Position numbers and translations under genes: made by a program
Source: Armatimonadota bacterium
Lineage (GTDB): Bacteria; Armatimonadota; Fimbriimonadia; Fimbriimonadales; Fimbriimonadaceae
Length of the DNA stretch: 64,000 bases
Direction of reading: 5' to 3'
NCBI GenBank assembly: GCA_022563855.1
Contig: JADFMN010000005.1
Location: 1 to 64,000 of the forward strand
In this document: positions 1 to 64,000 of the stretch, piece after piece
Layout of the letters: every line of letters begins with the position of its first letter
How positions within the stretch are numbered: position 1 is the first letter of the stretch
Notes under the pieces: generated by a model
Told to the model about the DNA's origin: nothing
Seen by the model: only the letters and a program-made list of their open reading frames with translations
The model's database searches: none

Positions 1-7
1 CACCCCG

Positions 8-22
8 CCCCCCCCCCCCCCC
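8..22. repeat. poly-C homopolymer tract (C15)
   Basis: A run of 15 C residues lies about 70 bp upstream of deoC, followed by a C/A-rich stretch with no G-rich counterpart. No gene can be read in bases 1-93. It could be a slippage-prone tract or simply a hard-to-sequence assembly edge; nothing links it to deoC expression. Confidence 0.6.
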
Positions 23-93
23 AAGCCTCTGAACACAAACCCGAACCAACCCGAACCACCCCAAACTCCCTCTCAAGTAAACTCTAGCCACAA

Positions 94-1014
94 ATGGCGC
101 GCCCGAGCCTGACCAGTCTGCTCGCCCCAGGGGCGTTCGACCGGCCTGTCGACCAGGTCGGCGCGGACGAGCGCGCCGCGAAGTTCACCAAGCGCAGCAT
201 CAAGACCGCCGCGAAGCTCCAAGGCTTGAAGATGGTCGTCTCGATGACCGACCTCACCACGCTCGAAGGCAAGGACTCCCCCGGGAAGGTGCGGCAGATG
301 TGCGTCAAGGCGCTCCGCCCCGACCCGCGCGATCCAAGCGTTCCCTCCGTGGCGGCGGTCTGCGTCTATCCGAACCTCGTCCCGACAGCCGTCAAGGCGC
401 TGCAAGGCTCGGGCGTCCATGTAGCTAGCGTCGCGACGTCGTTCCCCAGCGGGCAGTTCCCGATCGGCGGAAGGCTCGACGAAGTTAGAAGAGCGGTCGA
501 AGCGGGCGCGGACGAGATCGACATGGTCATCAACCGAGGCGCGTTCATGCAGGGCGACTACAGGAAGGTCTACGACGAGATCGTGGCGGTCAAAGAAGCG
601 TGCGGCAGCGCGCGGCTCAAAGTCATTCTCGAGACAGGCGAGCTAGAGACCTACGACAACGTACGCCGCGCCAGCCACATCGGAATGGAGGCGGGCGGCG
701 ACTTCATCAAGACATCGACCGGCAAAGTCTCCCCCGCCGCGACGATGCCCGTCACCCTCGTCATGCTCGAGGCGATCCGCGAGCACTACCTGAGCACTGG
801 TAAGAGGATCGGCATGAAGCCCGCCGGCGGCATCCGCACTGCCAAGCAGAGCCTCCACTACCTCGTAATGGTCAAGGAGACGCTCGGCGACGACTGGCTC
901 GCCCCCGACCTCTTCCGCTTCGGCGCGAGCACACTGCTGAACGACGTGCTCATGCAGATCACCAAGCTCCGCACCGGCGCGTACCAGTCGGCGGACTACT
1001 ACACTTTGGACTAA
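94..1014 (+). CDS. deoC: deoxyribose-phosphate aldolase
   Basis: 306 aa class I aldolase that cleaves 2-deoxyribose-5-phosphate to acetaldehyde and glyceraldehyde-3-phosphate in the cytoplasm. The Schiff-base lysine is K206 in DFIKTSTGK; the second active-site lysine is K242 in GMKPAGGIRT, and D143 sits in EIDMVIN. The protein is longer than the roughly 220-260 aa bacterial norm because of about 45 extra N-terminal residues, as in the longer actinobacterial/eukaryotic-type enzymes. A TAAACT box lies 11 nt before the ATG. The stop is 7 nt before the aldehyde dehydrogenase gene, so the acetaldehyde product is probably oxidised by the next two proteins. Confidence 0.95.
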   Translation: MARPSLTSLLAPGAFDRPVDQVGADERAAKFTKRSIKTAAKLQGLKMVVSMTDLTTLEGKDSPGKVRQMCVKALRPDPRDPSVPSVAAVCVYPNLVPTAVKALQGSGVHVASVATSFPSGQFPIGGRLDEVRRAVEAGADEIDMVINRGAFMQGDYRKVYDEIVAVKEACGSARLKVILETGELETYDNVRRASHIGMEAGGDFIKTSTGKVSPAATMPVTLVMLEAIREHYLSTGKRIGMKPAGGIRTAKQSLHYLVMVKETLGDDWLAPDLFRFGASTLLNDVLMQITKLRTGAYQSADYYTLD

Positions 1015-1021
1015 GACAAAG

Positions 1022-2536
1022 ATGGCGAAGACTAAGACGAACATACGAATGACGGTGAAGATGTCAAGCAACGGGCGGATGAGAGCACCCAAGCTCAACT
1101 TCGGCGACAAGTGGGAGTACTCCCCCGCGCCGGAGAGTACGGCGATCGTCAAGATCGACGATCAGTACGGCCACTTCATCGGCGGAAAGTTCGTCGAGCC
1201 GATCGAAGGCCGGTACTTCGACACCGTCAACCCCGCGACCGAAGAGACACTCTCCCACGTCGCACATGGCACGCAGAAGGACGTTGACAGGGCCGTCAAG
1301 GCCGCACGCAAGGCGTACGACAAGTACTGGGCGCCGATGAGCCCGCGCGACCGGGGCAAGTACCTGTATCGCATCGCACGAATGATCCAAGAAATGGCAC
1401 GCGAGTTCGCCGTGCTGGAGAGCATGGACGGCGGAAAGCCGATCAGGGAGTCGCGCGACATCGACGTCCCGCTGGTCGCGCAGCACTTCTTCTACCACGC
1501 GGGGTGGGCGGACAAGCTCGACTACGCGTTCCCAGGACGGCGCACGAAACCGCTCGGAGTCGCGGGGCAGATCATCCCCTGGAACTTCCCGCTGCTGATG
1601 GCGTCGTGGAAGATCGCCCCCGCCCTCGCTTGCGGTAACACGGTCGTTCTCAAGCCCGCTGAGACCACGCCGCTGACGGCCTTGCTGTTGGCCAAACTCT
1701 TCCAAGAAGCCGACCTCCCGCCGGGAGTCGTCAACATCGTCACCGGCGACGGCGAGGCTGGCGCGGCCCTGAGCAGCCACGCGGGCATCGACAAGATCGC
1801 CTTCACCGGCTCGACCGAGGTCGGCAAGATGATCCAGCGCAGCGCGAAGACCGACCACATCACGCTGGAGCTCGGCGGCAAGGCCGCGAACATCATCTTC
1901 GAGGACGCGCCGCTCGACCAGGCGGTGGAGGGGATCATCAACGCGATCTATTTCAATCAGGGCCACGTCTGCTGCGCGGGCTCGCGGCTGCTGGTGCAGG
2001 AGAGCGTCCACGACGAGGTCGTCCGCAAGCTCGACCACAGAATCCAGAGCCTAAGAGTCGGCGATCCGCTCGACAAGAACACCGACGTCGGCGCGATCAA
2101 CAGCAAGGCGCAGCTCAACCGAATCCGCCAACTGGTCAAGGCGGGGAAGGAAGAGGGCGCGGAGTTCCACACCAGCCGGTGCAAACTCCCTGAGCGCGGC
2201 TGGTTCTACCGCCCGAGCTACTTTACGGGCGTAGCCCAGTCGCACGTCATCGCGCAGGAGGAGATCTTCGGCCCGGTGCTCGCGATCATGACCTTCCGCA
2301 CCCCCGCCGAGGCGGTGCAGAAGGCGAACAACAGCTGCTACGGGCTCAGCGCAGGGGTCTGGACCGACAAGGGCAGCAAGATATTCAAGACGCTCGGCGA
2401 ACTGAACGCGGGCGTCGTGTGGGCCAACACGTTCAACAAGTTCGACCCCGCCTCACCGTTCGGCGGATACAAGGAGTCGGGGTACGGGCGCGAAGGCGGC
2501 AAGCAAGGGCTCGCGGCATATCTGGAGGTGCGATGA
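1022..2536 (+). CDS. aldehyde dehydrogenase, catalytic subunit (ALDH16-like N-terminal part)
   Basis: 504 aa NAD(P)-dependent aldehyde dehydrogenase. The PWNFP motif (about 187-191), cofactor lysine K211, GSTEVG (263-268), general base E283 in LELGG and catalytic C317 in GHVCCAG are all intact, so it should be active. Placed between deoC and a second, truncated dehydrogenase; the likely substrate is acetaldehyde released by DeoC (inference from context). The stop overlaps the next start as ATGA, which predicts translational coupling. The first 20 residues are basic and the start may lie at one of the downstream methionines. Confidence 0.93.
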   Translation: MAKTKTNIRMTVKMSSNGRMRAPKLNFGDKWEYSPAPESTAIVKIDDQYGHFIGGKFVEPIEGRYFDTVNPATEETLSHVAHGTQKDVDRAVKAARKAYDKYWAPMSPRDRGKYLYRIARMIQEMAREFAVLESMDGGKPIRESRDIDVPLVAQHFFYHAGWADKLDYAFPGRRTKPLGVAGQIIPWNFPLLMASWKIAPALACGNTVVLKPAETTPLTALLLAKLFQEADLPPGVVNIVTGDGEAGAALSSHAGIDKIAFTGSTEVGKMIQRSAKTDHITLELGGKAANIIFEDAPLDQAVEGIINAIYFNQGHVCCAGSRLLVQESVHDEVVRKLDHRIQSLRVGDPLDKNTDVGAINSKAQLNRIRQLVKAGKEEGAEFHTSRCKLPERGWFYRPSYFTGVAQSHVIAQEEIFGPVLAIMTFRTPAEAVQKANNSCYGLSAGVWTDKGSKIFKTLGELNAGVVWANTFNKFDPASPFGGYKESGYGREGGKQGLAAYLEVR

Positions 2537-3411
2537 TGGCTGTCCGGCTCGGCGTCAAGAAGACCTATAAGCAGTACATCGGCGGCAAGTTCGTGCGGTC
2601 GGAGAGCGGTCGTTCTCTCCAGCAGCTTGGCAAAGACGGCGAGTTCATCGCCAACTACTGCCACGGCTCGCGCAAAGACCTCCGCGACGCGGTGAAGGCC
2701 GCGCGGGGCGCTTTCTCTGGATGGAGCAAACGGACGGCGTTCAACAGAGGCCAGATCCTCTACCGCATCGCCGAAATGCTCGAAGCGCGGGAGAACGAGT
2801 TCTGCGACGTGATGTGCGCAGAGGGGAGTGCGACCTGCGAGCAGAACATGATCGAAATCCAGTGCGCGGTCGACCGCTGCGTCTACTACTGCGGTTGGGC
2901 TGACAAGTTCGACGCCGTGTTCGGAAGCGTCAACCCCGTCGCCGCCGACTACTTCAACTTCACCGTCCCCGAGCCGACCGGCGTCGTCGGAATCGTCGCC
3001 GACGAAGGCACCGCGTTGATCGGCCTCGTCTCCCAGATCGCCGCAACAGTAGTCAGCGGCAACGCCTGCGTCGTCCTCGCCTCGGACGAGTACCCGCTGA
3101 CTGCGATGGAGTTTGGCGAAGTACTCGCGACCTCAGACGTGCCGGGCGGGGTGGTCAACATACTAAGCGGAAAGAAACACGAACTGATTCCGCACCTCGC
3201 CAAGCACATGGACGTCAACGCGATCGACTACCGCGACGGCGACGGGCAGACTGTGGCGCAACTCATCGACCTGGGCACCGAGAACGTCAAGAGGGTCAGA
3301 GTATCCAAGCGAAAGGCCCGCGCAGGATGGCTGAGCGACAAAGCGCAAGGCCCGGAACAGATCGAGAAGTTCGTCGAGATGAAGACGGTCTGGCACCCGA
3401 TCGGCGTCTAG
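2533..3411 (+). CDS. truncated, non-catalytic aldehyde dehydrogenase-like protein (ALDH16-like C-terminal part)
   Basis: 292 aa. The fold of the N-terminal half of an aldehyde dehydrogenase is recognisable (YIGGKFVRSESG, then EPTGVVGIV, VSGNACVVL, DVPGGVVNILSG), but the GSTEVG loop, the general-base Glu and the whole catalytic-Cys domain are absent. The start is the ATG that overlaps the upstream stop codon; the longer open frame upstream is antagonised by the neighbouring gene. In the ALDH16 family an active dehydrogenase domain is fused to a degenerate second one of about this size; here the two halves are separate overlapping genes with a combined length near 800 aa. I infer they form a heteromer. 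Confidence 0.85.
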   Translation: MMAVRLGVKKTYKQYIGGKFVRSESGRSLQQLGKDGEFIANYCHGSRKDLRDAVKAARGAFSGWSKRTAFNRGQILYRIAEMLEARENEFCDVMCAEGSATCEQNMIEIQCAVDRCVYYCGWADKFDAVFGSVNPVAADYFNFTVPEPTGVVGIVADEGTALIGLVSQIAATVVSGNACVVLASDEYPLTAMEFGEVLATSDVPGGVVNILSGKKHELIPHLAKHMDVNAIDYRDGDGQTVAQLIDLGTENVKRVRVSKRKARAGWLSDKAQGPEQIEKFVEMKTVWHPIGV

Positions 3412-3523
3412 GCGCTCCACGGCATCTTTATCTGTTTTCGACGGATTCGGGGGTACTGATTCTGCCTCTTGCCCCTTCGATCCGTTTAGGAGGATGCATT
3501 GGCACCTGGTTGGCACGAAACAG
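3412..3523. other. intergenic space between convergent genes
   Basis: 112 bp between the dehydrogenase gene and the minus-strand membrane protein gene. No terminator with a T-run, repeat or small gene was recognised. Confidence 0.4.
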
Positions 3524-3961
3524 TTATTTCTTAGGCTTGTCTTCTGAAGCCTCGTCTTCAGGTTTCTCTCTTTCCGGTTTCGTCGGCAGCAGCCCAGGAT
3601 TCCCCTGCGCGTACAGCCGGATTCCGCGATTCGCGAGGATCGAGCCGATGCCGGCCATCACGATGAGCAGCAGTACTTTGAGCAACACCCCGAACGCCGC
3701 TGCAACCGTGGCGTTGATATTGATCGTCTCACCGCCCGAAACCTCAATGGCTTCGCCCGGCGGAACGGCGAACATCTCGCGCGCGAAAATAAAAGCCGTA
3801 ACGATGAGCGCTACGCCGCCCAAGAACGTCAATAACCCGAGAGTCGTCGCGAGCGCATCGCGCCGTTTTTCAGGCAATCGAAATAGCCTCCGGAAGGGTG
3901 GTTTGGCGGCTGTGCATCGAACCGCTCCATGATACCGCTCAAGCCTCGCGCGCACGGTCAA
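3524..3961 (-). CDS. small two-TM membrane protein, unknown function
   Basis: 145 aa. A basic N-terminus of about 35 residues is followed by two hydrophobic helices (about 37-62 and 86-109) separated by a short polar loop (PPGEAIEVSGGETIN), then a charged, Lys/Glu/Pro-rich cytoplasmic-type tail. No family recognised. Its start lies inside the 3' end of the MFS transporter gene (23 bp overlap), so the two are probably co-transcribed. An internal start would remove the overlap but no better ribosome site is visible. Confidence 0.55.
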   Translation of the reverse strand: MTVRARLERYHGAVRCTAAKPPFRRLFRLPEKRRDALATTLGLLTFLGGVALIVTAFIFAREMFAVPPGEAIEVSGGETININATVAAAFGVLLKVLLLIVMAGIGSILANRGIRLYAQGNPGLLPTKPEREKPEDEASEDKPKK

Positions 3962-5159
3962 CGGGTTGCCTTACCCTCAAGGCCATGACGATCGGCACGA
4001 GCATCAGCGCCCCGGCAAGCGCGTACGGTATCCAGGGCGAGCGCTGGTACAGGCTGTTGCCGATCAGGGGGCCGGCAATCCGCGCCAGTGCGCCTAGAGC
4101 CTGCGTGAGCCCGAAGACGCCGCCGACGATCGCAGCCGGCGCGGCGCGCGAGATCAGGCTCGACAGCGAAGGCGAACTCAGACCGGAGCCGACCGCGAGC
4201 AGTCCGGCGACGCACAGAGCCCAAGTCCACGGCGGTGCCCACGGCATGAGAGCAAGCGCGGGCGCCATCAGGAAATACCCGACCCTGACGAGCGCCGTCT
4301 CACCGAACTTTGCGACGAGCGGGCGGATGAATCCGCCCTGGACGATCGCCATTACGACTCCGACTTCAGTGAGGATGAGCGCCGTGTGGAACTCGCTCAG
4401 ATCGAACACGTCGTGGGCCATGCGAAAGTACGTGCTCTCCATGTTCGACATCGCAAAGTTGACGGCGAAGAACAGGATCAAAAGGTAGCCGAGCCCCGGC
4501 AGCCGCAAAGCGGTCCGAAGGCTCTCGGCCATCCCGATGCGGTCGGCGGAGGGCGCATCCCTCGGCAGCTTCAGACTCTCCGGCAGGAAGCGAAAGACGT
4601 AGGCGAAGTTGACGAGCGCCATGGCCGCTGCCGCCAAGCCGAGCAGCACCGGACTCTCTCCACCGAGCCCGATCAGGTAGCCGCCCACCGGTGGCCCGAG
4701 GATGAAGCCGAGGCCGAAGGCGATCCCTAGCTTGCCCATCGCCGCCGCTCGATCTTCCGGCTTGGTGACGTCGGAGATGTACGCGTACGCCACGCTGATG
4801 TTTCCTGCGGCGAACCCCATCAGCACACGGGCGCCAGCGAGGATCCAGAGCGAGTCGGCCTGCGTATACGCAAGCCCTGCAAGCACCGCCATACTGGTCG
4901 TGACCAGCAGGATCTTGCGACGGCCGATTCTATCGCTCATGCGGCCCAGAATCGGCGAGGTGAGCAGTTGGGCGATGCTAAAAAGAGCGAGCGTGAGCCC
5001 GATGATCAGGCCGATCGTCATCGACCCTTCTGGCAGCGCAAGCCGGTTGACGAGCTTCTCGCCGCGCAGCTGCAGGTCGGGGATGAACAGGCCGAACGAC
5101 AGGATGTCGAGGAACACCGTCATAGTGATCGCCAGTACGTTCGGCGGACGGCGGCTCAT
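3939..5159 (-). CDS. MFS drug/metabolite exporter (DHA1-like)
   Basis: About 406 aa inner-membrane transporter with some 12 helices. The first helix (VLAITMTVFLDILSFGLFIP), the MFS motif A loop GRMSDRIGRRK between helices 2 and 3, and the motif C-like GFILGPPVGGYL of helix 5 place it with the proton-coupled drug antiporters of the TetA/DHA1 type; the substrate is unknown. I chose the ATG at 5159 because it begins just before helix 1 and because a TATACT -10 box sits 8 nt upstream of it; an in-frame ATG at 5237 would add 26 residues that resemble no signal. It overlaps the small membrane protein gene downstream. Confidence 0.85.
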   Translation of the reverse strand: MSRRPPNVLAITMTVFLDILSFGLFIPDLQLRGEKLVNRLALPEGSMTIGLIIGLTLALFSIAQLLTSPILGRMSDRIGRRKILLVTTSMAVLAGLAYTQADSLWILAGARVLMGFAAGNISVAYAYISDVTKPEDRAAAMGKLGIAFGLGFILGPPVGGYLIGLGGESPVLLGLAAAAMALVNFAYVFRFLPESLKLPRDAPSADRIGMAESLRTALRLPGLGYLLILFFAVNFAMSNMESTYFRMAHDVFDLSEFHTALILTEVGVVMAIVQGGFIRPLVAKFGETALVRVGYFLMAPALALMPWAPPWTWALCVAGLLAVGSGLSSPSLSSLISRAAPAAIVGGVFGLTQALGALARIAGPLIGNSLYQRSPWIPYALAGALMLVPIVMALRVRQPVDRAREA

Positions 5160-5405
5160 CGTGGGGAAGTATAGACGACTCGGGCTTTGAATCGACGCGA
5201 CTGTTGCGCCACGTTTTTCGAGCGAACCCGTCGGCATCTAAAACCAGGATGGATTGGGCTCCGTGCTCAAAAGACCGGTTCGAAGCCGAAGAACTTTGCC
5301 AGAACGCTGTAACATATTCTAGTGGGGACAAGAGGTTGGGTGATGACGACGAACTACTGTACGGTGAGCGAGCGAATCAGAGGGGAGTCTGCGGGAGATG
5401 TGCGC

Positions 5406-6107
5406 ATGTTGAGTCTGTTAAGCCTCCGCAAGTCCACGCGGGCCTTGTGGCCCTGGCTCCTCGCTGGGCTTGCGGTAATGAACTGGTCATGCGGCAACGG
5501 TCAGGCTCTGCCGGAGCAGAGTGAGTCCGACTCAAATCAATCGGTCGGAGCATCTACCGAACAACGGGCGAAAGATCTGGGTGAGCAGGCGAAGGTTCAC
5601 ACCAGCGAAAGCGTGGAGGCCGGTGCCATCACGCCTGAGGCCGCGATATTCATCGTCGATGGTCTGTTCGACGATGAATATACGTACAATGTGTTCGCGT
5701 CTGCCACGCTACAGACGCTTTCCAAACTGGACTTCGATTTTACTCCAATCGTGCTCGCACTTTACGAGCACAGGGCTAAAACACTTAGCAACTCTGATGC
5801 CCTGACGGCAACATCGTTTAGGATTTTTCGGCAAGCAATTATTGTGGCCCGACAAGACCTACCGGAGCACTATGCCGTGATATTCATCGCTGGGCCGAGC
5901 ATCGACCGAGCATACGATGTTCTCTTGCAGCACGGTCTTTCGGCTATTGTAATTGAAGAGGGCGCAGATCGAGGCCTCGCGTATCCCGTCGGCCAAGAAT
6001 CTAACGTTTGGGAGGCACTCGATAGCGACCCGGATAGCAGCGAGTACATATTGAACTATCTCGATTTCCGCGCGGGATTTCGAAGTACGCTGCCCGGCGG
6101 CAGTTAG
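5406..6107 (+). CDS. putative exported/lipoprotein-like hypothetical protein
   Basis: 233 aa from the ATG at 5406, which has a GGGAGA ribosome site 8-9 nt upstream; an in-frame start at 5322 would add 28 polar residues. The N-terminus has a basic patch, a hydrophobic segment (ALWPWLLAGLAVM) and then a Cys in WSCGNG, suggesting export, but the lipobox is poor. The rest is acidic, with an alternating hydrophobic pattern (IFIVDGLFDDEY, YAVIFIAGPS, LSAIVIEEGA). No family recognised. Codon use is less G+C-biased than that of its neighbours, hinting at rapid evolution or acquisition. Confidence 0.6.
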   Translation: MLSLLSLRKSTRALWPWLLAGLAVMNWSCGNGQALPEQSESDSNQSVGASTEQRAKDLGEQAKVHTSESVEAGAITPEAAIFIVDGLFDDEYTYNVFASATLQTLSKLDFDFTPIVLALYEHRAKTLSNSDALTATSFRIFRQAIIVARQDLPEHYAVIFIAGPSIDRAYDVLLQHGLSAIVIEEGADRGLAYPVGQESNVWEALDSDPDSSEYILNYLDFRAGFRSTLPGGS

Positions 6108-6146
6108 CGCATCATTGAAGCGTTAGCGACAGACCGCCTGCCGAGT

Positions 6147-6189
6147 CACACAAAGCAAAGGCCAGCCAATCAACTTCGACCGGCTGGCC
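6147..6189 (-). terminator. intrinsic terminator of the riboswitch transcript
   Basis: Minus-strand hairpin with a perfect 8-bp stem GGCCAGCC/GGCTGGCC (6182-6189 and 6160-6167) around a 14-nt loop, followed by TTTGCTTTGTG. The T-rich tail is on the minus strand only, so it ends a transcript arriving from higher coordinates, i.e. the riboswitch unit, and not the plus-strand gene ending at 6107. Confidence 0.75.
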
Positions 6190-6286
6190 CTCGCGACACT
6201 ATTCGACAAGGCTCCCTGTGCCTAGACCATCCATTCGCTATGGTCGCGCTCAATAAAGTGCGTTCTCGGCACGCGGAACCTCAAGA

Positions 6287-6403
6287 TCAGTGGTTGGAAC
6301 CTCTCGACATACGATCGGCTCCCGTGCTACTCGTCGCGCTCGCAAACGGCATCTGACTAGCTTCGCCATGTCCGCCCGCGAGACTACCGAGAAGGCTTCC
6401 CAA
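6287..6403 (-). CDS. candidate 38-aa ORF downstream of the riboswitch
   Basis: TTG-initiated frame with a perfect Shine-Dalgarno AGGAGGAG a few nucleotides upstream (minus strand, around 6409-6416), directly behind the 6416-6431 hairpin. The product would begin MGSLLGSLAGGHGE and is small, Gly/Ser/Ala-rich and unlike anything I recognise. A second frame (-1 relative to this one) is open from about 6322 to the TAG at 6223-6225 and reads protein-like (VPRTHFIERDHSEW), ending 34 nt before the terminator stem. So the locus could hold a short peptide, a frameshifted or decayed gene of about 60 codons, or a non-coding RNA. Low confidence. Confidence 0.25.
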   Translation of the reverse strand: MGSLLGSLAGGHGEASQMPFASATSSTGADRMSRGSNH

Positions 6404-6415
6404 CGGACTCCTCCT

Positions 6416-6431
6416 CCGGGCATTCACCCGG
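6416..6431 (-). promoter_or_regulatory. possible expression-platform hairpin next to a Shine-Dalgarno
   Basis: Minus-strand CCGGG-tgaatg-CCCGG hairpin located between the aptamer and an AGGAGGAG sequence whose first base it shares. It is well placed to couple aptamer folding to ribosome access, but I did not identify the alternative pairing. Confidence 0.35.
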
Positions 6432-6442
6432 TTCTTGCATTG

Positions 6443-6547
6443 GCCTGCGGAGTTAGCTGACGGGTTAGAATCAAGAACTACTCTTCGCCTCACAGGCGAT
6501 TCACCCCGAAACTTGGGTCCCCCGCTGCCGGTCCCCCGGCATTAGGC
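6443..6547 (-). ncRNA. c-di-AMP riboswitch (ydaO-yuaA aptamer)
   Basis: The minus strand carries the conserved ydaO-yuaA elements in order: GCCTAAT at the 5' side of P1, a GGGGGACC segment, GGGGTGAATC, a P3-like hairpin (TCGCC-TGTGA-GGCGA), then CCCGTCAGCTAAC and CCGCAGGC closing P1 (GGCCT pairs with AGGCC). This class binds cyclic di-AMP and usually turns off genes for potassium/osmolyte transport or cell-wall hydrolases. Here the following 250 nt hold no recognisable gene before an intrinsic terminator, and the next gene downstream is on the other strand. Confidence 0.9.
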
Positions 6548-6579
6548 CTCGGAATCTGGCGGAACTTGCCGCCACCCCT

Positions 6580-6585
6580 AGTATA
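6580..6585 (-). promoter_or_regulatory. -10 box for the riboswitch transcript
   Basis: TATACT on the minus strand about 33 nt upstream of the P1 stem of the aptamer. No convincing -35 hexamer is visible at 16-18 nt spacing. Confidence 0.4.
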
Positions 6586-6727
6586 CGACAACATCCAGCG
6601 AATCGATCACAGTTTTTCCAGACTGATCGGCGCCTCTTTGGCGACGTATCGCTTGATCCGCGAGTCTAGGGCAGGGCTGCCGGTATGATTTTGCAGAAGG
6701 TCGGCCCAAGCTGACTTGAACCCGGCG

Positions 6728-9157
6728 ATGCGAACCTGCCTCCGTCTCTTGACCCTAGTTCTTGGAGCAACGCTCGTTGCGCCGCTCCAGGCCCAAGGCG
6801 AGAAGCAGATCGATCTGATCGTTTGGGGGCACCAGATCGGCCCGGAAGACAAGGGGCTCGACGACGTAGTCCGCCGTTTCGAGGAGCTTCACCCGAACAT
6901 CCACGTCAAGATGCTCGGCATGGGCGCGGGTCGAATGAACCCGCAGAAGCTGATGACCTCGATCGTCGGCGAAGTCCCGCCCGACGTGATCTTCCAGGAC
7001 AGGTTCGCCGTGCCGGACTGGTCGCACCTCGGCGCGTTCGAACCGCTCGACTGGCTGATCGAGCGCGATCGCGCAACCGATCCGAACACGCCGGTGCCCG
7101 AGAACTACTACGTGGCGCCGTGGGCCGAGGGGATGTACAAAGGAAAGTTGTACGCGATCCCGTGGATGGCCGACACGCGCGTGCTGTACTGGAACCGCGA
7201 CGCGTTCGCAGAGAGGGCCGACGACCTCCGGGCTGCCGGACTCGATCCAACTAGCGCGCCGCAGACGTGGAGCGAGACGCTCGCCTACTCTCGCGTGCTG
7301 ACCGAGTTCGACGACAACGGCCAGCTCGTTCGCGCAGGTTTCATTCCCAACTTCGGCAACTCCTGGCTGTACATGTACGCGTTCCAGAACAACGCGAGCT
7401 TCATGTCGGCCGACGGGACGGAGTGCACCCTCAACACGCCCGAATCGCTCGAAGCGCTGCAGTTCATGATCGACGGCTACGAGATTCTTGGCGGGATCGA
7501 GAAGGTCGATCTGTTCCTGGCGTCGCTGCGGGGGGAGGAGAACGACCCGTTCTTCAAGGGCCAAATCGCCATGAAGATCGATGGCGACTGGATTTTGCCG
7601 AGCATCGCGCGGTACGCGCCCAGGCTCAACTTTGCGGTCGCCGAGCCCCCGGTTCCAGACGATAGGTTCTATAAGCGCGGTCGCTTCAAGGACGAAGAAG
7701 ATACGTTCATCACATGGGCCGGAGGCTTCAGCTACGCGATTCCAAAGGGTGCGCGCAACCTCGATGCAGCGTGGGAGTTCATCAAGTTCCGCTGTAGCCC
7801 AGAGATGCGAATGCTGGAGATGGTTTCTTACGGAAAGCTCCAGCGCGAGCGCGGCCGGCTGTACGTTCCTCGACCTCACGCCGAGATCTCGACGAATCTG
7901 CTCGCGATCGAGCGGCTGATGCCGGTCGCGGGCAACCTGCGCGATGCATCGGAGCTACACATCTCGATGCTCGGGGTCGCTCGCTTCCGCCCTTCGACTT
8001 TCGCGGGTCAGCGACTGTGGGACGAGCACGTGCGGGCGATGGACAGGGCGCTGCGCGGCACCCTCACGCCGGAAGAAGCGCTGCAATCCGGCGAGGATCG
8101 AGTGCAGAAGTACTTGGACGATGTGCTCGGCAGAGATCAGCTCCCGCTCGCCGATCTGCGCATTCCGGTGGTCATTGGCCTGGTCGGATTTATCTTCGGA
8201 TCGGTTCTGATCGTCGGCTGGTGGAAGCGGCAAAAACTGGGGCGCCTCGCCCGGCACGAAGCGATCTGGGGATACATCTTTGCCGCGCCGTGGATCATCG
8301 GGTTCGTCGTGTTCACGCTTGGGCCGATGGCGGCTTCGCTGTACATGAGCTTCACCAGCTACAACGTTTTCTCCGCCCCGAGGTGGGTTGGGATGCAGAA
8401 CTACAGCGACCTATTCGTCGCAGACGCCGAGCTGCTGTGGAAGGCGCTGTTCAACGTGCTCTACCTGGGCGGCGTCGGAGTCCCGCTCGGCATCATCACG
8501 GGTCTCGCGATCGCCATGATGCTGAACACCGGCGTGCGCGGGCTCCGCTACTACCGAACGATTTACTACATGCCGTCGGTGGTGCCGCTGATCGCCAGCA
8601 TCATCCTCTGGCTATGGATACTCGATCCCGATCCAAGTCGCGGGATTCTCAACGCGCTCTGGGAAAACACGATCACGGAGTGGTTCGGGACCAGGCCACC
8701 TGGCTGGCTGGCCGTCGAGTCGTGGGCAAAGCCGGCGCTGATCACCATGGGCTTGTGGGGGGCTGGGGGCGGCATGATCCTGTGGCTCGCCGGTCTGAAG
8801 GGGATTTCGCGCCAGTTGTACGAGGCTGCAAGCATCGACGGCGCGACGGCGTGGCAGGGGTTTTGGGCGATCACGATACCGCAGCTGAGCCCGCTGATCT
8901 TCTTCAACGTGATCATGGGCAGCATCGGCGTTCTACAGACCTTTGATCAGATTTATGTCGCGGTGAACGGAGAGGGCGCGGGACCGAACGACTCGCTGCT
9001 CGTGCCGGTTTACTTCCTGTTCCGCGAGGCGTTCTACTACTTCCGGCTCGGCTATGCGAGCGCGCTAGCGTGGCTCATCTTCGCGATCGTCATGGTCATC
9101 ACGCTGATCCAGTTCAAGGTCGCGCCGCGATGGGTGCATTACGAGGTTGACAAATGA
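6728..9157 (+). CDS. ABC importer: solute-binding protein fused to MalF-like permease
   Basis: 809 aa from the ATG at 6728 (an in-frame TTG at 6716 is less likely because it precedes the signal peptide). Residues 1-23 form a signal peptide (LLTLVLGATLVAPLQAQ). About 27-460 are a family 1 extracellular sugar-binding protein (WADTRVLYWNRDAF is typical). A helix at about 479-497 and a short linker lead to a MalF/UgpA-type permease with six helices and the EAA loop EAASIDGATAWQGF near 699-712. Normally these are two proteins; the fusion tethers the receptor to its own channel. The next gene overlaps by ATGA and encodes the second permease; no ATPase gene is nearby. Confidence 0.92.
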   Translation: MRTCLRLLTLVLGATLVAPLQAQGEKQIDLIVWGHQIGPEDKGLDDVVRRFEELHPNIHVKMLGMGAGRMNPQKLMTSIVGEVPPDVIFQDRFAVPDWSHLGAFEPLDWLIERDRATDPNTPVPENYYVAPWAEGMYKGKLYAIPWMADTRVLYWNRDAFAERADDLRAAGLDPTSAPQTWSETLAYSRVLTEFDDNGQLVRAGFIPNFGNSWLYMYAFQNNASFMSADGTECTLNTPESLEALQFMIDGYEILGGIEKVDLFLASLRGEENDPFFKGQIAMKIDGDWILPSIARYAPRLNFAVAEPPVPDDRFYKRGRFKDEEDTFITWAGGFSYAIPKGARNLDAAWEFIKFRCSPEMRMLEMVSYGKLQRERGRLYVPRPHAEISTNLLAIERLMPVAGNLRDASELHISMLGVARFRPSTFAGQRLWDEHVRAMDRALRGTLTPEEALQSGEDRVQKYLDDVLGRDQLPLADLRIPVVIGLVGFIFGSVLIVGWWKRQKLGRLARHEAIWGYIFAAPWIIGFVVFTLGPMAASLYMSFTSYNVFSAPRWVGMQNYSDLFVADAELLWKALFNVLYLGGVGVPLGIITGLAIAMMLNTGVRGLRYYRTIYYMPSVVPLIASIILWLWILDPDPSRGILNALWENTITEWFGTRPPGWLAVESWAKPALITMGLWGAGGGMILWLAGLKGISRQLYEAASIDGATAWQGFWAITIPQLSPLIFFNVIMGSIGVLQTFDQIYVAVNGEGAGPNDSLLVPVYFLFREAFYYFRLGYASALAWLIFAIVMVITLIQFKVAPRWVHYEVDK

Positions 9158-10893
9158 GCCAGCAGTGGCTGTTCGTCGTCGGCGCGGTGCTCACGTGGGT
9201 TGGCTGGTTCGCCGTATTCAGAGCCGCGCTCTTTGCGTTTCGAGCATGGTTCGGCGCCGCCTTTGAAAACAGTGCCGACCTGAAGAAGCGTGCGGTAACG
9301 GCGAGCATTGTGGCTGGCGTCTGCCTGCTCATCGGCGCGTTCATGCCGATGGAGACCGGGCTGCCTCAAACGGAACCGTGGAGCGTTCCGCTCGTTTGGT
9401 TCATGGCTCCGTTCCAGGGGTTGTTCGCGTTCGGTTCCGCGGTGTTCATGGTCATTTATGCCGTCAAGGCGATCTCGGCGATTACGGCCGCTGAGAGGGC
9501 GCAGCGGCTGAATACAGTGGCGATCTGGGCGGGCGTGTGCGGCCTTTGGGTGTGGTGGTTCGTCGCGACTGACGGTGCGGTAACGGTGTTCCGCGGAGAG
9601 ATTCAGATGTCGCCGGCCAAGGTCATCGGGCTGGTCGTACTGGCTATAGCAGCGATTGCAGTGATGGTCTACACCGAGCGAAACGCACGCACTCGCGGGC
9701 TCGCCAAGAGCGTCGTCACGCACATTACGCTCGTCGCCGGTTGCGTCGTGTTCGGACTCCCGTTCATCTGGCTGCTCATCACTAGCTTCAAAGAGGATCG
9801 CGACATCACCACCACGGCCGGAATGGTCTGGATTCCGAGGGTGCAGCAGGTCGTCGCGTTCACGGACGTTCGCAATCCGCTCTACGAGTTCAGAAGTCGA
9901 GGCAACAAGATGCGCGGCGTGATCGCCGAGGAGCGCACGGGCGGCCGAGTGCTCATGGAGATCGAGCGTCCGTTCGGCTACCGGGGCAGGCGGGTTGTTA
10001 TTGATCGAGCCGATCTGGTTGCAATTCAGCGGCTCGCGCCGGTCGTTTCGACCATTCATGAAGGCGTCGAGGTCGTCGGCTACGTGATCGAGGAGATGGA
10101 GGGGGGTGAGCGCCGCGTCAACATCACCGAGCCCGAATCGCGGCGGGGCGAAGAGATCGTCGTGGCGATCACAGACACCGACCCGGTGCGCGAAATCGGA
10201 TTGCGATGGCAGAACTACACGGAGATGCTCGAGTGGCTACCTCCGGACACGAACCACGGGCTAGTCTACGTCAAGAACACGATGATCCTCGTGATCATGT
10301 CGGTGATCGGTACGCTCATCTCGTCGGTTCTCGTCGGCTACGGGTTCTCGCGCCTGCGGTTCCCAGGGCGCAACTTTATGTTCATCGTGATGCTGGCGAC
10401 GCTCATGCTGCCGGGGGCCGTGACGATGCTTCCGACCTTCCTGATCTTCCGATCGTTCGGATGGATCGACACGCTGTACCCGATCTGGGTTCCGACGTTC
10501 TTCGCAGGCGCGTTCAACGTGTTCTTGCTCATGCAATTCTTCCGCACGATCCCGATGGAGCTCGAGGACGCCGCGAAGATCGACGGCTGCACCTACGTGC
10601 GCACGCTGTTCCAGATCATGGTGCCGCAGATCAAGCCGGCGTTGGCCGTCATCGCGATCTGGACCTTCCTGGGCGCGTGGAACAACTTCATGGGGCCGCT
10701 GATCTACATCTCGACACCCGAGAACATGCCGATCGCCTACGCGCTGCAGATCTTCCAAGGCGAGCGCGGCGCGGAGTTCGGGCTGATGATGGCGTTCTCG
10801 ACGCTTGCGACGATTCCCGTGCTGCTTCTGTTCTTCTTCGCGCAGCGGTACTTCATCGAAGGCGTTCAGTTGTCTGGTCTCGGTGGGCGGTGA
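9154..10893 (+). CDS. ABC importer MalG-like permease with extra N-terminal helices and a loop insertion
   Basis: 579 aa, about twice the usual MalG length. The C-terminal half is a standard carbohydrate permease with the EAA loop EDAAKIDGCTYVRTLF near 470-485. Before it are about five extra helices (residues 1-175). The first MalG helix (about 187-210, FGLPFIWLLITSFKED) is separated from the usual WQNYTEML segment (about 350) by about 130 additional, soluble, beta-rich residues that should face the periplasm. Overlaps the fused binding protein/permease gene (ATGA), so the two are a unit; the ATPase is probably a shared MsmK-type protein encoded elsewhere. Confidence 0.88.
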   Translation: MSQQWLFVVGAVLTWVGWFAVFRAALFAFRAWFGAAFENSADLKKRAVTASIVAGVCLLIGAFMPMETGLPQTEPWSVPLVWFMAPFQGLFAFGSAVFMVIYAVKAISAITAAERAQRLNTVAIWAGVCGLWVWWFVATDGAVTVFRGEIQMSPAKVIGLVVLAIAAIAVMVYTERNARTRGLAKSVVTHITLVAGCVVFGLPFIWLLITSFKEDRDITTTAGMVWIPRVQQVVAFTDVRNPLYEFRSRGNKMRGVIAEERTGGRVLMEIERPFGYRGRRVVIDRADLVAIQRLAPVVSTIHEGVEVVGYVIEEMEGGERRVNITEPESRRGEEIVVAITDTDPVREIGLRWQNYTEMLEWLPPDTNHGLVYVKNTMILVIMSVIGTLISSVLVGYGFSRLRFPGRNFMFIVMLATLMLPGAVTMLPTFLIFRSFGWIDTLYPIWVPTFFAGAFNVFLLMQFFRTIPMELEDAAKIDGCTYVRTLFQIMVPQIKPALAVIAIWTFLGAWNNFMGPLIYISTPENMPIAYALQIFQGERGAEFGLMMAFSTLATIPVLLLFFFAQRYFIEGVQLSGLGGR

Positions 10894-10917
10894 TTATGGG
10901 TCAAGGGTCAAGGGTCT

Positions 10918-11057
10918 AGGGTTGAACGGGGGTGTCCACTTGGCGACAACCTGGCGACGGCAAAGCGGCCGACGGCCTTCTGAAAGGAGGGTTGAACGGA
11001 GGTGACTACTCAGTGACAATTCGGCGACAGCAAAGCGGTCGACGAATTCTTGCGAAA
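10918..11057. repeat. tandem direct repeat, two copies of about 70 bp
   Basis: Two neighbouring copies (10918-10985 and 10988-11057) share AGGGTTGAACGG, GACAA, GGCGAC, CAAAGCGG and CGACG at matching positions with a 70-bp period. It lies in the gap between the permease gene and the pseudopilin-like gene; a short GGGTCAAGGGTCAAGGGT triplication precedes it (about 10898-10917). The second copy ends about 30 bp before the start codon, so it may carry the gene's control region. Confidence 0.75.
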
Positions 11058-11087
11058 TGTCTGATATCCTATGCAGTAGGCACAAGG

Positions 11088-11708
11088 ATGGAACGGCTGA
11101 TCAGCTACCGAGTGGTGCGGGAAGGCAGCGCGTGTTCACGGCGCGACCGTGGGTTTGCGTGGGGCAAGCTGGTCATTGCGGTCTTCGTTGTCATCCTCAT
11201 CGCGGCACTCCTTTTCCCCGTGTTCGCGCAGGACAAGAACGGCGGCTACAGCCGGACGATGGACAACCTGAAGAGGCTAGCGACGGCAAATACACTGTAC
11301 GCAGAGGACTTCGACGGACGTCTGCCGGTAGCGGAACGGTGGATGGACTCTATCGTTTCGCGCGAGGGTCAATACCCGATAGCAGAGGAGACGCTGATCG
11401 ATCCGGAGCTATCAGAGCGAAAGGACGGCCAGTACGGGTTCGCCTTCTACAAGCCGCTTTCTAGTATCGAGATTGCATCCGTAGCCAATCCGTGGGATTT
11501 CCCGATGCTGTTCCAGTCAACGCTGTTAGAGCGCAACGCAACAGGAGATCTTTCGACGCTGCCCGACCAACCTCGGAACGGCCATACAAACTATTTCGCG
11601 ACACTGGATACGCACGTCAGTAGTCGGAAGCCGCCCTGGCCGGAGTCGCCGATCGTGCTGAGCTTCAAGCCGGATTCGGAAGACGGTGAGGAGGTGGACG
11701 AAAATTAG
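11088..11708 (+). CDS. degenerate pseudopilin-like protein
   Basis: 206 aa from the ATG at 11088; the longer open frame upstream is repeat sequence. Residues about 22-48 (RRDRGFAWGKLVIAV..LFPVFAQ) match the N-terminal helix region of the large prepilin-type families of this phylum (RGFTLIELL...FPVFAQ, then a NLKRLATA helix and a YAEDFDG block), but the prepilin peptidase motif GFTLIE has become GFAWGK, losing the conserved Glu+5. It is probably membrane-anchored rather than processed. It overlaps a shorter paralogue downstream. The role is unknown; these families are often substrate-like or secretion-associated. Confidence 0.6.
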   Translation: MERLISYRVVREGSACSRRDRGFAWGKLVIAVFVVILIAALLFPVFAQDKNGGYSRTMDNLKRLATANTLYAEDFDGRLPVAERWMDSIVSREGQYPIAEETLIDPELSERKDGQYGFAFYKPLSSIEIASVANPWDFPMLFQSTLLERNATGDLSTLPDQPRNGHTNYFATLDTHVSSRKPPWPESPIVLSFKPDSEDGEEVDEN

Positions 11709-12243
11709 CCGCGTGAATCAACTGCTTCTTCTCTTGGTCGTGGTCGCGTTTGCTGTCATGCTTCCCCAGTTTCTGTGGCCGATCCAGGGAAACGACAAGG
11801 AGTATGACCGTATCCTGGTTCGAGAGTCGTTGGGGCACGCTAAGAGCCTTGCCACGGCCTTCTTGCTGTACGCGGCGGATAACGACGACCGCCTGCCGCT
11901 GGCAGAGAACTGGGCGGATGCAGTGCAGCCGTATCTTAACAACTATGATGCCTTTTTAACAGCTTGGCCGCGGACGTCCCCCACTCGTTTCGCGTTCTTC
12001 GAAGAGCTTTCCGGAGTCAAGACTTTCGAGGTGATGAATCCAACCTCAGTCCCCCTCGTGTTCGAGTCATCTTCACATGAGAAGAACGCCCACGGGGGAC
12101 TGGAGATGGCCGCATGGAGAGGGGAGATGGGCTGCGCAGTCGGGTTCCTCGACACAAGCGCGAGATTCATGCCCAAGTCCTGGTCGCTCGAGTCCGTCTT
12201 TGTAGAAATCACTCCCACCGAAGACGATACTGAATCGGACTGA
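11686..12243 (+). CDS. second pseudopilin-like membrane protein (paralogue of the preceding gene)
   Basis: 185 aa from GTG at 11686, preceded by GGAAG. One N-terminal helix (about 11-27) is followed by the same block order as the upstream protein: HAKSLATAFLLYAADNDDRLPLAENWADA corresponds to LKRLATANTLYAEDFDGRLPVAERWMDS, and a later FPLVFESS-type segment also aligns. It has lost the GFTLIE motif completely. The overlap of 23 bp with the previous gene implies co-translation. Confidence 0.55.
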   Translation: MRRWTKISRVNQLLLLLVVVAFAVMLPQFLWPIQGNDKEYDRILVRESLGHAKSLATAFLLYAADNDDRLPLAENWADAVQPYLNNYDAFLTAWPRTSPTRFAFFEELSGVKTFEVMNPTSVPLVFESSSHEKNAHGGLEMAAWRGEMGCAVGFLDTSARFMPKSWSLESVFVEITPTEDDTESD

Positions 12244-12799
12244 CGCCTAAGCAGGCATCTGCGGACTAGCAGCCCGCGCTCCGAATCCCTCCCCAGGCCT
12301 GCGGGCTGGTATTCGCGGCTGACGTTCGTGGTCGGGGGAGGCAAGGTGGGGGCCTTGACATCGATGGACTAAGAGTCCGCGCTCCGAATCCCTCTCCCGC
12401 CTGCTGGCTGGTATTCGTGGCTGACGTTCGTGGCCGGGGGAGGTTAGGAGGGGGCCGAGCGTCATCGCGTCGAGAGCGCGGTGTCGCAGGAGCGTCACCC
12501 TCCAGCGATACCGCGCTGTACGCGGTCCGTCCTTCGCGCGCAGGTCTGGAGACCCGCACCACAATGGAGGGTCGTGCTCCAGTGCGACCTTGGCTTTCAT
12601 CAGCCACATCACCCGCGATCTATCGGAATCACGATGTCTGTGGACTAAGAGTCCGCGCTTCAAATTTTCCTGGGCCAGATTCATGGCGGTGATCCGGACC
12701 CCCTCCCTAACCCTCCCCCAAAGGGGAGGGGATCGTCGCAGCAAATCCCAATCGCGAGGGGATACGTATTACGGCGATTCAAGCTCCTTCCCTCGCGGA
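12244..12799. repeat. intergenic repeat nest
   Basis: 556 bp without a credible gene. Two direct copies of a 91-92 bp unit lie at 12263-12354 and 12366-12456 (shared CGCGCTCCGAATCCCT, GCTGGTATTCG, GGCTGACGTTCGTGG, CGGGGGAGG). A third, partial copy of the left end is at 12642-12660, and a divergent left-end core recurs at 17049-17065. At about 12700-12730 an inverted CCCTCCC...GGGGAGGGG block resembles one at about 61298-61328 in the opposite orientation. These look like dispersed non-coding repeats rather than insertion sequences. Confidence 0.7.
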
Positions 12800-14377
12800 T
12801 CACGTAGACGCCGACGCTCTCCCGCGACGCATCATCCAGATGAACGCGACGAATGCCACCAGCACTGCAATGCACGCGGCGAGCCCCCAGGCGCTGCCCG
12901 TCTTGGCCGCGACGTAGTACGCGATAGCCGCTGCCAGCGCGGCGAGCAGCGCGTACGGCAACTGGGTACGAACGTGGTCCATCAGATCAGAGGCAGACCC
13001 GATCGAGGCCAAAATCGTCGTGTCGGAGATCGGCGAGCAGTGGTCTCCGAACAGCCCGCCGCTCAGCACCGACCCGATCACGAGCGCCTGTGAGATGCCG
13101 AGATCGTTCCCAAGCGGGATCGCTATCGGCATCAGAATCGCGTACGATCCCCAAGACGTGCCGGTCGCGAACGACATCGCCGCGCCGACCAAGAAGATAA
13201 CCGCTGGGATCCACACGACGGGCAACGACTGTTGCGCGATCTGCGTCACGTAGCCCGCCGTGCCGAGGTTGTCGTTGTTGCAGATGGCGCCCAGGGACCA
13301 CGCGAACACCAAGATCGCCAGCACTGGAAAGATCGCCGCGCCGCCCTTGATCCACTCGTCAACGACCTTCGTGCCCTTCGTCTTCCGCGCGATCATCCGC
13401 CCGCCGATTACGAGCGAGCCGACGATGAACCCGAGCATCACGGACAGCGTGCCGTCAGCATTGGAGATCGCGTCCTTGAGGGGGGTCGGGTCAGGGCGGT
13501 CCCAAACTCCGCCCGTGTATAGGAACATGACGATCGTGCCCGCGAAGAGGCCGATCAACCCCCAGCCCATCGTCCACGCCTTGTTTGCAGCGTCTTCGGG
13601 CACGTCTTGAGGCACCTCGATTCGCAGCGGAGTCGCACCTTTGCGGAATAGCTCGCCAGTCTCGGCAACGCGCCGTTCGGCTCCGCGCATCGGGCCGAAG
13701 TCGGTCTTGAAGAACGCGAGAATCAGGATCAGCGCCAGAGACCCTAGCGCGTAGAACTGATACGGGATCGCGCTGACCAAAGTCTTCATCGCCTCTCCCG
13801 AAGTCATGTTGGCGTTCTCGGCGATGATCAGGCCCATGATGTACGCGCCCCAAGAGGTCGTCGGAACGAGCACGGCGACCGGCGAGGCGGTTGAGTCGAT
13901 CAGGTACGCCAGCTTCTCGCGCGAGATCCGCAGCCGGTCGAAGATCGGCGTGTACACCGGGCCGAGGATCAGAGTGTTCGCCGTATCGCTGAAGAAGATC
14001 ACGAGCCCCGAGAACCACACCGCAACGTGCGCGCGCAACGGGTTTGTGACGTGCCTGCTGGCCATGAACGCGAACGCGGTCATTGCCCCGGACAGTTGCA
14101 TCAGCGCCACGAACCCGCTGATGCAGACGAGCAGGATCAGCACCGCCGCGTTGTCCGTGTTGCCGACCGAGGGCACGACGAAGTCGCGCATTACCGTGAC
14201 GAACCCCTCAAGAGGATTCACCGAAATGATCCCGCGATCCGGATCCCAGTTGAGGATCGACCCGCCGACGAGGATGCCCGTGAACAGCGAGAGGAAGACG
14301 TGCCGGGTCCACACCGCAAGCCCGATAGCTACCAGCGGCGGCAAGAGCGATATCCAGCCGAAATCGTGAGGTTCCAT
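12800..14377 (-). CDS. Na+/H+ antiporter, NhaC family
   Basis: 525 aa, 11-13 helices. The C-terminal family signature SGGLFGDHCSPISDTT with ILASIGSASDLMDH is clear, together with ATGTSWGSYAILMPIAIPL and a repeat-like FSDTANTLILGP segment earlier. It should exchange Na+ for H+ across the inner membrane. Start chosen at the ATG 14377 (MEPHDFGWISLLPP), which begins just ahead of helix 1; an in-frame start at 14470 would add 31 atypical residues and overlap the divergent permease's promoter region. Confidence 0.9.
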   Translation of the reverse strand: MEPHDFGWISLLPPLVAIGLAVWTRHVFLSLFTGILVGGSILNWDPDRGIISVNPLEGFVTVMRDFVVPSVGNTDNAAVLILLVCISGFVALMQLSGAMTAFAFMASRHVTNPLRAHVAVWFSGLVIFFSDTANTLILGPVYTPIFDRLRISREKLAYLIDSTASPVAVLVPTTSWGAYIMGLIIAENANMTSGEAMKTLVSAIPYQFYALGSLALILILAFFKTDFGPMRGAERRVAETGELFRKGATPLRIEVPQDVPEDAANKAWTMGWGLIGLFAGTIVMFLYTGGVWDRPDPTPLKDAISNADGTLSVMLGFIVGSLVIGGRMIARKTKGTKVVDEWIKGGAAIFPVLAILVFAWSLGAICNNDNLGTAGYVTQIAQQSLPVVWIPAVIFLVGAAMSFATGTSWGSYAILMPIAIPLGNDLGISQALVIGSVLSGGLFGDHCSPISDTTILASIGSASDLMDHVRTQLPYALLAALAAAIAYYVAAKTGSAWGLAACIAVLVAFVAFIWMMRRGRASAST

Positions 14378-14499
14378 CGCGTCAACTCTCAGAAGGAGCC
14401 AAGCACTGAGACACCTTAGCACAGCGGAATAGCGCCAGGTTGAGTTCGCTGGCGTATACTCCCTGCGCAAGATTGCCCGTCGCCAGCAGAGACAAAGCT

Positions 14500-15843
14500 A
14501 TGAGTGAAAAGCCGTCATTGAACAGGGTCCTTGGCCCGGTCAGCGCGATCTCGATCGTCGTCGGCTCGATCATCGGCGTTGGCATCTTCCTGACGCCGGG
14601 CGGAGTGGTCACTGCGACTGGCGGTGGCAGCCTCGCGATGGTTGCGTGGATGATCGGCGGCGTCATCGCAATGCTCGGCGCTCTGTGCTTCGCCGAACTC
14701 GGCACGATGTACACGCGCAGCGGCGGGCAGTACTCGATCCTGCGCGACTCATACGGCCCGCTCGGCGGGTTCCTGTTCGTGTTCTGCAACGCCACCGCGA
14801 TCCAGTGCGGCGTAGCAGCCATCATCGCGATCATCTGTGCGAACCACTTGGGCTTCGCGATGACGGGTTCGGAGCCCGGAGGCCATTGGGCGCTGATCAT
14901 AGGGACCGTCCTGATCTCGGGGCTTGCGTTGAGCAATATCGTCGGGGTCAAGTACGGCGCGACTGTCCAGAACGTCACGGTCTTCGCCAAGGTCGCCACT
15001 CTGATCGCGGTGGGAGCCCTGGCTTTGTTCGCTGAGCCAGCAGCGCCTTCACCACTTGAGCCCCAGGCTGGAGCGAGTACGATGGGTTTGCTATTCGCCG
15101 GGTTCGTAGGCGTGTACTTTGCGTACGGCGGCTGGCAGCACGCACTGTGGATCGGCGGGGAGATACGAGAACCGCGCAAGAACGTCCCGCGCGCCATGAT
15201 TGGTGGCGTAGCTCTTGTGATCGTCGTCTACATGCTCGCAAACTGGGCGTACCTGCACCTGCTCGGGGACTCAGGGGTCGCCAACAGCAAAGCGATTGCG
15301 GCCGAGGCGGTATCGCAAGTCCTGCCCGGAACCGGAGCGCGGATCGCCGCCCTGGCGGTCGCTTTGTCGGCCTTCGGTGTACTCAACGCGCAGTTGCTCT
15401 CCGGCCCGAGGCTCCTCTTCGGAATGGCCCGAGACGGCCGGTTTTTCAAGCCGTTCGGCGAACCGCACAAGAAGTTCCACACGCCGGTCTGGGCCATCGC
15501 GCTCATCAGCGGCCTCGGCCTCATTCTGCTCTGGGCGGCCAAGGCAGATGGCGTCGACAAGCTCCTAACGGGAGTCGTGCTGATCGATGCCGTATTCATG
15601 GGTCTGACCGGTCTCGCCGTCATCGTCCTCCGCCGGCGGAGGCCTGATGCCGAAAGAGCCGTCCGGGTGCCGCTGTATCCGGTCGTGCCGATCCTCTTCA
15701 TGGTCGGCATTCTCGCCGTGATCGTCGGTACGTTCATGGACGAAGGCTCTCGAAATGCCGCTCTCATCGGCGTTGCCTATATTGCCGCAGCCGCGGTCTG
15801 CTACTTCGTATTCTTCCGCAAGCAACAGTCGACGTCAGAGTGA
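14500..15843 (+). CDS. amino acid permease, APC superfamily
   Basis: 447 aa, 12 predicted helices. The first helix SAISIVVGSIIGVGIFLTPG contains the APC substrate-binding Gly motif (GSIIGVGIF), and helices 6-8 include FAYGGWQHALWIGGEIREPRKNVPRA, characteristic of the LAT/APA groups. It likely exchanges or imports an amino acid; the substrate cannot be told. Start at 14500, directly before helix 1; the 20 upstream residues of the longer frame overlap the divergent nhaC promoter. A TATACT box is at 14455-14460. Confidence 0.88.
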   Translation: MSEKPSLNRVLGPVSAISIVVGSIIGVGIFLTPGGVVTATGGGSLAMVAWMIGGVIAMLGALCFAELGTMYTRSGGQYSILRDSYGPLGGFLFVFCNATAIQCGVAAIIAIICANHLGFAMTGSEPGGHWALIIGTVLISGLALSNIVGVKYGATVQNVTVFAKVATLIAVGALALFAEPAAPSPLEPQAGASTMGLLFAGFVGVYFAYGGWQHALWIGGEIREPRKNVPRAMIGGVALVIVVYMLANWAYLHLLGDSGVANSKAIAAEAVSQVLPGTGARIAALAVALSAFGVLNAQLLSGPRLLFGMARDGRFFKPFGEPHKKFHTPVWAIALISGLGLILLWAAKADGVDKLLTGVVLIDAVFMGLTGLAVIVLRRRRPDAERAVRVPLYPVVPILFMVGILAVIVGTFMDEGSRNAALIGVAYIAAAAVCYFVFFRKQQSTSE

Positions 15844-15934
15844 AGGTGGATCATGTGAATGGCGATCACTCCGGGCTGGCCGAGTTCGTGAGGCCAATCG
15901 TTCGGATCAACAGTTTCCCAACTTCCGGCCATCT

Positions 15935-16981
15935 CTATCTCCTCCTCCGTCTGGCCAGCGCCAGAAGAGCGAGGCTCAGCGCGGCAAACGTTCCTGGCTC
16001 GGGAACAGGGGTCATCAGGTATGCGCGACCATCTCCGTTGTGCTCCCCGTAGCCGACGATCTGGCCGGCATCGTTGATCTCTCTTGCGCTGAGAAGCTCC
16101 CACCCGGCGCCGGGGGGAAGCAGGTCGTTCAAGTCGGTCATCGCCCCGCTGCTCCACAAGAGCGCGCGCCCGTCGCTCCCGCCCACGACGTCGCCCGCGG
16201 CGTTGATGTCGAGCGCATAGCTGTCCGCACCCCCCAGCGCGCCCAGATCGGTCATGACCGCGCCGCTCCACAGGAACGCGTGCTCCGGTCCACCTGCTGA
16301 TACCTCCGAAATGCCGACCGCCTGAGCCGAATCGTTGATCGCGCTGGCGGCGGCGTAGCGGCCCCCGAGCGTTCCCAAGTCCGTCATCGTCCCGTTCTCC
16401 CATAGAAACGGTCGTGACATCCTGTTGCCGATTAAACTAAAGCCCACAACCTGGCCGAGGCTGTTGATGCCGTAGGCGATTGCGGCGTCGCCGCCGGGCA
16501 GCGTACCGAGGTCGTTCATGGTTCCGCCCTCCCACAGAAACGCGCGGAGCTTACCCCCGCTCGCCTCAGCCCAGCCGACGACCTGGTCCGAGTCGTTGAT
16601 GCTGTACGCCACGCTGTTATAACCACCGAGCGTACCGAGAACGGTCATTTCGCCCTCGACCCAAAGGAACGCCTGGGTGGCCGCCCCCCACTGGCTGGTC
16701 GATCGGCCGACGACGTGGTCGAGAACGTTCACACCGTTCCCGTAGCTACGTATGAAACTGCCCCCCAATGCTCCGAGGTCGGTCATCCCGCCGTCCCGCC
16801 AGAGAAACGCGCGTGCAAGTCCCGACTTGTTATATGAGGAACCGACGACATGGCCGGAGGAGCTAATGCCCTGCGCCTCGCTAAAGTCCCATGCCAGCGT
16901 TCCCAGGTCTTCGATCGTGTACTGCGCCGCCGCAGCGAACGGCATCGCGAGCGCGAGTAGCAAAAAGTACTTCCTCATCAT
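15935..16981 (-). CDS. HAF-repeat protein with PEP-CTERM sorting signal
   Basis: 348 aa secreted protein. Signal peptide 1-19 (LLLALAMPFAAAA). It then carries about seven tandem HAF repeats (pattern hAFLW..G.M.DLGTLGG...A..IN..GQVVG), predicted to form a beta-rich, propeller- or solenoid-like domain. The tail VPEPGTFAALSLALLALARRRRR is a PEP-CTERM signal: Pro-Glu-Pro, a helix and a basic end, recognised by an exosortase and usually linked to envelope or EPS-associated proteins. A GGAGAGA ribosome site precedes the ATG; a hairpin overlaps it. Confidence 0.92.
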   Translation of the reverse strand: MMRKYFLLLALAMPFAAAAQYTIEDLGTLAWDFSEAQGISSSGHVVGSSYNKSGLARAFLWRDGGMTDLGALGGSFIRSYGNGVNVLDHVVGRSTSQWGAATQAFLWVEGEMTVLGTLGGYNSVAYSINDSDQVVGWAEASGGKLRAFLWEGGTMNDLGTLPGGDAAIAYGINSLGQVVGFSLIGNRMSRPFLWENGTMTDLGTLGGRYAAASAINDSAQAVGISEVSAGGPEHAFLWSGAVMTDLGALGGADSYALDINAAGDVVGGSDGRALLWSSGAMTDLNDLLPPGAGWELLSAREINDAGQIVGYGEHNGDGRAYLMTPVPEPGTFAALSLALLALARRRRR

Positions 16982-16986
16982 TCTCT

Positions 16987-17021
16987 CCAGTCTGCAAAGT
17001 TAAGACGTCTAATCAGACTGG
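16987..17021 (-). promoter_or_regulatory. hairpin overlapping the ribosome site of the HAF/PEP-CTERM gene
   Basis: Perfect 8-bp inverted repeat CCAGTCTG/CAGACTGG with a 19-nt loop in the leader, ending so that its last GG is the start of the GGAGAGA ribosome site. In RNA it could hide the ribosome site; as DNA it could be an operator. Confidence 0.5.
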
Positions 17022-17200
17022 ATTGTACGACACATTTTGCCCGAACGCCCGCGCTCCAAATCCCTCACAGCGTGCCTTCGTTCGCCCATTGCAGGTCTGG
17101 AAATCAGCGCCACAGAGGCGAGCTCGAGAACCGTTCGCGGCCGAAGGAGAGGGTCTGCCGCCTTGCACGCAGGGCGGAGTAGAACTCCTAGCGCGTCAGG
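17022..17200. other. intergenic region with a repeat core
   Basis: No gene. Bases 17049-17065 (GCGCTCCAAATCCCT) match the left core of the repeats at 12263 and 12366. The rest looks like degraded sequence between the HAF gene's promoter and the end of ndk. Confidence 0.4.
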
Positions 17201-17614
17201 TTACGCCGTGCCGTCCGGGAACCACAAAGCCAGCTCGCGGGCGGCAGCTTCGGGATCGGCCGCCGAGTGCGTCAGGTTCTCCTCGATCGTGAGCGCGAGG
17301 TCTCCGCGCACGGTGCCGGGTGCTGCGTCGACCGGATTCGTCGCGCCCATCATGGTGCGGATCGTCTGAACGGCGTTCTCTCCTTGCACGGCCATCGCGA
17401 CGATCGGCGCGCTGGTCAGGTAGTCGCAGACGTCTTTGAAAAACGGCATGTCGACGTGCTCGGCGTAATGCTCTTCAACGATCGACCGCTCCGCTCGGAT
17501 GAGCTTCAGTCGAATGATCTTGAGCCCGCGCGCCTCGATCCGCCCGACGATCTCGCCGACCAGTTTTCTTTCCACTCCGCCCGGCTTGATCAGCACCAGA
17601 GTCGTCTCATCCAT
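17201..17614 (-). CDS. ndk: nucleoside diphosphate kinase
   Basis: 137 aa, the usual length. It balances NTP/dNTP pools by transferring the gamma phosphate through a phospho-histidine. The catalytic His lies in ENLTHSA (usual NVIHGSD), and TLVLIKPGGVER, EHYAEHVDMPFFK and MMGATNPVDAAPGTVRGD are family hallmarks. Start at 17614; the longer open frame upstream is antisense to the divergent ABC gene. A TTGCCT..TATTCT pair (15-nt spacing) lies just upstream. Confidence 0.95.
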   Translation of the reverse strand: MDETTLVLIKPGGVERKLVGEIVGRIEARGLKIIRLKLIRAERSIVEEHYAEHVDMPFFKDVCDYLTSAPIVAMAVQGENAVQTIRTMMGATNPVDAAPGTVRGDLALTIEENLTHSAADPEAAARELALWFPDGTA

Positions 17615-17695
17615 GATCGTGCCAGAATACCTTTCACTGGGACCAGGCAACGGGCCGGGCTGGCCCCCCGTATTGGGCCAGTAGGCCGACGCTCC

Positions 17696-18613
17696 ATGTC
17701 CATCGCTGAGTTTGAGAACCTGACCGTGAAGTACGGCAACTTTGTGGCGCTGGACAGTTTCACAGCCGCCCTGCCGGAAGGGTGCGTCGGGCTGCTCGGC
17801 CCGAACGGCGCAGGCAAGACGACGCTCATCAAAACGATGCTGGGCTTCATCGAGCCCGCTGCGGGAAGCGGGAGGATTCTCGGCCACGACCTGGCGACCG
17901 AGGGACCGATGATCCGGCAGAACGTCGGCTACATGCCCGAGCAGGACTGCCACATCCCCGGAATGAGCGCGGTTCAGTTCGTCGCTTACGCCGGCGAGCT
18001 TGCCGGTCTTCCGCGCAACCAGTCGCTGCGGCGCTCGCACGAGGTGCTGGAGTACTGCGGTTTAGGAGAGGCGCGATACCGCAACGTCGAAACGTACTCG
18101 ACCGGAATGAAACAGCGCATCAAGCTAGCTCAGGCGATCGTACACGGACCGAAGCTGCTGTTGCTCGACGAGCCGACCAACGGGTTGGATCCGCGAGGGC
18201 GGGAGGACATGCTCGAGCTGATCCGCTCCGTCTCGCACGGCAAGGGTGTCAGCTGTCTGGTCTCGAGCCACCTGCTGAAGGACGTCGATCGAATATGCGA
18301 TTACGTCATCGTTCTTCTGGAGGGGAAGCTGCGCAAGGAGGGGCCGATCCGCGACCTCAAGACGGTCAAGGGCCATCCGATCGACGTGGAACTGAAGGAG
18401 GACTCGCCGGACTTCGTCACGGCGGTCCAGGCGCGGGGATTGGGCATTGAGCTGAACAAGCGGCACGAGTACAGGATCCATGGGGACGGGACGCTCGACG
18501 AAATCGCCAAGCTGGTCTTCGAGGCGGCTCGTGAAACAGGTGTGCAAGTCAGGCAGCTGGGCGTAGCCCAACGGTCGCTCGAAGAGGCGTTCCTGGAGGC
18601 GATCAGTGGCTAG
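17696..18613 (+). CDS. ABC exporter ATP-binding protein (first pair)
   Basis: 305 aa. Walker A GPNGAGKT at 35-42, signature YSTGMKQ near 133, Walker B LLLLDEPT near 155, and an H-loop in VSSHLL, followed by about 90 extra C-terminal residues common in ABC-2 exporter ATPases. Start at 17696; the upstream open frame is antisense to ndk. The next gene starts inside its last 8 bp, so the ATPase and the membrane partner are translated together. Cargo is unknown. Confidence 0.92.
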   Translation: MSIAEFENLTVKYGNFVALDSFTAALPEGCVGLLGPNGAGKTTLIKTMLGFIEPAAGSGRILGHDLATEGPMIRQNVGYMPEQDCHIPGMSAVQFVAYAGELAGLPRNQSLRRSHEVLEYCGLGEARYRNVETYSTGMKQRIKLAQAIVHGPKLLLLDEPTNGLDPRGREDMLELIRSVSHGKGVSCLVSSHLLKDVDRICDYVIVLLEGKLRKEGPIRDLKTVKGHPIDVELKEDSPDFVTAVQARGLGIELNKRHEYRIHGDGTLDEIAKLVFEAARETGVQVRQLGVAQRSLEEAFLEAISG

Positions 18614-19562
18614 CACAGGCGGCCCGATCGCCGACCTCTCATACCGTGGTTACGACGGGCAGCTCGACCCGCCGACGAAGCGTTGGAAGGTCATCGCCAT
18701 GCACGGCGTCCGCACGGCCCTCAAACAGAACGGCAGGTTTTGGTTCTTCACCGGTGCGGCAGCGTCCTGGTACTACCTCGTCATGCTGATCGTGCTGTTC
18801 GTCATGGATCAGCTCTCTATGGGTAACGCCTCTGGCCTAGGACAGGCCACGGATTTCTTCGGCGGGCTCAACTGGGACGACCAGTTCATCCAAGGGATCG
18901 GCCAAGGGTGTTTCGGATGGCTGTTCGCCGCCGTCGCATTCGCGAGCGGCGCCATCGCCAACGACAACCGGTCCAACGCCATGCTTGTTTATTTGAGCAA
19001 GCCGTGCACCAAGCGCGACTACCTCATCGGAAAGTGGGTGGGCGTGTGGATACCTCTGACCGGATTCATGCTCGCTCCGTCCCTGATCTTCTACGTCTAC
19101 GGCGCGTTCAACTACCGAGCGATGGAGTTCATCTCCCAGGACCCGTTCATGATCGTCAAGGTCGTGATGGCGATCGCAGTCGTCTCGGCGTTCTACACCA
19201 GCATCGCGATCGGGATCAGCTCGCTGTTCAACCAAGGGCGCATGGCTGGCGCGACCCTGGTCGGGGTCTTCATTTTTCCGTATCTGTTCGTGCGGGTGAT
19301 GTCCGGAATCATGTTGAACGCACGGGGTGTGGACTCGCAGCTGTTGGAGAGGCTCTCCTACCTCTCGATCGACCGCATTACGTCAGGGCTGGTCAAGCTG
19401 TGGCTCGACTCGGACGGTGCCCGTTTCATGGGCGGTGACGACGGACCATTCATATCCGGCCCTCCCGAGATGATGCAGGCTTATCCGATGATTTTCGGCA
19501 TCGGCGGGCTCGCCGTCTGGATTGCTTGGAAGCGCATTCGCGCTGTGGAGGTGGTCAAGTGA
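18606..19562 (+). CDS. ABC-2 type permease (first pair)
   Basis: 318 aa from GTG 18606. Six helices can be drawn, starting around residue 48, with soluble N-terminal 45 residues (LDPPTKRWKVIAMHG). It is the transmembrane partner of the ATPase whose gene it overlaps by 8 bp. The central part AIANDNRSNAMLVYLSKPCTKRDYLIGKWVGVW is typical of ABC-2 permeases, where the segment after helix 2 contacts the ATPase. Its stop overlaps the next ATPase start (GTGA). Confidence 0.88.
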   Translation: MASTGGPIADLSYRGYDGQLDPPTKRWKVIAMHGVRTALKQNGRFWFFTGAAASWYYLVMLIVLFVMDQLSMGNASGLGQATDFFGGLNWDDQFIQGIGQGCFGWLFAAVAFASGAIANDNRSNAMLVYLSKPCTKRDYLIGKWVGVWIPLTGFMLAPSLIFYVYGAFNYRAMEFISQDPFMIVKVVMAIAVVSAFYTSIAIGISSLFNQGRMAGATLVGVFIFPYLFVRVMSGIMLNARGVDSQLLERLSYLSIDRITSGLVKLWLDSDGARFMGGDDGPFISGPPEMMQAYPMIFGIGGLAVWIAWKRIRAVEVVK

Positions 19563-20476
19563 TCCGGTTCCGGGACGCATCCCGCTGGTATGGCGAGGTC
19601 ATCGGCCTCAACGACGTCAACGTCGAGATCGGCCCCGGCGTCACTGCGCTTCTCGGTCAAAACGGGGCTGGCAAGACCACCATGATGCGCCTGATCACGG
19701 GCCAGCTCCGACCGACGACAGGTCGGGTCGAGGTTTTTGGCGAGAACCCGTTCGCGAACGCGGCGATTTACAGCCGGATCGGCTACTGCCCGGCGATCGA
19801 CTCGTTCCCAGAGCACCTGACCGGTCGGCAGTTCGTCCATCGCATGGCGCGATACATGGGCTTCCACCAGGCCGAGGCAGCCAGTCGGACCCAGAAGATG
19901 CTCGAGCGCGTCGGCATGGCCGACCGTTGCGACAAGCGCCTGCGGGGGTTCAGCAAGGGGATGCGGCAGCGCATCAAACTCGCCCAGGCTATGATCCACG
20001 ATCCCGAGATGCTTCTGCTGGACGAGCCGCTCAGTGGGCTCGACCCGGTCGGTCGGCGCGAGATCATGGACTTCCTGCAAGAGTTCGCAGACCAGGGCAA
20101 GATCGTGCTCGTTTCGAGCCATATTCTTTTCGAGGTGGAGGAGATGACCCGGTCGATCCTGCTTCTGCACCGAGGACGGCTGCTCGCCGCAGGCGACTTG
20201 CGCTCGATACGCGAACTGATCGACAGACACCCGCACCGCGTTCGAATCCTCACCGACCAGGCGCGCGAGGTCGCCTCCAGGCTGATGGCTCTGCCGTACG
20301 TCATCAGCGTGGAGGTCGATGCGAGCGAGAAGGAGGTCGAGATCCGGACTCGCGAGGTGGATCGTTTTTACGACGCGCTCCCAGGGCTGGTCCTCGACGA
20401 AAACCTTCGCATGTTCGGCTTTGAAAGCCCCGACAACAACCTGGAAGCGGTGTTCCAATACTTGGTGGAGGCCTGA
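19559..20476 (+). CDS. ABC exporter ATP-binding protein (second pair)
   Basis: 305 aa from the GTG overlapping the previous stop. Walker A GQNGAGKT near 35-42, signature FSKGMRQ, Walker B MLLLDEPLSGLDP and VSSHILF H-loop are complete. It is clearly paralogous to the first ATPase (same length, same C-terminal extension), so the cassette probably arose by duplication. Start at 19559 rather than the in-frame ATG at 19526 that lies inside the permease gene. Confidence 0.92.
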   Translation: MIRFRDASRWYGEVIGLNDVNVEIGPGVTALLGQNGAGKTTMMRLITGQLRPTTGRVEVFGENPFANAAIYSRIGYCPAIDSFPEHLTGRQFVHRMARYMGFHQAEAASRTQKMLERVGMADRCDKRLRGFSKGMRQRIKLAQAMIHDPEMLLLDEPLSGLDPVGRREIMDFLQEFADQGKIVLVSSHILFEVEEMTRSILLLHRGRLLAAGDLRSIRELIDRHPHRVRILTDQAREVASRLMALPYVISVEVDASEKEVEIRTREVDRFYDALPGLVLDENLRMFGFESPDNNLEAVFQYLVEA

Positions 20477-21240
20477 TGAATTTCTACGCCTTCTCCCAAA
20501 TGCTCAAGGATATGCTCAGGGTGAACCGCGTGATCCCCTGGGTGCTGATCGCGATCGTGCTCGGTGGGGCCGGAGTACTTTGGGTTACGTATTCTAGCGG
20601 GATCGCACACGACGTTGCATACGGCGCAGTCGCCAGACAGATCGTCTACAGGATCGTCGCGCTCGCTGCGGCCATCTTCGTCGCGAGCATCGTCAGCCAG
20701 GAGGTCGAACAGCTGACCATCGAGTACACGGTGACGCGCGCCGTGCCACGTGGAGTCATGATCGTCTCGCGCTGCCTTGCGGCGATCGTAGCAGTGATGC
20801 TGGCGGGATCCCTTGCATTAGGAGCAGTTGGACTTGGCATGCTCGGAGGCAGCGTGCTCACTTCGTCGTTCTTCTGGAACGATTTGCTGGTCATTCTGAT
20901 CGGGGCCACAGCTTACTGCGCGTTTTTCACGTTCATCACTCTTGTCATCAACAAGTCGATGATGTTCTGCGTCGGATTCGCGTTCTTCTGGGAGTCGTTC
21001 GTGTCCAACATGCCCGGCGACCTTTACTACCTCTCGATCTTGAGCTATATGGACGCGATCGCCACCCATCCGGGACACGACGTGTCCTCGCCCATCAATC
21101 TAATCGCGGGGAGCGGCGCCAACACGATCCCAGTCTGGGCGGGCTGGACAGTGCTTCTTGGGATCGGTGTCGCGATGATGGCCCTCAGCGCATACTGGTT
21201 CTCGACGCGCGAGTTCCTTCCGCGCGAAGGCGCAGAGTAG
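20476..21240 (+). CDS. ABC-2 type permease (second pair)
   Basis: 254 aa with six helices. The pattern VNRVIPWVLIAIV, SIVSQEVEQLTIEYTVTRAVPRGVMIVSR and a final helix ending in WFSTREFLPREGAE fits NosY/CcmB-like ABC-2 permeases of about 250 aa. It begins inside the stop codon of the second ATPase gene (TGATG). It ends the cassette; no plus-strand terminator with a T-run follows. Confidence 0.85.
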   Translation: MNFYAFSQMLKDMLRVNRVIPWVLIAIVLGGAGVLWVTYSSGIAHDVAYGAVARQIVYRIVALAAAIFVASIVSQEVEQLTIEYTVTRAVPRGVMIVSRCLAAIVAVMLAGSLALGAVGLGMLGGSVLTSSFFWNDLLVILIGATAYCAFFTFITLVINKSMMFCVGFAFFWESFVSNMPGDLYYLSILSYMDAIATHPGHDVSSPINLIAGSGANTIPVWAGWTVLLGIGVAMMALSAYWFSTREFLPREGAE

Positions 21241-21302
21241 TTCTAGCCGGTATCAGGGTCGACAACGTTTCGGCTGGCGCTTGACCGCTAGGCTCGCCGA
21301 CC

Positions 21303-21343
21303 ACCAAGAAGAAGGCCCCGGCTCCCGCTAGGGAATCGGGGCC
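21303..21343 (-). terminator. intrinsic terminator for the sigma/anti-sigma operon
   Basis: Hairpin GGCCCCG/CGGGGCC (7 bp, extended by CCC/GGG pairs in the loop) followed on the minus strand by TTCTTCTTGG. It begins 20 bp after the stop of the anti-sigma-like gene. Confidence 0.75.
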
Positions 21344-21362
21344 GACTGATCGAGAGTCTCTG

Positions 21363-22220
21363 CTATGCAGCCGTCGGAGTGCGCGGAGGGGTGACCTCGT
21401 GATCATCGTCTTGGTCGTGGCCGAAGAAGTCGAAGTTGAAACCGTCGGGGCCGTCGCGCAGATCGGCGAAGTTCAGGACTTCGAACTTGATTCCGGTCGG
21501 CAAGACCGGCGAGAGCAGCGACTCGTCGACGTCCTCGTTGAACCGGAACATCAGTTCTGCTTTCGTCACGCCGTCCTCGGTCACCGTCACGTTGAGCGGC
21601 AGGTCGGAGCCCGCATCGATGGTCAGATACGCGACCATCGAACCGTCTCGCACGATGACGTCGTACACGCTGCGTCCGTCGCGCACGACGATCGCGGAAA
21701 TGTCGACGTCGGCCTCGTCGTGGTGGTGGCTCATGATGTTCGTGAATCTCAGTTGCTTGATGACTTTATCTGCCGGGAAATTGAGCGCAAACGGCACTTG
21801 AACCAGCATCGCCGTGTCAGAACCGTACTCCCAAATGAGGAGATCGCTGCCGTCGTACGAGATGTCAGCCTTGCCGTCAAGCGACGCGTGCCACCGGTTG
21901 CCCTTCATCGCGAAGACCAGGTTGTAATCCTCGTCATCCTCGGCGACGTCGATCTCGATGTACACGGTTATGATGTCATCGTACGCGTTCGTGATCAAGT
22001 CCCAAGTCTTAGCCGTAGCCTGTTGAGGAGTCATGAACATGACCGCCGCGACGACGAGCCCAGCTGCGGCGACACCGCCGAACGCCCACTTGAACCGCTT
22101 GTCGAACCAAGACTTCCCGCGCGGCTGTCGAGACGTAAACTCGGTCCAGTTCCGCAATCCTTGCGGCGCCTTGTCGCCCATCGGCAACTTCTCAAAAATA
22201 TCCTTCATGTCCTTGCTCAT
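21363..22220 (-). CDS. putative anti-sigma factor with a LolA/RseB-like periplasmic domain
   Basis: 285 aa. About 46 cytoplasmic residues, one helix (about 47-64, AFGGVAAAGLVVAAVMF), then a roughly 200-residue domain with repeated beta-strand patterns (YIEIDV, LVFAMKGNRWHASL, DLLIWEYGSDTAMLVQ). Its gene overlaps the ECF sigma gene by ATGA, the usual position of an anti-sigma factor. The extracytoplasmic part resembles in layout the lipoprotein-sensing LolA-like folds of RseB-type proteins, but that fold call is inference. An unusual acidic/His tail (FFGHDQDDDHE) could bind metal. Confidence 0.6.
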   Translation of the reverse strand: MSKDMKDIFEKLPMGDKAPQGLRNWTEFTSRQPRGKSWFDKRFKWAFGGVAAAGLVVAAVMFMTPQQATAKTWDLITNAYDDIITVYIEIDVAEDDEDYNLVFAMKGNRWHASLDGKADISYDGSDLLIWEYGSDTAMLVQVPFALNFPADKVIKQLRFTNIMSHHHDEADVDISAIVVRDGRSVYDVIVRDGSMVAYLTIDAGSDLPLNVTVTEDGVTKAELMFRFNEDVDESLLSPVLPTGIKFEVLNFADLRDGPDGFNFDFFGHDQDDDHEVTPPRTPTAA

Positions 22221-22774
22221 CGTTCTTCCTCCACACCTGCCAGGTCGGGGAACGCCTCGCTCCCAGCACTTCGGAACGCCTCGCGAGCCCGTTGCAAGAG
22301 GCTGTTTGCTGCGTCCCGGGTTCGATCCATGACGACTGCTATCTCCTCGGTAGAGAGTCCGTTGACGTACTTGAGAACCAGCGCCTGACTGTGGTCGTCG
22401 CTCAGCTCGTCAAGCACGGAGTTCAGAGAGTGGCGCTCCAGATTGCCGGGCTCTACCGCAGGGTCCAGTCCCTCCAGCGGAACTTCGCGTCTTCGGTACT
22501 TCTTCCGGAGCATATCCGCGACTCGTCTGCGGGCGATCCCGAGCAGCCACAGTCGCGGCTTCTCTACTTTCGCGCCGTCGTTGATGCGCTTGAACGCCGA
22601 AGCCATCACGTCCATCGCGACGTCCTCGGCGTCCTCACGCTGGTCAAGGCGCGCCGAGACGTATCTCCAAACGTCGTCCAAGTACCGGCTCTGCAGTTCA
22701 AACGGCGTTATAACAGTGGCTCCCTCCTCCCACGTCCAGTGTTCTGCCGCTTGCAGCGCCTCTTTCGTCGTCAT
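22217..22774 (-). CDS. ECF RNA polymerase sigma factor
   Basis: 185 aa. Region 2 (about 28-95, DDVWRYVSARLDQREDAEDVAMDVMASAFKR and RLWLLGIARRRVADMLRK) and region 4 (about 121-172, LDELSDDHSQALVLKYVNGLSTEEIAVVMDRT) are intact. It binds core polymerase to read a small regulon, probably held inactive by the membrane protein encoded immediately downstream (ATGA overlap). A GATACT box lies 4 nt before the start codon; autoregulation is possible but no ECF-type -35 was clear. Confidence 0.92.
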   Translation of the reverse strand: MTTKEALQAAEHWTWEEGATVITPFELQSRYLDDVWRYVSARLDQREDAEDVAMDVMASAFKRINDGAKVEKPRLWLLGIARRRVADMLRKKYRRREVPLEGLDPAVEPGNLERHSLNSVLDELSDDHSQALVLKYVNGLSTEEIAVVMDRTRDAANSLLQRAREAFRSAGSEAFPDLAGVEEER

Positions 22775-22876
22775 ATCGAGTATCCCAGCCCAAGGTCGAA
22801 GTCGATCTCCGGCCTGGCAGTACTTGGTTAGTCGCTTCCCGAGGCCGGAATCTATCGGGGCCTAGAAAAGTCCCGC

Positions 22877-24136
22877 TCAATCGTTGTCTCCCTTGCCCTC
22901 GCTGAACAGCTCGGTCTTGTCGAACGCGATCTTCTCGGAGGCCTCGTCCTTGGTTCGCATCACGTTCCCCAGGTGGATCGCGTTCTTGCCGAACTGGGCG
23001 TTGATTTGATCTACGGCTTGGCTGACGGACTCGCGGCCCTGCTGGTCGTCGAACAGGCTGCCGGTGAACCCGTGCTCGTCGCTCAGGTTCGTGAACGTGA
23101 GCCCGACCTGGTACGGCTCTTCGAACTCGCTCGACTCCCAGGCCAGGTTGAACTTTTCCAGCACGGTCTGATCGTCGTTGCTGGCCGGGAGGTGCGAGGA
23201 CACATGCCAGCTCTTCTCGTAGCCGATCACACTGAAGTGCACCTCGCTTGACCTGAGATTCTGTCCTCGGAGTCTGGCCGTCGACTTTTGGATCAACCGC
23301 ATCAGGATGTCGTGACAGCCTTGGCGCGTCCGGTATTTAGGAGCGAGCACCGATGAGTGCCCCAGGCTTTTCTGGGCTTCGCGATCATCGGCGATCTCGT
23401 AGCCGCGCAGCAGGTACCACCACCTTTCGCCGATGATCGAGCCGAACGCACGACGGAGCTGCTCTGGCGTTCGGTCGATCAGCTCGTCGGAGCTGAATAT
23501 GCCGCTGGCTCGAAGGCGCGCCTCGATCCTCGTGTTGATCCCGGCGAACGTCTTGAGGTCCAGGCCAGCGAGTCGCGCTGGCAAGTCCTCGGCGCGGATC
23601 ACGACGAGCCCGTCCGGCTTCTGCAGATCGGTGCCAAGCTTGGCGAGAAATGTGTTCGGCGCGATGCCGATGCTGCAAGTGATGTTCTCTGCCACCTGCG
23701 TCTTGATCGCGGCTTTCAGTTGCTTTGCTAGGCTGATGCATACGTCCTCCTTCATCTCGTCGCCCAAGAGCCGAAAGCTCATTTCGTCGACGCTGCGGAC
23801 CTTCTCGACGGGCAGCACGGAATCGACCGCTTCAAGAACCCTCTTGTGATACTGGACGTATAGGCGGTGGCGGGCATCCACGACCTGCAGTTCTGAGCAC
23901 CGGTCGCGTCCGTCTCCCACCTTCATGCCGGTTCTGACGCCGAACGCCTTAGCCTCGTAGCTCGCGGCGATGATCGTGCCGGAGCGTCCGACTACCGGCG
24001 CAACCGCTACCGGTCGGCCGAGCAGGTCAGGGCGATCAGCCTGTTCGACCGAAGCAAAGTAAGCGTTGATGTCGAGAAATAGAATCCGGAGGGGGCGATG
24101 ACTCGACTTCGCCAAGCGCGGGTCCGCTGCTCCCAT
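22877..24136 (-). CDS. dinB: DNA polymerase IV (Y-family)
   Basis: 419 aa translesion polymerase. FLDINAYFASVEQ (about 23-35) holds the first catalytic Asp and the steric-gate aromatic, and SVDEMSF the catalytic Asp-Glu pair; GIAPNTFLAKLGTDLQKPDGL and the little-finger domain follow. Start at ATG 24136: a TTGCAA/TATACT promoter with 16-nt spacing sits so that transcription would begin at the A of this ATG. The longer open frame to 24352 covers that promoter and the divergent CPBP gene. The role is damage tolerance; no LexA box was recognised. Confidence 0.93.
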   Translation of the reverse strand: MGAADPRLAKSSHRPLRILFLDINAYFASVEQADRPDLLGRPVAVAPVVGRSGTIIAASYEAKAFGVRTGMKVGDGRDRCSELQVVDARHRLYVQYHKRVLEAVDSVLPVEKVRSVDEMSFRLLGDEMKEDVCISLAKQLKAAIKTQVAENITCSIGIAPNTFLAKLGTDLQKPDGLVVIRAEDLPARLAGLDLKTFAGINTRIEARLRASGIFSSDELIDRTPEQLRRAFGSIIGERWWYLLRGYEIADDREAQKSLGHSSVLAPKYRTRQGCHDILMRLIQKSTARLRGQNLRSSEVHFSVIGYEKSWHVSSHLPASNDDQTVLEKFNLAWESSEFEEPYQVGLTFTNLSDEHGFTGSLFDDQQGRESVSQAVDQINAQFGKNAIHLGNVMRTKDEASEKIAFDKTELFSEGKGDND

Positions 24137-24142
24137 GTCAAG

Positions 24143-24170
24143 AGTATAGTCGAGGCACGGCTCCTTGCAA
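24143..24170 (-). promoter_or_regulatory. promoter of dinB (leaderless)
   Basis: TTGCAA (24165-24170) and TATACT (24143-24148) on the minus strand, spacing 16 nt; the -10 ends 6 nt before the ATG, so the message would have essentially no leader and no Shine-Dalgarno. Confidence 0.65.
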
Positions 24171-24259
24171 GGCCGGGCCGGCAGCACAAATCCCATGCCG
24201 GGGGCCGTTCGGTATGCCACGATAAGTCGGGTTGCACAAGCCCAGCGCCTAAGCGAGCC

Positions 24260-25777
24260 ATGCCGGACGAACACCCAAATCCAGATAGCGAGCAGCAGAA
24301 CGCCCCTCCAGTTATCAGCGAAGGCCAGCCAACTGATTCTGTAGTCGATCACACCGAGGCCGACGCTGCGGAGGCTCGACGACGTCGATCGGACAACCGG
24401 TTTTTCGCAGTCGCAGCCTGGGGGCTGGTTGCTCTTGCGTTTCTCTTTCTGATAATCATTGCCGTAGCTGGCGCGTACGATCGCCGAGGCGGCAGCGAGT
24501 TAGATTTTGCAGTCGCTGAAAAGGAGCTGCAGGTAAACGTCGAGCAGGTCGAGCTCGTTCGCAGAAGCTCCCTGCCAATGCCCAGCGCAGGGTCGATCCC
24601 CATTGATCGCAGTGTGCGCAACCACAGCACTGACGACGTGTGGGCAGCGCGAATCCTAGCAGTAATCAGCTTTGAAAACGGCGAAGAGGTGCCGGAAGCC
24701 GTGCTCGAACTGCTCGCAGGCTCCGACAGCGAGTCCGACCAGGCGATCGCCGTCCTGTACGGGCAGGGGGACTTCGATCAGCGGCAGGCAGACGCGATCG
24801 AGCAGGACGCGGACGTAGCGTATTCGTACCGATTGGCGACGGTCCACGCGCTGGAAAGGCTGGGCGACGAGGACGCTCGCGCGCGGCTGCTGGACACGAG
24901 GATGTTCGTTCGGACGGCTGTCGTCATCGTGTGCGCAATAGGGCTTGCTTTTCTGGGTCTGGTCGTTATCGTCGTCTATGTCGTACGGAGGTCGACGGGC
25001 TCCGCCGTGCCGGTCGGCTACCCGAGCTTTCGCGATGGCGTTCTTGGTGCAGACCGCTCGGCGTTTCGGTTTGGCTTGTATCTTGTGGCGTTCCTCATGC
25101 TATCGATCGTCGTCGCGCTAAGAGAACTTGGGGTAACGGAGGCTGGCATAACCGTCCTGCACGGCGTACTCGTAATGGCCGCAATCTTGGTGATCATCGC
25201 AATGCCGATACGCGGCGTAGCGGACAGCATCAAACGAGTTTTCGGACCATGCGCTCCGTTTATCGCGACGCCGCTAGGTGGCGTCTCAGACAGCCTCAAG
25301 CGAGTTTTCGGTCGAAGCGCCCCGTGGCGGAATCTTGTTGGCGCGGGGGCACTGGCGTATGTGGCGACCGTGCCGCTGCTCGGAATCTCCATTCTTCTAA
25401 TGATCTGGCTGACCAAGTTCTTCCCCTCCCCAATGCACCCGATCGGCGAACAGCTTAGCTCCGCCTCACCGCTTAGCACAGTATTGCTTTTCACGAGTGC
25501 AATAATTTTGGCGCCGATCACAGAGGAGCTGGCGTTCCGAGGGCTGCTGTTTCCGGCGCTGGCCGAACGCCTGAAAAGCCCATGGGCCGGAATGCTCGTT
25601 TCTGCGTTGCTGTTCGCGGCGATCCACCCCCAGGGACCGGCGGGCTGGCCGCCCTTGATCGCGATCGGGTTCATGGCTGCGCTAGTTACGTACCAAACCG
25701 GATCGCTCTTGCCGGCGATCGTGCTGCACGCGTTGAACAATGCTTTCACCCTAACGGCTGACCGATTGATAGGATGA
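24260..25777 (+). CDS. CPBP-family intramembrane metalloprotease
   Basis: 505 aa. An acidic cytoplasmic N-terminus (1-45) is followed by a helix (about 52-72), a soluble domain of about 140 residues, and then seven or so helices. The C-terminal protease core has the three family motifs: EELAFR (EExxxR), AAIHPQ (xxxH) and HALNNAF (HxxxN). A 22-residue tandem duplication (GVADSIKRVFG...GVSDSLKRVFG) lies in a cytoplasmic loop near 318-355. Start at 24260; the longer frame upstream runs over the dinB promoter. Overlaps the cysteine desulfurase start by ATGA. The role is probably membrane-protein or peptide processing. Confidence 0.88.
   Translation: MPDEHPNPDSEQQNAPPVISEGQPTDSVVDHTEADAAEARRRRSDNRFFAVAAWGLVALAFLFLIIIAVAGAYDRRGGSELDFAVAEKELQVNVEQVELVRRSSLPMPSAGSIPIDRSVRNHSTDDVWAARILAVISFENGEEVPEAVLELLAGSDSESDQAIAVLYGQGDFDQRQADAIEQDADVAYSYRLATVHALERLGDEDARARLLDTRMFVRTAVVIVCAIGLAFLGLVVIVVYVVRRSTGSAVPVGYPSFRDGVLGADRSAFRFGLYLVAFLMLSIVVALRELGVTEAGITVLHGVLVMAAILVIIAMPIRGVADSIKRVFGPCAPFIATPLGGVSDSLKRVFGRSAPWRNLVGAGALAYVATVPLLGISILLMIWLTKFFPSPMHPIGEQLSSASPLSTVLLFTSAIILAPITEELAFRGLLFPALAERLKSPWAGMLVSALLFAAIHPQGPAGWPPLIAIGFMAALVTYQTGSLLPAIVLHALNNAFTLTADRLIG
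25213..25323 (+). repeat. 66-bp tandem duplication inside the CPBP protease gene
   Basis: Two in-frame copies, about 25213-25258 and 25279-25324, encode GVADSIKRVFGPCAP and GVSDSLKRVFGRSAP with a 22-codon period. Synonymous differences show that the duplication is not recent. Confidence 0.75.
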
Positions 25778-26937
25778 AAAAGCGCATTTATCTCGACTAC
25801 GCGGCGACTTCGCCGATGCTGGCTGAAGCTCGCGAGGCCATGGTGCCGTGGCTCGACTGCTCGTTCGGAAACCCTAGCTCAATCTACGCCGAGGGGCGCG
25901 AGGCCAAGCACGCGATCGACACGGCGAGGGATGCCGTCAGCAGCGCGCTGGGCTGCCGGTTCGGCGAAGTGACGTTCACGTCCGGCGGGACGGAGTCGGC
26001 AAACGCGGCGATGATCGGCGTCGCGCTGGCGAACAAGAACGCCCAGCGGGACACGGTCTTGATGAGCGCGGCAGAGCACCACTGCGTGCTCGAGACCGCA
26101 AGCGTGCTGACGCGGCTTGGCCTGCAGGTCAAGACGATCCCAGTGACGGCGAAGTCGGTCGTCGAGCCCAGCGCGGTCGAATCCGCCTTGACTGACAGGA
26201 CGTTGATCGTGAGCGTGATGCACGCGAACAACGAGACCGGTGCGCTCAACGACGCGCGGGCAATCGCCGACTTGGCACGCGCGAGCGGCGCCCTGTACCA
26301 TTGCGACGCCGTTCAGACGTTCCCGTGGTTCAACGGCTCAGCGTGCAAGGCAGAGGAGATCGGAGCGGACCTGATTTCGATCTCCGCGCACAAGATGGGC
26401 GGGCCGAAGGGGATCGGGGCGCTCTACGTTCGCGCAGGGACCGACACCAAGTCCGTGATCGTCGGCGGGGGCCAGGAGCGCGACTCTCGGGCAGGCACCG
26501 AGAACGTGCCGGGCATCGTAGGATTCGGCGCGGCGGTGGATGCCTCCGTGAAGACCGGGTGCCAGAGCGTCGCAAAGAAGGCGGCTCGAAGCAAGTTCCT
26601 AGAGGAGCTTCAGCGGCTGTCGCCGATCGAGTTCGAGCAAATCGCCGCTGGCGTGGAGACGCTGGCCGGCCACGCCCACTTGCGTTTTCCAGGCGTTCGC
26701 GCGGAGACCTTGCTGATCCGGCTGGATCGCGATGGGGTCGCCGCGAGCAGCGGATCGGCGTGCAGCAGCGGCGGGCTCAACCCCAGCCACGTGATGCTCG
26801 CTTGCGGACTCACGAGAGAGCAGGCAGCCGAGTGCGTCAGGTTTACGTTCAGCGGCGGAACGACAACAGACGCCGCCGCAACAGCAGGCGCGATCGTTGC
26901 AAAAGCGCTGACGGAAATCCTGAGCAAGCGAGCCTAA
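25774..26937 (+). CDS. cysteine desulfurase (NifS/IscS type)
   Basis: 387 aa PLP enzyme that takes sulfur from cysteine for Fe-S cluster and thio-cofactor synthesis. LDYAATSPM, AEHHC, HANNETGA, HCDAVQ, the PLP lysine in ISAHKMGGPKG and the catalytic Cys in SSGSACSSG are present, giving a class I desulfurase with the normal loop. Starts inside the CPBP stop codon. An A-type Fe-S carrier (37.6 kb) and ferredoxin (36.5 kb) lie elsewhere in the window but not in one operon. Confidence 0.93.
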   Translation: MKKRIYLDYAATSPMLAEAREAMVPWLDCSFGNPSSIYAEGREAKHAIDTARDAVSSALGCRFGEVTFTSGGTESANAAMIGVALANKNAQRDTVLMSAAEHHCVLETASVLTRLGLQVKTIPVTAKSVVEPSAVESALTDRTLIVSVMHANNETGALNDARAIADLARASGALYHCDAVQTFPWFNGSACKAEEIGADLISISAHKMGGPKGIGALYVRAGTDTKSVIVGGGQERDSRAGTENVPGIVGFGAAVDASVKTGCQSVAKKAARSKFLEELQRLSPIEFEQIAAGVETLAGHAHLRFPGVRAETLLIRLDRDGVAASSGSACSSGGLNPSHVMLACGLTREQAAECVRFTFSGGTTTDAAATAGAIVAKALTEILSKRA

Positions 26938-26973
26938 GCGCCGCAGGTACCGATCTGGTACAACCGAGTTGCA

Positions 26974-28419
26974 ATGAGCCTGCCGATCGAAGACCTGACG
27001 CCGCGGCAAATCGTCGCAGCGCTAGACCGGTACATCATCGGGCAGCACGACGCTAAGAAGGCGGTCGCGGTAGCGCTCAGGAACCGGTATCGCAGGCAGC
27101 AGGTGCCCGAAAAGGAGCGCGAGGAGATCACGCCCAAGAACATCCTCATGATCGGGCCGACCGGCGTCGGGAAGACGGAGATCGCCCGGCGGTTGGCTCA
27201 GCTCGCCAAGGCGCCGATGGTCAAAGTAGAAGCGACGAAGTTCACCGAGGTCGGCTACGTTGGCCGCGACATCGAGTCGATCATTCGAGACCTCGTCGCC
27301 GTCGCAGTCAGGCTGGTCGAACGCGAAAAAATGGAGGAGGTGAGCGCCAAAGCGGAGGAGATCGCTCGAGAGCGGCTCGTCGATCTCGTCGAGGAAGAGC
27401 TACGCGACGACACATCGCCCAGCAGGTCGGTGGCCGACAACCCGTTGATGCGGCACGCGATGGAGATCTTTGGCACGATGCCGGGCGGCGAGCCAGAGAA
27501 GGCCGAGGCTGAAGAAGAGCAGGTAGAGGAGGAGACGGACGACGATCGGCGCAAACGCATCGAGAAAGAGGTCAAGGACGGAGTCCACGACGAACTCTTG
27601 CTAGAGATAGACTCTGACGACCAGGGCATGAGTTTCCTGCAGGTGTTCACGCCACAGGGGCCAGAGGAGATGGGCTTCGACATGGGCGGCATGATGAACC
27701 CGTTCGGCGGTCGGCGGTCCACGCGCAAGGTCAAGGTCCGGGACGCTCTCGAACCGCTCATCGAGCAGGAGGCGGGAAAACTGCTTGATCGCGGGTCGCT
27801 GCACCGCGAAGCTTTAGAGAGGGCGGAGCAGACCGGCATCGTCTTCATCGACGAAATCGACAAGATCGCGATCAAAAGCGGCCACGGCGCCGGACCGGAT
27901 GTGTCTCGCGAGGGCGTACAGCGCGACCTTCTCCCCATCATCGAGGGTTCGACCGTCGCGACGAAGTACGGATCCCTCCACACCGATCACATCCTGTTCA
28001 TCGCCGCTGGCGCGTTCCATCAGTCCAAGCCGAGCGACCTGATTCCCGAGCTTCAAGGCCGACTGCCGATCCGCGTCGAGCTGCACAGCTTGAGCGAGGA
28101 AGACTTCCGTCGGATTCTGCACGAGCCGCAGAACGCGCTGACCAAACAGTATCAGAAGCTGCTGGCGGTTGAGGGCGTAAAGCTGAAGTTCAAAGAGAGC
28201 GCGTTCGACGCGCTGGCTAGCCTAGCGGCTGAAGTGAACAGCCGCACGGAGAACATCGGTGCCCGACGCCTGCACACGTTGATGGAAAAGCTGCTTGAGG
28301 ACATCATGTTCGACGCACCGGACGACGCGCCCTCCAGCGTCGTCATCGACTCAAAGTTCGTGCACGAAAAGCTACAGAATCTCGTAGACGATACGGACTT
28401 GAGCCGCTACATTCTGTAG
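26974..28419 (+). CDS. hslU: HslU ATPase of the HslVU protease
   Basis: 481 aa AAA+ unfoldase. LTPRQIVAALDRYIIGQ, Walker A GPTGVGKT, the pore loop in GYVGRD, Walker B IVFIDEIDK and the C-terminal DLSRYIL tail (which docks into HslV) are all intact. The I-domain (about 130-245) has an acidic insertion. HslV is normally adjacent but is not in this window, and no other gene shows the proteasome-like Thr start. Confidence 0.95.
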   Translation: MSLPIEDLTPRQIVAALDRYIIGQHDAKKAVAVALRNRYRRQQVPEKEREEITPKNILMIGPTGVGKTEIARRLAQLAKAPMVKVEATKFTEVGYVGRDIESIIRDLVAVAVRLVEREKMEEVSAKAEEIARERLVDLVEEELRDDTSPSRSVADNPLMRHAMEIFGTMPGGEPEKAEAEEEQVEEETDDDRRKRIEKEVKDGVHDELLLEIDSDDQGMSFLQVFTPQGPEEMGFDMGGMMNPFGGRRSTRKVKVRDALEPLIEQEAGKLLDRGSLHREALERAEQTGIVFIDEIDKIAIKSGHGAGPDVSREGVQRDLLPIIEGSTVATKYGSLHTDHILFIAAGAFHQSKPSDLIPELQGRLPIRVELHSLSEEDFRRILHEPQNALTKQYQKLLAVEGVKLKFKESAFDALASLAAEVNSRTENIGARRLHTLMEKLLEDIMFDAPDDAPSSVVIDSKFVHEKLQNLVDDTDLSRYIL

Positions 28420-28456
28420 CCCGGCTTTTGCGTTCGATTGGTTCATACTGAACGTG

Positions 28457-29098
28457 ATGGCGGAGCGCGAAAAATCGCGAGGTGTTCACTGGGGAATCAA
28501 GGCGTTTGTGCTGTGGCATCTGTTCTGCATCATCGCTTGGTCGCTTCCGAACCCTCCCGCTAGCAAAGTGACCGGAGAGGAGGGGAAAAAGCTGCGAAAC
28601 CTGCCCAACCGCTTCTTGCAGAGCAACTCGGACTACATCAAGGGCAACAAGTTTCCCGAAATGAAAGCTCACCCCGTTCGCAACTACATGAACGCAACGG
28701 GGTTCTGGCAGTCTTGGGGTATGTTTTCGCCAAATCCGGCGAACGTCGATGTTTGGATCGACGCGACCGTGACATTTCAGGATGGATCGCAAGCACGGTT
28801 CCAGTACCCTCGCATGAAAACCATGCCGATTTGGAAGAAGTACTTCAAGGAGAGGTACAGGAAGTTCGTCGAAAGATTCAACCCAGATATCGTGAGTTAC
28901 AAGTGGCCGCCTATCGCCGCGCGGATAGCGTACCTGAGCTATAGCGATCCGGAGAATCCGCCGATCCAAGTAGATCTGTATCGCCACTGGAAGGTGATCT
29001 TGCCCCCGCCCGAACCTCCGCCGGAGGAGTACAACGTCTTCCTCTTTTACACTCACACGGTTGATCTCGAAAAACTGAGGAGCGACGCGGGATATTGA
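28457..29098 (+). CDS. DUF5819-like membrane-associated protein
   Basis: 213 aa. One N-terminal helix (about 11-28, IKAFVLWHLFCIIAWSLP), then a soluble domain containing FWQSWGMFSPNP (about 86-97), close to the WxMFxPNP block of DUF5819 proteins. In other bacteria such proteins are found beside HTTM-domain proteins, as here. The ATG at 28457 was chosen over the adjacent GTG at 28454. It ends in a TTGA overlap with the next gene. The function is unknown, presumably in a complex with the HTTM protein. Confidence 0.6.
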   Translation: MAEREKSRGVHWGIKAFVLWHLFCIIAWSLPNPPASKVTGEEGKKLRNLPNRFLQSNSDYIKGNKFPEMKAHPVRNYMNATGFWQSWGMFSPNPANVDVWIDATVTFQDGSQARFQYPRMKTMPIWKKYFKERYRKFVERFNPDIVSYKWPPIAARIAYLSYSDPENPPIQVDLYRHWKVILPPPEPPPEEYNVFLFYTHTVDLEKLRSDAGY

Positions 29099-30294
29099 AC
29101 TGGCTTCGGGCACTGCTGAACCCATTTCGCCAGTTCGGGGAGTGGCTGTTCGGCTACGGCTCGCCAGTGACCATGGGCCTGTTCCGCGCCGTGTTCGGGG
29201 GGCTGATCTTTACCAACCTCATGATGATCTCGATCGACTTCGAGGCTTGGTTCACGGAGAAAGGGTTCACGCCAGTCTATCTGCTGGAGTACTGGAACGG
29301 CGACGTCATCCGCTACTCGCCGCTGGCCAACGTCACTGATTCGCGCATCACGCTGCTGGCATTCATCGTCACGACGCTCGCGGCCCTATTTACGTCGCTC
29401 GGACTTTTCAGCCGTGTCTCATCGGTCGTGCTGTTGCTCGGACTGACGGCGTTCCACCTCCGCAATCCCGACATCCTGCACTCTGGCGACACGCTGATGC
29501 GAGCGATGGCGCTTTACATCGCACTGTCCCCCTCTGGCGCCGCCTGCTCGATCGACCGGTTGATCGGGCTCTGGCGCGGCAAGGCGCCGCTCGAGCCGCT
29601 GGACGTCTCGCTCTGGCCGCAGCGGATGATGCAGATCCAACTCGCGCTGGTGTACTTCGCGACGGCGTGGCACAAGTCGTTCGGCGATTGGTGGCTCAAC
29701 GGTACGGCGACGTACTACCTGCCTCACCTTGATGAGTTCGATCGGTTCCCGGTGCCCGCTTGGGTCGATCACCCGATCATGATTTCGGCGAGTACATGGT
29801 TCACGCTGCTGATGGAGGTCGCGCTGGCAACGCTGATCTTCTCCAAGCCGTTCAGGAAATGGGTGCTGCTGGGCGGCATCCTACTGCACGTCGGGATCGA
29901 GTACCGGATGAACATCCCGCTCTTCGCGTTCATCATTACGTCTTGTTACATAACGTTCTATGAGGGGACCGAGGTCACTTTGTGGGCTTCGCGCGTCGGC
30001 CAGCGATTGAAGAAGTGGCAACTGTCTGTCCAGATGCCGAGCGGGCGGGAATTGAGGAAATCAGGTCTCGCTGTGCTTTCGGCCGTTGATCCCTTTGGGC
30101 TCGTGACGTACAATCGTGGCGAGACCGGCGATTGGCGTTCGTTGACCCCCAGCGGTACAGCGGTCGCGTTTACGTCGGCGACGCTGGCGAGGTCGCCGGG
30201 CGCCTGGCTGCTGTGGCTGTGGCCCCCGGCATGGCGCAGGCTGTGCGACCGCGCGTTGGCAACGGTGGAAGATAGCGATGCGACGGCTCCGTGA
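29095..30294 (+). CDS. HTTM-domain (gamma-carboxylase-like) membrane protein
   Basis: 399 aa from a TTG overlapping the previous stop. About eight to ten helices. The horizontally transferred transmembrane domain is recognisable from RAVFGGLIFTNLMM, the HLRNPDILHSGDTLMRAMALYIALSPSG block, and QLALVYFATAWHKSFGDWWLNGTATYY with its conserved Lys/Trp. This is the bacterial relative of vitamin K-dependent gamma-carboxylase; whether it carboxylates anything is unknown. The C-terminal 90 residues are soluble and lack the lumenal carboxylase domain. Confidence 0.8.
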   Translation: MNWLRALLNPFRQFGEWLFGYGSPVTMGLFRAVFGGLIFTNLMMISIDFEAWFTEKGFTPVYLLEYWNGDVIRYSPLANVTDSRITLLAFIVTTLAALFTSLGLFSRVSSVVLLLGLTAFHLRNPDILHSGDTLMRAMALYIALSPSGAACSIDRLIGLWRGKAPLEPLDVSLWPQRMMQIQLALVYFATAWHKSFGDWWLNGTATYYLPHLDEFDRFPVPAWVDHPIMISASTWFTLLMEVALATLIFSKPFRKWVLLGGILLHVGIEYRMNIPLFAFIITSCYITFYEGTEVTLWASRVGQRLKKWQLSVQMPSGRELRKSGLAVLSAVDPFGLVTYNRGETGDWRSLTPSGTAVAFTSATLARSPGAWLLWLWPPAWRRLCDRALATVEDSDATAP

Positions 30295-31180
30295 TGTTCT
30301 TAAGTTCAAGAAGCCCAAGACGCGGGGCTTCGCCATCACCGACGGCTACTACCTGTCGATCCTGGCAGCCCGGGCGCAGCTCCCGACGGTCGTGTCGATC
30401 GCCAATCCAAAGGGCGAAGGCGGTGCGGTGCCAGGCTTTGCGGTGCCACTTAGATCCGATTCGAAGAAGGCCGATCTCGGCCGTCCGCTGGAGCGTGGAC
30501 AGTACGCGATCGCTTCCCTGGACAGGAAGACGGTTCTGAAAATGCTCGTACTGTCAAAGGAGGAGGCGGGATTCAACCCGTCGGCGTTTGTCCGCTCCGA
30601 ACTGGGCATGAGCTGGCCCAAGGAACTGCGAACAAGGGTCGAAGCGACTTGGCTGCTGCTTCAGCTGACGTTCGAGTCGTACGATCCGGAGCTCTATCCG
30701 TCGCTGGACTTTCTGCTGAAAGTCGCCAAGCGGGGCGCGGAACTGACCGACGGTCTCGTAGCCGACCCCCTTTCGCGCGTGTACAAACTGCCCGACGACG
30801 TGATCTCTCCTCGACCGGAGAACGAACCGGTCTGGGCAAGGGACCACGTCAAGGTCGAGATTCGCCCTCAAGAAGCCGGACTGCACTGCTACACGTTGGG
30901 GCTTCAGAAATTTGGACTGGCGGAATTTGAAGTGTACGGCGTGAAGCCCGATGTCGCCGAGGCTGCCGAGCTATTCCTCATCGGTCTATCGCAAGCGTCG
31001 CTCAAAGGAGAAAAACTCAAGGTCGGAGTCACAGTCGGGGAGAAGGGCGAAGCCATCACGTTGGCAGAGGGCGGGTTGGATCGCGGCCTGTGGGAGGGCG
31101 TACGGTGCCTGGAGCTGATCTCTGAAGATAGCGGCGATATCGGCGAGGCGATGGTCGCTTGGCTCCGGCACCAGTCCTAG
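30278..31180 (+). CDS. hypothetical protein in the HTTM operon
   Basis: 300 aa, no signal peptide or helix, so cytoplasmic. It opens with a basic stretch (MRRLRDVLKFKKPKTRGF) and has alternating strand/helix patterns but no motif I recognise. It overlaps the HTTM gene by 17 bp, so it is likely a third member of the module. Confidence 0.6.
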   Translation: MRRLRDVLKFKKPKTRGFAITDGYYLSILAARAQLPTVVSIANPKGEGGAVPGFAVPLRSDSKKADLGRPLERGQYAIASLDRKTVLKMLVLSKEEAGFNPSAFVRSELGMSWPKELRTRVEATWLLLQLTFESYDPELYPSLDFLLKVAKRGAELTDGLVADPLSRVYKLPDDVISPRPENEPVWARDHVKVEIRPQEAGLHCYTLGLQKFGLAEFEVYGVKPDVAEAAELFLIGLSQASLKGEKLKVGVTVGEKGEAITLAEGGLDRGLWEGVRCLELISEDSGDIGEAMVAWLRHQS

Positions 31181-31302
31181 GGCAAGGGCACCTCGCCGCC
31201 GCGGAGCGACTGGGCCTGTTCGCACCACCACCGACAGCGTCAGTCGAACTCTAGGTAACCTTTGTGCGTAGACGTAGCTGTGGAAGCGGACCGAGAGCCC
31301 CA

Positions 31303-33204
31303 ATGAGCACCGAATACGAGATTCTGAGCGAGATCGTCAGCCCGACTGACTTGCATAAGCTCAGCGATAAGGAGCTCCTTCAGCTCGCCGCCGAAGTTCG
31401 CCAAGCTATCGTAGACAAGATCAGCAAGACCGGCGGCCACTTCAGCTCCAACCTCGGTACGGTCGAGTTGACGGTCGCACTGTACGCCTCTTACTCGATG
31501 CCCCCGGACAAGGTGATCTGGGACACGGGGCACCAGGCGTATCCTCACAAGCTCCTCACAGGCCGTCTGCCCCGGTTCGAGACCATGCGCAAGCACAAGG
31601 GGCTGAGCCCGTTCCTCAAGCGTGCCGAGCACGAGCTGGACCACTTCGGCGCCGGACACGCGGGCACCGGAATCTCTGCGGCGCTCGGATTTGCGGTCGC
31701 CCGGGATAGACAGGGCACGGGCGAGCGGGTCGTCGCCGTCACGGGCGACGCGGCGATCTGCGCCGGAATGAGCTGGGAGGCGCTGAACCACGCTGGCGAG
31801 ATGGGCTCCGACCTCACTGTCGTCCTGAACGACAACCGCATGTCGATCGCCCCGAACGTCGGCGCGTTGACGTCGTACTTCACTCGCCTGCGTTCACGCC
31901 CCCGCGTCCAGAACTGGGCTCAGCGGGCGAAGGAGCTGATCGAGCGGGTCCCTGGCCCAGCACCGCGCATAGCCGCCGGTCTGCGGCACGGCGTCACGCA
32001 CTACTTCGCTCCCGAAGAGACCGGCACGATCTTCGAGGAGATCGGGTTCGAGTACATCGGACCGGTCGACGGGCACGACCTCCTGGGCCTGCTCGAGATT
32101 TTCCGCAACCTGCGCCAGGTGCGTGGCCCGCTCTTCGTTCACGCGATCACGGTCAAGGGCAAGGGGTACGACATGGCCGAAATCGACGCGCGCAAGTGGC
32201 ACGGCGTCGGCGCGTTCGACTCCCAGACCGGCGACATGCCCAAGAAGAAGGCTGGCCCGGTGCAGTACACCAAGGCGTACGGCGACGCGATCGTGGAGAT
32301 AGCCAAGGAGGATCCGCGCGTCGTGGCGATCACGGCCGCCATGCCCGACGGGACCGGGCTCAACAAGTTCGCCGCCGAGTTCCCAGACCGGTACTACGAC
32401 GTCGGCATCGCCGAGCAGCACGGCGTCACGTTCGCCGCAGGCTTGGCGGCTGGCGGCATGAAGCCGTTCTGCACGATCTACTCGACATTCCTCCAGCGCG
32501 GGTTCGACCAGGTGCTGCACGACGTGTGCGTCCAGAACCTGCCGGTCCGATTCCTGATGGACCGCGCGGGGCTCGTCGGCGCCGACGGCCCGACGCACCA
32601 CGGGGCGTTCGACATCAGCTACCTGTCCCCCCTGCCGAACATGACCTTGCTGGCCCCGCGGGACGCCACCGAGCTGCGCGAGATGCTGGGTTACATGAAG
32701 GATTACGACAAGGGGCCGATCGCCCTGCGGTACCCAAGGGGCACGACGCCCGAGAACCTGCCGGAAGGGCGCACGGCTGTCGAGTTCGGAAAGGCGGAGG
32801 TGCTCGGGTCCCCTACCGAGGGTGAGCCGCAAGTCACGATCTGCGCGTACGGGTCGATGGTCGGCCAGGCATGGTCGGCGGCCGAGAAGCTAGCGGGCGA
32901 GGGCACCGTCATCAACGTGATCAACGCGCGCTGGGCCAAGCCGATCGACTTCGATACTATCCTCGGCCTGGCTGAAGAGACCGGGAACCTCGTCACGATC
33001 GAAGAGGGCTCGCGTCGCGGCGGTTTTGGCCAGGCGGTGAGGGACGAAATCGTGGAGCGAGGCCTGAAGATCGACCACAGACTGATGGCCCTGCCCGACA
33101 AGTTCATCGACCACGGAGACCAGAAGCTACTTCTGCAGGAGAACGGGCTCGGACTGGACGACATCGTCGCTCAGGCCTGCGCACTCACTGGCGCAAGGCG
33201 TTAG
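31303..33204 (+). CDS. dxs: 1-deoxy-D-xylulose-5-phosphate synthase
   Basis: 633 aa thiamine-diphosphate enzyme, first step of the MEP isoprenoid pathway (pyruvate + glyceraldehyde-3-phosphate). TGGHFSSNLGTVEL, GHQAYPHKLLTGR, GHAGTGISAALG, the C-terminal DVGIAEQHGVTFAAG and RAGLVGADGPTHHG are DXS-specific. The ThDP/Mg motif reads GDA (148-150) instead of GDG, with the Asn of VVLNDN intact. The start at 31303 is preferred to an upstream in-frame GTG. ispE of the same pathway lies at 50.3 kb on the other strand. Confidence 0.88.
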   Translation: MSTEYEILSEIVSPTDLHKLSDKELLQLAAEVRQAIVDKISKTGGHFSSNLGTVELTVALYASYSMPPDKVIWDTGHQAYPHKLLTGRLPRFETMRKHKGLSPFLKRAEHELDHFGAGHAGTGISAALGFAVARDRQGTGERVVAVTGDAAICAGMSWEALNHAGEMGSDLTVVLNDNRMSIAPNVGALTSYFTRLRSRPRVQNWAQRAKELIERVPGPAPRIAAGLRHGVTHYFAPEETGTIFEEIGFEYIGPVDGHDLLGLLEIFRNLRQVRGPLFVHAITVKGKGYDMAEIDARKWHGVGAFDSQTGDMPKKKAGPVQYTKAYGDAIVEIAKEDPRVVAITAAMPDGTGLNKFAAEFPDRYYDVGIAEQHGVTFAAGLAAGGMKPFCTIYSTFLQRGFDQVLHDVCVQNLPVRFLMDRAGLVGADGPTHHGAFDISYLSPLPNMTLLAPRDATELREMLGYMKDYDKGPIALRYPRGTTPENLPEGRTAVEFGKAEVLGSPTEGEPQVTICAYGSMVGQAWSAAEKLAGEGTVINVINARWAKPIDFDTILGLAEETGNLVTIEEGSRRGGFGQAVRDEIVERGLKIDHRLMALPDKFIDHGDQKLLLQENGLGLDDIVAQACALTGARR

Positions 33205-33259
33205 CTGGCCTTGGCAGTAGCGGATCAGAGACCATGGTAGGCAAGTGGGCTAAGAGCGG

Positions 33260-35605
33260 CTAGCGCAACGCCAGTTTCAGCACGTCGTTGGCGTTCTTCA
33301 CCGGGTGGAACTCCAACTCTGATCTTGGACCCTCAGGAAGTTCGTCCAAGTCGCGCATATTGTCCATGGGCAGAATCACGTGCTTGATTCCGGCCCGGTG
33401 CGCAGCTAGCATCTTTTCTCGGATTCCGCCGACGGGCAGGACCTTGCCGCGCAGGGTGATTTCGCCTGTCATGGCCAAGTCGCATCGTACTGGCCGTTTG
33501 GTGTACGCGGACACGACGGCGGTCAACATCGTTACTCCTGCGCTCGGCCCGTCTTTCGGGACAGCGCCCTCCGGTACGTGAATGTGAGTGTCGAACCGGA
33601 ACTCCCTATCCTTGTGCAGCGACTTCTGGTTCGCGCGAATGTAGGTCAACGCGGCGAGCGCGGACTCCTTCATCACGTCGCCCAGCGAACCGGTGAGGCG
33701 GACCTGCGGCTGTTCACCGTAGGGCAGGCTCAGGTTGACCTCGATCGTGACGATGTCGCCGCCGTACTCAGAGTACACGAGCCCGGTGGCAGCGCCGATT
33801 TCATCTTTTCGGCCTTTCATTCCGTACCGGAAAAGCGGCTTGCCGAGCATCTTGATTAGTTGCTTGGGGTCGACCTTGACCCGCTGGGCGTCGCCTTCGG
33901 CTATCATTCGGGCAGCTTTGCGGCAGATCGTCCCGATCTCTCGCTGCAGTGATCGAACCCCTGCCTCTCGCGTGTATTGGCGGATCACCGTCTCAAGCGT
34001 CCTCTTGGAAATAGTGAGCTGCGACTTCTTCAGACCGTGTTCGCTCAACTGCTTCCCAACAAGGAACCGCTGGGCGATGTTTAGCTTCTCGACCTCCGTG
34101 TAGCTGGGGAAGTGGATGATCTCCATGCGATCTCGCAGTGCAGGCGGGATGTTCTCCAGCAAATTTGCCGTTGCAATGAACATGACGTTGCTCAGGTCGA
34201 ACGGCACCTCGATGTAGTGGTCGGAGAAGTTCACGTTCTGCTCAGGGTCGAGCGCCTCTAACAGCGCGCTTGTCGGGTCTCCGCGCAGATCGCTCGCCAT
34301 CTTGTCGACCTCGTCCAACATGAAGACCGGATTGTTCGTTCCGCACTGCTTGATGCCGTGGACGAGCCGCCCCGGCATTGACCCGATATAAGTGCGCCGA
34401 TGACCCCGGATCTCGGCCTCATCTCGGACGCCGCCAAGCGATATTCGCAGGAACTTTCGACCGACAGACTCGGCGATCGACCGACCGATGCTGGTCTTGC
34501 CGACGCCGGGCGGCCCTACGAAGCACAGGATCGGACCTCGCAGGCTCTGGCTCAACTGGCGGACCGCCAAGAAGTCGAGGATGCGGTTCTTGACCTTCTC
34601 AAGTCCGTAGTGGTCTCGGTCTAGGATGAGGCGCGCTTGCTTGACGTCGATTTCGTCGCGACTGGTGACGTTCCACGGCAGGTCGACCAACCAATCGAGG
34701 TAGTTGCGGATCACCATGCCTTCCGGCGAGCTCGAAGGAGCGCGCTCCAACCGGCGCAGTTCCTGGATCGCCTTCTCTTGGGTTTCCTGCGACATTCCGG
34801 CAGCTTCAATCTTGGATCGATACTCCTCTCCCTCTTCGCTATAGACGTCGTCTTCGCCGCCCAGTTCCTGTTGGATGGCCTTGAGCTGCTCGCGAAGATA
34901 GTACTCGCGTTGAGTCTGCCCCAACTCCTCTTCGACTTTCGTGCGCAAAGATGTTTGCAGCTCCAAAACTTGCAGCTCGCGGGCGAGAATGTGAACGAGC
35001 CTCTCCAACCGGGCGGCAATGTCGTCTTCGGCGAGCAGCTCGTGACGGGCGGCCGTGCTGAGCGTCGGTAGGTGGTGAGCTATCGTGTCTGCGAGCTCTC
35101 CGGGCTCCGTGATCGAACCGAGAATGTCCAGGACTTCGGGAGGCGCTTGCAGTCCGAGCGCCGCAGTCTGCTGGAACGACGACACGCACTCGCGCATCAA
35201 CGCGTCCACCTGCTCGCCGGTGGCTCGTATCTCTGAGATAAACTCGTAGTCGCCTTGCAAGAAGCCGGAGCGCAGCGTCAGCTTGCCGATCCTTGCTCGT
35301 GCCAGGCCGCGAAGAACGACGCGCATGGTGCCATCGGGCAGCGGCAGCACGTGCAGGATTTCGCTCAACGTCCCGATTCGATAAAGATCTCTGGCGGAAG
35401 GATCCTCGACTTGAGGATCCTTCTGGCTCGCGACAACCGTCTCACGGTCGCCTTCTAGCGCCTCTTGCAACGCCCTGAGAGAGATGTCGCGTCCGATCAG
35501 CAGCGTCTGGATCACGCCAGGGAAGTGCACCGTGTCGCGCACCGGCAGAACCGGCGCGTGCAGACGCGTTTTGCTCGCCGTTGACGAACTCGTTCGCCTC
35601 GCCAT
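33260..35605 (-). CDS. lon: ATP-dependent protease Lon (LonA)
   Basis: 781 aa. An N-terminal substrate domain (about 15-210, LPVRDTVHFPG, LPLPDGTMRVVLRG) and coiled coil (EYYLREQLKAIQQELG) precede the AAA+ module with Walker A GPPGVGKTS (about 365) and FMLDEVDK. The Ser-Lys dyad is in PKDGPSAGV (about 686) and GIREKMLAAHRAG (about 729). Degrades misfolded and regulatory proteins in the cytoplasm. An AAGGTG ribosome site precedes the ATG. It converges on dxs with a 55-bp gap. Confidence 0.96.
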   Translation of the reverse strand: MARRTSSSTASKTRLHAPVLPVRDTVHFPGVIQTLLIGRDISLRALQEALEGDRETVVASQKDPQVEDPSARDLYRIGTLSEILHVLPLPDGTMRVVLRGLARARIGKLTLRSGFLQGDYEFISEIRATGEQVDALMRECVSSFQQTAALGLQAPPEVLDILGSITEPGELADTIAHHLPTLSTAARHELLAEDDIAARLERLVHILARELQVLELQTSLRTKVEEELGQTQREYYLREQLKAIQQELGGEDDVYSEEGEEYRSKIEAAGMSQETQEKAIQELRRLERAPSSSPEGMVIRNYLDWLVDLPWNVTSRDEIDVKQARLILDRDHYGLEKVKNRILDFLAVRQLSQSLRGPILCFVGPPGVGKTSIGRSIAESVGRKFLRISLGGVRDEAEIRGHRRTYIGSMPGRLVHGIKQCGTNNPVFMLDEVDKMASDLRGDPTSALLEALDPEQNVNFSDHYIEVPFDLSNVMFIATANLLENIPPALRDRMEIIHFPSYTEVEKLNIAQRFLVGKQLSEHGLKKSQLTISKRTLETVIRQYTREAGVRSLQREIGTICRKAARMIAEGDAQRVKVDPKQLIKMLGKPLFRYGMKGRKDEIGAATGLVYSEYGGDIVTIEVNLSLPYGEQPQVRLTGSLGDVMKESALAALTYIRANQKSLHKDREFRFDTHIHVPEGAVPKDGPSAGVTMLTAVVSAYTKRPVRCDLAMTGEITLRGKVLPVGGIREKMLAAHRAGIKHVILPMDNMRDLDELPEGPRSELEFHPVKNANDVLKLALR

Positions 35606-35674
35606 GTAACTTGCACCTTACCTAACAGTCCTACGGCCTGCAACGGGTGGAATCGCCAGTATTGCCAGTTATCG

Positions 35675-35701
35675 AACCTCTAGGCCTGTTCTTAAGAGGT
35701 T
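35675..35701. repeat. inverted repeat upstream of lon
   Basis: AACCTCT/AGAGGTT, 7-bp stem with a 13-nt loop, in the 217-bp gap between divergent lon and the PilZ gene. It is neither a CIRCE nor a HAIR sequence. It could be an operator for lon. The rest of 35606-35822 holds nothing recognisable. Confidence 0.4.
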
Positions 35702-35822
35702 TTGAGCCAGCCGCTCTGCCGAGTTTGATGCCCAATCTCGGTCAGGATACAGCAATTTTTACAGGTCGTAGAGCCTTTGCAGGCTAGATCGCGGCGATGT
35801 GCCAACCGATAATAGATTTGAG

Positions 35823-36467
35823 ATGTCGAAGATAGGGCTGGAGAGTTTCGCTGGGTCACGGTGCCGCCTTTCCCGGCTCAGCGACGGCAAAAAGTTTGCT
35901 GGCTGGGTCGAGCAGTTCACGGGCGCGCGGCTGGCGGTCGTCTCTGAGACTTCCTTCGACCTGGCCGAGGGCGAGGCTGTCTATGTCGAGCTGTTCGGCG
36001 ATTACGTCACTGCCTGCATGACGGTGGACGTGACGGCTTGCGGGCCAGCGGACGAAGCATTGGACAGTATCTTCCATATGGAGTTGTTGCACGGTCAACC
36101 GACAGCGCAACGAACGGAGGGGACAGTCACGAGCAGAATTCGTGTGGTCGATTCGGCGGAATCGCGTCGGCGCGTCGTTCCCAACTGGAATGTGGCGGTC
36201 ACGCTTGCGGACGGGCAGACGCAAGGTACAGTGCACGACGTCTCTGCCTGCGGACTTGGCATCGACGTTGAAGGACCGATCGAGGCTGGCTCTGAAGTCG
36301 AGCTGGAGGTGCAAACACCCTTGGGCGAGGTGAAGTGCCAGGGGAAAGTTCGGTATTGCCGCGAATTGCCTAACGGTGACGGAACGTACCGTTGCGGGGT
36401 CAACGTCGATTACTTGAGCCGCGTCGACTATGCGCGCTGGGCGCAGATAACCCACGAGGCCGCTTAG
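35823..36467 (+). CDS. PilZ-domain protein (c-di-GMP receptor)
   Basis: 214 aa. The N-terminal half (about 10-100) is a beta-rich YcgR-N-like region; the C-terminal PilZ domain has an SRRR box (about 116-119) and DVSACGLG (about 147), the RxxxR and D/NxSxxG c-di-GMP contacts, although the first is degenerate. The start is uncertain: ATG 35823 or GTG 35799. Its 3' end overlaps the ferredoxin gene by 4 bp, tail to tail. A second PilZ protein and an HD-GYP protein follow within 3 kb. Confidence 0.72.
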
Positions 36468-36712
36468 CAGCCGGACCTTTCTTCCGACTCCACCCTATTC
36501 TTCTCCACATAGTCCCGCCACTCGTCTGGCACGTCTGTATCGACAAAGATGGCGGTTACTGGACATTCCGGTTCGCAAAGTCCGCAATCGATGCACTCGT
36601 CTGGGTGGATGACGACCATGGTATCGGTCTCATAGATGCAATCGACTGGACAAACGCTCATGCACGATTTGTCCTTTACGCCGATGCAGGGCTCTGTGAC
36701 TACATAGGGCAT
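36464..36712 (-). CDS. fdxA: 7Fe/8Fe bacterial ferredoxin
   Basis: 82 aa. The N-terminal cluster ligands are in [17 protein letters not shown] and the second set in [12 protein letters not shown], the FdxA arrangement with a [3Fe-4S] and a [4Fe-4S] cluster. A low-potential electron carrier in the cytoplasm. It lies 54 bp downstream of the TetR gene on the same strand, so it may be co-transcribed and controlled by it. Confidence 0.9.
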
Positions 36713-36766
36713 GCTGAATCAGGTCGGGGATGCAGTCAACGGACTGCGACCACAATTCATGTTACA

Positions 36767-37411
36767 TTATCGAGCGTTCGCTCTTGAGGACTCAAGTCCA
36801 TCGGCGGGCACCTCCCCCATTCCAGCAGAGACTGGACTGGCGGTGCCGCTGAGGAACAGCCGGATAACTAGATCGCGATCCAGCGACTCCATGGAAGAAG
36901 CGCGCCGGTACTTCGGTCGGTCCAACGACAGCAGATGCACGAACACTTGCCCGAACTCCTCTTTGGAGAGGTCGCGACCGTTGGATTTGGCATAATCGCA
37001 CACGCCTGCTCCGATCGGTCGGAAAACGCAGCTGTCCAGAGCCTTGTCGATCAGGTCGAGTGATTCATCCCCGGAGAGCCATCGGCGATCTCGCAGAACT
37101 TGGACGACGTCCATGGATGTATTTGCCAGTAGGACTTGTCGGACTCCACGAAGGAATGCCTCAGGGCCCTCTTGACGGTCGAGCGCGGACAGCTTGCTCT
37201 CGATTCGCCTCAGCGCCTCACCGATCCAGGCGACGTACAGGCCCTCCTTGCCGTCGAAGTGGTGGTACAGAGTGGGAGCTTTCACGCCGCTGTGATCGAG
37301 AATCTGGGCAACGGTCACTTCGCTGAGGCCCAGCTTGCAGAACAACTGCTGTGCGGCTTCCAAAAGCCTGGCTCGACCGTTCGGACCTGATTCCTTCTGC
37401 GCATTAAGCAT
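36767..37411 (-). CDS. TetR-family transcriptional regulator
   Basis: 214 aa. The HTH domain (about 14-60, GRARLLEAAQQLFCKLGLSEVTVAQILDHSGVKAPTLYHHFDGKEGLY) is standard; the ligand domain is divergent and cannot be assigned to an effector. It is divergent from the A-type Fe-S carrier gene with a 146-bp control region between them, and upstream of fdxA, so an Fe-S or redox regulon is plausible but unproven. Confidence 0.88.
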   Translation of the reverse strand: MLNAQKESGPNGRARLLEAAQQLFCKLGLSEVTVAQILDHSGVKAPTLYHHFDGKEGLYVAWIGEALRRIESKLSALDRQEGPEAFLRGVRQVLLANTSMDVVQVLRDRRWLSGDESLDLIDKALDSCVFRPIGAGVCDYAKSNGRDLSKEEFGQVFVHLLSLDRPKYRRASSMESLDRDLVIRLFLSGTASPVSAGMGEVPADGLESSRANAR

Positions 37412-37557
37412 TTATGATGTTTGTCCTGTCCACCATTATGATGGAGAGCATCCGTTCAAACTTGATTCTGCGTTTGATTGGACGCAATATGGCTCAAATC
37501 GCACCAGTAAAACGGCGATTTTCTTGCGAATCTGTAGATTAGTGTCATTATAGTGGT
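37412..37557. promoter_or_regulatory. divergent control region between tetR and the Fe-S carrier
   Basis: AT-rich for this genome. TTATGATG occurs twice (about 37412 and 37436), with TGTCC twice between the copies. On the plus strand TTGCGA (37524-37529), 16 nt and CATTAT (37546-37551) form a promoter whose -10 ends 6 nt before the ATG of the carrier gene, so that message should be leaderless. The TTATGATG repeats overlap the tetR start region and are candidate operators. Confidence 0.5.
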
Positions 37558-37974
37558 ATGAGCCTAGCAATGGAAGGCCCAACAGAGTCGATTGCGATTT
37601 CGCTGACCGAGCGCGCGGCAGACGAACTCATAGCCTTAATGGCTGCCGAGGGCAAGGCCGATAGCGCCCTGCGTGTATGGGTTGCCGGTGGCGGATGCAG
37701 CGGGATGCAGTACGGTATGGCCCTCGATGATGGCGAGCCGGCTGCCGACGACAAGGTCTTGAGCCACCTCGGCGTCAAGATTTACGTCGATGACATGAGC
37801 CTGCAGTATATGCAGGGTGCCATCGTCGACTACGTCGATGACCAGATGGGGCCTGGATTCAAAATCGAGAACCCCAATGCCACTAGTTCGTGCGGTTGCG
37901 GCTCGTCTTTCAGTACCGAGGACGGTCCTGCGGAGACTGGCGGTTGCGGTAGCTGCGGACACGGTTCGAATTAA
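37558..37974 (+). CDS. A-type iron-sulfur carrier protein (IscA/ErpA/HesB)
   Basis: 138 aa. The three conserved cysteines are in GGGCSGMQYGM and SSCGCGSSF. It hands assembled Fe-S clusters to target proteins. It is longer than the roughly 105-120 aa norm because of a Gly/Cys-rich tail (GGCGSCGHGSN) that could bind additional metal or cluster. Start at ATG 37558, six nt after a -10 box. Confidence 0.92.
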   Translation: MSLAMEGPTESIAISLTERAADELIALMAAEGKADSALRVWVAGGGCSGMQYGMALDDGEPAADDKVLSHLGVKIYVDDMSLQYMQGAIVDYVDDQMGPGFKIENPNATSSCGCGSSFSTEDGPAETGGCGSCGHGSN

Positions 37975-38032
37975 GCGGCGAACTACGCCGCAAAGGGGTG
38001 CCAAGTAGAGCTCCGTCGCCGGGTTGGCTGGC

Positions 38033-38404
38033 TCAGCGCGTCAGGAGTTCGCCTTGCTCTTGAAACACTGAGTGAACGTAATTCACCCACTGAACCCGCT
38101 CCTTGTCGTTTTCCGGCTTTACCTTGAACCCAGTCGCGAATAGTTCCGAGTTCTTGACTTCGATTGAATACCGGGATTCAACATGTACTTCTACCGGCGT
38201 TGCACCGGCCTGTCCGACCATTACGACCAAGGATTGGTCGATCGGAATTCTCTCGCGTGATCGAGTCTGGAACCCTCCGAGGCTGACGTCAACGATCACG
38301 GCTGTGTGTCCATTTCGTCGGTCAGGCCGCCGCACGAATGCGTACTCGAGTAGTTCGAACCTAGCATGGCGCCGCTGATCGCTTCTGGGTTCCTTCTCGC
38401 ACAT
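38033..38404 (-). CDS. single-domain PilZ protein
   Basis: 123 aa. RRHARFELLEYAFVRR (RxxxR) at 11-26 and VDVSLGGFQTRSRE around 39-52 (DxSxxG) are a complete c-di-GMP binding site. No other domain. It lies 57 bp downstream of the HD-GYP gene on the same strand, so sensor and receptor are probably one transcription unit. Confidence 0.85.
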   Translation of the reverse strand: MCEKEPRSDQRRHARFELLEYAFVRRPDRRNGHTAVIVDVSLGGFQTRSRERIPIDQSLVVMVGQAGATPVEVHVESRYSIEVKNSELFATGFKVKPENDKERVQWVNYVHSVFQEQGELLTR

Positions 38405-38461
38405 GTACGGTGATTATCGGACTCTTGGGAAGAATCCGTAGGTTGCAGTAGCTTCGGCTAG

Positions 38462-40693
38462 CTAGGCTGCCAACCCGTCAGCTTGGTCGATCTGGCCGGT
38501 CAGCCCCAGTTCGGAAATGGTCGATTCGAGCGCCTTGACGACGGTTACGTCCAGTTTGCCATCCTTGACGTCCTGCCAGATGATCTCCATAGATTCTTCG
38601 ACGCTCTTTCCAGCTCGATACGCTCTACTGGTTGTCATGGCATCGAACATGTCGGCAACGCTCACGATTCTCACGATGAACTGGATATCGTCTCCCGAAA
38701 GACCGTCGGGATAACCACTGCCGTCGAGCCGTTCATGATGGTATTTGACGATCTGCAAACAGTCTCGGAACAGCTCCATCTCGCTAACGATGGCGGCGCC
38801 CTTGATCGTATGCTGTTTCACGATCTCGTACTCCTCGCCAGTCAGTTTTTCCGGTTTCAGCAGGATTTCATCCGGAATCCCTATCTTTCCGACGTCGTGC
38901 ACGAGCGCACCGTGTTCTACTGTTGCGATCTCCGTAGCGGACAGCCCAAGGTGACGCGCTATCTGGGAGCTGTAGTTTCGCACTCGTTCGGAGTGACCCG
39001 CAGTGTACGGGTCTTTCGCGTCTATTGCCCGCACCATCGTACGAACGGCGACCTCAAGATTGCCCTCCAGCTCCGCGAGGGCAGTGCTCAGCAGGTAGTT
39101 CTTATTCTCTACCTGGCGGTGCTTTCTGTGGACTTCGTTCTTAGCCCGAACTAGCGGTGTTACATCGACGCAGAAGACCAGCAGATGACACGAACCGCCC
39201 GCTTCGTGTGCAACCGGCGCGCAGTAAGCCTCGAAGTGAATGTTGGTCAAGTCCTGACACTGAATCCGGAGGGTTGCGGAGAACGGTTTTCCGTCTTTTT
39301 CAGCGAGTTCGAGGGCTCTGTCGAAGGCTACGCGGTCATCAGGATGAATCGCAGAAAGGACGTTCTCGGTGCTCTCGCTTTCGGCTGTTCCCCACGCCCC
39401 GTTTGTGAAGATGCACTCACCGGCAGCGTATCCGAACAGCCCGATCGGGAGCGTCTGAATTAGGTTGTCGTACCGCGTTTGGAATTCGGCGCCGGCGCTA
39501 ACAGCTTGCTTGAATCGGCTCTGCTGTCCGGAGAGCGTGCCGAGCAGAGCGAGCGCGAACACGGACATCAGCGCGGTGAGAATCAACCTGGTCGCCTGCT
39601 CCCCGCTCGCCAAGGCGCGCTTGCCGTTCGCGTCGGCCAGGCTGCTCTGCAGCTCGCCCATTTCGATCTTCATTGCCAGCGCCAGGTTTGCTCGCTTTGT
39701 GCTTTGATCTGCCCCATCTGCTAGCCGAGCGGCAGAGAACTCGTCGATCAGCGTAGCCAGCCCCAGTCTCTGCTTCGATCGGCAGACGCGAGATACGTGG
39801 GCCATCTGTGACTTCCAACGGAACTCGGGCGGAGCGCCCATCAGCGCTTGGAGCGTGTTGAGGCTCCTCAGCACCGCAATCGTGCTGCCTTGCTCAGCTG
39901 TTGAATCCCTCATCTCGAGATACTCGATAGCGCCGTCTGAGACGATTGCTGCCGCCAGGGCCAGTATGCCGATCGACATCCAAACCCGCCGTTTGCGATG
40001 CAACGCCAGCTCGCCCCAGGGCGAACGTCCGGAGCGGACCAGGCCGTACGAGATGGTTGATGCCAGGAGAGCTGAGATGAGCACGGCGATGGCCAATCCG
40101 AGCCAGAGGCCAGCGCGCAGCTCCTGCATCTGCAACAGGACGCTCGAGTAATCCTGCCGGACGACGAGCACGGAGTCTAGACTTCCGTCGGATTGGGTGA
40201 GAGGCACGTATGCCGTGAGGTAGCTGCCGGAGCCGTCTGTGGCAGGGCTGTCGCTCAAAACCGCATACCCGGACTGTATCGCCTCCAGCGCGTCAGCGAC
40301 CGAAGTCGCATCGAGATTCGTAGCTTTGGATAGCGATGGGTTGCGATCCGCATCTGGTCGCAGAACGTTTATGAGTTCGCCTTCGACAAGTCGGAGCGTG
40401 TACAGAGACTGGATGTTGGGGAGGTTTGCCAGCGTGCGTTCCAAGGCAAGCACCCCTTCACGATGCGCTGCCGAGTGTAGGTCGCCCTCGTCACGGATTG
40501 TCGAGTGGGCGTCGGCGTCGATCTGAAGAGCGGCCAGGTGCGACGCACTTTCAAGCTCTCGCCGTGCGGTAGCCTCCATCGACCACTTGGTCGACGAGTA
40601 CACGACGAGGCAGGATGCCGCCCCAACGGTCAAGAAGCCTAAACCGAGAAGGCACACCAGTTTGATCCAGGAGGAATCGCTCCCTGTGGTCAT
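38462..40693 (-). CDS. membrane-bound HD-GYP c-di-GMP phosphodiesterase with PAS-like domain
   Basis: 743 aa from ATG 40693 (an in-frame TTG at 40720 is possible). A helix at about 12-35, a sensory domain of roughly 160 residues, two more helices near 195-215 and 240-265, a second periplasmic segment with a closing helix near 375-395, a PAS-like domain at about 420-530, a short coiled linker and the HD-GYP domain at about 555-730. HDVGKIG (near 600) and HHERLDGSGYPDGL (near 660) are intact, so it should hydrolyse c-di-GMP in response to an unknown outside signal. Confidence 0.88.
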   Translation of the reverse strand: MTTGSDSSWIKLVCLLGLGFLTVGAASCLVVYSSTKWSMEATARRELESASHLAALQIDADAHSTIRDEGDLHSAAHREGVLALERTLANLPNIQSLYTLRLVEGELINVLRPDADRNPSLSKATNLDATSVADALEAIQSGYAVLSDSPATDGSGSYLTAYVPLTQSDGSLDSVLVVRQDYSSVLLQMQELRAGLWLGLAIAVLISALLASTISYGLVRSGRSPWGELALHRKRRVWMSIGILALAAAIVSDGAIEYLEMRDSTAEQGSTIAVLRSLNTLQALMGAPPEFRWKSQMAHVSRVCRSKQRLGLATLIDEFSAARLADGADQSTKRANLALAMKIEMGELQSSLADANGKRALASGEQATRLILTALMSVFALALLGTLSGQQSRFKQAVSAGAEFQTRYDNLIQTLPIGLFGYAAGECIFTNGAWGTAESESTENVLSAIHPDDRVAFDRALELAEKDGKPFSATLRIQCQDLTNIHFEAYCAPVAHEAGGSCHLLVFCVDVTPLVRAKNEVHRKHRQVENKNYLLSTALAELEGNLEVAVRTMVRAIDAKDPYTAGHSERVRNYSSQIARHLGLSATEIATVEHGALVHDVGKIGIPDEILLKPEKLTGEEYEIVKQHTIKGAAIVSEMELFRDCLQIVKYHHERLDGSGYPDGLSGDDIQFIVRIVSVADMFDAMTTSRAYRAGKSVEESMEIIWQDVKDGKLDVTVVKALESTISELGLTGQIDQADGLAA

Positions 40694-40823
40694 CGCGCGC
40701 TCTTGGTCTCCCGTGTCCAATTATCGGTACGTTGGCCATAGAACTCGCAGTATTGCTGGGGCAAACAGCGCCCAGGCGATCTCACTGCGAGGTCGCCCAG
40801 GCGTTGGAACGGTTATTCGACGG

Positions 40824-42197
40824 CTACTTTGAACCTACCGAAGTGATGAGCACATGGCCGGACTCGGCGTCGTACTGCACGTTCATCTCGAGCGTGTTCT
40901 GAACGAAGCTCAACGGCACGATCGCCCGCCCGTCTTGAATGTAAGGCGCCAATTCGAACAGGAATCGAGTTCCATCCACCAGTCCGTACTCTTCACCGAT
41001 CTTGAACCAAAGCTTGTAGCCTAGCCCCTCTGCGTCGACCTCTTTGGTCTCGTGCGTCCAGCGAACTTCACCGCCGGCTTCCTCGAAAAGGTGGCGGAAC
41101 GGCGTGAGCGGGACGCCGCTGGCCACGGTAGGCATCACGTCGAAGTTAATCTTGTTGCCGTTCAAGCTGATCGTGAACGTACTTCCCTCCGCCAGACGTG
41201 TACCGTAAGTCATGGCTGACAGCTCCAATCGATACGGCTGTGCGGGGCTGGAGACGGCGCTCCCGTCGGGCGGCAGCAATGCCACGCGCTCACCAGTCGG
41301 CGTCATCATGCGCTGGCCGGTCGCCGTTCCCTTGAGCTCGGTCTCAAGCCTCGTTCCTGCCGGGTCGGCTGTTTGCAGCTCATTGTCATTGACCGCCACG
41401 GAGGCAGCAGCTTTCGGCGGTACCGGTTCGGTGACGTTTGCGAACTCGCCGATAGGCGGGTCGGTCGCCCTGATATCCGCTGCGCCGCCTGTCGTCGGAT
41501 CGCCTTTAGCGGTGCTGGCAGTCGACTGCTCGCGTCTTGGCTCGACGCCTCGGCGTTCGGTGCGACCAACCGGATTGTTCACGAACAGCCGCATCTTTTC
41601 GGTCTTGTACGTGCGGTTGTTCTGGTCGACGATCCACGCCTGCACTTCGTGCCAACCGTTCTTGGTCCGGCTCGTGTCCCAGAGATATGTGTACGGAGGA
41701 ACGTTGCGAAGCGACCTGAACGTGTCGTCGATGTAGAAGCTGACGAACACGTTTCGAAGGTTCTGGTGGAATCCGAGCTTGATCGATACCGGGCCTTGCA
41801 CCGTCGCTCCGGCCTTTGGGCGCTCCAAGAAGACCGGCCCGGTCGGCTTGCGATCGACGGCCACGATGCTCGTCTCGTGCGCGACCAGTTTTCCCTTCCT
41901 GTCGTACAGTCGAATCTCGATCGTATTCTCGCCGTCTTTCAACAGAGCGGTGTTGAGCGCGAAGTTCGTCTCTCCGCTGTCGCGAGAGTCATCGACGACG
42001 CGGGATGTGATGCTCTTGCCGTTGACCCGCATCTCGATCATGGCCGCATTGACGCCGTCGTACTGTACTGTGATGGTGCGGTTGTTAGCTGCGCGGCTGA
42101 TCAGAACCGTTCCGTCGATAAAGGTGGCGCCTACAATACCGACCGCAAAGGTCAGCAAGGCGGCCATAACAAGCTTAATTTGCCAATGCGAATTCAT
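40824..42197 (-). CDS. secreted stalk-domain (copper amine oxidase N-like) protein
   Basis: 457 aa. The start at 42197 has GGAG about 7 nt upstream; the longer frame upstream is not signal-like. Signal/anchor helix at about 5-27. Two Ig-like beta modules follow (about 35-210; one shows the NGWHEVQAWIVDQ pattern), then a Thr/Ala-rich linker and a C-terminal stalk domain (PTVASGVPLTPFRHLFEEAGGEVRW ... RAIVPLSFVQNTL), seen in many secreted Gram-positive and Armatimonadota proteins for cell-surface attachment or autolysin partnering. Divergent from the PqaA-like gene. Confidence 0.7.
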   Translation of the reverse strand: MNSHWQIKLVMAALLTFAVGIVGATFIDGTVLISRAANNRTITVQYDGVNAAMIEMRVNGKSITSRVVDDSRDSGETNFALNTALLKDGENTIEIRLYDRKGKLVAHETSIVAVDRKPTGPVFLERPKAGATVQGPVSIKLGFHQNLRNVFVSFYIDDTFRSLRNVPPYTYLWDTSRTKNGWHEVQAWIVDQNNRTYKTEKMRLFVNNPVGRTERRGVEPRREQSTASTAKGDPTTGGAADIRATDPPIGEFANVTEPVPPKAAASVAVNDNELQTADPAGTRLETELKGTATGQRMMTPTGERVALLPPDGSAVSSPAQPYRLELSAMTYGTRLAEGSTFTISLNGNKINFDVMPTVASGVPLTPFRHLFEEAGGEVRWTHETKEVDAEGLGYKLWFKIGEEYGLVDGTRFLFELAPYIQDGRAIVPLSFVQNTLEMNVQYDAESGHVLITSVGSK

Positions 42198-42325
42198 GCC
42201 CAACTCCAAGCCCCAGCAAGATCCCCAACGAGGCCAGACCGCCAGTTTTCCACGTAGCGGTGGAAAAGTCAAGGGGCATTGAGTCTGCGAGGGGGTTGCG
42301 AAGGAACGGCTAAACTGTGCCAACC

Positions 42326-43591
42326 ATGCTGTTCGCGTGCGTAATTTGGGCTTTCGGCCTTCAGACTGCCACTCCCGTAGAATTGGGACAGTACGTGAAA
42401 AAGCCTGACGCCAGCTTCGAGTGGCACCGCCAAGTCGTCGATGGCTACGGGTCGCTCGCTATAACCAGCCAAACGTGGCAAGGCGAGCCCTGGAAGCACG
42501 ATATCGTCATTATCCGGCCATCGGACCCGGCGAATCTGGGCACAGCGATCATCGAGATAACCGGCTGGGAGCCCAACGAGCGGGACTACGAATACGCGCG
42601 AACCTTGGCCGAGGCGTCCGGCTTGCCGGTCGCGCTGCTGTTCCAGATTCCAAATCAACCGATCGACGGGCGTGAGGAGGACGACTTGATCGCCCACACG
42701 TTCGAACAGTTCTTCCTGTCTGGGGACCCCTCGTGGCCGCTGCTGTTCCCGATGGTGAAAAGCGTGGTCCGGACGATGGACGCCCTTGAGCAGTCGACCC
42801 AGGGTGCGGCTGATCCACTCACCAAGTTCGTTCTAACCGGCGCGAGCAAGAGGGGTTGGACGGCGTGGCTGGCTGGAGCGATCGACGACGACCGTATCGT
42901 GGGGATCGCCCCCGGCATATTCGACAACCTCGACTTCGTCGCACAGCTGAAGCAGCAGATGGAGTACTGGGGCGAGTACTCACCGCTGATCTCAGACTAC
43001 ACGGATCGGGGCTTGCAGGACCTTCTCGACACCGAGCCTGGCCAGGAGCTGATTCGAATCGTCGACCCGATCAGCTATCTGCCGGGGATGACCGTACCCA
43101 CGATGGTTTTGACGGGTACGAACGATCCGTACTGGACCGTGGACTCGACTCAGGTGTATTGGGACAGGTTGCGTATGCCGAAGTGGTCGGTCGTGAACCC
43201 GAACACAGGGCACGGCGCCGGCGATATCGATTGGTGGGCGCCGTCGCTCGGCGAGTTCGCGCGGCGTTGCGCCGAGGGGCGGATGCTTCCGGTTTTTGTG
43301 CCTGAATCTGTGCTGACACCTGGCAGATGGGAGATCAAGATCCTGGCGGGAGCCGGAGCGGAGGAGTACCGGGTTTGGCGGGCTGGCTCAGACGACCTGC
43401 ACTTTGAGGAAGCGGAGTGGTCTGCGGGAGAGACGAGCTACCTGATGGCGGTAGAGCAGGAGTTCGAGATAGTCGTCAAAGGCGAACGTGCGCGTGGAGC
43501 CAACATGGCGATTTTCGTCGAGGTCATGTTCGGTCGTGAGGGCAGGCGCTTCCGTCTCACAACGCCGGTGTACCTCGTCCGGAGCCGCTAG
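42326..43591 (+). CDS. PhoPQ-activated pathogenicity-related (PqaA-like) alpha/beta-hydrolase
   Basis: 421 aa. Short signal ([12 protein letters not shown]). The family nucleophile elbow [10 protein letters not shown] (about 172-181) replaces the usual GxSx[16 protein letters not shown] and a catalytic His in PNTGHGAGD follow. A C-terminal beta domain of about 90 residues is typical of the PqaA family. A secreted hydrolase of unknown substrate. Its 3' end overlaps queF by 4 bp, tail to tail. Confidence 0.85.
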
Positions 43592-43935
43592 GGGCGCGGG
43601 CCGGTCTCTGCGGTGACGACGCTCGCTATGCCGCCCCGCACGTTGAACCGCCCCGTGACCCTCATCCAGCGCGGACTGCACGCCGCAACCAGGTCGTCGA
43701 GAATCCGGTTGACGACTGCCTCGTAGAAAACCCCCTCGTCCCGGAAACTGTAGTAGTACAGCTTGAGCGCCTTCAGCTCGATGCAGAGGCCATCGGGCAC
43801 GTACTCCAGCTCGATCGTCGCGAAGTCCGGCTGGCCGGTCTTGGGGCAGACGCTCGTGAACTCCGGGCAGGTGTGCAGGATCGTGTAGTCGCGCTCCGGT
43901 GCCGGATTGGGGAAAGTCTCGATGCTCGGGCTCAC
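43588..43935 (-). CDS. queF: NADPH-dependent preQ0 reductase
   Basis: 115 aa short-form QueF (type I). The thioimide-forming Cys is in [15 protein letters not shown], and [20 protein letters not shown] is the family signature. It reduces 7-cyano-7-deazaguanine to preQ1 in queuosine synthesis. The start lies 43 bp from the fabD start on the other strand; no queC/D/E genes are nearby. Confidence 0.95.
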
Positions 43936-43978
43936 GGTGGGAATCGTACCCGCGCCCAGGCTCGGACGCAGGGGTACG

Positions 43979-44917
43979 ATGAGCCGAATGATCGCGGTCG
44001 TCTTTCCAGGTCAGGGATCACAGGCGCCAGGCATGGGTAAGGAGCTGTTCGACGCCAGCACCGCCGCTCGCGGCGTGTTCGAGAGCGTCAGCGAGGCGAC
44101 AGGCACAGACGTGGCGAGCCTGTGCTTCGAGAGCGACGAGGCCGAGTTGCGTCAGACTCAGAACGCACAACTGGCGCTGTTCACGGTCGGCGTCGCTGCG
44201 TTTCGGGCGTTGAGCTCGGCGGCACCCGACCTCCCGGTGCGGGCGGCGGCTGGGCACAGCGTAGGCGAGTATGCGGCGTTGACGGCGGCAGGCGTGTTGA
44301 CCGTGGAGCAGGGAGCCCGACTGGTGCAGCGCAGAGGCGATCTCATGGCGCGCGCCGGCAAGCTCGCGCCCGGCACGATGGTTGCGGTCCTAGGGCTGGA
44401 ACTAGACGCGGTGGAGATTATCTGCGCCGGCGTGGCTGGCGTGTGCGGCGTGGCCAACGACAACTGCCCAGGGCAGGTCGTCGTTAGCGGAGAGGTTGCT
44501 GCCGTCGAACTAGCGTCAGAGAGGCTATCCGCGGCCGGGGCGAAGCGCGTGCTGCCGCTCAACGTGAGCGGCGCGTTTCACAGTTCGCTGATGCAAGAGT
44601 CCGCTGAGGCGATGGCTGCTGGGCTCAGGGCCGTTCAGTTTAGCGATGGGTCGATGCCGGTCTACAGCAACGTCTCGTCAAAGCCCGGGCAAGAGTGGGC
44701 CGACCTGTTGGAGAAACAGCTCGTCAGCCCAGTGCGATGGAGAGAGTGCGTGCAGAATATGCTTTCGGACGGGTTCGAGACGTTCATCGAGTGCGGCTGC
44801 GGCACCGTGCTGACCGGACTGCTAAGGCGAATTGACAAGCAGGCTACCGGGCTCGCAGTGAACGGTACAGAGTCGCTCACAAGCGCGATCGAGTCGCTCA
44901 AGGAGAAACAACGATGA
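43979..44917 (+). CDS. fabD: malonyl-CoA:ACP transacylase
   Basis: 312 aa. FPGQGSQ near the N-terminus, active-site Ser in [10 protein letters not shown] (about 93) and catalytic His in GAFHSSLM (about 200). First gene of the fatty acid synthesis operon fabD-fabG-acpP-fabF. Start at 43979 with an AGGGG ribosome site; the longer frame runs into queF's start region. FabH is not in this cluster. Confidence 0.95.
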
Positions 44918-45654
44918 ACCCTGAAGCAAGGGTCGCCCTCGTAACGGGCGCGAGCCGCGGTATCGGGCGGGAAATAGCCATCCAGCTTGCTGCGGCAGGT
45001 GCTTCGGTCGCGTGCGTCGCCACGTCGCAGAGCAACGCCCAAGCCACGGTTGACCAAATAGTGAGCGACGGAGGCGTCGCCAAACCGTTCGGTTGCGACG
45101 TATCGGACTCTGTCGCCGTAAAGGAGACGGTCGATGCCGTCAACGAAGCGCTGGGCCCGCCGCTGATCTTGGTGAACAGCGCCGGCATCGCCCGCGACAC
45201 CTTGATGATGCGAATGAAGGACGATGACTGGGACGACGTGCTCGCCGTGAACTTGAAGGGCGCGTTCAACACGATCAAGGCGTGCCATCGCGGCATGATG
45301 AAGGCGCGCTGGGGTCGGATCGTGAACATCACGAGCATCGTCGGCCTGCACGGAGCCGCCGGACAGGCAAACTACGCCGCGAGCAAGGCAGGGCTGATCG
45401 GCCTGACGATGGCGGCCTCGAAGGAGCTAGGCAGTCGCGGCATCACGGTCAACGCCGTCGCCCCAGGGTTCATCGAGACGGACATGACGAGCGACCTTCA
45501 GCAAGAGGTTCGCGATCACGTTATCAGCGCTGCTTCGCTCGGTCGGCTGGGCGAACCGTCTGACGTCGCGCCGCTGGTTGCGTTCCTATGCAGCCCCGCA
45601 GCCGGGTACATAACCGGGCAAACTATCACCGTGGACGGGGGCCTGACGACGTAA
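44914..45654 (+). CDS. fabG: 3-oxoacyl-ACP reductase
   Basis: 246 aa short-chain dehydrogenase. NADPH motif TGASRGIG (about 11-18), catalytic Ser in ITSIVGLHG, Tyr/Lys in YAASKAG. It reduces beta-ketoacyl-ACP in the elongation cycle. Overlaps fabD by ATGA. Full canonical length. Confidence 0.96.
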
Positions 45655-45662
45655 AGTCCGAA

Positions 45663-45682
45663 ACCCAAGAACCCGTTTGGGT
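45663..45682 (+). promoter_or_regulatory. hairpin between fabG and acpP
   Basis: ACCCAA/TTGGGT with an 8-nt loop, 8 nt after the fabG stop. It has no T-run, so it is more likely an RNA stability or processing element that could help acpP reach higher levels than its neighbours. A GATACT box at 45710-45715 could give acpP its own promoter. Confidence 0.4.
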
Positions 45683-45750
45683 GTATCCTGCGCAGGGACA
45701 ACGCGCTGGGATACTCTGGCCCGGTCCACAAAATACATTAGGTGCAAAAT

Positions 45751-45987
45751 ATGTCGGCATCCGTTCTAGAAAGAGTGAAGAAAGTGACTTGCGAGGAGTT
45801 GGGGGTCTCCGAGGGCGAGGTTCACGAGGAAGCGAGCTTCATCGAGGACCTTGGGGCAGACTCGTTGGACGTAGTCGAACTGGTCATGGCGTTCGAGGAC
45901 GAGTTCAGTATCGATGTGCCCGACGACGACGCGGCGAGCATGAAGACGGTCGGCGAAGCCGTCAAGTACATCGACTCCAAGCTTTAG
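45751..45987 (+). CDS. acpP: acyl carrier protein
   Basis: 78 aa, the standard length, with the phosphopantetheine Ser in GADSLD. It carries growing acyl chains. The ATG at 45751 has AGGTG upstream; an in-frame GTG 9 bp earlier is less likely. It sits in the classic place before fabF. Confidence 0.97.
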
Positions 45988-45993
45988 GCAAGC

Positions 45994-47253
45994 ATGGCAC
46001 CTTTGACCGGACAATCTGGTCGAGTCGTCGTCACCGGCATGGGTGCAGTGACGCCGTTGGGCACAGGCGTATCAACGTTTTGGCCGCGTTTGCTGGCTGG
46101 CGAGAGCGGGGTTGCTGCGATCACGCTCATGGACGCCTCCGATTACACCTCTCGCATCGCCGCCGAGGTGAAGGACTTTGAGGCCGTCGACTTCGTCGAC
46201 AAGAAAGAGGCCCGGCGGATGGATCGGTTCCTGCCGTTCGCGTGTGGCGCTGCTGCCATGGCCGTTGAAGACGCCTGTTTTCCTGACGACGACGATGTGC
46301 GGCGTGAAACGGGCGTGCTGATCGGATCTGGCATCGGCGGCCTGACCATGATGTACGAACAGGTCCAGCGCCTCTTAGAAGGCGGGCCGTCCAAGGTGTC
46401 GCCGTTCTTGGTTCCGTACATGATTCCAGACATGGCGTCTGGCTACGTGTCGATCCAGCACAAGATGCGCGGCCCGAACAGCTGTGTCGTGACGGCGTGC
46501 GCCACCGGTACCAACGCAATCGGCGACGCGTACAGAATGATCCAACGCGGCGACGCGATCGCCATGCTCGCCGGGGGCACCGAGGCTCCGATCAATCCGG
46601 TCGGGATGTCGGGGTTCTGCGCGGCCAGAGCGATGAGCAAGCGCAACGACGAGCCGGAGCGTGCGTCGCGTCCGTTTGACGCCGACCGGGACGGGTTCAT
46701 CATCGCCGAAGGCGCTGGTGTGCTCGTACTCGAGGATTACGACTTTGCGAAGAAGCGCGGCGCGAAGATGCTGGCCGAGATAATCGGCTACGGCATGTCC
46801 GGCGACGCTTATCACATCACGGCCCCCGATCCGGAGGGCGCCGGCGCGTTTCGAGCGATGAAGATGGCGATAAAGGGCGCGCAGATCGAGCCTGGGGACA
46901 TCGACTACATCAACGCGCACGGGACGTCGACCAAGTACAACGACATGCTGGAGACTTCCGCGATCAAGCAGGTCTTTGGAGACGCCGCTGCTACGACGCC
47001 GATCAGCAGCACAAAGTCGATGCTCGGACACATGCTCGGCGCTGCTGGCGCTGTCGAGGCCGTGATCTGTATCCAGGCGATGCTGCACGGCGAGATTCCG
47101 CCAACTGTCAACTACGAGACGCCAGACCCGGATTGCGATCTGGACTACGTGCCGAACTCCTCGCGAAAGGCGACCGTCGATATCGCGCTGTCGAACTCGT
47201 TCGGCTTCGGCGGCCACAACGCCACGCTGGTGTTCAGGAAGATAGGGGCGTAG
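45994..47253 (+). CDS. fabF: 3-oxoacyl-ACP synthase II
   Basis: 419 aa. Catalytic Cys in TACATGTNA (about 169), His in NAHGTSTKYND (about 308) and His in LGHMLGAAGAVEA (about 346). Condenses malonyl-ACP with acyl-ACP. Starts 6 bp after acpP; 3 bp separate it from the recombinase gene. Confidence 0.95.
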   Translation: MAPLTGQSGRVVVTGMGAVTPLGTGVSTFWPRLLAGESGVAAITLMDASDYTSRIAAEVKDFEAVDFVDKKEARRMDRFLPFACGAAAMAVEDACFPDDDDVRRETGVLIGSGIGGLTMMYEQVQRLLEGGPSKVSPFLVPYMIPDMASGYVSIQHKMRGPNSCVVTACATGTNAIGDAYRMIQRGDAIAMLAGGTEAPINPVGMSGFCAARAMSKRNDEPERASRPFDADRDGFIIAEGAGVLVLEDYDFAKKRGAKMLAEIIGYGMSGDAYHITAPDPEGAGAFRAMKMAIKGAQIEPGDIDYINAHGTSTKYNDMLETSAIKQVFGDAAATTPISSTKSMLGHMLGAAGAVEAVICIQAMLHGEIPPTVNYETPDPDCDLDYVPNSSRKATVDIALSNSFGFGGHNATLVFRKIGA

Positions 47254-47256
47254 GCC

Positions 47257-48132
47257 GTGTCCCGGGTCTCGCGCCCGCTCGATGAACTCATCCAGGCGTT
47301 CCTGGACCATTTGGCCGCGATCCGATCACCGGCCACTGTGCGCGCGTATGGCAGCGATCTCTCGCAGTTGGCCGCAAGCCTTGACGGCGAAGATATGAGC
47401 GCCGAGTCGTTGCGCAGGTTTTTGCGCAAGTACGGAGGGAAGCCCGGCACGCGCTCTCGCAAACTCGCGACCGTTCGGGCGTTCGTCCGTTACCTGCGGT
47501 CGATCGAGGTACTGGCCTTCGACCCGACCGAGACTCTCGAGGCGCCGTATAAACGCAGGAAGCTGCCCACCGTCTTGAGCCAGCACCAGGCGGAGGAGCT
47601 GCTATCGAACAAGCCAGCGGGCCAGTCCCCGCTCCGAGATCAGGCGATCTTGGAGGTTCTCTACGCGTCAGGCTTGCGAGCGGCGGAACTCGTCACGATC
47701 CAGACGGTTGACCTGGATCTAAATGAACAGATCATCCGCGTGGTTGGAAAGGGGAACAAGGAGCGGGTCGCGCTTTTCGGCGAGGCTTGTAGAGACTCAT
47801 TACAGCGTTACATCGAGTCCGAGCGCGTACCTGCGAAAGACCGCGAGCCGCTCTTTACAAACCGGAGCGGGAGGGCCTTAACCACTCGGTCCATTCAGAA
47901 CATCGTCAAGAGATTTGCAAGGTCAGCAGGTCTGCCTTCTGACGTCTCGCCCCACACGCTGCGACACAGCTTTGCCACGCACTTGCTCGACGGCGGCGCC
48001 GATCTGAAGACCGTCCAGCAGCTGCTCGGACACGAGGACGTGGCGACGACGCAGATTTACACGCACATCAGCATTGAGCGGCTGAGAGAAGCAGTGCAGA
48101 AAGCGCACCCGAAGAGCAAGGAATCGAGCTAG
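47257..48132 (+). CDS. tyrosine recombinase (XerC/XerD type)
   Basis: 291 aa. The SAM-like DNA-binding domain (about 1-90) is followed by the catalytic domain with the full set: Arg in SGLRAAEL, Lys in VGKGNKER, HTLRHSFATHLL, His in LLGHED and Tyr in TQIYTH. Length and layout fit a Xer dimer-resolution recombinase rather than a phage integrase. It is attached to the fab operon (3-bp spacing, GTG start), an unusual setting. XerC and XerD cannot be told apart here. Confidence 0.9.
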   Translation: MSRVSRPLDELIQAFLDHLAAIRSPATVRAYGSDLSQLAASLDGEDMSAESLRRFLRKYGGKPGTRSRKLATVRAFVRYLRSIEVLAFDPTETLEAPYKRRKLPTVLSQHQAEELLSNKPAGQSPLRDQAILEVLYASGLRAAELVTIQTVDLDLNEQIIRVVGKGNKERVALFGEACRDSLQRYIESERVPAKDREPLFTNRSGRALTTRSIQNIVKRFARSAGLPSDVSPHTLRHSFATHLLDGGADLKTVQQLLGHEDVATTQIYTHISIERLREAVQKAHPKSKESS

Positions 48133-48494
48133 ACCCAGGTAGATGCCCGACGAAAGATCTTGTAGTTCACCGGCTGCCGGATGTTCGCAAAGACGAAGTT
48201 AGGCCACCCGACCATGAAATCGAGCTCGTAGTCGGCTTCGGGCGAGATCAGGACCAGCGGTACCGTGTTGGCGATGGCGTGTGCCTGCTTCGCTATGCCG
48301 AACTGCTCGTACCCTGCGATCTTGTGGGGCTTGTCCAGGGTGGCGACCAGATCGACGAACAGCAAATCCGCGTCCTCGCACTCGTCGAGGGCGGGCTCCC
48401 AGTTCTTGAACACGATCAACTCATCATCCGGATGCAACCCCTTGCGGGCCTCCTTGGCCATTATCTTGTCGTGTGTGACTAGAACAAACTTCAC
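48129..48494 (-). CDS. atypical receiver-like protein, unknown
   Basis: 121 aa. The pattern FVLVTHDKIMAKEARKGL ... ADLLFVDLVATL ... VPLVLISPEA resembles a REC fold with an Asp at the end of strand 3 (LFVDL), but the acidic pair near the start and the Lys near the end are not convincing. It overlaps the recombinase gene tail to tail. It could be a CheY-like or simply an alpha/beta protein. Confidence 0.5.
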   Translation of the reverse strand: MKFVLVTHDKIMAKEARKGLHPDDELIVFKNWEPALDECEDADLLFVDLVATLDKPHKIAGYEQFGIAKQAHAIANTVPLVLISPEADYELDFMVGWPNFVFANIRQPVNYKIFRRASTWV

Positions 48495-48576
48495 GCTTTC
48501 AGTTGAGAGACGCCAGTGTACTCAGAATTGAAGCGTCAGGGTCGCCACTCCAGGATCGACGGAATCTGCCGATACC

Positions 48577-48768
48577 ATGAATGGCATGCGAATCAGCGGA
48601 TCGACTCAGGCAGTATCAAGTCTCCAGAACACCCCGCAGACGGACTCGGCCAGGACGGCCTACCAGATCAATGTTCTCAAAAAGGCCCTGGATTCGCAGA
48701 AGGCTCAAGCATCCAAGCTGCTAGATCTGATTGAGACTAAGGGACAGGTCCTCGACATCCGAGCCTAG
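48577..48768 (+). CDS. YjfB-like putative motility protein
   Basis: 63 aa. The C-terminal part YQINVLKKALDSQKAQASKLLDLIETKGQVLDIRA matches the pattern of the small YjfB family (VLKKALD.Q......LL......LD..A). The start could also be the ATG 9 bp downstream. No flagellar genes are nearby, so its role is open. Confidence 0.5.
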   Translation: MNGMRISGSTQAVSSLQNTPQTDSARTAYQINVLKKALDSQKAQASKLLDLIETKGQVLDIRA

Positions 48769-48791
48769 CCGGCGGGGTATCTTCTACCTTC

Positions 48792-49043
48792 GTGAAGAAG
48801 GATAAACCGACCCAAGCACCTGTTTGGTGGAAAAACACCTTCTTCTGGTTGGCTGGCATCCTGGCATCGCTAGGGCTTTTCGCGCTGGTTGCCGGTGAGG
48901 CGACGATCCGTGATCCGGGGCAGATTCGTGAGAGCGGCCTCGTCTGGATCTACTTCGGTAGCGCCGCCGTCATGTTCGTCAACGGGTGGCTAACGCACCA
49001 GCAAGCTGAGCGTCACCACCAAGAGACCCACGGAGATTTGTAA
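48792..49043 (+). CDS. small two-TM membrane protein
   Basis: 83 aa from GTG 48792. Two helices (about 14-35, 49-67), with a charged C-terminus (THQQAERHHQETHGDL). Its stop overlaps the next start (TAATG), so the two small proteins are translated together. No family recognised. Confidence 0.55.
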   Translation: MKKDKPTQAPVWWKNTFFWLAGILASLGLFALVAGEATIRDPGQIRESGLVWIYFGSAAVMFVNGWLTHQQAERHHQETHGDL

Positions 49044-49294
49044 TGGTTAAATGCGTTTGCGGCAAAGAGTTACCGACAGTCCCGACCTGGCTGTCAGATG
49101 TCGGCGTAACGTTCATCTGCAATCACTGCCCTAGCAGAAACGTTCAGAGCATCACGAAGGTGGACCTGACCGCTGGAATGGTCGCAGCGACCGGTGAGGC
49201 CGGATCGCAGGCGAAGGCCGCAAAAAGCGGCAAGAGCGCTGGGAAGTTTGAGAGTGGGATGAAAAGGAAGACAGAGCCCAAAGCAAAGAGCTAG
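49043..49294 (+). CDS. small zinc-ribbon-like protein
   Basis: 83 aa. Cys pairs C4-x-C6 and C26-x2-C29 (VKCVCGK...ICNHCPS) suggest a metal site; the second half is Lys/Ala/Gly-rich and low-complexity (KAAKSGKSAGKF), suggesting nucleic acid or ribosome contact. Function unknown. Confidence 0.5.
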   Translation: MVKCVCGKELPTVPTWLSDVGVTFICNHCPSRNVQSITKVDLTAGMVAATGEAGSQAKAAKSGKSAGKFESGMKRKTEPKAKS

Positions 49295-49539
49295 GCAGCT
49301 GGCCTTGCTCGTCGATCAACTTGAATCACCTTCGGCGTATTGATCAGCCCGACCTTGGTCAAGCATGCCTGCTGAAGGTCTTTATCGCTAATCGCTGCGT
49401 CCTCCGTGACCGTCACGTGGGCGAAGATGGTATCGCCGTTCAGCCAAGCCGATGCGTCGACGACGTAGTCGAGGCCGTTCAGAAACCGCTCTGCCAGCGC
49501 CGGGTCGCCTGGGTTGCTGCGGTGATTCGAGATTGCCAC
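49291..49539 (-). CDS. small hypothetical protein, last gene of the gatCA-ispE operon
   Basis: About 82 aa from GTG 49539; the longer open frame runs into the upstream NTP transferase gene. Alternating pattern LDYVVDASAWLNGDTIFAHVTVTEDAAIS and a Lys/Arg-rich end suggest a small alpha/beta protein such as a BON-like fold, without a firm match. The start is uncertain. It converges with the zinc-ribbon gene with a 4-bp overlap. Confidence 0.4.
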   Translation of the reverse strand: MAISNHRSNPGDPALAERFLNGLDYVVDASAWLNGDTIFAHVTVTEDAAISDKDLQQACLTKVGLINTPKVIQVDRRARPAA

Positions 49540-49559
49540 ATCCTGATTGTCGGCAATTC

Positions 49560-50288
49560 TTACGTTTTCTGAAGTCGAGCGAACTGCTCGTACTGCTCCG
49601 CCTTGTCCAAGTCGGCGCCAAGCTCGGCGTAGCGGCTGATGACCCCGCGTACTGGAACGCCAAGGAACTTCCCGACTGCCCTTTCCAGAGCCGCCAGGCG
49701 CAGGGTTCTTGGCCAAACCTGCCCGAGCATCACCCTGCCGAGCACACCGAGACCGATCGTCTGAGCCAGCAGAAGGGGTTTCTTGCGCACTTCATAAGCC
49801 CGTTCCATTACTGGGAGCGCTCGCGCCATCATCTCCTTCTCCATCAAGGCGACGTTTCCTCCGGTGAACTCCCCTTCTCGAAGTTTGAGCGTCGTGCGGC
49901 GCATGCCGGGGAACCTCGCCTCGCAGTCCTGCATCGGCACGATCGGGTAGTTCAATCCAGCTGATCTGTCGCATCTGTCTACGAAGTCGTTCAGCGACTC
50001 GGTCGTCAGGCACGGCAGATCGACCGTCACCAGCAGGAAGTGCTCGGTCTTTACCTGGCTTAAGCCGTTCGACAGGCTGTCGCAGAAGTTTGCGCCAGCT
50101 TCGACTTGGCGAGCTGTAATGCCGCTAGGACCGCCGACGAGGATCGGTTCGCCGAGCGGGCTGGTCGCGCTCAGCACGGTATCCACGAGGCGAGTGCCGT
50201 CGATCTCGATCTCGGCGCGCGTGTCGGCGCCCGATGCTTTGCGCAATTCGTCGTCGCAGCGCCCTCCGGCAAGGATCACGATATCCAC
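49560..50288 (-). CDS. MobA-like NTP transferase domain protein
   Basis: 242 aa from GTG 50288, which has a GAGGAG ribosome site and overlaps ispE by 13 bp. VDIVILAGGRCDDELRKASG (loop for nucleotide binding), IDGTRLVDTVLSA, GGPSGITAR and LLVTVDLPCLTTESL follow the GT-A-type nucleotidyltransferase layout of MobA/IspD/GlmU. The signature Arg/Lys of the glycine-rich loop is shifted, so the substrate cannot be named. Position next to ispE invites an isoprenoid link, but MobA-like proteins beside ispE are a recurrent, uncharacterised pair in this phylum (inference). Confidence 0.7.
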   Translation of the reverse strand: MDIVILAGGRCDDELRKASGADTRAEIEIDGTRLVDTVLSATSPLGEPILVGGPSGITARQVEAGANFCDSLSNGLSQVKTEHFLLVTVDLPCLTTESLNDFVDRCDRSAGLNYPIVPMQDCEARFPGMRRTTLKLREGEFTGGNVALMEKEMMARALPVMERAYEVRKKPLLLAQTIGLGVLGRVMLGQVWPRTLRLAALERAVGKFLGVPVRGVISRYAELGADLDKAEQYEQFARLQKT

Positions 50289-51085
50289 AGGCTCTCCTCG
50301 CGGGTCAGCGCAGGCGCGAGCCATGAGTCGCCGACGCCCTCTTCCTGCATCTTGGCTTGGGCAGCGCCGGCGGTGCTTGCGGAGTCGAACATCCCGAACA
50401 CGGCGGAGCCTGATCCACATAGCAGCGCGTCCTCGGCGCCGTGAACGCGGAGTCTGTCCGATAGTTGAGCGCACTCGAAGGGAGCGACAGCTTCGAAGTC
50501 GTTGTGCAGGCCTCCCGCCGCGGGGAACGTCTTCAGCGACGGATTCAACGCGTCGAGCCTCGTATAGGCTTCCGAGGTATCGACTCGAGTTGACGGCATC
50601 ACGATGAGGAACCACTTTGAAGCGTCATCCGGCTGCGCCTCGAGCTTCTCGCCGTAACCGCACGCTGTCGCCCTGCCGCCCATCAAGAAGAACGGTACGT
50701 CAGCGCCGACAGCCAAGGCAATTCTCTGCGCGGCGGTATCGGTGAGTTGGTCGGGAATCAGCTTGCGAACGGCTCGAATCAGGCCTGCAGCATCAGAACT
50801 TCCGCCGCCCAGACCTGCCTGGCGCGGGATGCGCTTTACAAGCGAAATACCGAGAGGGGGGATCGCGATCTCTCTTTGAAGCAGCCGCAGCGCCGCAGTC
50901 ACCGTGTTCTCGGCCGGAATGTCGGGCCAGTCGCAGTCGAACGAGTCGGACTCAGACTCGTTGACGGTCAGTTCGTCGAACAGCCCGACAGCCTGGAAGA
51001 CGGTACGGATCGGGTGGTAGCCGGTCTCATCGCGCTGGCCGACCGAGAGAAACAGATTGACCTTCGCGGGACACCTGACGATCAC
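50276..51085 (-). CDS. ispE: 4-diphosphocytidyl-2-C-methyl-D-erythritol kinase
   Basis: 269 aa GHMP kinase of the MEP pathway. PAKVNLFLSVGQRDETGYHPI at the N-terminus, the ATP loop PRQAGLGGGSSDAAG (about 87-101) and a C-terminal CGSGSAVFG motif are complete. Same pathway as dxs at 31.3 kb. Starts right at the stop of the preceding gene. Confidence 0.95.
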   Translation of the reverse strand: MIVRCPAKVNLFLSVGQRDETGYHPIRTVFQAVGLFDELTVNESESDSFDCDWPDIPAENTVTAALRLLQREIAIPPLGISLVKRIPRQAGLGGGSSDAAGLIRAVRKLIPDQLTDTAAQRIALAVGADVPFFLMGGRATACGYGEKLEAQPDDASKWFLIVMPSTRVDTSEAYTRLDALNPSLKTFPAAGGLHNDFEAVAPFECAQLSDRLRVHGAEDALLCGSGSAVFGMFDSASTAGAAQAKMQEEGVGDSWLAPALTREESLWIS

Positions 51086-51943
51086 TCAGTCGTTCCTCTC
51101 TTCTTTGATCTGTCTTTTGGCATCGTCGGGGATCGGCGGCGGGGAGCCGGGGTCGGTGGTCTCGTCGGCAGTCGGGGGTTGCTCGACTGTCGGCACGGCC
51201 ACCGAATCAATCCCATCGAACTTCGGGTACGGAGTCTCGTCCAGCTCTTCGAGCGCCTTGTCGATGGAGTCGAGCTGCAGTCGGGCTTCGGCCATTGCCT
51301 GGAGGAAGTCGCCGTGGTCAAGCTCTGGCGAACTGGTCGAAAGCCGGTGGCCGAGCATTCGCATCCTGAGCGTATCGAGCGTCGTCGTGAACACCGCCGC
51401 CTGCGCTTCCGTTCGCTCAACGCGGGTAATAACGCCTTGGTAGTTTTGGCGGTACTCGGCGATGTTCTTGTCAGCGAGCAGGTACAGCTCCTGCGTTCTC
51501 TGATCGGGGCTGATCGGTCCCGCCTGCCCCTTGGGAGGGACTAGCCAGCCTTCGCTGGCGGAAACTTCGTCGATGATGATGTCGGCTCTCCTTAGGGCGA
51601 CGTACAGATTCGAGCCTACGTCGACTATCGTCTTGGGCAGCTCCTGTAGTTCGACGACGCCGTCCTTGGTGCTGTCGGAGAACGCTTTGTTGAACCGTTT
51701 CAGGCGATCCTTGCACGCAGCCCAGAGCAGCAGGAAGCGCCTGTTCTTGAAACGCTTTTCGACGCTGCGAGTGTAGGCAGTCATAGCGCATACGCCGGCG
51801 ACTGCAAGGAGGAGGAGCAGCCAGGGTCCCCTCGTTTGATTGATGATGACAAGGAACAGAAGCGAGCCGACGAGAAAGAGGCGTCCGAAGGAGAACAGCT
51901 CCTTCAGGAATAGCTCTTTGTCTCTTTGCTTGATGTCGTTCAT
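51086..51943 (-). CDS. hypothetical membrane protein between gatA and ispE
   Basis: 285 aa. Two close hydrophobic helices at about 18-55 (FLVGSLLFLVIINQTRGPWLLLLLAV), then a long soluble, helical, charged part (DRLKRFNKAFSDS, RTQELYLLADKNIAEYRQNYQ) and a Pro/Asp-rich tail. It looks like a 5-bladed bundle anchored in the membrane; no family recognised. It sits in the operon between gatA (6-bp gap) and ispE (no gap). Confidence 0.65.
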   Translation of the reverse strand: MNDIKQRDKELFLKELFSFGRLFLVGSLLFLVIINQTRGPWLLLLLAVAGVCAMTAYTRSVEKRFKNRRFLLLWAACKDRLKRFNKAFSDSTKDGVVELQELPKTIVDVGSNLYVALRRADIIIDEVSASEGWLVPPKGQAGPISPDQRTQELYLLADKNIAEYRQNYQGVITRVERTEAQAAVFTTTLDTLRMRMLGHRLSTSSPELDHGDFLQAMAEARLQLDSIDKALEELDETPYPKFDGIDSVAVPTVEQPPTADETTDPGSPPPIPDDAKRQIKEERND

Positions 51944-51949
51944 GGCGAA

Positions 51950-53404
51950 TCAGGGCATCGGCGGCCGTTTGCCGGTGCCGGGTAGGCATCGCTCCACCGC
52001 GTACGCCGTCTGCAACAGCCGTTCGTCGTCGTTGACAGGTCCTGTGAGCAGCAGTCCGACGGGCAACCCATCGGACAGCCCGCACGGCAGCGAAATGCTC
52101 GGGAAACCTCCCATGTTCGCCGGAATTGTGCAGTAGTCCATCAGCTTGAGCGACATGTGATCGAGTCCCGCGTCACCCATCGGAAACGCCACGCACGGGC
52201 TGGTCGGGCCGATGATACAGTCGTACTCTTTGAACGCCTGCTCAAACTCGGCCGACATCAATCCGCGAATCTGCTGCGCCTTGTGATAGTACGCGTCGTA
52301 GTAGCCTGCCGATAGAGCATACGTTCCGACCATGATCCGCAGTTTCACCTCGTGGCCGAACAGCCCCCCTCTGGTCGCCATAAACATATCAACGTGATCG
52401 CTGCCCGCCGCGATCCTCGGCCCGTACCGGACGCCGTCGTACCGCGCTAGGTTGCTGCTCGCCTCCGCGGGCGCGATGATGTAGTACGTCGTGACGCCGA
52501 GCTTGATCGAGGGCAGGCTGATCTCGGAGATCGACGCGCCTTCGCGACTCATCGACTCGACGGCGCGCTCGACTGCCGTACGCACCCCGGGCTCGATCGA
52601 GTCGGCGAGAAACTCCTTGGGCAGGGCGAATTTCAGTCCTTTCAACGACCCGTCTTTCAACTCCTTGGTTGAGATTTGCGAGTCCGGCAGCGAAGTGCTG
52701 TCCCGAGGGTCGTGGCCAGAAATGACTGACGCCAACAGCGCGGCGTCTTCCACCGTTCGGCCGAACGGGCCAATTTGGTCTAGGCTCGAGGCGAAAGCTA
52801 CAAGCCCGTAGCGAGACACGCGGCCGTACGTGGGCTTGAAACCAACGACTCCGCACAGCGAGGCTGGCTGCCTGATCGAGCCGCCCGTATCTGAGCCGAG
52901 GGAGAGCGGGGTCATCTCTGCTGAGACCGAAACCGCCGATCCGCCCGAGCTTCCGCCGGGAGACAGATCCGGATCCCAAGGGTTGTGCGTGGGGTGAAAC
53001 GCGCTGTTCTCAGTCGAGGTTCCCATCGCGAACTCGTCGAGATTCGTCTTGCCGACGATCACCATGCCATGAGACCTTGCCCGCTCTATCACGGTGGCGT
53101 CAAAAGGCGGTACGTACCCTTCCAGAATCTTCGACGCGCACGTCGTGGGGATTCCCGCTGTGCTCATATTGTCTTTGACAGCCAGGGGAACGCCGGTGAG
53201 CGCGCTTCCGTCGCCTGAATCGATCAGCGCTTGGGCCGTGTCGGCGTCCTGTCGGGCGCTCTCTTCGCACAGCGTCAGAAACGCACGGTACTCGGGGTCG
53301 ATCTTCCGAATTCGCTCAAGCGAGCCATCAAGCGCGTCGTGGACTGAGATCTCTCTCGACTGGAGTTTCTCTGCCAACTCCACTGCGGTCAACTGGCTGA
53401 CCAA
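51950..53404 (-). CDS. gatA: aspartyl/glutamyl-tRNA amidotransferase subunit A
   Basis: 484 aa amidase. Catalytic Lys in VPLAVKDNMS, cis-Ser in GGSSGGSA and Ser nucleophile in GSDTGGSIRQPASLCG are in place. With GatB (not in the window) and GatC it converts mischarged Glu-tRNA(Gln)/Asp-tRNA(Asn) to the correct amide. gatC is 3 bp upstream. Full length. Confidence 0.97.
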   Translation of the reverse strand: MVSQLTAVELAEKLQSREISVHDALDGSLERIRKIDPEYRAFLTLCEESARQDADTAQALIDSGDGSALTGVPLAVKDNMSTAGIPTTCASKILEGYVPPFDATVIERARSHGMVIVGKTNLDEFAMGTSTENSAFHPTHNPWDPDLSPGGSSGGSAVSVSAEMTPLSLGSDTGGSIRQPASLCGVVGFKPTYGRVSRYGLVAFASSLDQIGPFGRTVEDAALLASVISGHDPRDSTSLPDSQISTKELKDGSLKGLKFALPKEFLADSIEPGVRTAVERAVESMSREGASISEISLPSIKLGVTTYYIIAPAEASSNLARYDGVRYGPRIAAGSDHVDMFMATRGGLFGHEVKLRIMVGTYALSAGYYDAYYHKAQQIRGLMSAEFEQAFKEYDCIIGPTSPCVAFPMGDAGLDHMSLKLMDYCTIPANMGGFPSISLPCGLSDGLPVGLLLTGPVNDDERLLQTAYAVERCLPGTGKRPPMP

Positions 53405-53407
53405 TTA

Positions 53408-53698
53408 CTACTCCTCGATGATGGTTGGCACGATGAAAACGCCCGCCTTGCTCGAAGGCGCGTTCCTCATCGCCTCATCCCTCGGCAGGCATTGGCCGGG
53501 CACGTCTTCAGCCCAGACGTTCGTGAGGGCAACGGCGTGGGGTCGCGGATCGACGCCGCTGACGTCGACGTCTTCGATATCCTGAAAGTGCCCGAGCAGC
53601 GCGTTCAATTCGCCTTGGAACTCAGCAAGCTCGCCGTCGCTCAGTTCCAACCGTGCCAAGCGAGCTACGTGCTTGACTTCTTCCAAGGAGATCGGCAT
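53408..53698 (-). CDS. gatC: aspartyl/glutamyl-tRNA amidotransferase subunit C
   Basis: 96 aa. EVKHVARLARLELSDGE and the C-terminal PRDEAMRNAPSSKAGVFIVPTIIE are the GatC hallmarks. The start at 53698 is the standard length; the longer frame upstream is antisense to the divergent gene. A TATCAT box lies 6 nt before the ATG, so the operon message may be leaderless. Confidence 0.94.
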   Translation of the reverse strand: MPISLEEVKHVARLARLELSDGELAEFQGELNALLGHFQDIEDVDVSGVDPRPHAVALTNVWAEDVPGQCLPRDEAMRNAPSSKAGVFIVPTIIEE

Positions 53699-53732
53699 GG
53701 GCAGATGATACCAAAGCCATAATGTGAGAGAT

Positions 53733-55718
53733 ATGCCACTGTGGGGATCACGCGGGTCGTATTGGGCGGTTACCATGACGCTGGTGATCGTCGTCGGCGT
53801 CAACGTCCTTGTCGATTGGGGTCGGCCACTCGTCCCGCCGCCAGCAGAGAATGAGCTGGCTTCTGAGAGCGCACAGTACCTGTTGAACGCATCGAGGCAC
53901 CGCGTCGAATGGCTGACCCTCGCGGACGACTTCCTAGCGGAGGCTCGACGGCTAGATCGTCCGATCATGATCGCAGTCGGAACCTCGTGGAGCCGTACGG
54001 CGCGGAGGTACGACAGCTGGCATTTCAGCAATCAGGAGATGGCCGCGAAGCTGAACAGTGAGTTCGTGTGCGTTCGTGTTGACGCCATGCAGAATCCGGA
54101 GTGGGCCTACCCGCTCTTACAACTCACTCGATCCACAGTCCCAAACGACGACGGATTCCACCTATGGTTCCTTTTGCCTGACGGCGGGTTCATCCTTTGG
54201 GATGATCGGCTCGACGTGAACGAGTTTCGAGAAGTCCTTGGCCGAGTTCTGGACGCGCGGGCACGGTTGGTCGAAGAATCCCTCGCGGTGAGCGAAGACG
54301 AGCTTCGTGAGCTTCAAGAAGAGGAGGACGAGCAGCAAAGACGAGAACAGCAGAGACGAGAGCGGCAAAGGCGTGAGATGGCGGCGTACGGCCGCGCTGG
54401 GAGCCAGCAGACCCCGAAATACCGTGAGTACGCAGAGTCGGCGATGGCCGTCGATCTGCGATTTGTTGAGGCCGAGAGCAGCCGCGATCGCGCTTTCGAC
54501 CTGTCGATGATCGCCGCGGAGCACAGGTTCGAGGCGCCGCCCGCTTCACGTTTGCGGCTGTACCTAAAATTGGGCGCGCGCAACGCAGCCGAGCGGCTGG
54601 TGCGAGAATTGCTGCAATCGGGCCAAGTTGACTGGTTGGACGGCGGGTTCTTCCGCGTGCGCGATCGCCGCGATGCCGGACAAGTTGACTTTAACAAGTT
54701 GCTTGCGCAGTCAACAGAGATGTGCGCAGCGCTTGCGCAGTATTCGATGGTTGCGCAAGATCGCACTGCCGAGCAGGTCGCGCTGGCTGGCGTCGAATGG
54801 GCGTTGCAAATGCTTGAGAGCGGGTCCGGCCTGCCGGGCTCCTCAGTCGCCGATGTCCTCTCGAACGGTCGGTGTCTGGCCTACAGCTTCCCGGTGGCGA
54901 CGCTTCGCCTCTCTTTTTCACGGAGCGTGCGAAAGTCGATGACGGAGAAGTTGCTGCTTAATTCGAGGGCGAATCCGCTGATGATGGTTCGTCGACCTGC
55001 CGGGGCAGATTGGAGTCTGGAAGATGTCGACGAACTGATGGACGAGCTGCGAAGCATCCGAGAACAATCGGCGATCGTGCCGTCGGATCACGATTACGCC
55101 GATGCCGTCGGTTATACGGTCGCTCGCTGCATCGAGACCTGCCGACTGTTGGGCAACGACGAACTCTTGACAAGGGCGATGGCGCAATTGACGGCGCTGG
55201 AAACGTTTCGGGTCGGCTCCAACACCGTTCGTCACGGCCTATCGGGCGCTTCGCGATCTCATCGCTACCTTGGCGATTTCGCAGCTTACTCAGACGCGAT
55301 GCTAGAGGCGTTCAAAGCATCCGGCGACGCCGCTTATCTCTCTGCTGGCAGCGCGGTTCTTGACCGAGCGGTCTTTCTGTACTCGGACGACTCTGGGCGC
55401 GTTCTTGGTGCACAGCCCGCCAGCGGCCGCGACTCGCAGTTTCGGCTCGACGTACCTCATTTGCTCGACGGTTTCGTTCCGCCCGCTACGGTCAAGACGA
55501 TTCTTCTCATGTGGCAGTACGGCGAGCTGCTCGAGCGCGCAGACCTCAAAACGAAGGCGATTGAGATGCTGACCGAATACGGGCATGTGCTGAACGAGTA
55601 TTCGCGCTTCGAAGTCCAGTACGGCGGATTGACGAACGAAAACGGCCAGGCCATTGTCGAGTACAGTGGCGCGTTCGACGATTTCTACTGGACGGCCGCT
55701 GAAATCCTGGAGCGGTGA
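53733..55718 (+). CDS. membrane-anchored YyaL/SSP411-like protein lacking the thioredoxin cysteines
   Basis: About 661 aa. Helix at about 9-30. Residues about 50-130 match the thioredoxin-like N-terminus of YyaL (YLLNASRHRVEWLTLADDFLAEARRLDRPIMIAVGTSW ... WHFSNQEMAAKLNSEFVCVRVDA), but the usual CHWCH is replaced by SWSRT, so no redox Cys remains. Residues about 195-230 are a Gln/Glu/Arg coiled coil. The last 400 residues fit the six-hairpin glycosidase-like domain of the same family (DGGFFRVRDRR...FNKLLAQSTEM corresponds to GGFFRYSTD..W..PHFEKMLYDNA). Start is ATG 53733 or GTG 53724. Divergent from gatC. Function unknown. Confidence 0.75.
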   Translation: MPLWGSRGSYWAVTMTLVIVVGVNVLVDWGRPLVPPPAENELASESAQYLLNASRHRVEWLTLADDFLAEARRLDRPIMIAVGTSWSRTARRYDSWHFSNQEMAAKLNSEFVCVRVDAMQNPEWAYPLLQLTRSTVPNDDGFHLWFLLPDGGFILWDDRLDVNEFREVLGRVLDARARLVEESLAVSEDELRELQEEEDEQQRREQQRRERQRREMAAYGRAGSQQTPKYREYAESAMAVDLRFVEAESSRDRAFDLSMIAAEHRFEAPPASRLRLYLKLGARNAAERLVRELLQSGQVDWLDGGFFRVRDRRDAGQVDFNKLLAQSTEMCAALAQYSMVAQDRTAEQVALAGVEWALQMLESGSGLPGSSVADVLSNGRCLAYSFPVATLRLSFSRSVRKSMTEKLLLNSRANPLMMVRRPAGADWSLEDVDELMDELRSIREQSAIVPSDHDYADAVGYTVARCIETCRLLGNDELLTRAMAQLTALETFRVGSNTVRHGLSGASRSHRYLGDFAAYSDAMLEAFKASGDAAYLSAGSAVLDRAVFLYSDDSGRVLGAQPASGRDSQFRLDVPHLLDGFVPPATVKTILLMWQYGELLERADLKTKAIEMLTEYGHVLNEYSRFEVQYGGLTNENGQAIVEYSGAFDDFYWTAAEILER

Positions 55719-55764
55719 TCGACCTCTAGGTTTTGCCCGTCGTAAGCCATAATTACTTCTCTGC

Positions 55765-55854
55765 GGAGAGGTCGCATAGTGGTCTAGTGCGCTGGTTTCG
55801 AAAACCAGTGAGGTCGCAAGGCCTCCGTGGGTTCGAATCCCACCCTCTCCGCCA
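55765..55854 (+). tRNA. tRNA-Ser (anticodon CGA)
   Basis: Cloverleaf with acceptor GGAGAGG/CCTCTCC, anticodon loop TTCGAAA (CGA) between GCTGG/CCAGT-type stem arms, a long variable arm typical of serine tRNAs, GGGTTCGAATCCC in the T arm, discriminator G and an encoded CCA (55852-55854). It reads UCG. A CATAAT box is at 55748-55753. Confidence 0.95.
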
Positions 55855-56358
55855 CTACTTCGGCTCGTTTGCAGCGTCTTCCTCTCTTCCTGCGGCGAAC
55901 TCCCACAGCTGATCTGGGCTCAGGATAACGACGTTCGGCTCGGCCAGCCTCAGGAACTCCTCGAGCGGAAGCTCGCCGACGTCGCCGGTCTCCCGAAACT
56001 CTTCGTACAGCGCGGCCAGGACTTCTCCCGTCGTCGGTTTTTCCTGATACGTGCTGACCCAGAGGCCTGGCGAGTCCTCGCCGCTCTTGTACGCCACAGC
56101 CGCGACCCACAAGTCTTGCTGGGCATCCGTCGAGCCCTCCGACCACGCGCCGCGTTCGACGGCGATACCGGCGGTCTTTAGTTGAGTGATTGCGTCAGCC
56201 ATAGAAAGCGGGGTGGTCGAACGTACGATCAGTCCCTTTTCGGTTCCCGCAGAGGTGAGCGAACACCCATTGCCCATCGGAGATACGAACGCCTGATTTG
56301 CTCCGGTCAAGCTCTTAGTAGCCGCAGCAAAGCCATCGAAATCGACGGTCAGCACCAT
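55855..56358 (-). CDS. hypothetical protein following the VOC gene
   Basis: 167 aa from ATG 56358. An alternating pattern (VLTVDFDGFAAATKSL, GLIVRSTTPLSMADAITQLKTAGIAV) suggests a soluble alpha/beta protein. No family recognised. A perfect TATAAT (56366-56371) ends 7 nt before the start, so a leaderless internal transcript is likely in addition to read-through from the VOC gene 8 bp upstream. Confidence 0.55.
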   Translation of the reverse strand: MVLTVDFDGFAAATKSLTGANQAFVSPMGNGCSLTSAGTEKGLIVRSTTPLSMADAITQLKTAGIAVERGAWSEGSTDAQQDLWVAAVAYKSGEDSPGLWVSTYQEKPTTGEVLAALYEEFRETGDVGELPLEEFLRLAEPNVVILSPDQLWEFAAGREEDAANEPK

Positions 56359-56365
56359 GCGACCT

Positions 56366-56371
56366 ATTATA
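56366..56371 (-). promoter_or_regulatory. -10 box of the 167-aa gene (leaderless)
   Basis: Consensus TATAAT on the minus strand, overlapping the VOC gene's stop codon, 7 nt from the downstream ATG. No good -35 hexamer was found. Confidence 0.55.
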
Positions 56372-57047
56372 TTGGATGAACGGCGGCCTTCGTCGATTCC
56401 GACCTCGGCTCGATGCTCCAGCATACGCCGATCGGGTCTCTCAACAGTTGGTGCTGGGAGTCGAGGAAGGCCGCCCCGCCCTCGATCATCTGTTCAACTG
56501 GCGCGACGTGCGAAAGCCAAACGGCAGGGAAGTCGTGCTCTGAGTCGAAAACGCGCATGCCGACCGATCCTCCAGAGATGAGGAGGGAGCCGTCGCTGAG
56601 GCGATTTGCTGGCGCTTGCAGCACCATGCTGTAGAACTCAGCAATCTGCTGTACGTTCGACGCCGCTGCTCCGATCATCGGTCGGAAGTACCCATGCTCA
56701 TCCGGCACGATCTCAACCCAGCTTGCCTCCTTTTGCTCGTACACGTTGAACTCAAGCCCGAACGGGTCTCGGACGAGGTTCGTCTTTCCGGGCCCCATCC
56801 AATCGATGACTTCGTAGCCGTAGAACCTGAGCTTGGCCTTGGATGCAGCTAGATCAAGCGTGAGGATTTCAAATATCGTCTTGCTGATCGGTCCTGGATC
56901 GAGGTACATCCGCATCGGTCCGGCTTCTAACACCAAGCCTTCCTCAAGACTGCCGAGGGTCATGCCCATGTGGTCGCGATAGAACTGCATGGCGCCATCA
57001 AGGTTTGGCGTCACGATACCGATGCAGGAGCTGAGGCGGAAATCCAC
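56367..57047 (-). CDS. VOC-superfamily (glyoxalase/bleomycin-resistance-like) protein, two modules
   Basis: 226 aa from GTG 57047. The first module ([29 protein letters not shown] ... [11 protein letters not shown], about 5-105) and a second one ([22 protein letters not shown] ... [12 protein letters not shown], about 125-215) each follow the beta-alpha-beta-beta-beta pattern. The metal ligands are not fully conserved, so enzyme or binding role is open. Confidence 0.85.
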
Positions 57048-57125
57048 TCATAGTAACAGACGGTGCGACTAGTACTGAGCGATTCACAACAAGGCCGGCT
57101 CAGTCTCCAGCGCTTCAAGAGGAAC

Positions 57126-57153
57126 TTGGGTTCAAAGCGCATTGGGCTACAAT
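57126..57153 (+). promoter_or_regulatory. promoter of acs
   Basis: TTGGGT (57126-57131), 16 nt, TACAAT (57148-57153). The start codon is 26 bp downstream with a GGAAGG ribosome site in between. Confidence 0.65.
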
Positions 57154-57178
57154 CAGGCTGATTCCCTGGAAGGCCGGT

Positions 57179-59176
57179 ATGTCTGAGACCATCGAAACCT
57201 TGTTGCACGAGACGCGGCGATTCGAGCCGAGCGAGGAGTTCAAGGCGCAAGCCAACGCCGCCGACCCCGCGATATACGGCCAGGCCGACGAAGACTGGCA
57301 GGGCTGGTGGGAGTCGTGGGCGAGGAAGCTCGACTGGTTCGAGCCGTGGCACACCGTTTGCGACTGGCAGAAGCCGTTCGCCAAGTGGTTCGTGGGCGGG
57401 AAGCTCAACGCCTGCTACAACTGCATCGACAGGCACGTCGAAGCGGGGCGGGGTTCTCGGACGGCTTTAATCGGCGAGGGTGAGCCGGGAGACGTGCGGG
57501 TCTTCACCTACGCCGACATGAAGCGAGAGGTCTCGAAGCTGGCGAACGCGCTGAAGTCTCTGGGGGTCGAGAAGGGGGACAGAGTGTGCGTTTATATGCC
57601 GATGGGGCCGGAGTTGGCTCTGACGATGCTCGCGTGCGCACGAATCGGGGCTCCTCACTCCGTGGTTTTCGGCGGGTTCAGCGCGGAGTCGCTTTATGAC
57701 CGAATCAACGACGCGACCTGCAAGGCGGTCGTGACCGCCGACGGCTCCTGGCGGCGCGGGAAGATCGTGCCGCTCAAGAAGGTCGTGGACGAAGCGATGG
57801 AGATGGGGTGCCCTTCTATCGAGAAGATCCTGGTCTACGAAAGGGTGGGCGCGCCGGGGACGGAGACCAACGGTATGAAAGCCCCCGAGTACGACCGCGG
57901 CACGATGGTCGAAGGGCGCGACGTCTGGTGGCACGACGTTGTGGACGCGCAGAGCGACGACTGCCCCTGCGAGCCGATGGACAGCGAAGACCTGCTCTAC
58001 ATTCTCTATACGAGCGGCTCGACCGGCAAGCCGAAGGGCATCATGCACACCACCGGCGGCTACATGACCGGCGTCACCGCGACGACGAAGCTCGTCTTTG
58101 ACCTGAAGGACGAGGACGTGTTCTGGTGCACTGCCGACTGCGGCTGGGTCACCGGGCACAGTTACATCGTCTACGGCCCGATGTCGAACTGCGCCCAGCA
58201 GGTGATGTACGAGGGCGCCCCCGACGCGCCGGAAAAAAACCGCTTTTGGAAGATCGTCGAGAAGCACAAGGTCAACATCATCTACACCGCCCCGACCGCA
58301 ATCCGCGCGTTCATGAAGTGGGGAAGGGAGTACCCCGACGGTTGCGACCTGTCTTCCTTGCGTCTTCTCGGCACAGTCGGCGAGCCGATCAACCCCGAGG
58401 CGTGGATGTGGTACCGCGAGGTCATCGGCGGCTCGCGCTGTCCAATAGTCGATACGTGGTGGCAGACCGAGACCGGTGCGATCATGATCACGCCTCTGCC
58501 TGGGTTGCAGACGACCAAGCCCGGCTCCGCGACGCGACCTTTCCCTGGCGTTCACGCTGCGATCTACACCGAGGAGGGCGAGGACGTGACGCACAAGGCG
58601 GCGGACGGAGATGTCGGCGGTCTGCTGGTTCTGAAGCGGCCTTGGCCTTCGATGCTCCGCGGCATCTACGGCGACGTGGAGCGGTACAAGGAGGTGTACT
58701 GGTCGAAGTTCAGCGATGCGTACTTCGCTGGCGACGGGGCGAAGCTGGACTCGGACGGCTGCTTCTGGCTGCTCGGCCGAGTGGACGACGTGATGCTCGT
58801 CGCGGGGCACAATATTTCGACAATGGAGGTCGAGTCGGCCCTTGTCGACCACCCGGCTGTGGCTGAGTCAGCTGTTATCGGTCGCGCCGACGAGATCAAG
58901 GGACAGGCGATCGCCGCGTTCGTGATCGTGCGGTCTGGCTTTGAACCGTCCGACGAACTCGCTGCGGAGTTGAAGAAGCACGTCGGCAAGAAGATCGGCC
59001 CGATCGCGCGCCCAGACGACATCATCTTCACGGCGGACGTGCCTAAGACGCGCAGCGGCAAGATCATGCGCCGGTTGTTGCGCGATGTGGCGGAGGGGCG
59101 GGCTCTGGGCGACACGACGACGCTCGCCGACCCTGCGGTGGTGGCGAGTCTGAAGCGGAAATACGACGAAGGATAG
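57179..59176 (+). CDS. acs: acetyl-CoA synthetase
   Basis: 665 aa AMP-forming ligase converting acetate + ATP + CoA to acetyl-CoA. [18 protein letters not shown] (P-loop-like), [15 protein letters not shown] and [14 protein letters not shown], whose Lys is the usual acetylation-controlled residue, are complete. It fits with the deoC/ALDH genes at the left end, which would feed acetaldehyde-derived acetate to it. Confidence 0.97.
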
Positions 59177-59412
59177 TCGCGCCTGTCAGTATGTGACTCA
59201 GCGGCGCATCCACACCGTGCTCCTTCGATCCGCTCAGGATGACGGTGTGGATGCTGACTTTGCGGTGCATCACGGACAAACCGTACCGGGCCTGACCGTG
59301 GCACACTGGGATCGGTTCGGAGGTTCGGGCGTGGGTTAGATAGGTCAGATAAGTCGTATATGTCCTATCTGACCCACGGCGACCCTGGCCCTGCTCCCGC
59401 AAACCACCAGCC
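59177..59412. repeat. intergenic inverted repeats
   Basis: No gene. Two perfect inverted repeats: CATCCACACCGT/ACGGTGTGGATG (59207-59218 / 59242-59253), whose loop carries the CATCCTGAGCGGA-type sequence (minus strand) often seen in dispersed bacterial repeats, and GGTCAGATA/TATCTGACC (59343-59351 / 59366-59374). Neither has a T-run, so they are repeats more than terminators. Confidence 0.6.
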
Positions 59413-59976
59413 TCAGAACTGAACGCCGACGTAGAAGTGGAAGAAATTGTGCCCCTCGTTGTTTCCGACCGCGCCTCCGTTCGACACGTGTATGTACCGA
59501 ATCCCTAGAATCAGCTCATACCCTTCGAACGGACCCTTCATGCCTACGCCAAGGGTAGGGGTCGTGTTGAACAGCCCGCCCAGGTCGTGGGTCCTCGTGT
59601 TGACGTACTGCAATCCCCAGCCAATTTCGAAGAACGTCTTGAACTGTGTCGGCGCGCGATTCCAGTATCTGGCAAACCCCGATACACCGTAGTGGTGCGA
59701 GTTGTTCTTGGGAAACCTTCCTGATCGAAACCCTCCTCCGATCGTGTACATGTAGTACGCCTCGATCACCAGTTCGCCTTCGTGACCCATTGCGAACAAG
59801 CGTGGATCGATCTTGGCGTACTGCAATCCGTAGTAGGCGCCGCGCCGCTTGTCTTCGCTCCCAAGCCAGCTCTGGCCGAACACCGGTCCCACGTGGAGCA
59901 TCCACCGTTTGTCCTGAGCCGAAGCTATTGCAGTCTGCAAGAGCAAGATGGACAGAAGGATGATGGTGCGACGCAT
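59413..59976 (-). CDS. PagL-like lipid A deacylase / acyloxyacyl hydrolase
   Basis: 187 aa, start at ATG 59976 directly before a signal peptide (IILLSILLLQTAIASA). The rest is a small outer-membrane beta-barrel. The C-terminal GIRYIHVSNGG ... FFHFYVGVQF contains the HxSN motif of PagL-type enzymes (His-Ser-Glu triad), which remove a 3-hydroxyacyl chain from lipid A. Implies a diderm envelope with lipid A-like lipids, if function holds. Confidence 0.75.
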   Translation of the reverse strand: MRRTIILLSILLLQTAIASAQDKRWMLHVGPVFGQSWLGSEDKRRGAYYGLQYAKIDPRLFAMGHEGELVIEAYYMYTIGGGFRSGRFPKNNSHHYGVSGFARYWNRAPTQFKTFFEIGWGLQYVNTRTHDLGGLFNTTPTLGVGMKGPFEGYELILGIRYIHVSNGGAVGNNEGHNFFHFYVGVQF

Positions 59977-60086
59977 ACAGTTCGAGACTTTACCAAAGTG
60001 GCGACGCGGCTCGCCCGGGCCGGACATGAGATCGACCGGAGGCTTGGTGCCGTCCGGTCGAAATGTCTTAATACTGTTCGGTCGTC

Positions 60087-60374
60087 CTACCAGCGGCCGC
60101 CCCGGTCGCGACCGCCGCCGCCCCCGCCCCCGCCGCCGCCGCCGCGGTCTTCACGCGGCCGTGCCTCGTTCACAAAGATCTTTCGACCGTCGAGCTCCTG
60201 CTCGTTCATTCCCTCGATAGCGGCCTCGACCTGATCGTCGTCCACGTCGACGAAGCCGAAACCTCGTCCCTCAATGATCCGCACGGAGGAGGATCCGAAC
60301 TTGCTGAATGCGTCCTGTAACGTCGACTCGGTGGTCGAATACGATAGATTGCCTACAAAAAGCGACTTTGCCAT
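60087..60374 (-). CDS. glycine-rich RRM RNA-binding protein
   Basis: 95 aa from ATG 60374. One RNA-recognition motif with RNP2 SLFVGNLSY and RNP1 RGFGFVDV, followed by a low-complexity Arg/Gly tail (DRGGGGGGGGGGGRDRGG). Similar small proteins in bacteria are cold-inducible. A leader of about 200 nt up to the divergent gene is unusually long for this genome and might contain a thermosensing element. Confidence 0.9.
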   Translation of the reverse strand: MAKSLFVGNLSYSTTESTLQDAFSKFGSSSVRIIEGRGFGFVDVDDDQVEAAIEGMNEQELDGRKIFVNEARPREDRGGGGGGGGGGGRDRGGRW

Positions 60375-60592
60375 GTTTTTCTCTTTTCGGCCTTTGTTGT
60401 CGGGCCGTGTTCTCGTTTCGCCTTCAGCCCTCGGTTCTCGAGGGGGGCCGACTACCGGAGAACCGATGCCATGACCGCGCCTGTTGCGTAACGCCTGTAT
60501 TTTGGCACGGCACGGACGCATCCGGTTTCGTTCTGGGCCTGTTTGAACCTGTACTGTGGTAATTTGATTGACTCCGAGCAGGTGTTTTGACG

Positions 60593-61252
60593 ATGGCGCA
60601 CGTAGCAGACGAGTTTCTTGACTTTTTGCGGGAGTTGGAGCTGAACAACGACCGCGAGTGGTTCAAGGCCCGGAAGACCCGGTTCGAGAGCGAGGTGAAG
60701 GCGCCTTTTGAAGCGCTGGTCCGTGAGGTGATCAGCGAGGTCGCATCAGTCGATCCGGCGGTGGATATCGAGCCTAAGGATGCGATCTTCCGCATACATC
60801 GCGACACGCGGTTTTCGAAGGACAAGACGCCGTATAAAGCGCACATGGGAGCCGTAATCTGTCCTGGAGGCCGGAAGGCTCTGGACTCGATCGGCGTGTA
60901 CTTCGAGATATCTGGCCGACGGCTCGGGATCGCGAGCGGGCTGCATTCCCCTGACAAGGAAAAGCTGCTCGCTGTGCGGCGTTTGATCATGTCGCGCGGT
61001 GGCGAGATGGAGAAGATCTTGAAGGGAGCGAAGTTCAAGAGGCTTTTCGGAGAGATCGAGGGCGAGAAAAACAAAGTGTTGCCGCAGGAGTTCAAGGAGG
61101 CCGCCGCGTCGCAGCCGCTTCTGTTCAACAAGCAGTTCTACTGTTGGGCGGAGTACGACCCGGAAGAGGCGAAGCGCGAAGACCTGCCGAAGTTCATCTT
61201 GGATCACTACAAGGCCGCGCTGCCGTTGAATCAGTTCTTGGCACAGGCGTAG
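60593..61252 (+). CDS. DUF2461 (TIGR02453) family protein
   Basis: 219 aa. FLRELELNNDREWFKARKTRFESEVKAPF ... RDTRFSKDKTPYKAHMGAVICPGG ... GVYFEISGRRLGIASGLHSPDKEKLLAVRRLI is the family core and full length is kept. Function unknown in any organism. The start is the ATG at 60593 rather than the TTG 6 bp upstream. Confidence 0.9.
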   Translation: MAHVADEFLDFLRELELNNDREWFKARKTRFESEVKAPFEALVREVISEVASVDPAVDIEPKDAIFRIHRDTRFSKDKTPYKAHMGAVICPGGRKALDSIGVYFEISGRRLGIASGLHSPDKEKLLAVRRLIMSRGGEMEKILKGAKFKRLFGEIEGEKNKVLPQEFKEAAASQPLLFNKQFYCWAEYDPEEAKREDLPKFILDHYKAALPLNQFLAQA

Positions 61253-61468
61253 TTATCGGGTGCCACGGTCGACCCGAAGGCAGGCTGCGATGTCCCCTCC
61301 ACCACTGGGGGAGGGTTAGGGAGGGGGTAGAAGAATCGGATCACAATCACTTCCAAATCCAGGGTCGTCCAGGAGGACGACCCTCCATGAGTTCTGGAAT
61401 CCAATTGCCCGCCGCAATGGAAGAGAGCCCGCAGCAGCCTGAAGCCGGCGCAGAAGAGCGTAGTGCAT
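61253..61468. repeat. repeat-rich spacer
   Basis: Contains an inverted CCCCTCC...GGGGGAGGGTTAGGGAGGGGG block (about 61296-61328) matching in inverted orientation the one at about 12700-12730, and a perfect 10-bp hairpin AGGGTCGTCC/GGACGACCCT with a 4-nt loop (61361-61384). A related GACCCTCCAT core occurs at about 12566 on the minus strand. It adjoins the truncated ThuA frame. Confidence 0.65.
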
Positions 61469-61612
61469 GTCGGAGACCTGGACGTCGAAGCTCTCTTTTT
61501 TCAAGATGTCAGCGAAGTGCCCGGGGACTTGCCCCGGCTCGTGGTCGTCCCACCCGCCCCAAACGATCAGCGCGGCGAGTTGACATCGCGCGAATGTTAC
61601 CGTTGCGCTCAT
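61469..61612 (-). pseudogene. truncated ThuA-family gene fragment
   Basis: The minus strand encodes CQLAALIVWGGWDDHEPGQVPGHFADILKKESFDVQVSD, a clear ThuA-type N-terminus (ALIVWGGWDGHEP...FA.IL...GFEVEVSD). After Asp48 the frame runs into unrelated repeat sequence; the remaining roughly 200 residues of a ThuA protein are absent. It looks like a gene cut by repeat insertion or deletion. It is antisense to the upstream part of the next gene's open frame. Confidence 0.65.
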
Positions 61613-61641
61613 TCCCAGCGTTCGTCAGAATAAACAAGAAG

Positions 61642-62496
61642 ATGATAGGGGCACTCGTCCTCTCCGTGTCGATGATCGGCACGCCGATCCCGCAGGCGGC
61701 GTTCACCGCGCGCGTCTTTCTGCCGGGCAATGCGAAGAGCTCTCACGACCTATACCTCTGGCGCGGGCCGGAGTTGGGCGCGGAACGGCTGTATAGGTCT
61801 GGCCGGGAATGCTACGGAGTGCGTTGGATCGACCGGAACACGCTACAGTGGATCGAGTTTGAAGGGTATTGGTCGGGCAGCCGGACGATGTATACGATGC
61901 AGCTCGATCTGAGGACGTTCAAGGTCGCTGAGTTGCAGAAGGAGATGATGGAGCCCAGCCACTACCTGTCGGAGACGCGCACAGATCACATCGTCAGTGC
62001 GCCAAGTGGATTCGATCCACTGAAGATTGCATACGTATCGGAAGATGTCGGATCGAAGCTGAAGTGGGTCGGTACCCCTAGCGACGATTACCCGAGCCGC
62101 TTTACAGAGTTGGAGTACAAGGGCATACGGTTGGAAATTGGGAAGTCGTTCCAAGAGGACGCGCGGTTTGTAATTGGGAGAAGTGGAAGTGAGTTCTTCC
62201 TGCACGACGTATCGTTTAACGAGCCCTCAAGTTCACGGGCGGGTGTCTGGCGCCTTGACTTTGACGCGATGGAGGTCGAACAGATCATCGAGAGCTCGGC
62301 AATGATCGAGTTCCATCCGAGCACGCCGTTCTGGTGCCGGAGCACCAACAGCATGCAGTTGGTCGAATTGGACGGAGTGCCGTATTGGAAAGAGAAGGGG
62401 TACGTTGGGAACTGGCAGACCGGGGAGGTCTGGAACGTGATGGAGAAGCCATCGCTCGTCGGCGCGGTCTCGCTGAGACCGGAGAGAGGCGGATAG
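61642..62496 (+). CDS. novel secreted protein, first of a tandem pair
   Basis: 284 aa from ATG 61642 (a start at 61594 would add a basic stretch). Signal peptide (MIGALVLSVSMIGTPIPQAAFTA). Aligns through its full length with the next protein: PQAAFTARVFLPG, DLYLWRGP, NVRW/GVRW, SEFF, VWRLDFDAMEVEQIIE, PFWC..., YVGNWQTGEVWNVM. Beta-rich, with a conserved Cys in each part. No known family recognised; perhaps a six-bladed propeller-like secreted protein of this lineage. Confidence 0.65.
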   Translation: MIGALVLSVSMIGTPIPQAAFTARVFLPGNAKSSHDLYLWRGPELGAERLYRSGRECYGVRWIDRNTLQWIEFEGYWSGSRTMYTMQLDLRTFKVAELQKEMMEPSHYLSETRTDHIVSAPSGFDPLKIAYVSEDVGSKLKWVGTPSDDYPSRFTELEYKGIRLEIGKSFQEDARFVIGRSGSEFFLHDVSFNEPSSSRAGVWRLDFDAMEVEQIIESSAMIEFHPSTPFWCRSTNSMQLVELDGVPYWKEKGYVGNWQTGEVWNVMEKPSLVGAVSLRPERGG

Positions 62497-62497
62497 C

Positions 62498-63454
62498 GTG
62501 CTGACAGCGATTCTTTTTTCAGTGATTTGTCAGAGCCAGGAGATCCCGCAGGCGGCGTTCACCGCGCGCGTCTACCTGCCCGGCAAGACGAGGAGCTACT
62601 ATGACGTTTACCTCTGGCGCGGGCCGGGCAAGGTGGATCGCTTGACGAAGACGACGGTGGAGTGCTCGAACGTGCGCTGGGTCAGCCGCAACGTATTGGA
62701 GTGGGACGAGGGTGACGGGTCATCTCCACAGAGAATACGGTACGACCTCGCAAATCACAAGCGGACCGCTACCGCGCCGCGAACGATCGATTACCCCAGT
62801 CTCGTCCCACCGACCGGCCACGAGTACGCCAAGCGAGAGCTTCCTGAGCTTGCTTGGTTTCACGAGAAGTACGCGCATCTTGAGTTTGAAGACAGGCCTT
62901 TCGGGAAGATCGTCTACAAAGACGTTGAGCTCGATGACCCTAGCGTATTCTCGAATACGAGGATTTTCGTGCCTGGTCGTACCGAGTCCGAGTTCTTCTA
63001 TTTCAAAGTCGAAGGGCGAAGAGGCTCGAGTGGGCACGTCTATCGAATTGACTTTAAGGCCCTGGAGGTGGAGAGGATCATTGAAGACTGCCTTCATGTC
63101 GAGATTCACGCGGAATCGCCTTTCTGGTGCGGAAACACAGACTATGACTACGGGATGACCGAATTCGACGGAATGCAATTGTACGTCAGTCGAGGGTTCG
63201 TCGGGAACTGGCAGACCGGCGAGATGTGGGACGTGATGCCGGAGCCAGCGGTCGTTACATCTGTGTCTTTGCGTCCTCCACGGCGGACGCAATTACGTCG
63301 TGATCCACCAGCAGATGTGAGCGAGCACGGCGATCCATGTCACCAGGCAAAGCTTGATCAGTTCAGGCAGCGACTTCAGGTCGATGATGAGGCCGGCCAG
63401 AACGCCGGCGAGCAAACCGAAAAACCAGTAGAGCGCGATGTAGTCGTTGACTAG
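62498..63454 (+). CDS. novel secreted protein, second of the pair, with 3' overlap of an opposite gene
   Basis: 318 aa from GTG 62498, one base after the previous stop. Signal peptide MLTAILFSVICQSQ. Paralogous to the preceding protein over residues 1-262; the homologous part ends at VSLRPP, where the first copy stops. Here the frame runs on for about 55 residues (LRRDPPADVSEHGDP...) that are antisense to the next gene, indicating loss of the original stop codon near 63290. The extra tail is low in structure and likely not functional. Confidence 0.6.
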   Translation: MLTAILFSVICQSQEIPQAAFTARVYLPGKTRSYYDVYLWRGPGKVDRLTKTTVECSNVRWVSRNVLEWDEGDGSSPQRIRYDLANHKRTATAPRTIDYPSLVPPTGHEYAKRELPELAWFHEKYAHLEFEDRPFGKIVYKDVELDDPSVFSNTRIFVPGRTESEFFYFKVEGRRGSSGHVYRIDFKALEVERIIEDCLHVEIHAESPFWCGNTDYDYGMTEFDGMQLYVSRGFVGNWQTGEMWDVMPEPAVVTSVSLRPPRRTQLRRDPPADVSEHGDPCHQAKLDQFRQRLQVDDEAGQNAGEQTEKPVERDVVVD

Positions 63455-63877
63455 GTCGCGCGTTTCTTCCGATATCGTGAAGTTGCCTGTGACGATCCCG
63501 TAAACTTCGATCACGAGCGCGATGAAGGTGAGGACAACGATCAGGTGTTGCGCCCAGTGCTCCAAGTGCACGTCGTCGCGTTCCCGCACTTTCGTGTACC
63601 AGGCGAACATCGGCAGTTTCGAATACCGCAGGAACGGCGCTACGATCAAATACGAGAGCAAGCCCGCCACCCAGAGCATAGGGGTGTAGTAGTAATCCTG
63701 CAACCACAGCGGATTGATCAGGATAATCGCAACTTGTGCGCCCAAGAAAACGACGATCAGGAAGAACGCCATGCGGTGGAATCCGATCGACTGTTTCCCG
63801 AACGCCCGCACCATGTTGTCGTAGGCGCGTTCTATCCAGATCTTTTCGTGGCCGTTAATTCCGTGCGTGTCTGGCAT
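63293..63877 (-). CDS. four-TM membrane protein, unknown
   Basis: 194 aa. Basic N-terminal part with a Trp/Arg-rich stretch (HEKIWIERAYDNMVRAFGKQ), four helices (about 37-57, 66-83, 112-130, 148-168) plus a final one near 172-190, and a loop RERDDVHLEHWAQHL. No family recognised. Its 3' end overlaps the paralogous secreted-protein gene by 162 bp in opposite orientation. Confidence 0.6.
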   Translation of the reverse strand: MPDTHGINGHEKIWIERAYDNMVRAFGKQSIGFHRMAFFLIVVFLGAQVAIILINPLWLQDYYYTPMLWVAGLLSYLIVAPFLRYSKLPMFAWYTKVRERDDVHLEHWAQHLIVVLTFIALVIEVYGIVTGNFTISEETRDLVNDYIALYWFFGLLAGVLAGLIIDLKSLPELIKLCLVTWIAVLAHICWWITT

Positions 63878-64000
63878 CTGACTCTCGCTTTAGTATCGCT
63901 GTCTGCATGCGTAACTTGCCACGACTTATCATCTTTTTCACGAGAGATTCAGGGCGGGGCTCGGTGGCTCACGGGCTATCGCGCCGTTTGCCTTCTTTGA
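63878..64000. other. end of window, no gene seen
   Basis: 123 bp at the edge. A short open frame from about 63907 ends exactly at the window border and has no support. Confidence 0.3.

Follow-up and report, generated by a model that had tools for sequence, protein, structure and literature searches.

The window analysed here, a 64,000-nucleotide stretch of an Armatimonadota contig, carries on its minus strand a c-di-AMP riboswitch (RF00379) that probably belongs to a stand-alone non-coding RNA, roughly 410 nt in length and equipped with a promoter and a terminator of its own; this RNA would be a diverged representative of a class occurring once per genome. Type b, as we call this class, is with high confidence a real non-coding class. 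Judged from sequence, the layout best supported for it is that of a riboswitch-controlled small RNA with an anti-Shine-Dalgarno (anti-SD) seed, so that the regulated small RNA which the preliminary description of this DNA had listed among its options is the best reading for the class, and a moderately supported one for the copy in the window.

Anatomy of the riboswitch unit

Our analysis supported the earlier proposal of a complete riboswitch unit that ends in a terminator of its own and lacks a recognisable target gene, and the aptamer, the hairpin, the ribosome-site-like AGGAGGAG and the intrinsic terminator were all present in the sequence (Table 1). In a covariance search the ydaO-yuaA aptamer aligned over the full length of the RF00379 model (1–134) at 80 bits compared to a gathering score of 38, and it was the single RF00379 copy in the source genome (3.18-Mb assembly searched). 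The unit is thus an RF00379 riboswitch and is predicted to bind c-di-AMP; the source genome also encodes the DAC domain of a c-di-AMP synthase (5.9e-40), which was taken as supporting evidence only. The −10-like element occupies the same position as the TATAAT or TATACT elements of the relatives in subgroup b2 (see below), and no clear GGAAC −35 element was found upstream of the unit. On the 3′ side of the aptamer, the CCGGG...CCCGG hairpin (6431-6416, minus strand) is followed by AGGAGGAG (6415-6408, minus strand); coding relatives use the GGAGGAGGAG element as their ribosome site, and fold prediction gave CCUUCUC as its pairing partner in the window unit. Over its full 419 nt the unit is folded far more stably than shuffled sequences (z = −4.96), and so is the stretch between aptamer and terminator taken alone (z = −3.09, with 0 of 200 shuffles as good).

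Table 1. Positions of the riboswitch unit and of the genes next to it in the window
Feature	Position	Strand	Evidence or remark
MFS transporter gene, the next one on this strand	3939..5159	-	Pfam MFS_1 1.6e-43
Orphan lipoprotein-like gene, convergent	5322..6107	+	without Pfam match
Intrinsic terminator, 18-bp stem, T-rich tail	6155..6194	-	same place in b2 relatives
Structured RNA body, read as non-coding	6195..6426	-	z -3.09; without conserved ORF, without CCUCC
3′ flank hairpin CCGGG/CCCGG with GGAGGAGGAG (6417-6408)	6408..6431	-	conserved among b2 relatives
c-di-AMP (ydaO/yuaA) riboswitch aptamer	6427..6558	-	RF00379 80 bits, E 5.6e-17
5′ hairpin P0, TGGCGG-CAAGTT-CCGCCA, promoter-aptamer interval	6557..6574	-	in 14/14 b2 loci
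-10-like element TATACT (extended GTATACT)	6580..6585	-	sequence

Two kinds of RF00379 loci in relatives

RF00379 was searched in 100 relatives and the source genome, of which 64 of 101 were positive, and 107 loci were fetched, oriented and read downstream. These loci, all from one Armatimonadota group, fell into two main kinds, the types being assigned by our own reading and simple scans without an independent classifier. The other member of the genus among the genomes searched, 68% complete, gave no RF00379 locus.

In type A (43 loci in 32 genomes), the riboswitch is followed by a strong ribosome site and a small helical ORF of about 85–145 codons, and at least 6 nt of AAGGAGGTGA were found just upstream of 36 of the 43 starts. 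Type b (56 loci, each in a different genome) consists of the riboswitch, no conserved ORF and its own terminator; many genomes with a type b RNA have no type A gene at all. Some few further loci lie directly before ordinary large genes, several of them in more distant families. No other Rfam family was found in the units up to E 0.5 (nine loci), tRNA genes occurring only outside them.

The largest type A family, MLTEnEVRrrv..I...p.rKaRrLLr.sR..., comprises helical-looking proteins of about 90–110 aa with no Pfam match above cut-off, encoded just behind the riboswitch (L017, L010, L030, L043, L056, L060, L079, L082 and others). Further small-ORF families linked to the riboswitch begin MRLLxxvERxFV..., MSFVSQIMRK... 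and VLMEARIRRELdEAR....

Conserved features of type b

The 40 canonical type b loci, termed b1, are enriched in motifs that are absent or rare in type A. CACCTCCT was found in 30 of 40 (0.09 expected; type A, 0 of 42) and ACCTCC in 35 of 40 (2.3 expected; type A, 1 of 42). CACCUCCU lies mostly just before the terminator; ACCTCC has a median distance of 163 nt from the aptamer and, in loci with a strictly scored terminator, stands some 10–20 nt 5′ of the terminator stem. A promoter of the form GGAAC-N15-20-TANNNT was present in 13 of 40 b1 loci (0.29 expected; type A, 0 of 42), which hints at a different sigma factor. The b1 −35 and −10 elements (e.g. L051, L027, L011) are unlike the type A promoters, and the GGAAC resembles ECF-type −35 elements.

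A C-G-closed RRNGNN hexaloop hairpin occurs in 16 of 40 b1 loci (1.0 expected) and 7 of 14 b2 loci (0.4 expected); since the motif was defined post hoc, type A, with 2 of 43 loci (1.0 expected), is the meaningful control. Between close type b relatives 110 of 125 indels are not multiples of three, a test that is indicative only, as some type A pairs (untranslated leaders included) show such indels too. The genes behind type b terminators are variable and often have a leaderless start right after their own −10 element. For the class, the aptamer, the unit boundaries at the sequence level, the lack of a conserved ORF, the presence of one locus per genome and the conserved motif can be regarded as established.

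An alifold solution in which CACCUCC pairs with the GAGAG tail of the aptamer exists in a set of 12 f1 loci. Cis-pairing as the sole reason for the conservation was not relied on, because CACCUCC is constant while the tail differs among b1, b2 and family f5.

Subgroup b2 and the copy in the window

The window unit belongs to a second subgroup, b2, with which it shares the P0 hairpin, the GCAAGAACC...GGAGGAGGA flank, the place of the terminator and a neighbourhood of MFS and small membrane-protein genes. In all 14 b2 loci P0 is formed by 5 bp or more despite differing sequences (mean stem 6.9 bp compared to 4.7 expected). The subgroup is heterogeneous, two or three members (L024, L086, L101) having been placed mainly by neighbourhood; of the 15 loci initially counted as b2, 7 carry ACCUCC, about half of the subgroup thus being without it. 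b1 and b2 never occurred in one genome (0 overlaps; hypergeometric 7e-9, kinship not corrected for), as if one replaced the other.

Two short ORFs lie behind the window aptamer, as had been described before: a 38-codon TTG ORF (6403-6287) and a 57-codon ATG ORF (6423-6250). A c-di-AMP-controlled peptide, translated from either of them by means of AGGAGGAG, would fit the strength of this SD-like element, the TTG 4 nt behind it, and several b2 relatives with a start codon after GGAGGAGG and ORFs of 48–73 codons. However, no homologue of the 57-mer or the 38-mer was found at the riboswitch of any relative, the length of the 57-codon ORF, the longest after the aptamer, is within chance for the composition (p about 0.2), and the b2 peptides differ between genomes, the conserved DNA motifs falling in different frames. 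Moreover, GGAGGAGG in the window unit is predicted to be paired, and in relatives the element acts as a ribosome site solely at loci where a genuine small ORF follows. We therefore regard such a peptide as very improbable, and the earlier suggestion that AGGAGGAG is an active ribosome site was not supported either.

Control of the MFS gene 1.3 kb downstream via the terminator is suggested by seven relatives (L015, L077, L085, L088, L090, L097, L031), in which the MFS orthologue follows the riboswitch by some 320–450 nt. The preliminary description had named an intact long downstream gene in relatives as evidence against its reading, and these orthologues fit that only superficially, since they have their own −10 element 3′ of the riboswitch terminator. 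In the window, the 18-bp terminator and a 0.8-kb opposite-strand gene intervene, and a TATACT at 5173-5168, 8 nt before the ATG, gives the MFS gene a −10 element of its own, indicating that it is leaderless; in most b1 genomes, furthermore, the gene behind the terminator is unrelated. With its own −10, its own start and the intervening gene, MFS was rejected as the target, and its control by the riboswitch is improbable. The terminator, the gene at 5322-6107 and the −10 element of the MFS gene together indicate that the window unit stands alone, with its own promoter element and terminator and without conserved ORFs.

The orphan lipoprotein-like gene between the unit and the MFS gene is confined to the source genome, being absent from the syntenic loci compared. 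On the other side, one ORF at 6716-9157 (plus strand; 813 aa) apparently fuses an extracellular sugar-binding protein and a MalF-like permease, and another permease gene comes next, at 9154-10893 (both read by eye). This group probably has many leaderless mRNAs, with starts 6–10 nt after a TATAAT-like box; starts of this type were seen at 5159-5173 of the window and behind terminators at many loci (hisB, MFS).

Between aptamer and terminator of the window copy the CCTCC/ACCUCC anti-SD motif is absent, the hexaloop hairpin was not found in the unit, and no copy of CACCTCCTGTTG was found elsewhere in the source genome. CACCTCCTGTTGRG was likewise found neither in the source genome (G000) nor in any b2 genome, while all 4 positive controls returned their riboswitch locus, with an additional site in one; relocation of the seed elsewhere in the source genome was rejected on this basis. 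Lacking CCUCC or a recognisable seed, the output here has diverged or been lost. The structured body is not a shared b2 trait, as the first 150 nt of the other b2 units are no better folded than shuffles (mean z = −0.29, compared to −2.38 for the window).

These features bear on decay, in which a riboswitch that formerly drove a small-protein ORF or an anti-SD small RNA lost its output while the sensor persisted. Besides the missing seed and hexaloop hairpin, this would be consistent with the lack of a further RF00379 riboswitch in the source genome, and with the coding type A unit that the b2 neighbourhood holds in three relatives, with an MLTE-type ORF at the equivalent locus (L031, L079 and, by a weak HMM score, L070). 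On the other hand, the promoter element, P0, the aptamer (80 bits) and the 18-bp terminator are all intact, and the structure of the body is above chance. The small helical ORF typical of type A is not present in the window unit, nor did an HMM of 15 MLTE members find a remnant of it in any forward frame. A long lost gene was rejected, as there is neither a remnant of the small-ORF family nor a conserved peptide; for the gene loss by decay that had been suggested earlier, no trace was seen of the ORF that some relatives have at this place, and decay in the broader sense appears unlikely. That the window copy is a functioning type b member is moderately supported.

Proposed switching and targets

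In the class, c-di-AMP sensed by the aptamer would act through an expression platform that determines if the RNA downstream is finished or made accessible. Family f5 has a T-rich internal terminator behind the aptamer, then a module, GUCAGGyACGGUCA...GACACCUCCUGAC, and after it a final terminator; the module is strictly conserved in L050, L067, L084, L035, L041, L054 and L087. The internal terminator has a 5′ arm and loop (GCUUCGUU) complementary to the 3′ strand of P1 (e.g. GACGAAGC), the duplex energies beating most shuffles per locus, clearly on their own in only 2 of 8 loci. With this terminator/antiterminator layout c-di-AMP would be an off signal, its binding stopping transcription, and a regulated terminator before an ORF-less module makes most sense if RNA is the product. 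No early terminator is visible in family f1, where the switch may act on how accessible the motif is.

The direction of control, the action in trans and the targets are what we infer for the class. Its product would be a small RNA with CACCUCCU, adjoining the terminator, as the constant part. This seed is identical to the anti-SD of 16S rRNA as generally known; the host's own 16S 3′ end was not found, its pattern having no match in the source assembly. By pairing with strong ribosome sites the seed would block translation, and the mRNAs of the c-di-AMP-controlled small proteins would be obvious candidate targets: nearly all of them carry strong sites, which makes their regulation in trans by the type b RNA plausible. 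Since many type b genomes have no type A gene, other targets would be needed too. Full complementary sites (AGGAGGTG before ATG) numbered 3–25 per genome and 1–10 in the reversed control, in most genomes little above that control, and provide no evidence of targets. Tentatively, and as a somewhat doubtful possibility, the class could be a small RNA gated by c-di-AMP, present as a single copy throughout the order, that uses a 16S-like CACCUCCU seed to repress mRNAs with a strong SD, among them those of the c-di-AMP-controlled small proteins in the same cell. If so, one riboswitch class would control both the targets and their antisense regulator in a signalling circuit, and the source genome would be a natural case of seed loss; the seedless window copy could reflect a changed seed, a changed target or loss. 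The class lends itself to direct tests: each genome has a single locus, its ends and seed are well defined, and seed-less variants such as the one in the window occur naturally.

Relation to known systems

Known c-di-AMP riboswitches switch coding genes. The window aptamer is an RF00379 riboswitch of the same kind (80 bits), and the type A relatives use it ahead of coding genes as usual, whereas the window unit has no coding target, its own terminator and apparently RNA as its product. In the literature searched for c-di-AMP riboswitches together with Armatimonadetes or trans-acting small RNAs (the primary ydaO papers being outside its scope), no such RNA was described. The proposed RNA would let c-di-AMP act on many mRNAs at once.

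The alpha-r14/NfeR1 small RNAs of rhizobia carry CCUCCUCCC anti-SD motifs (PMC10746234). They resemble the class in having an ultraconserved anti-SD motif in variable surroundings, the copy in the window being without such a motif, but they are not ligand-controlled, bear three hairpin-loop seeds and are unrelated in sequence.

The closest layout is that of EutX of Enterococcus faecalis and Rli55 of Listeria, trans-acting small RNAs controlled by a B12 riboswitch, which sequester the EutV protein via an ANTAR element (reviewed in PMC7602753). There too a 5′ riboswitch decides if a free-standing small RNA is made, and the ligand causes premature termination, as would be the case in family f5. 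The present class differs in its ligand, c-di-AMP, and in its CACCUCCU seed, and it is conserved throughout an order-like group with one copy per genome. The list of small RNAs under riboswitch control is very short; a free-standing conserved RNA with a c-di-AMP sensor would extend it to a second ligand.
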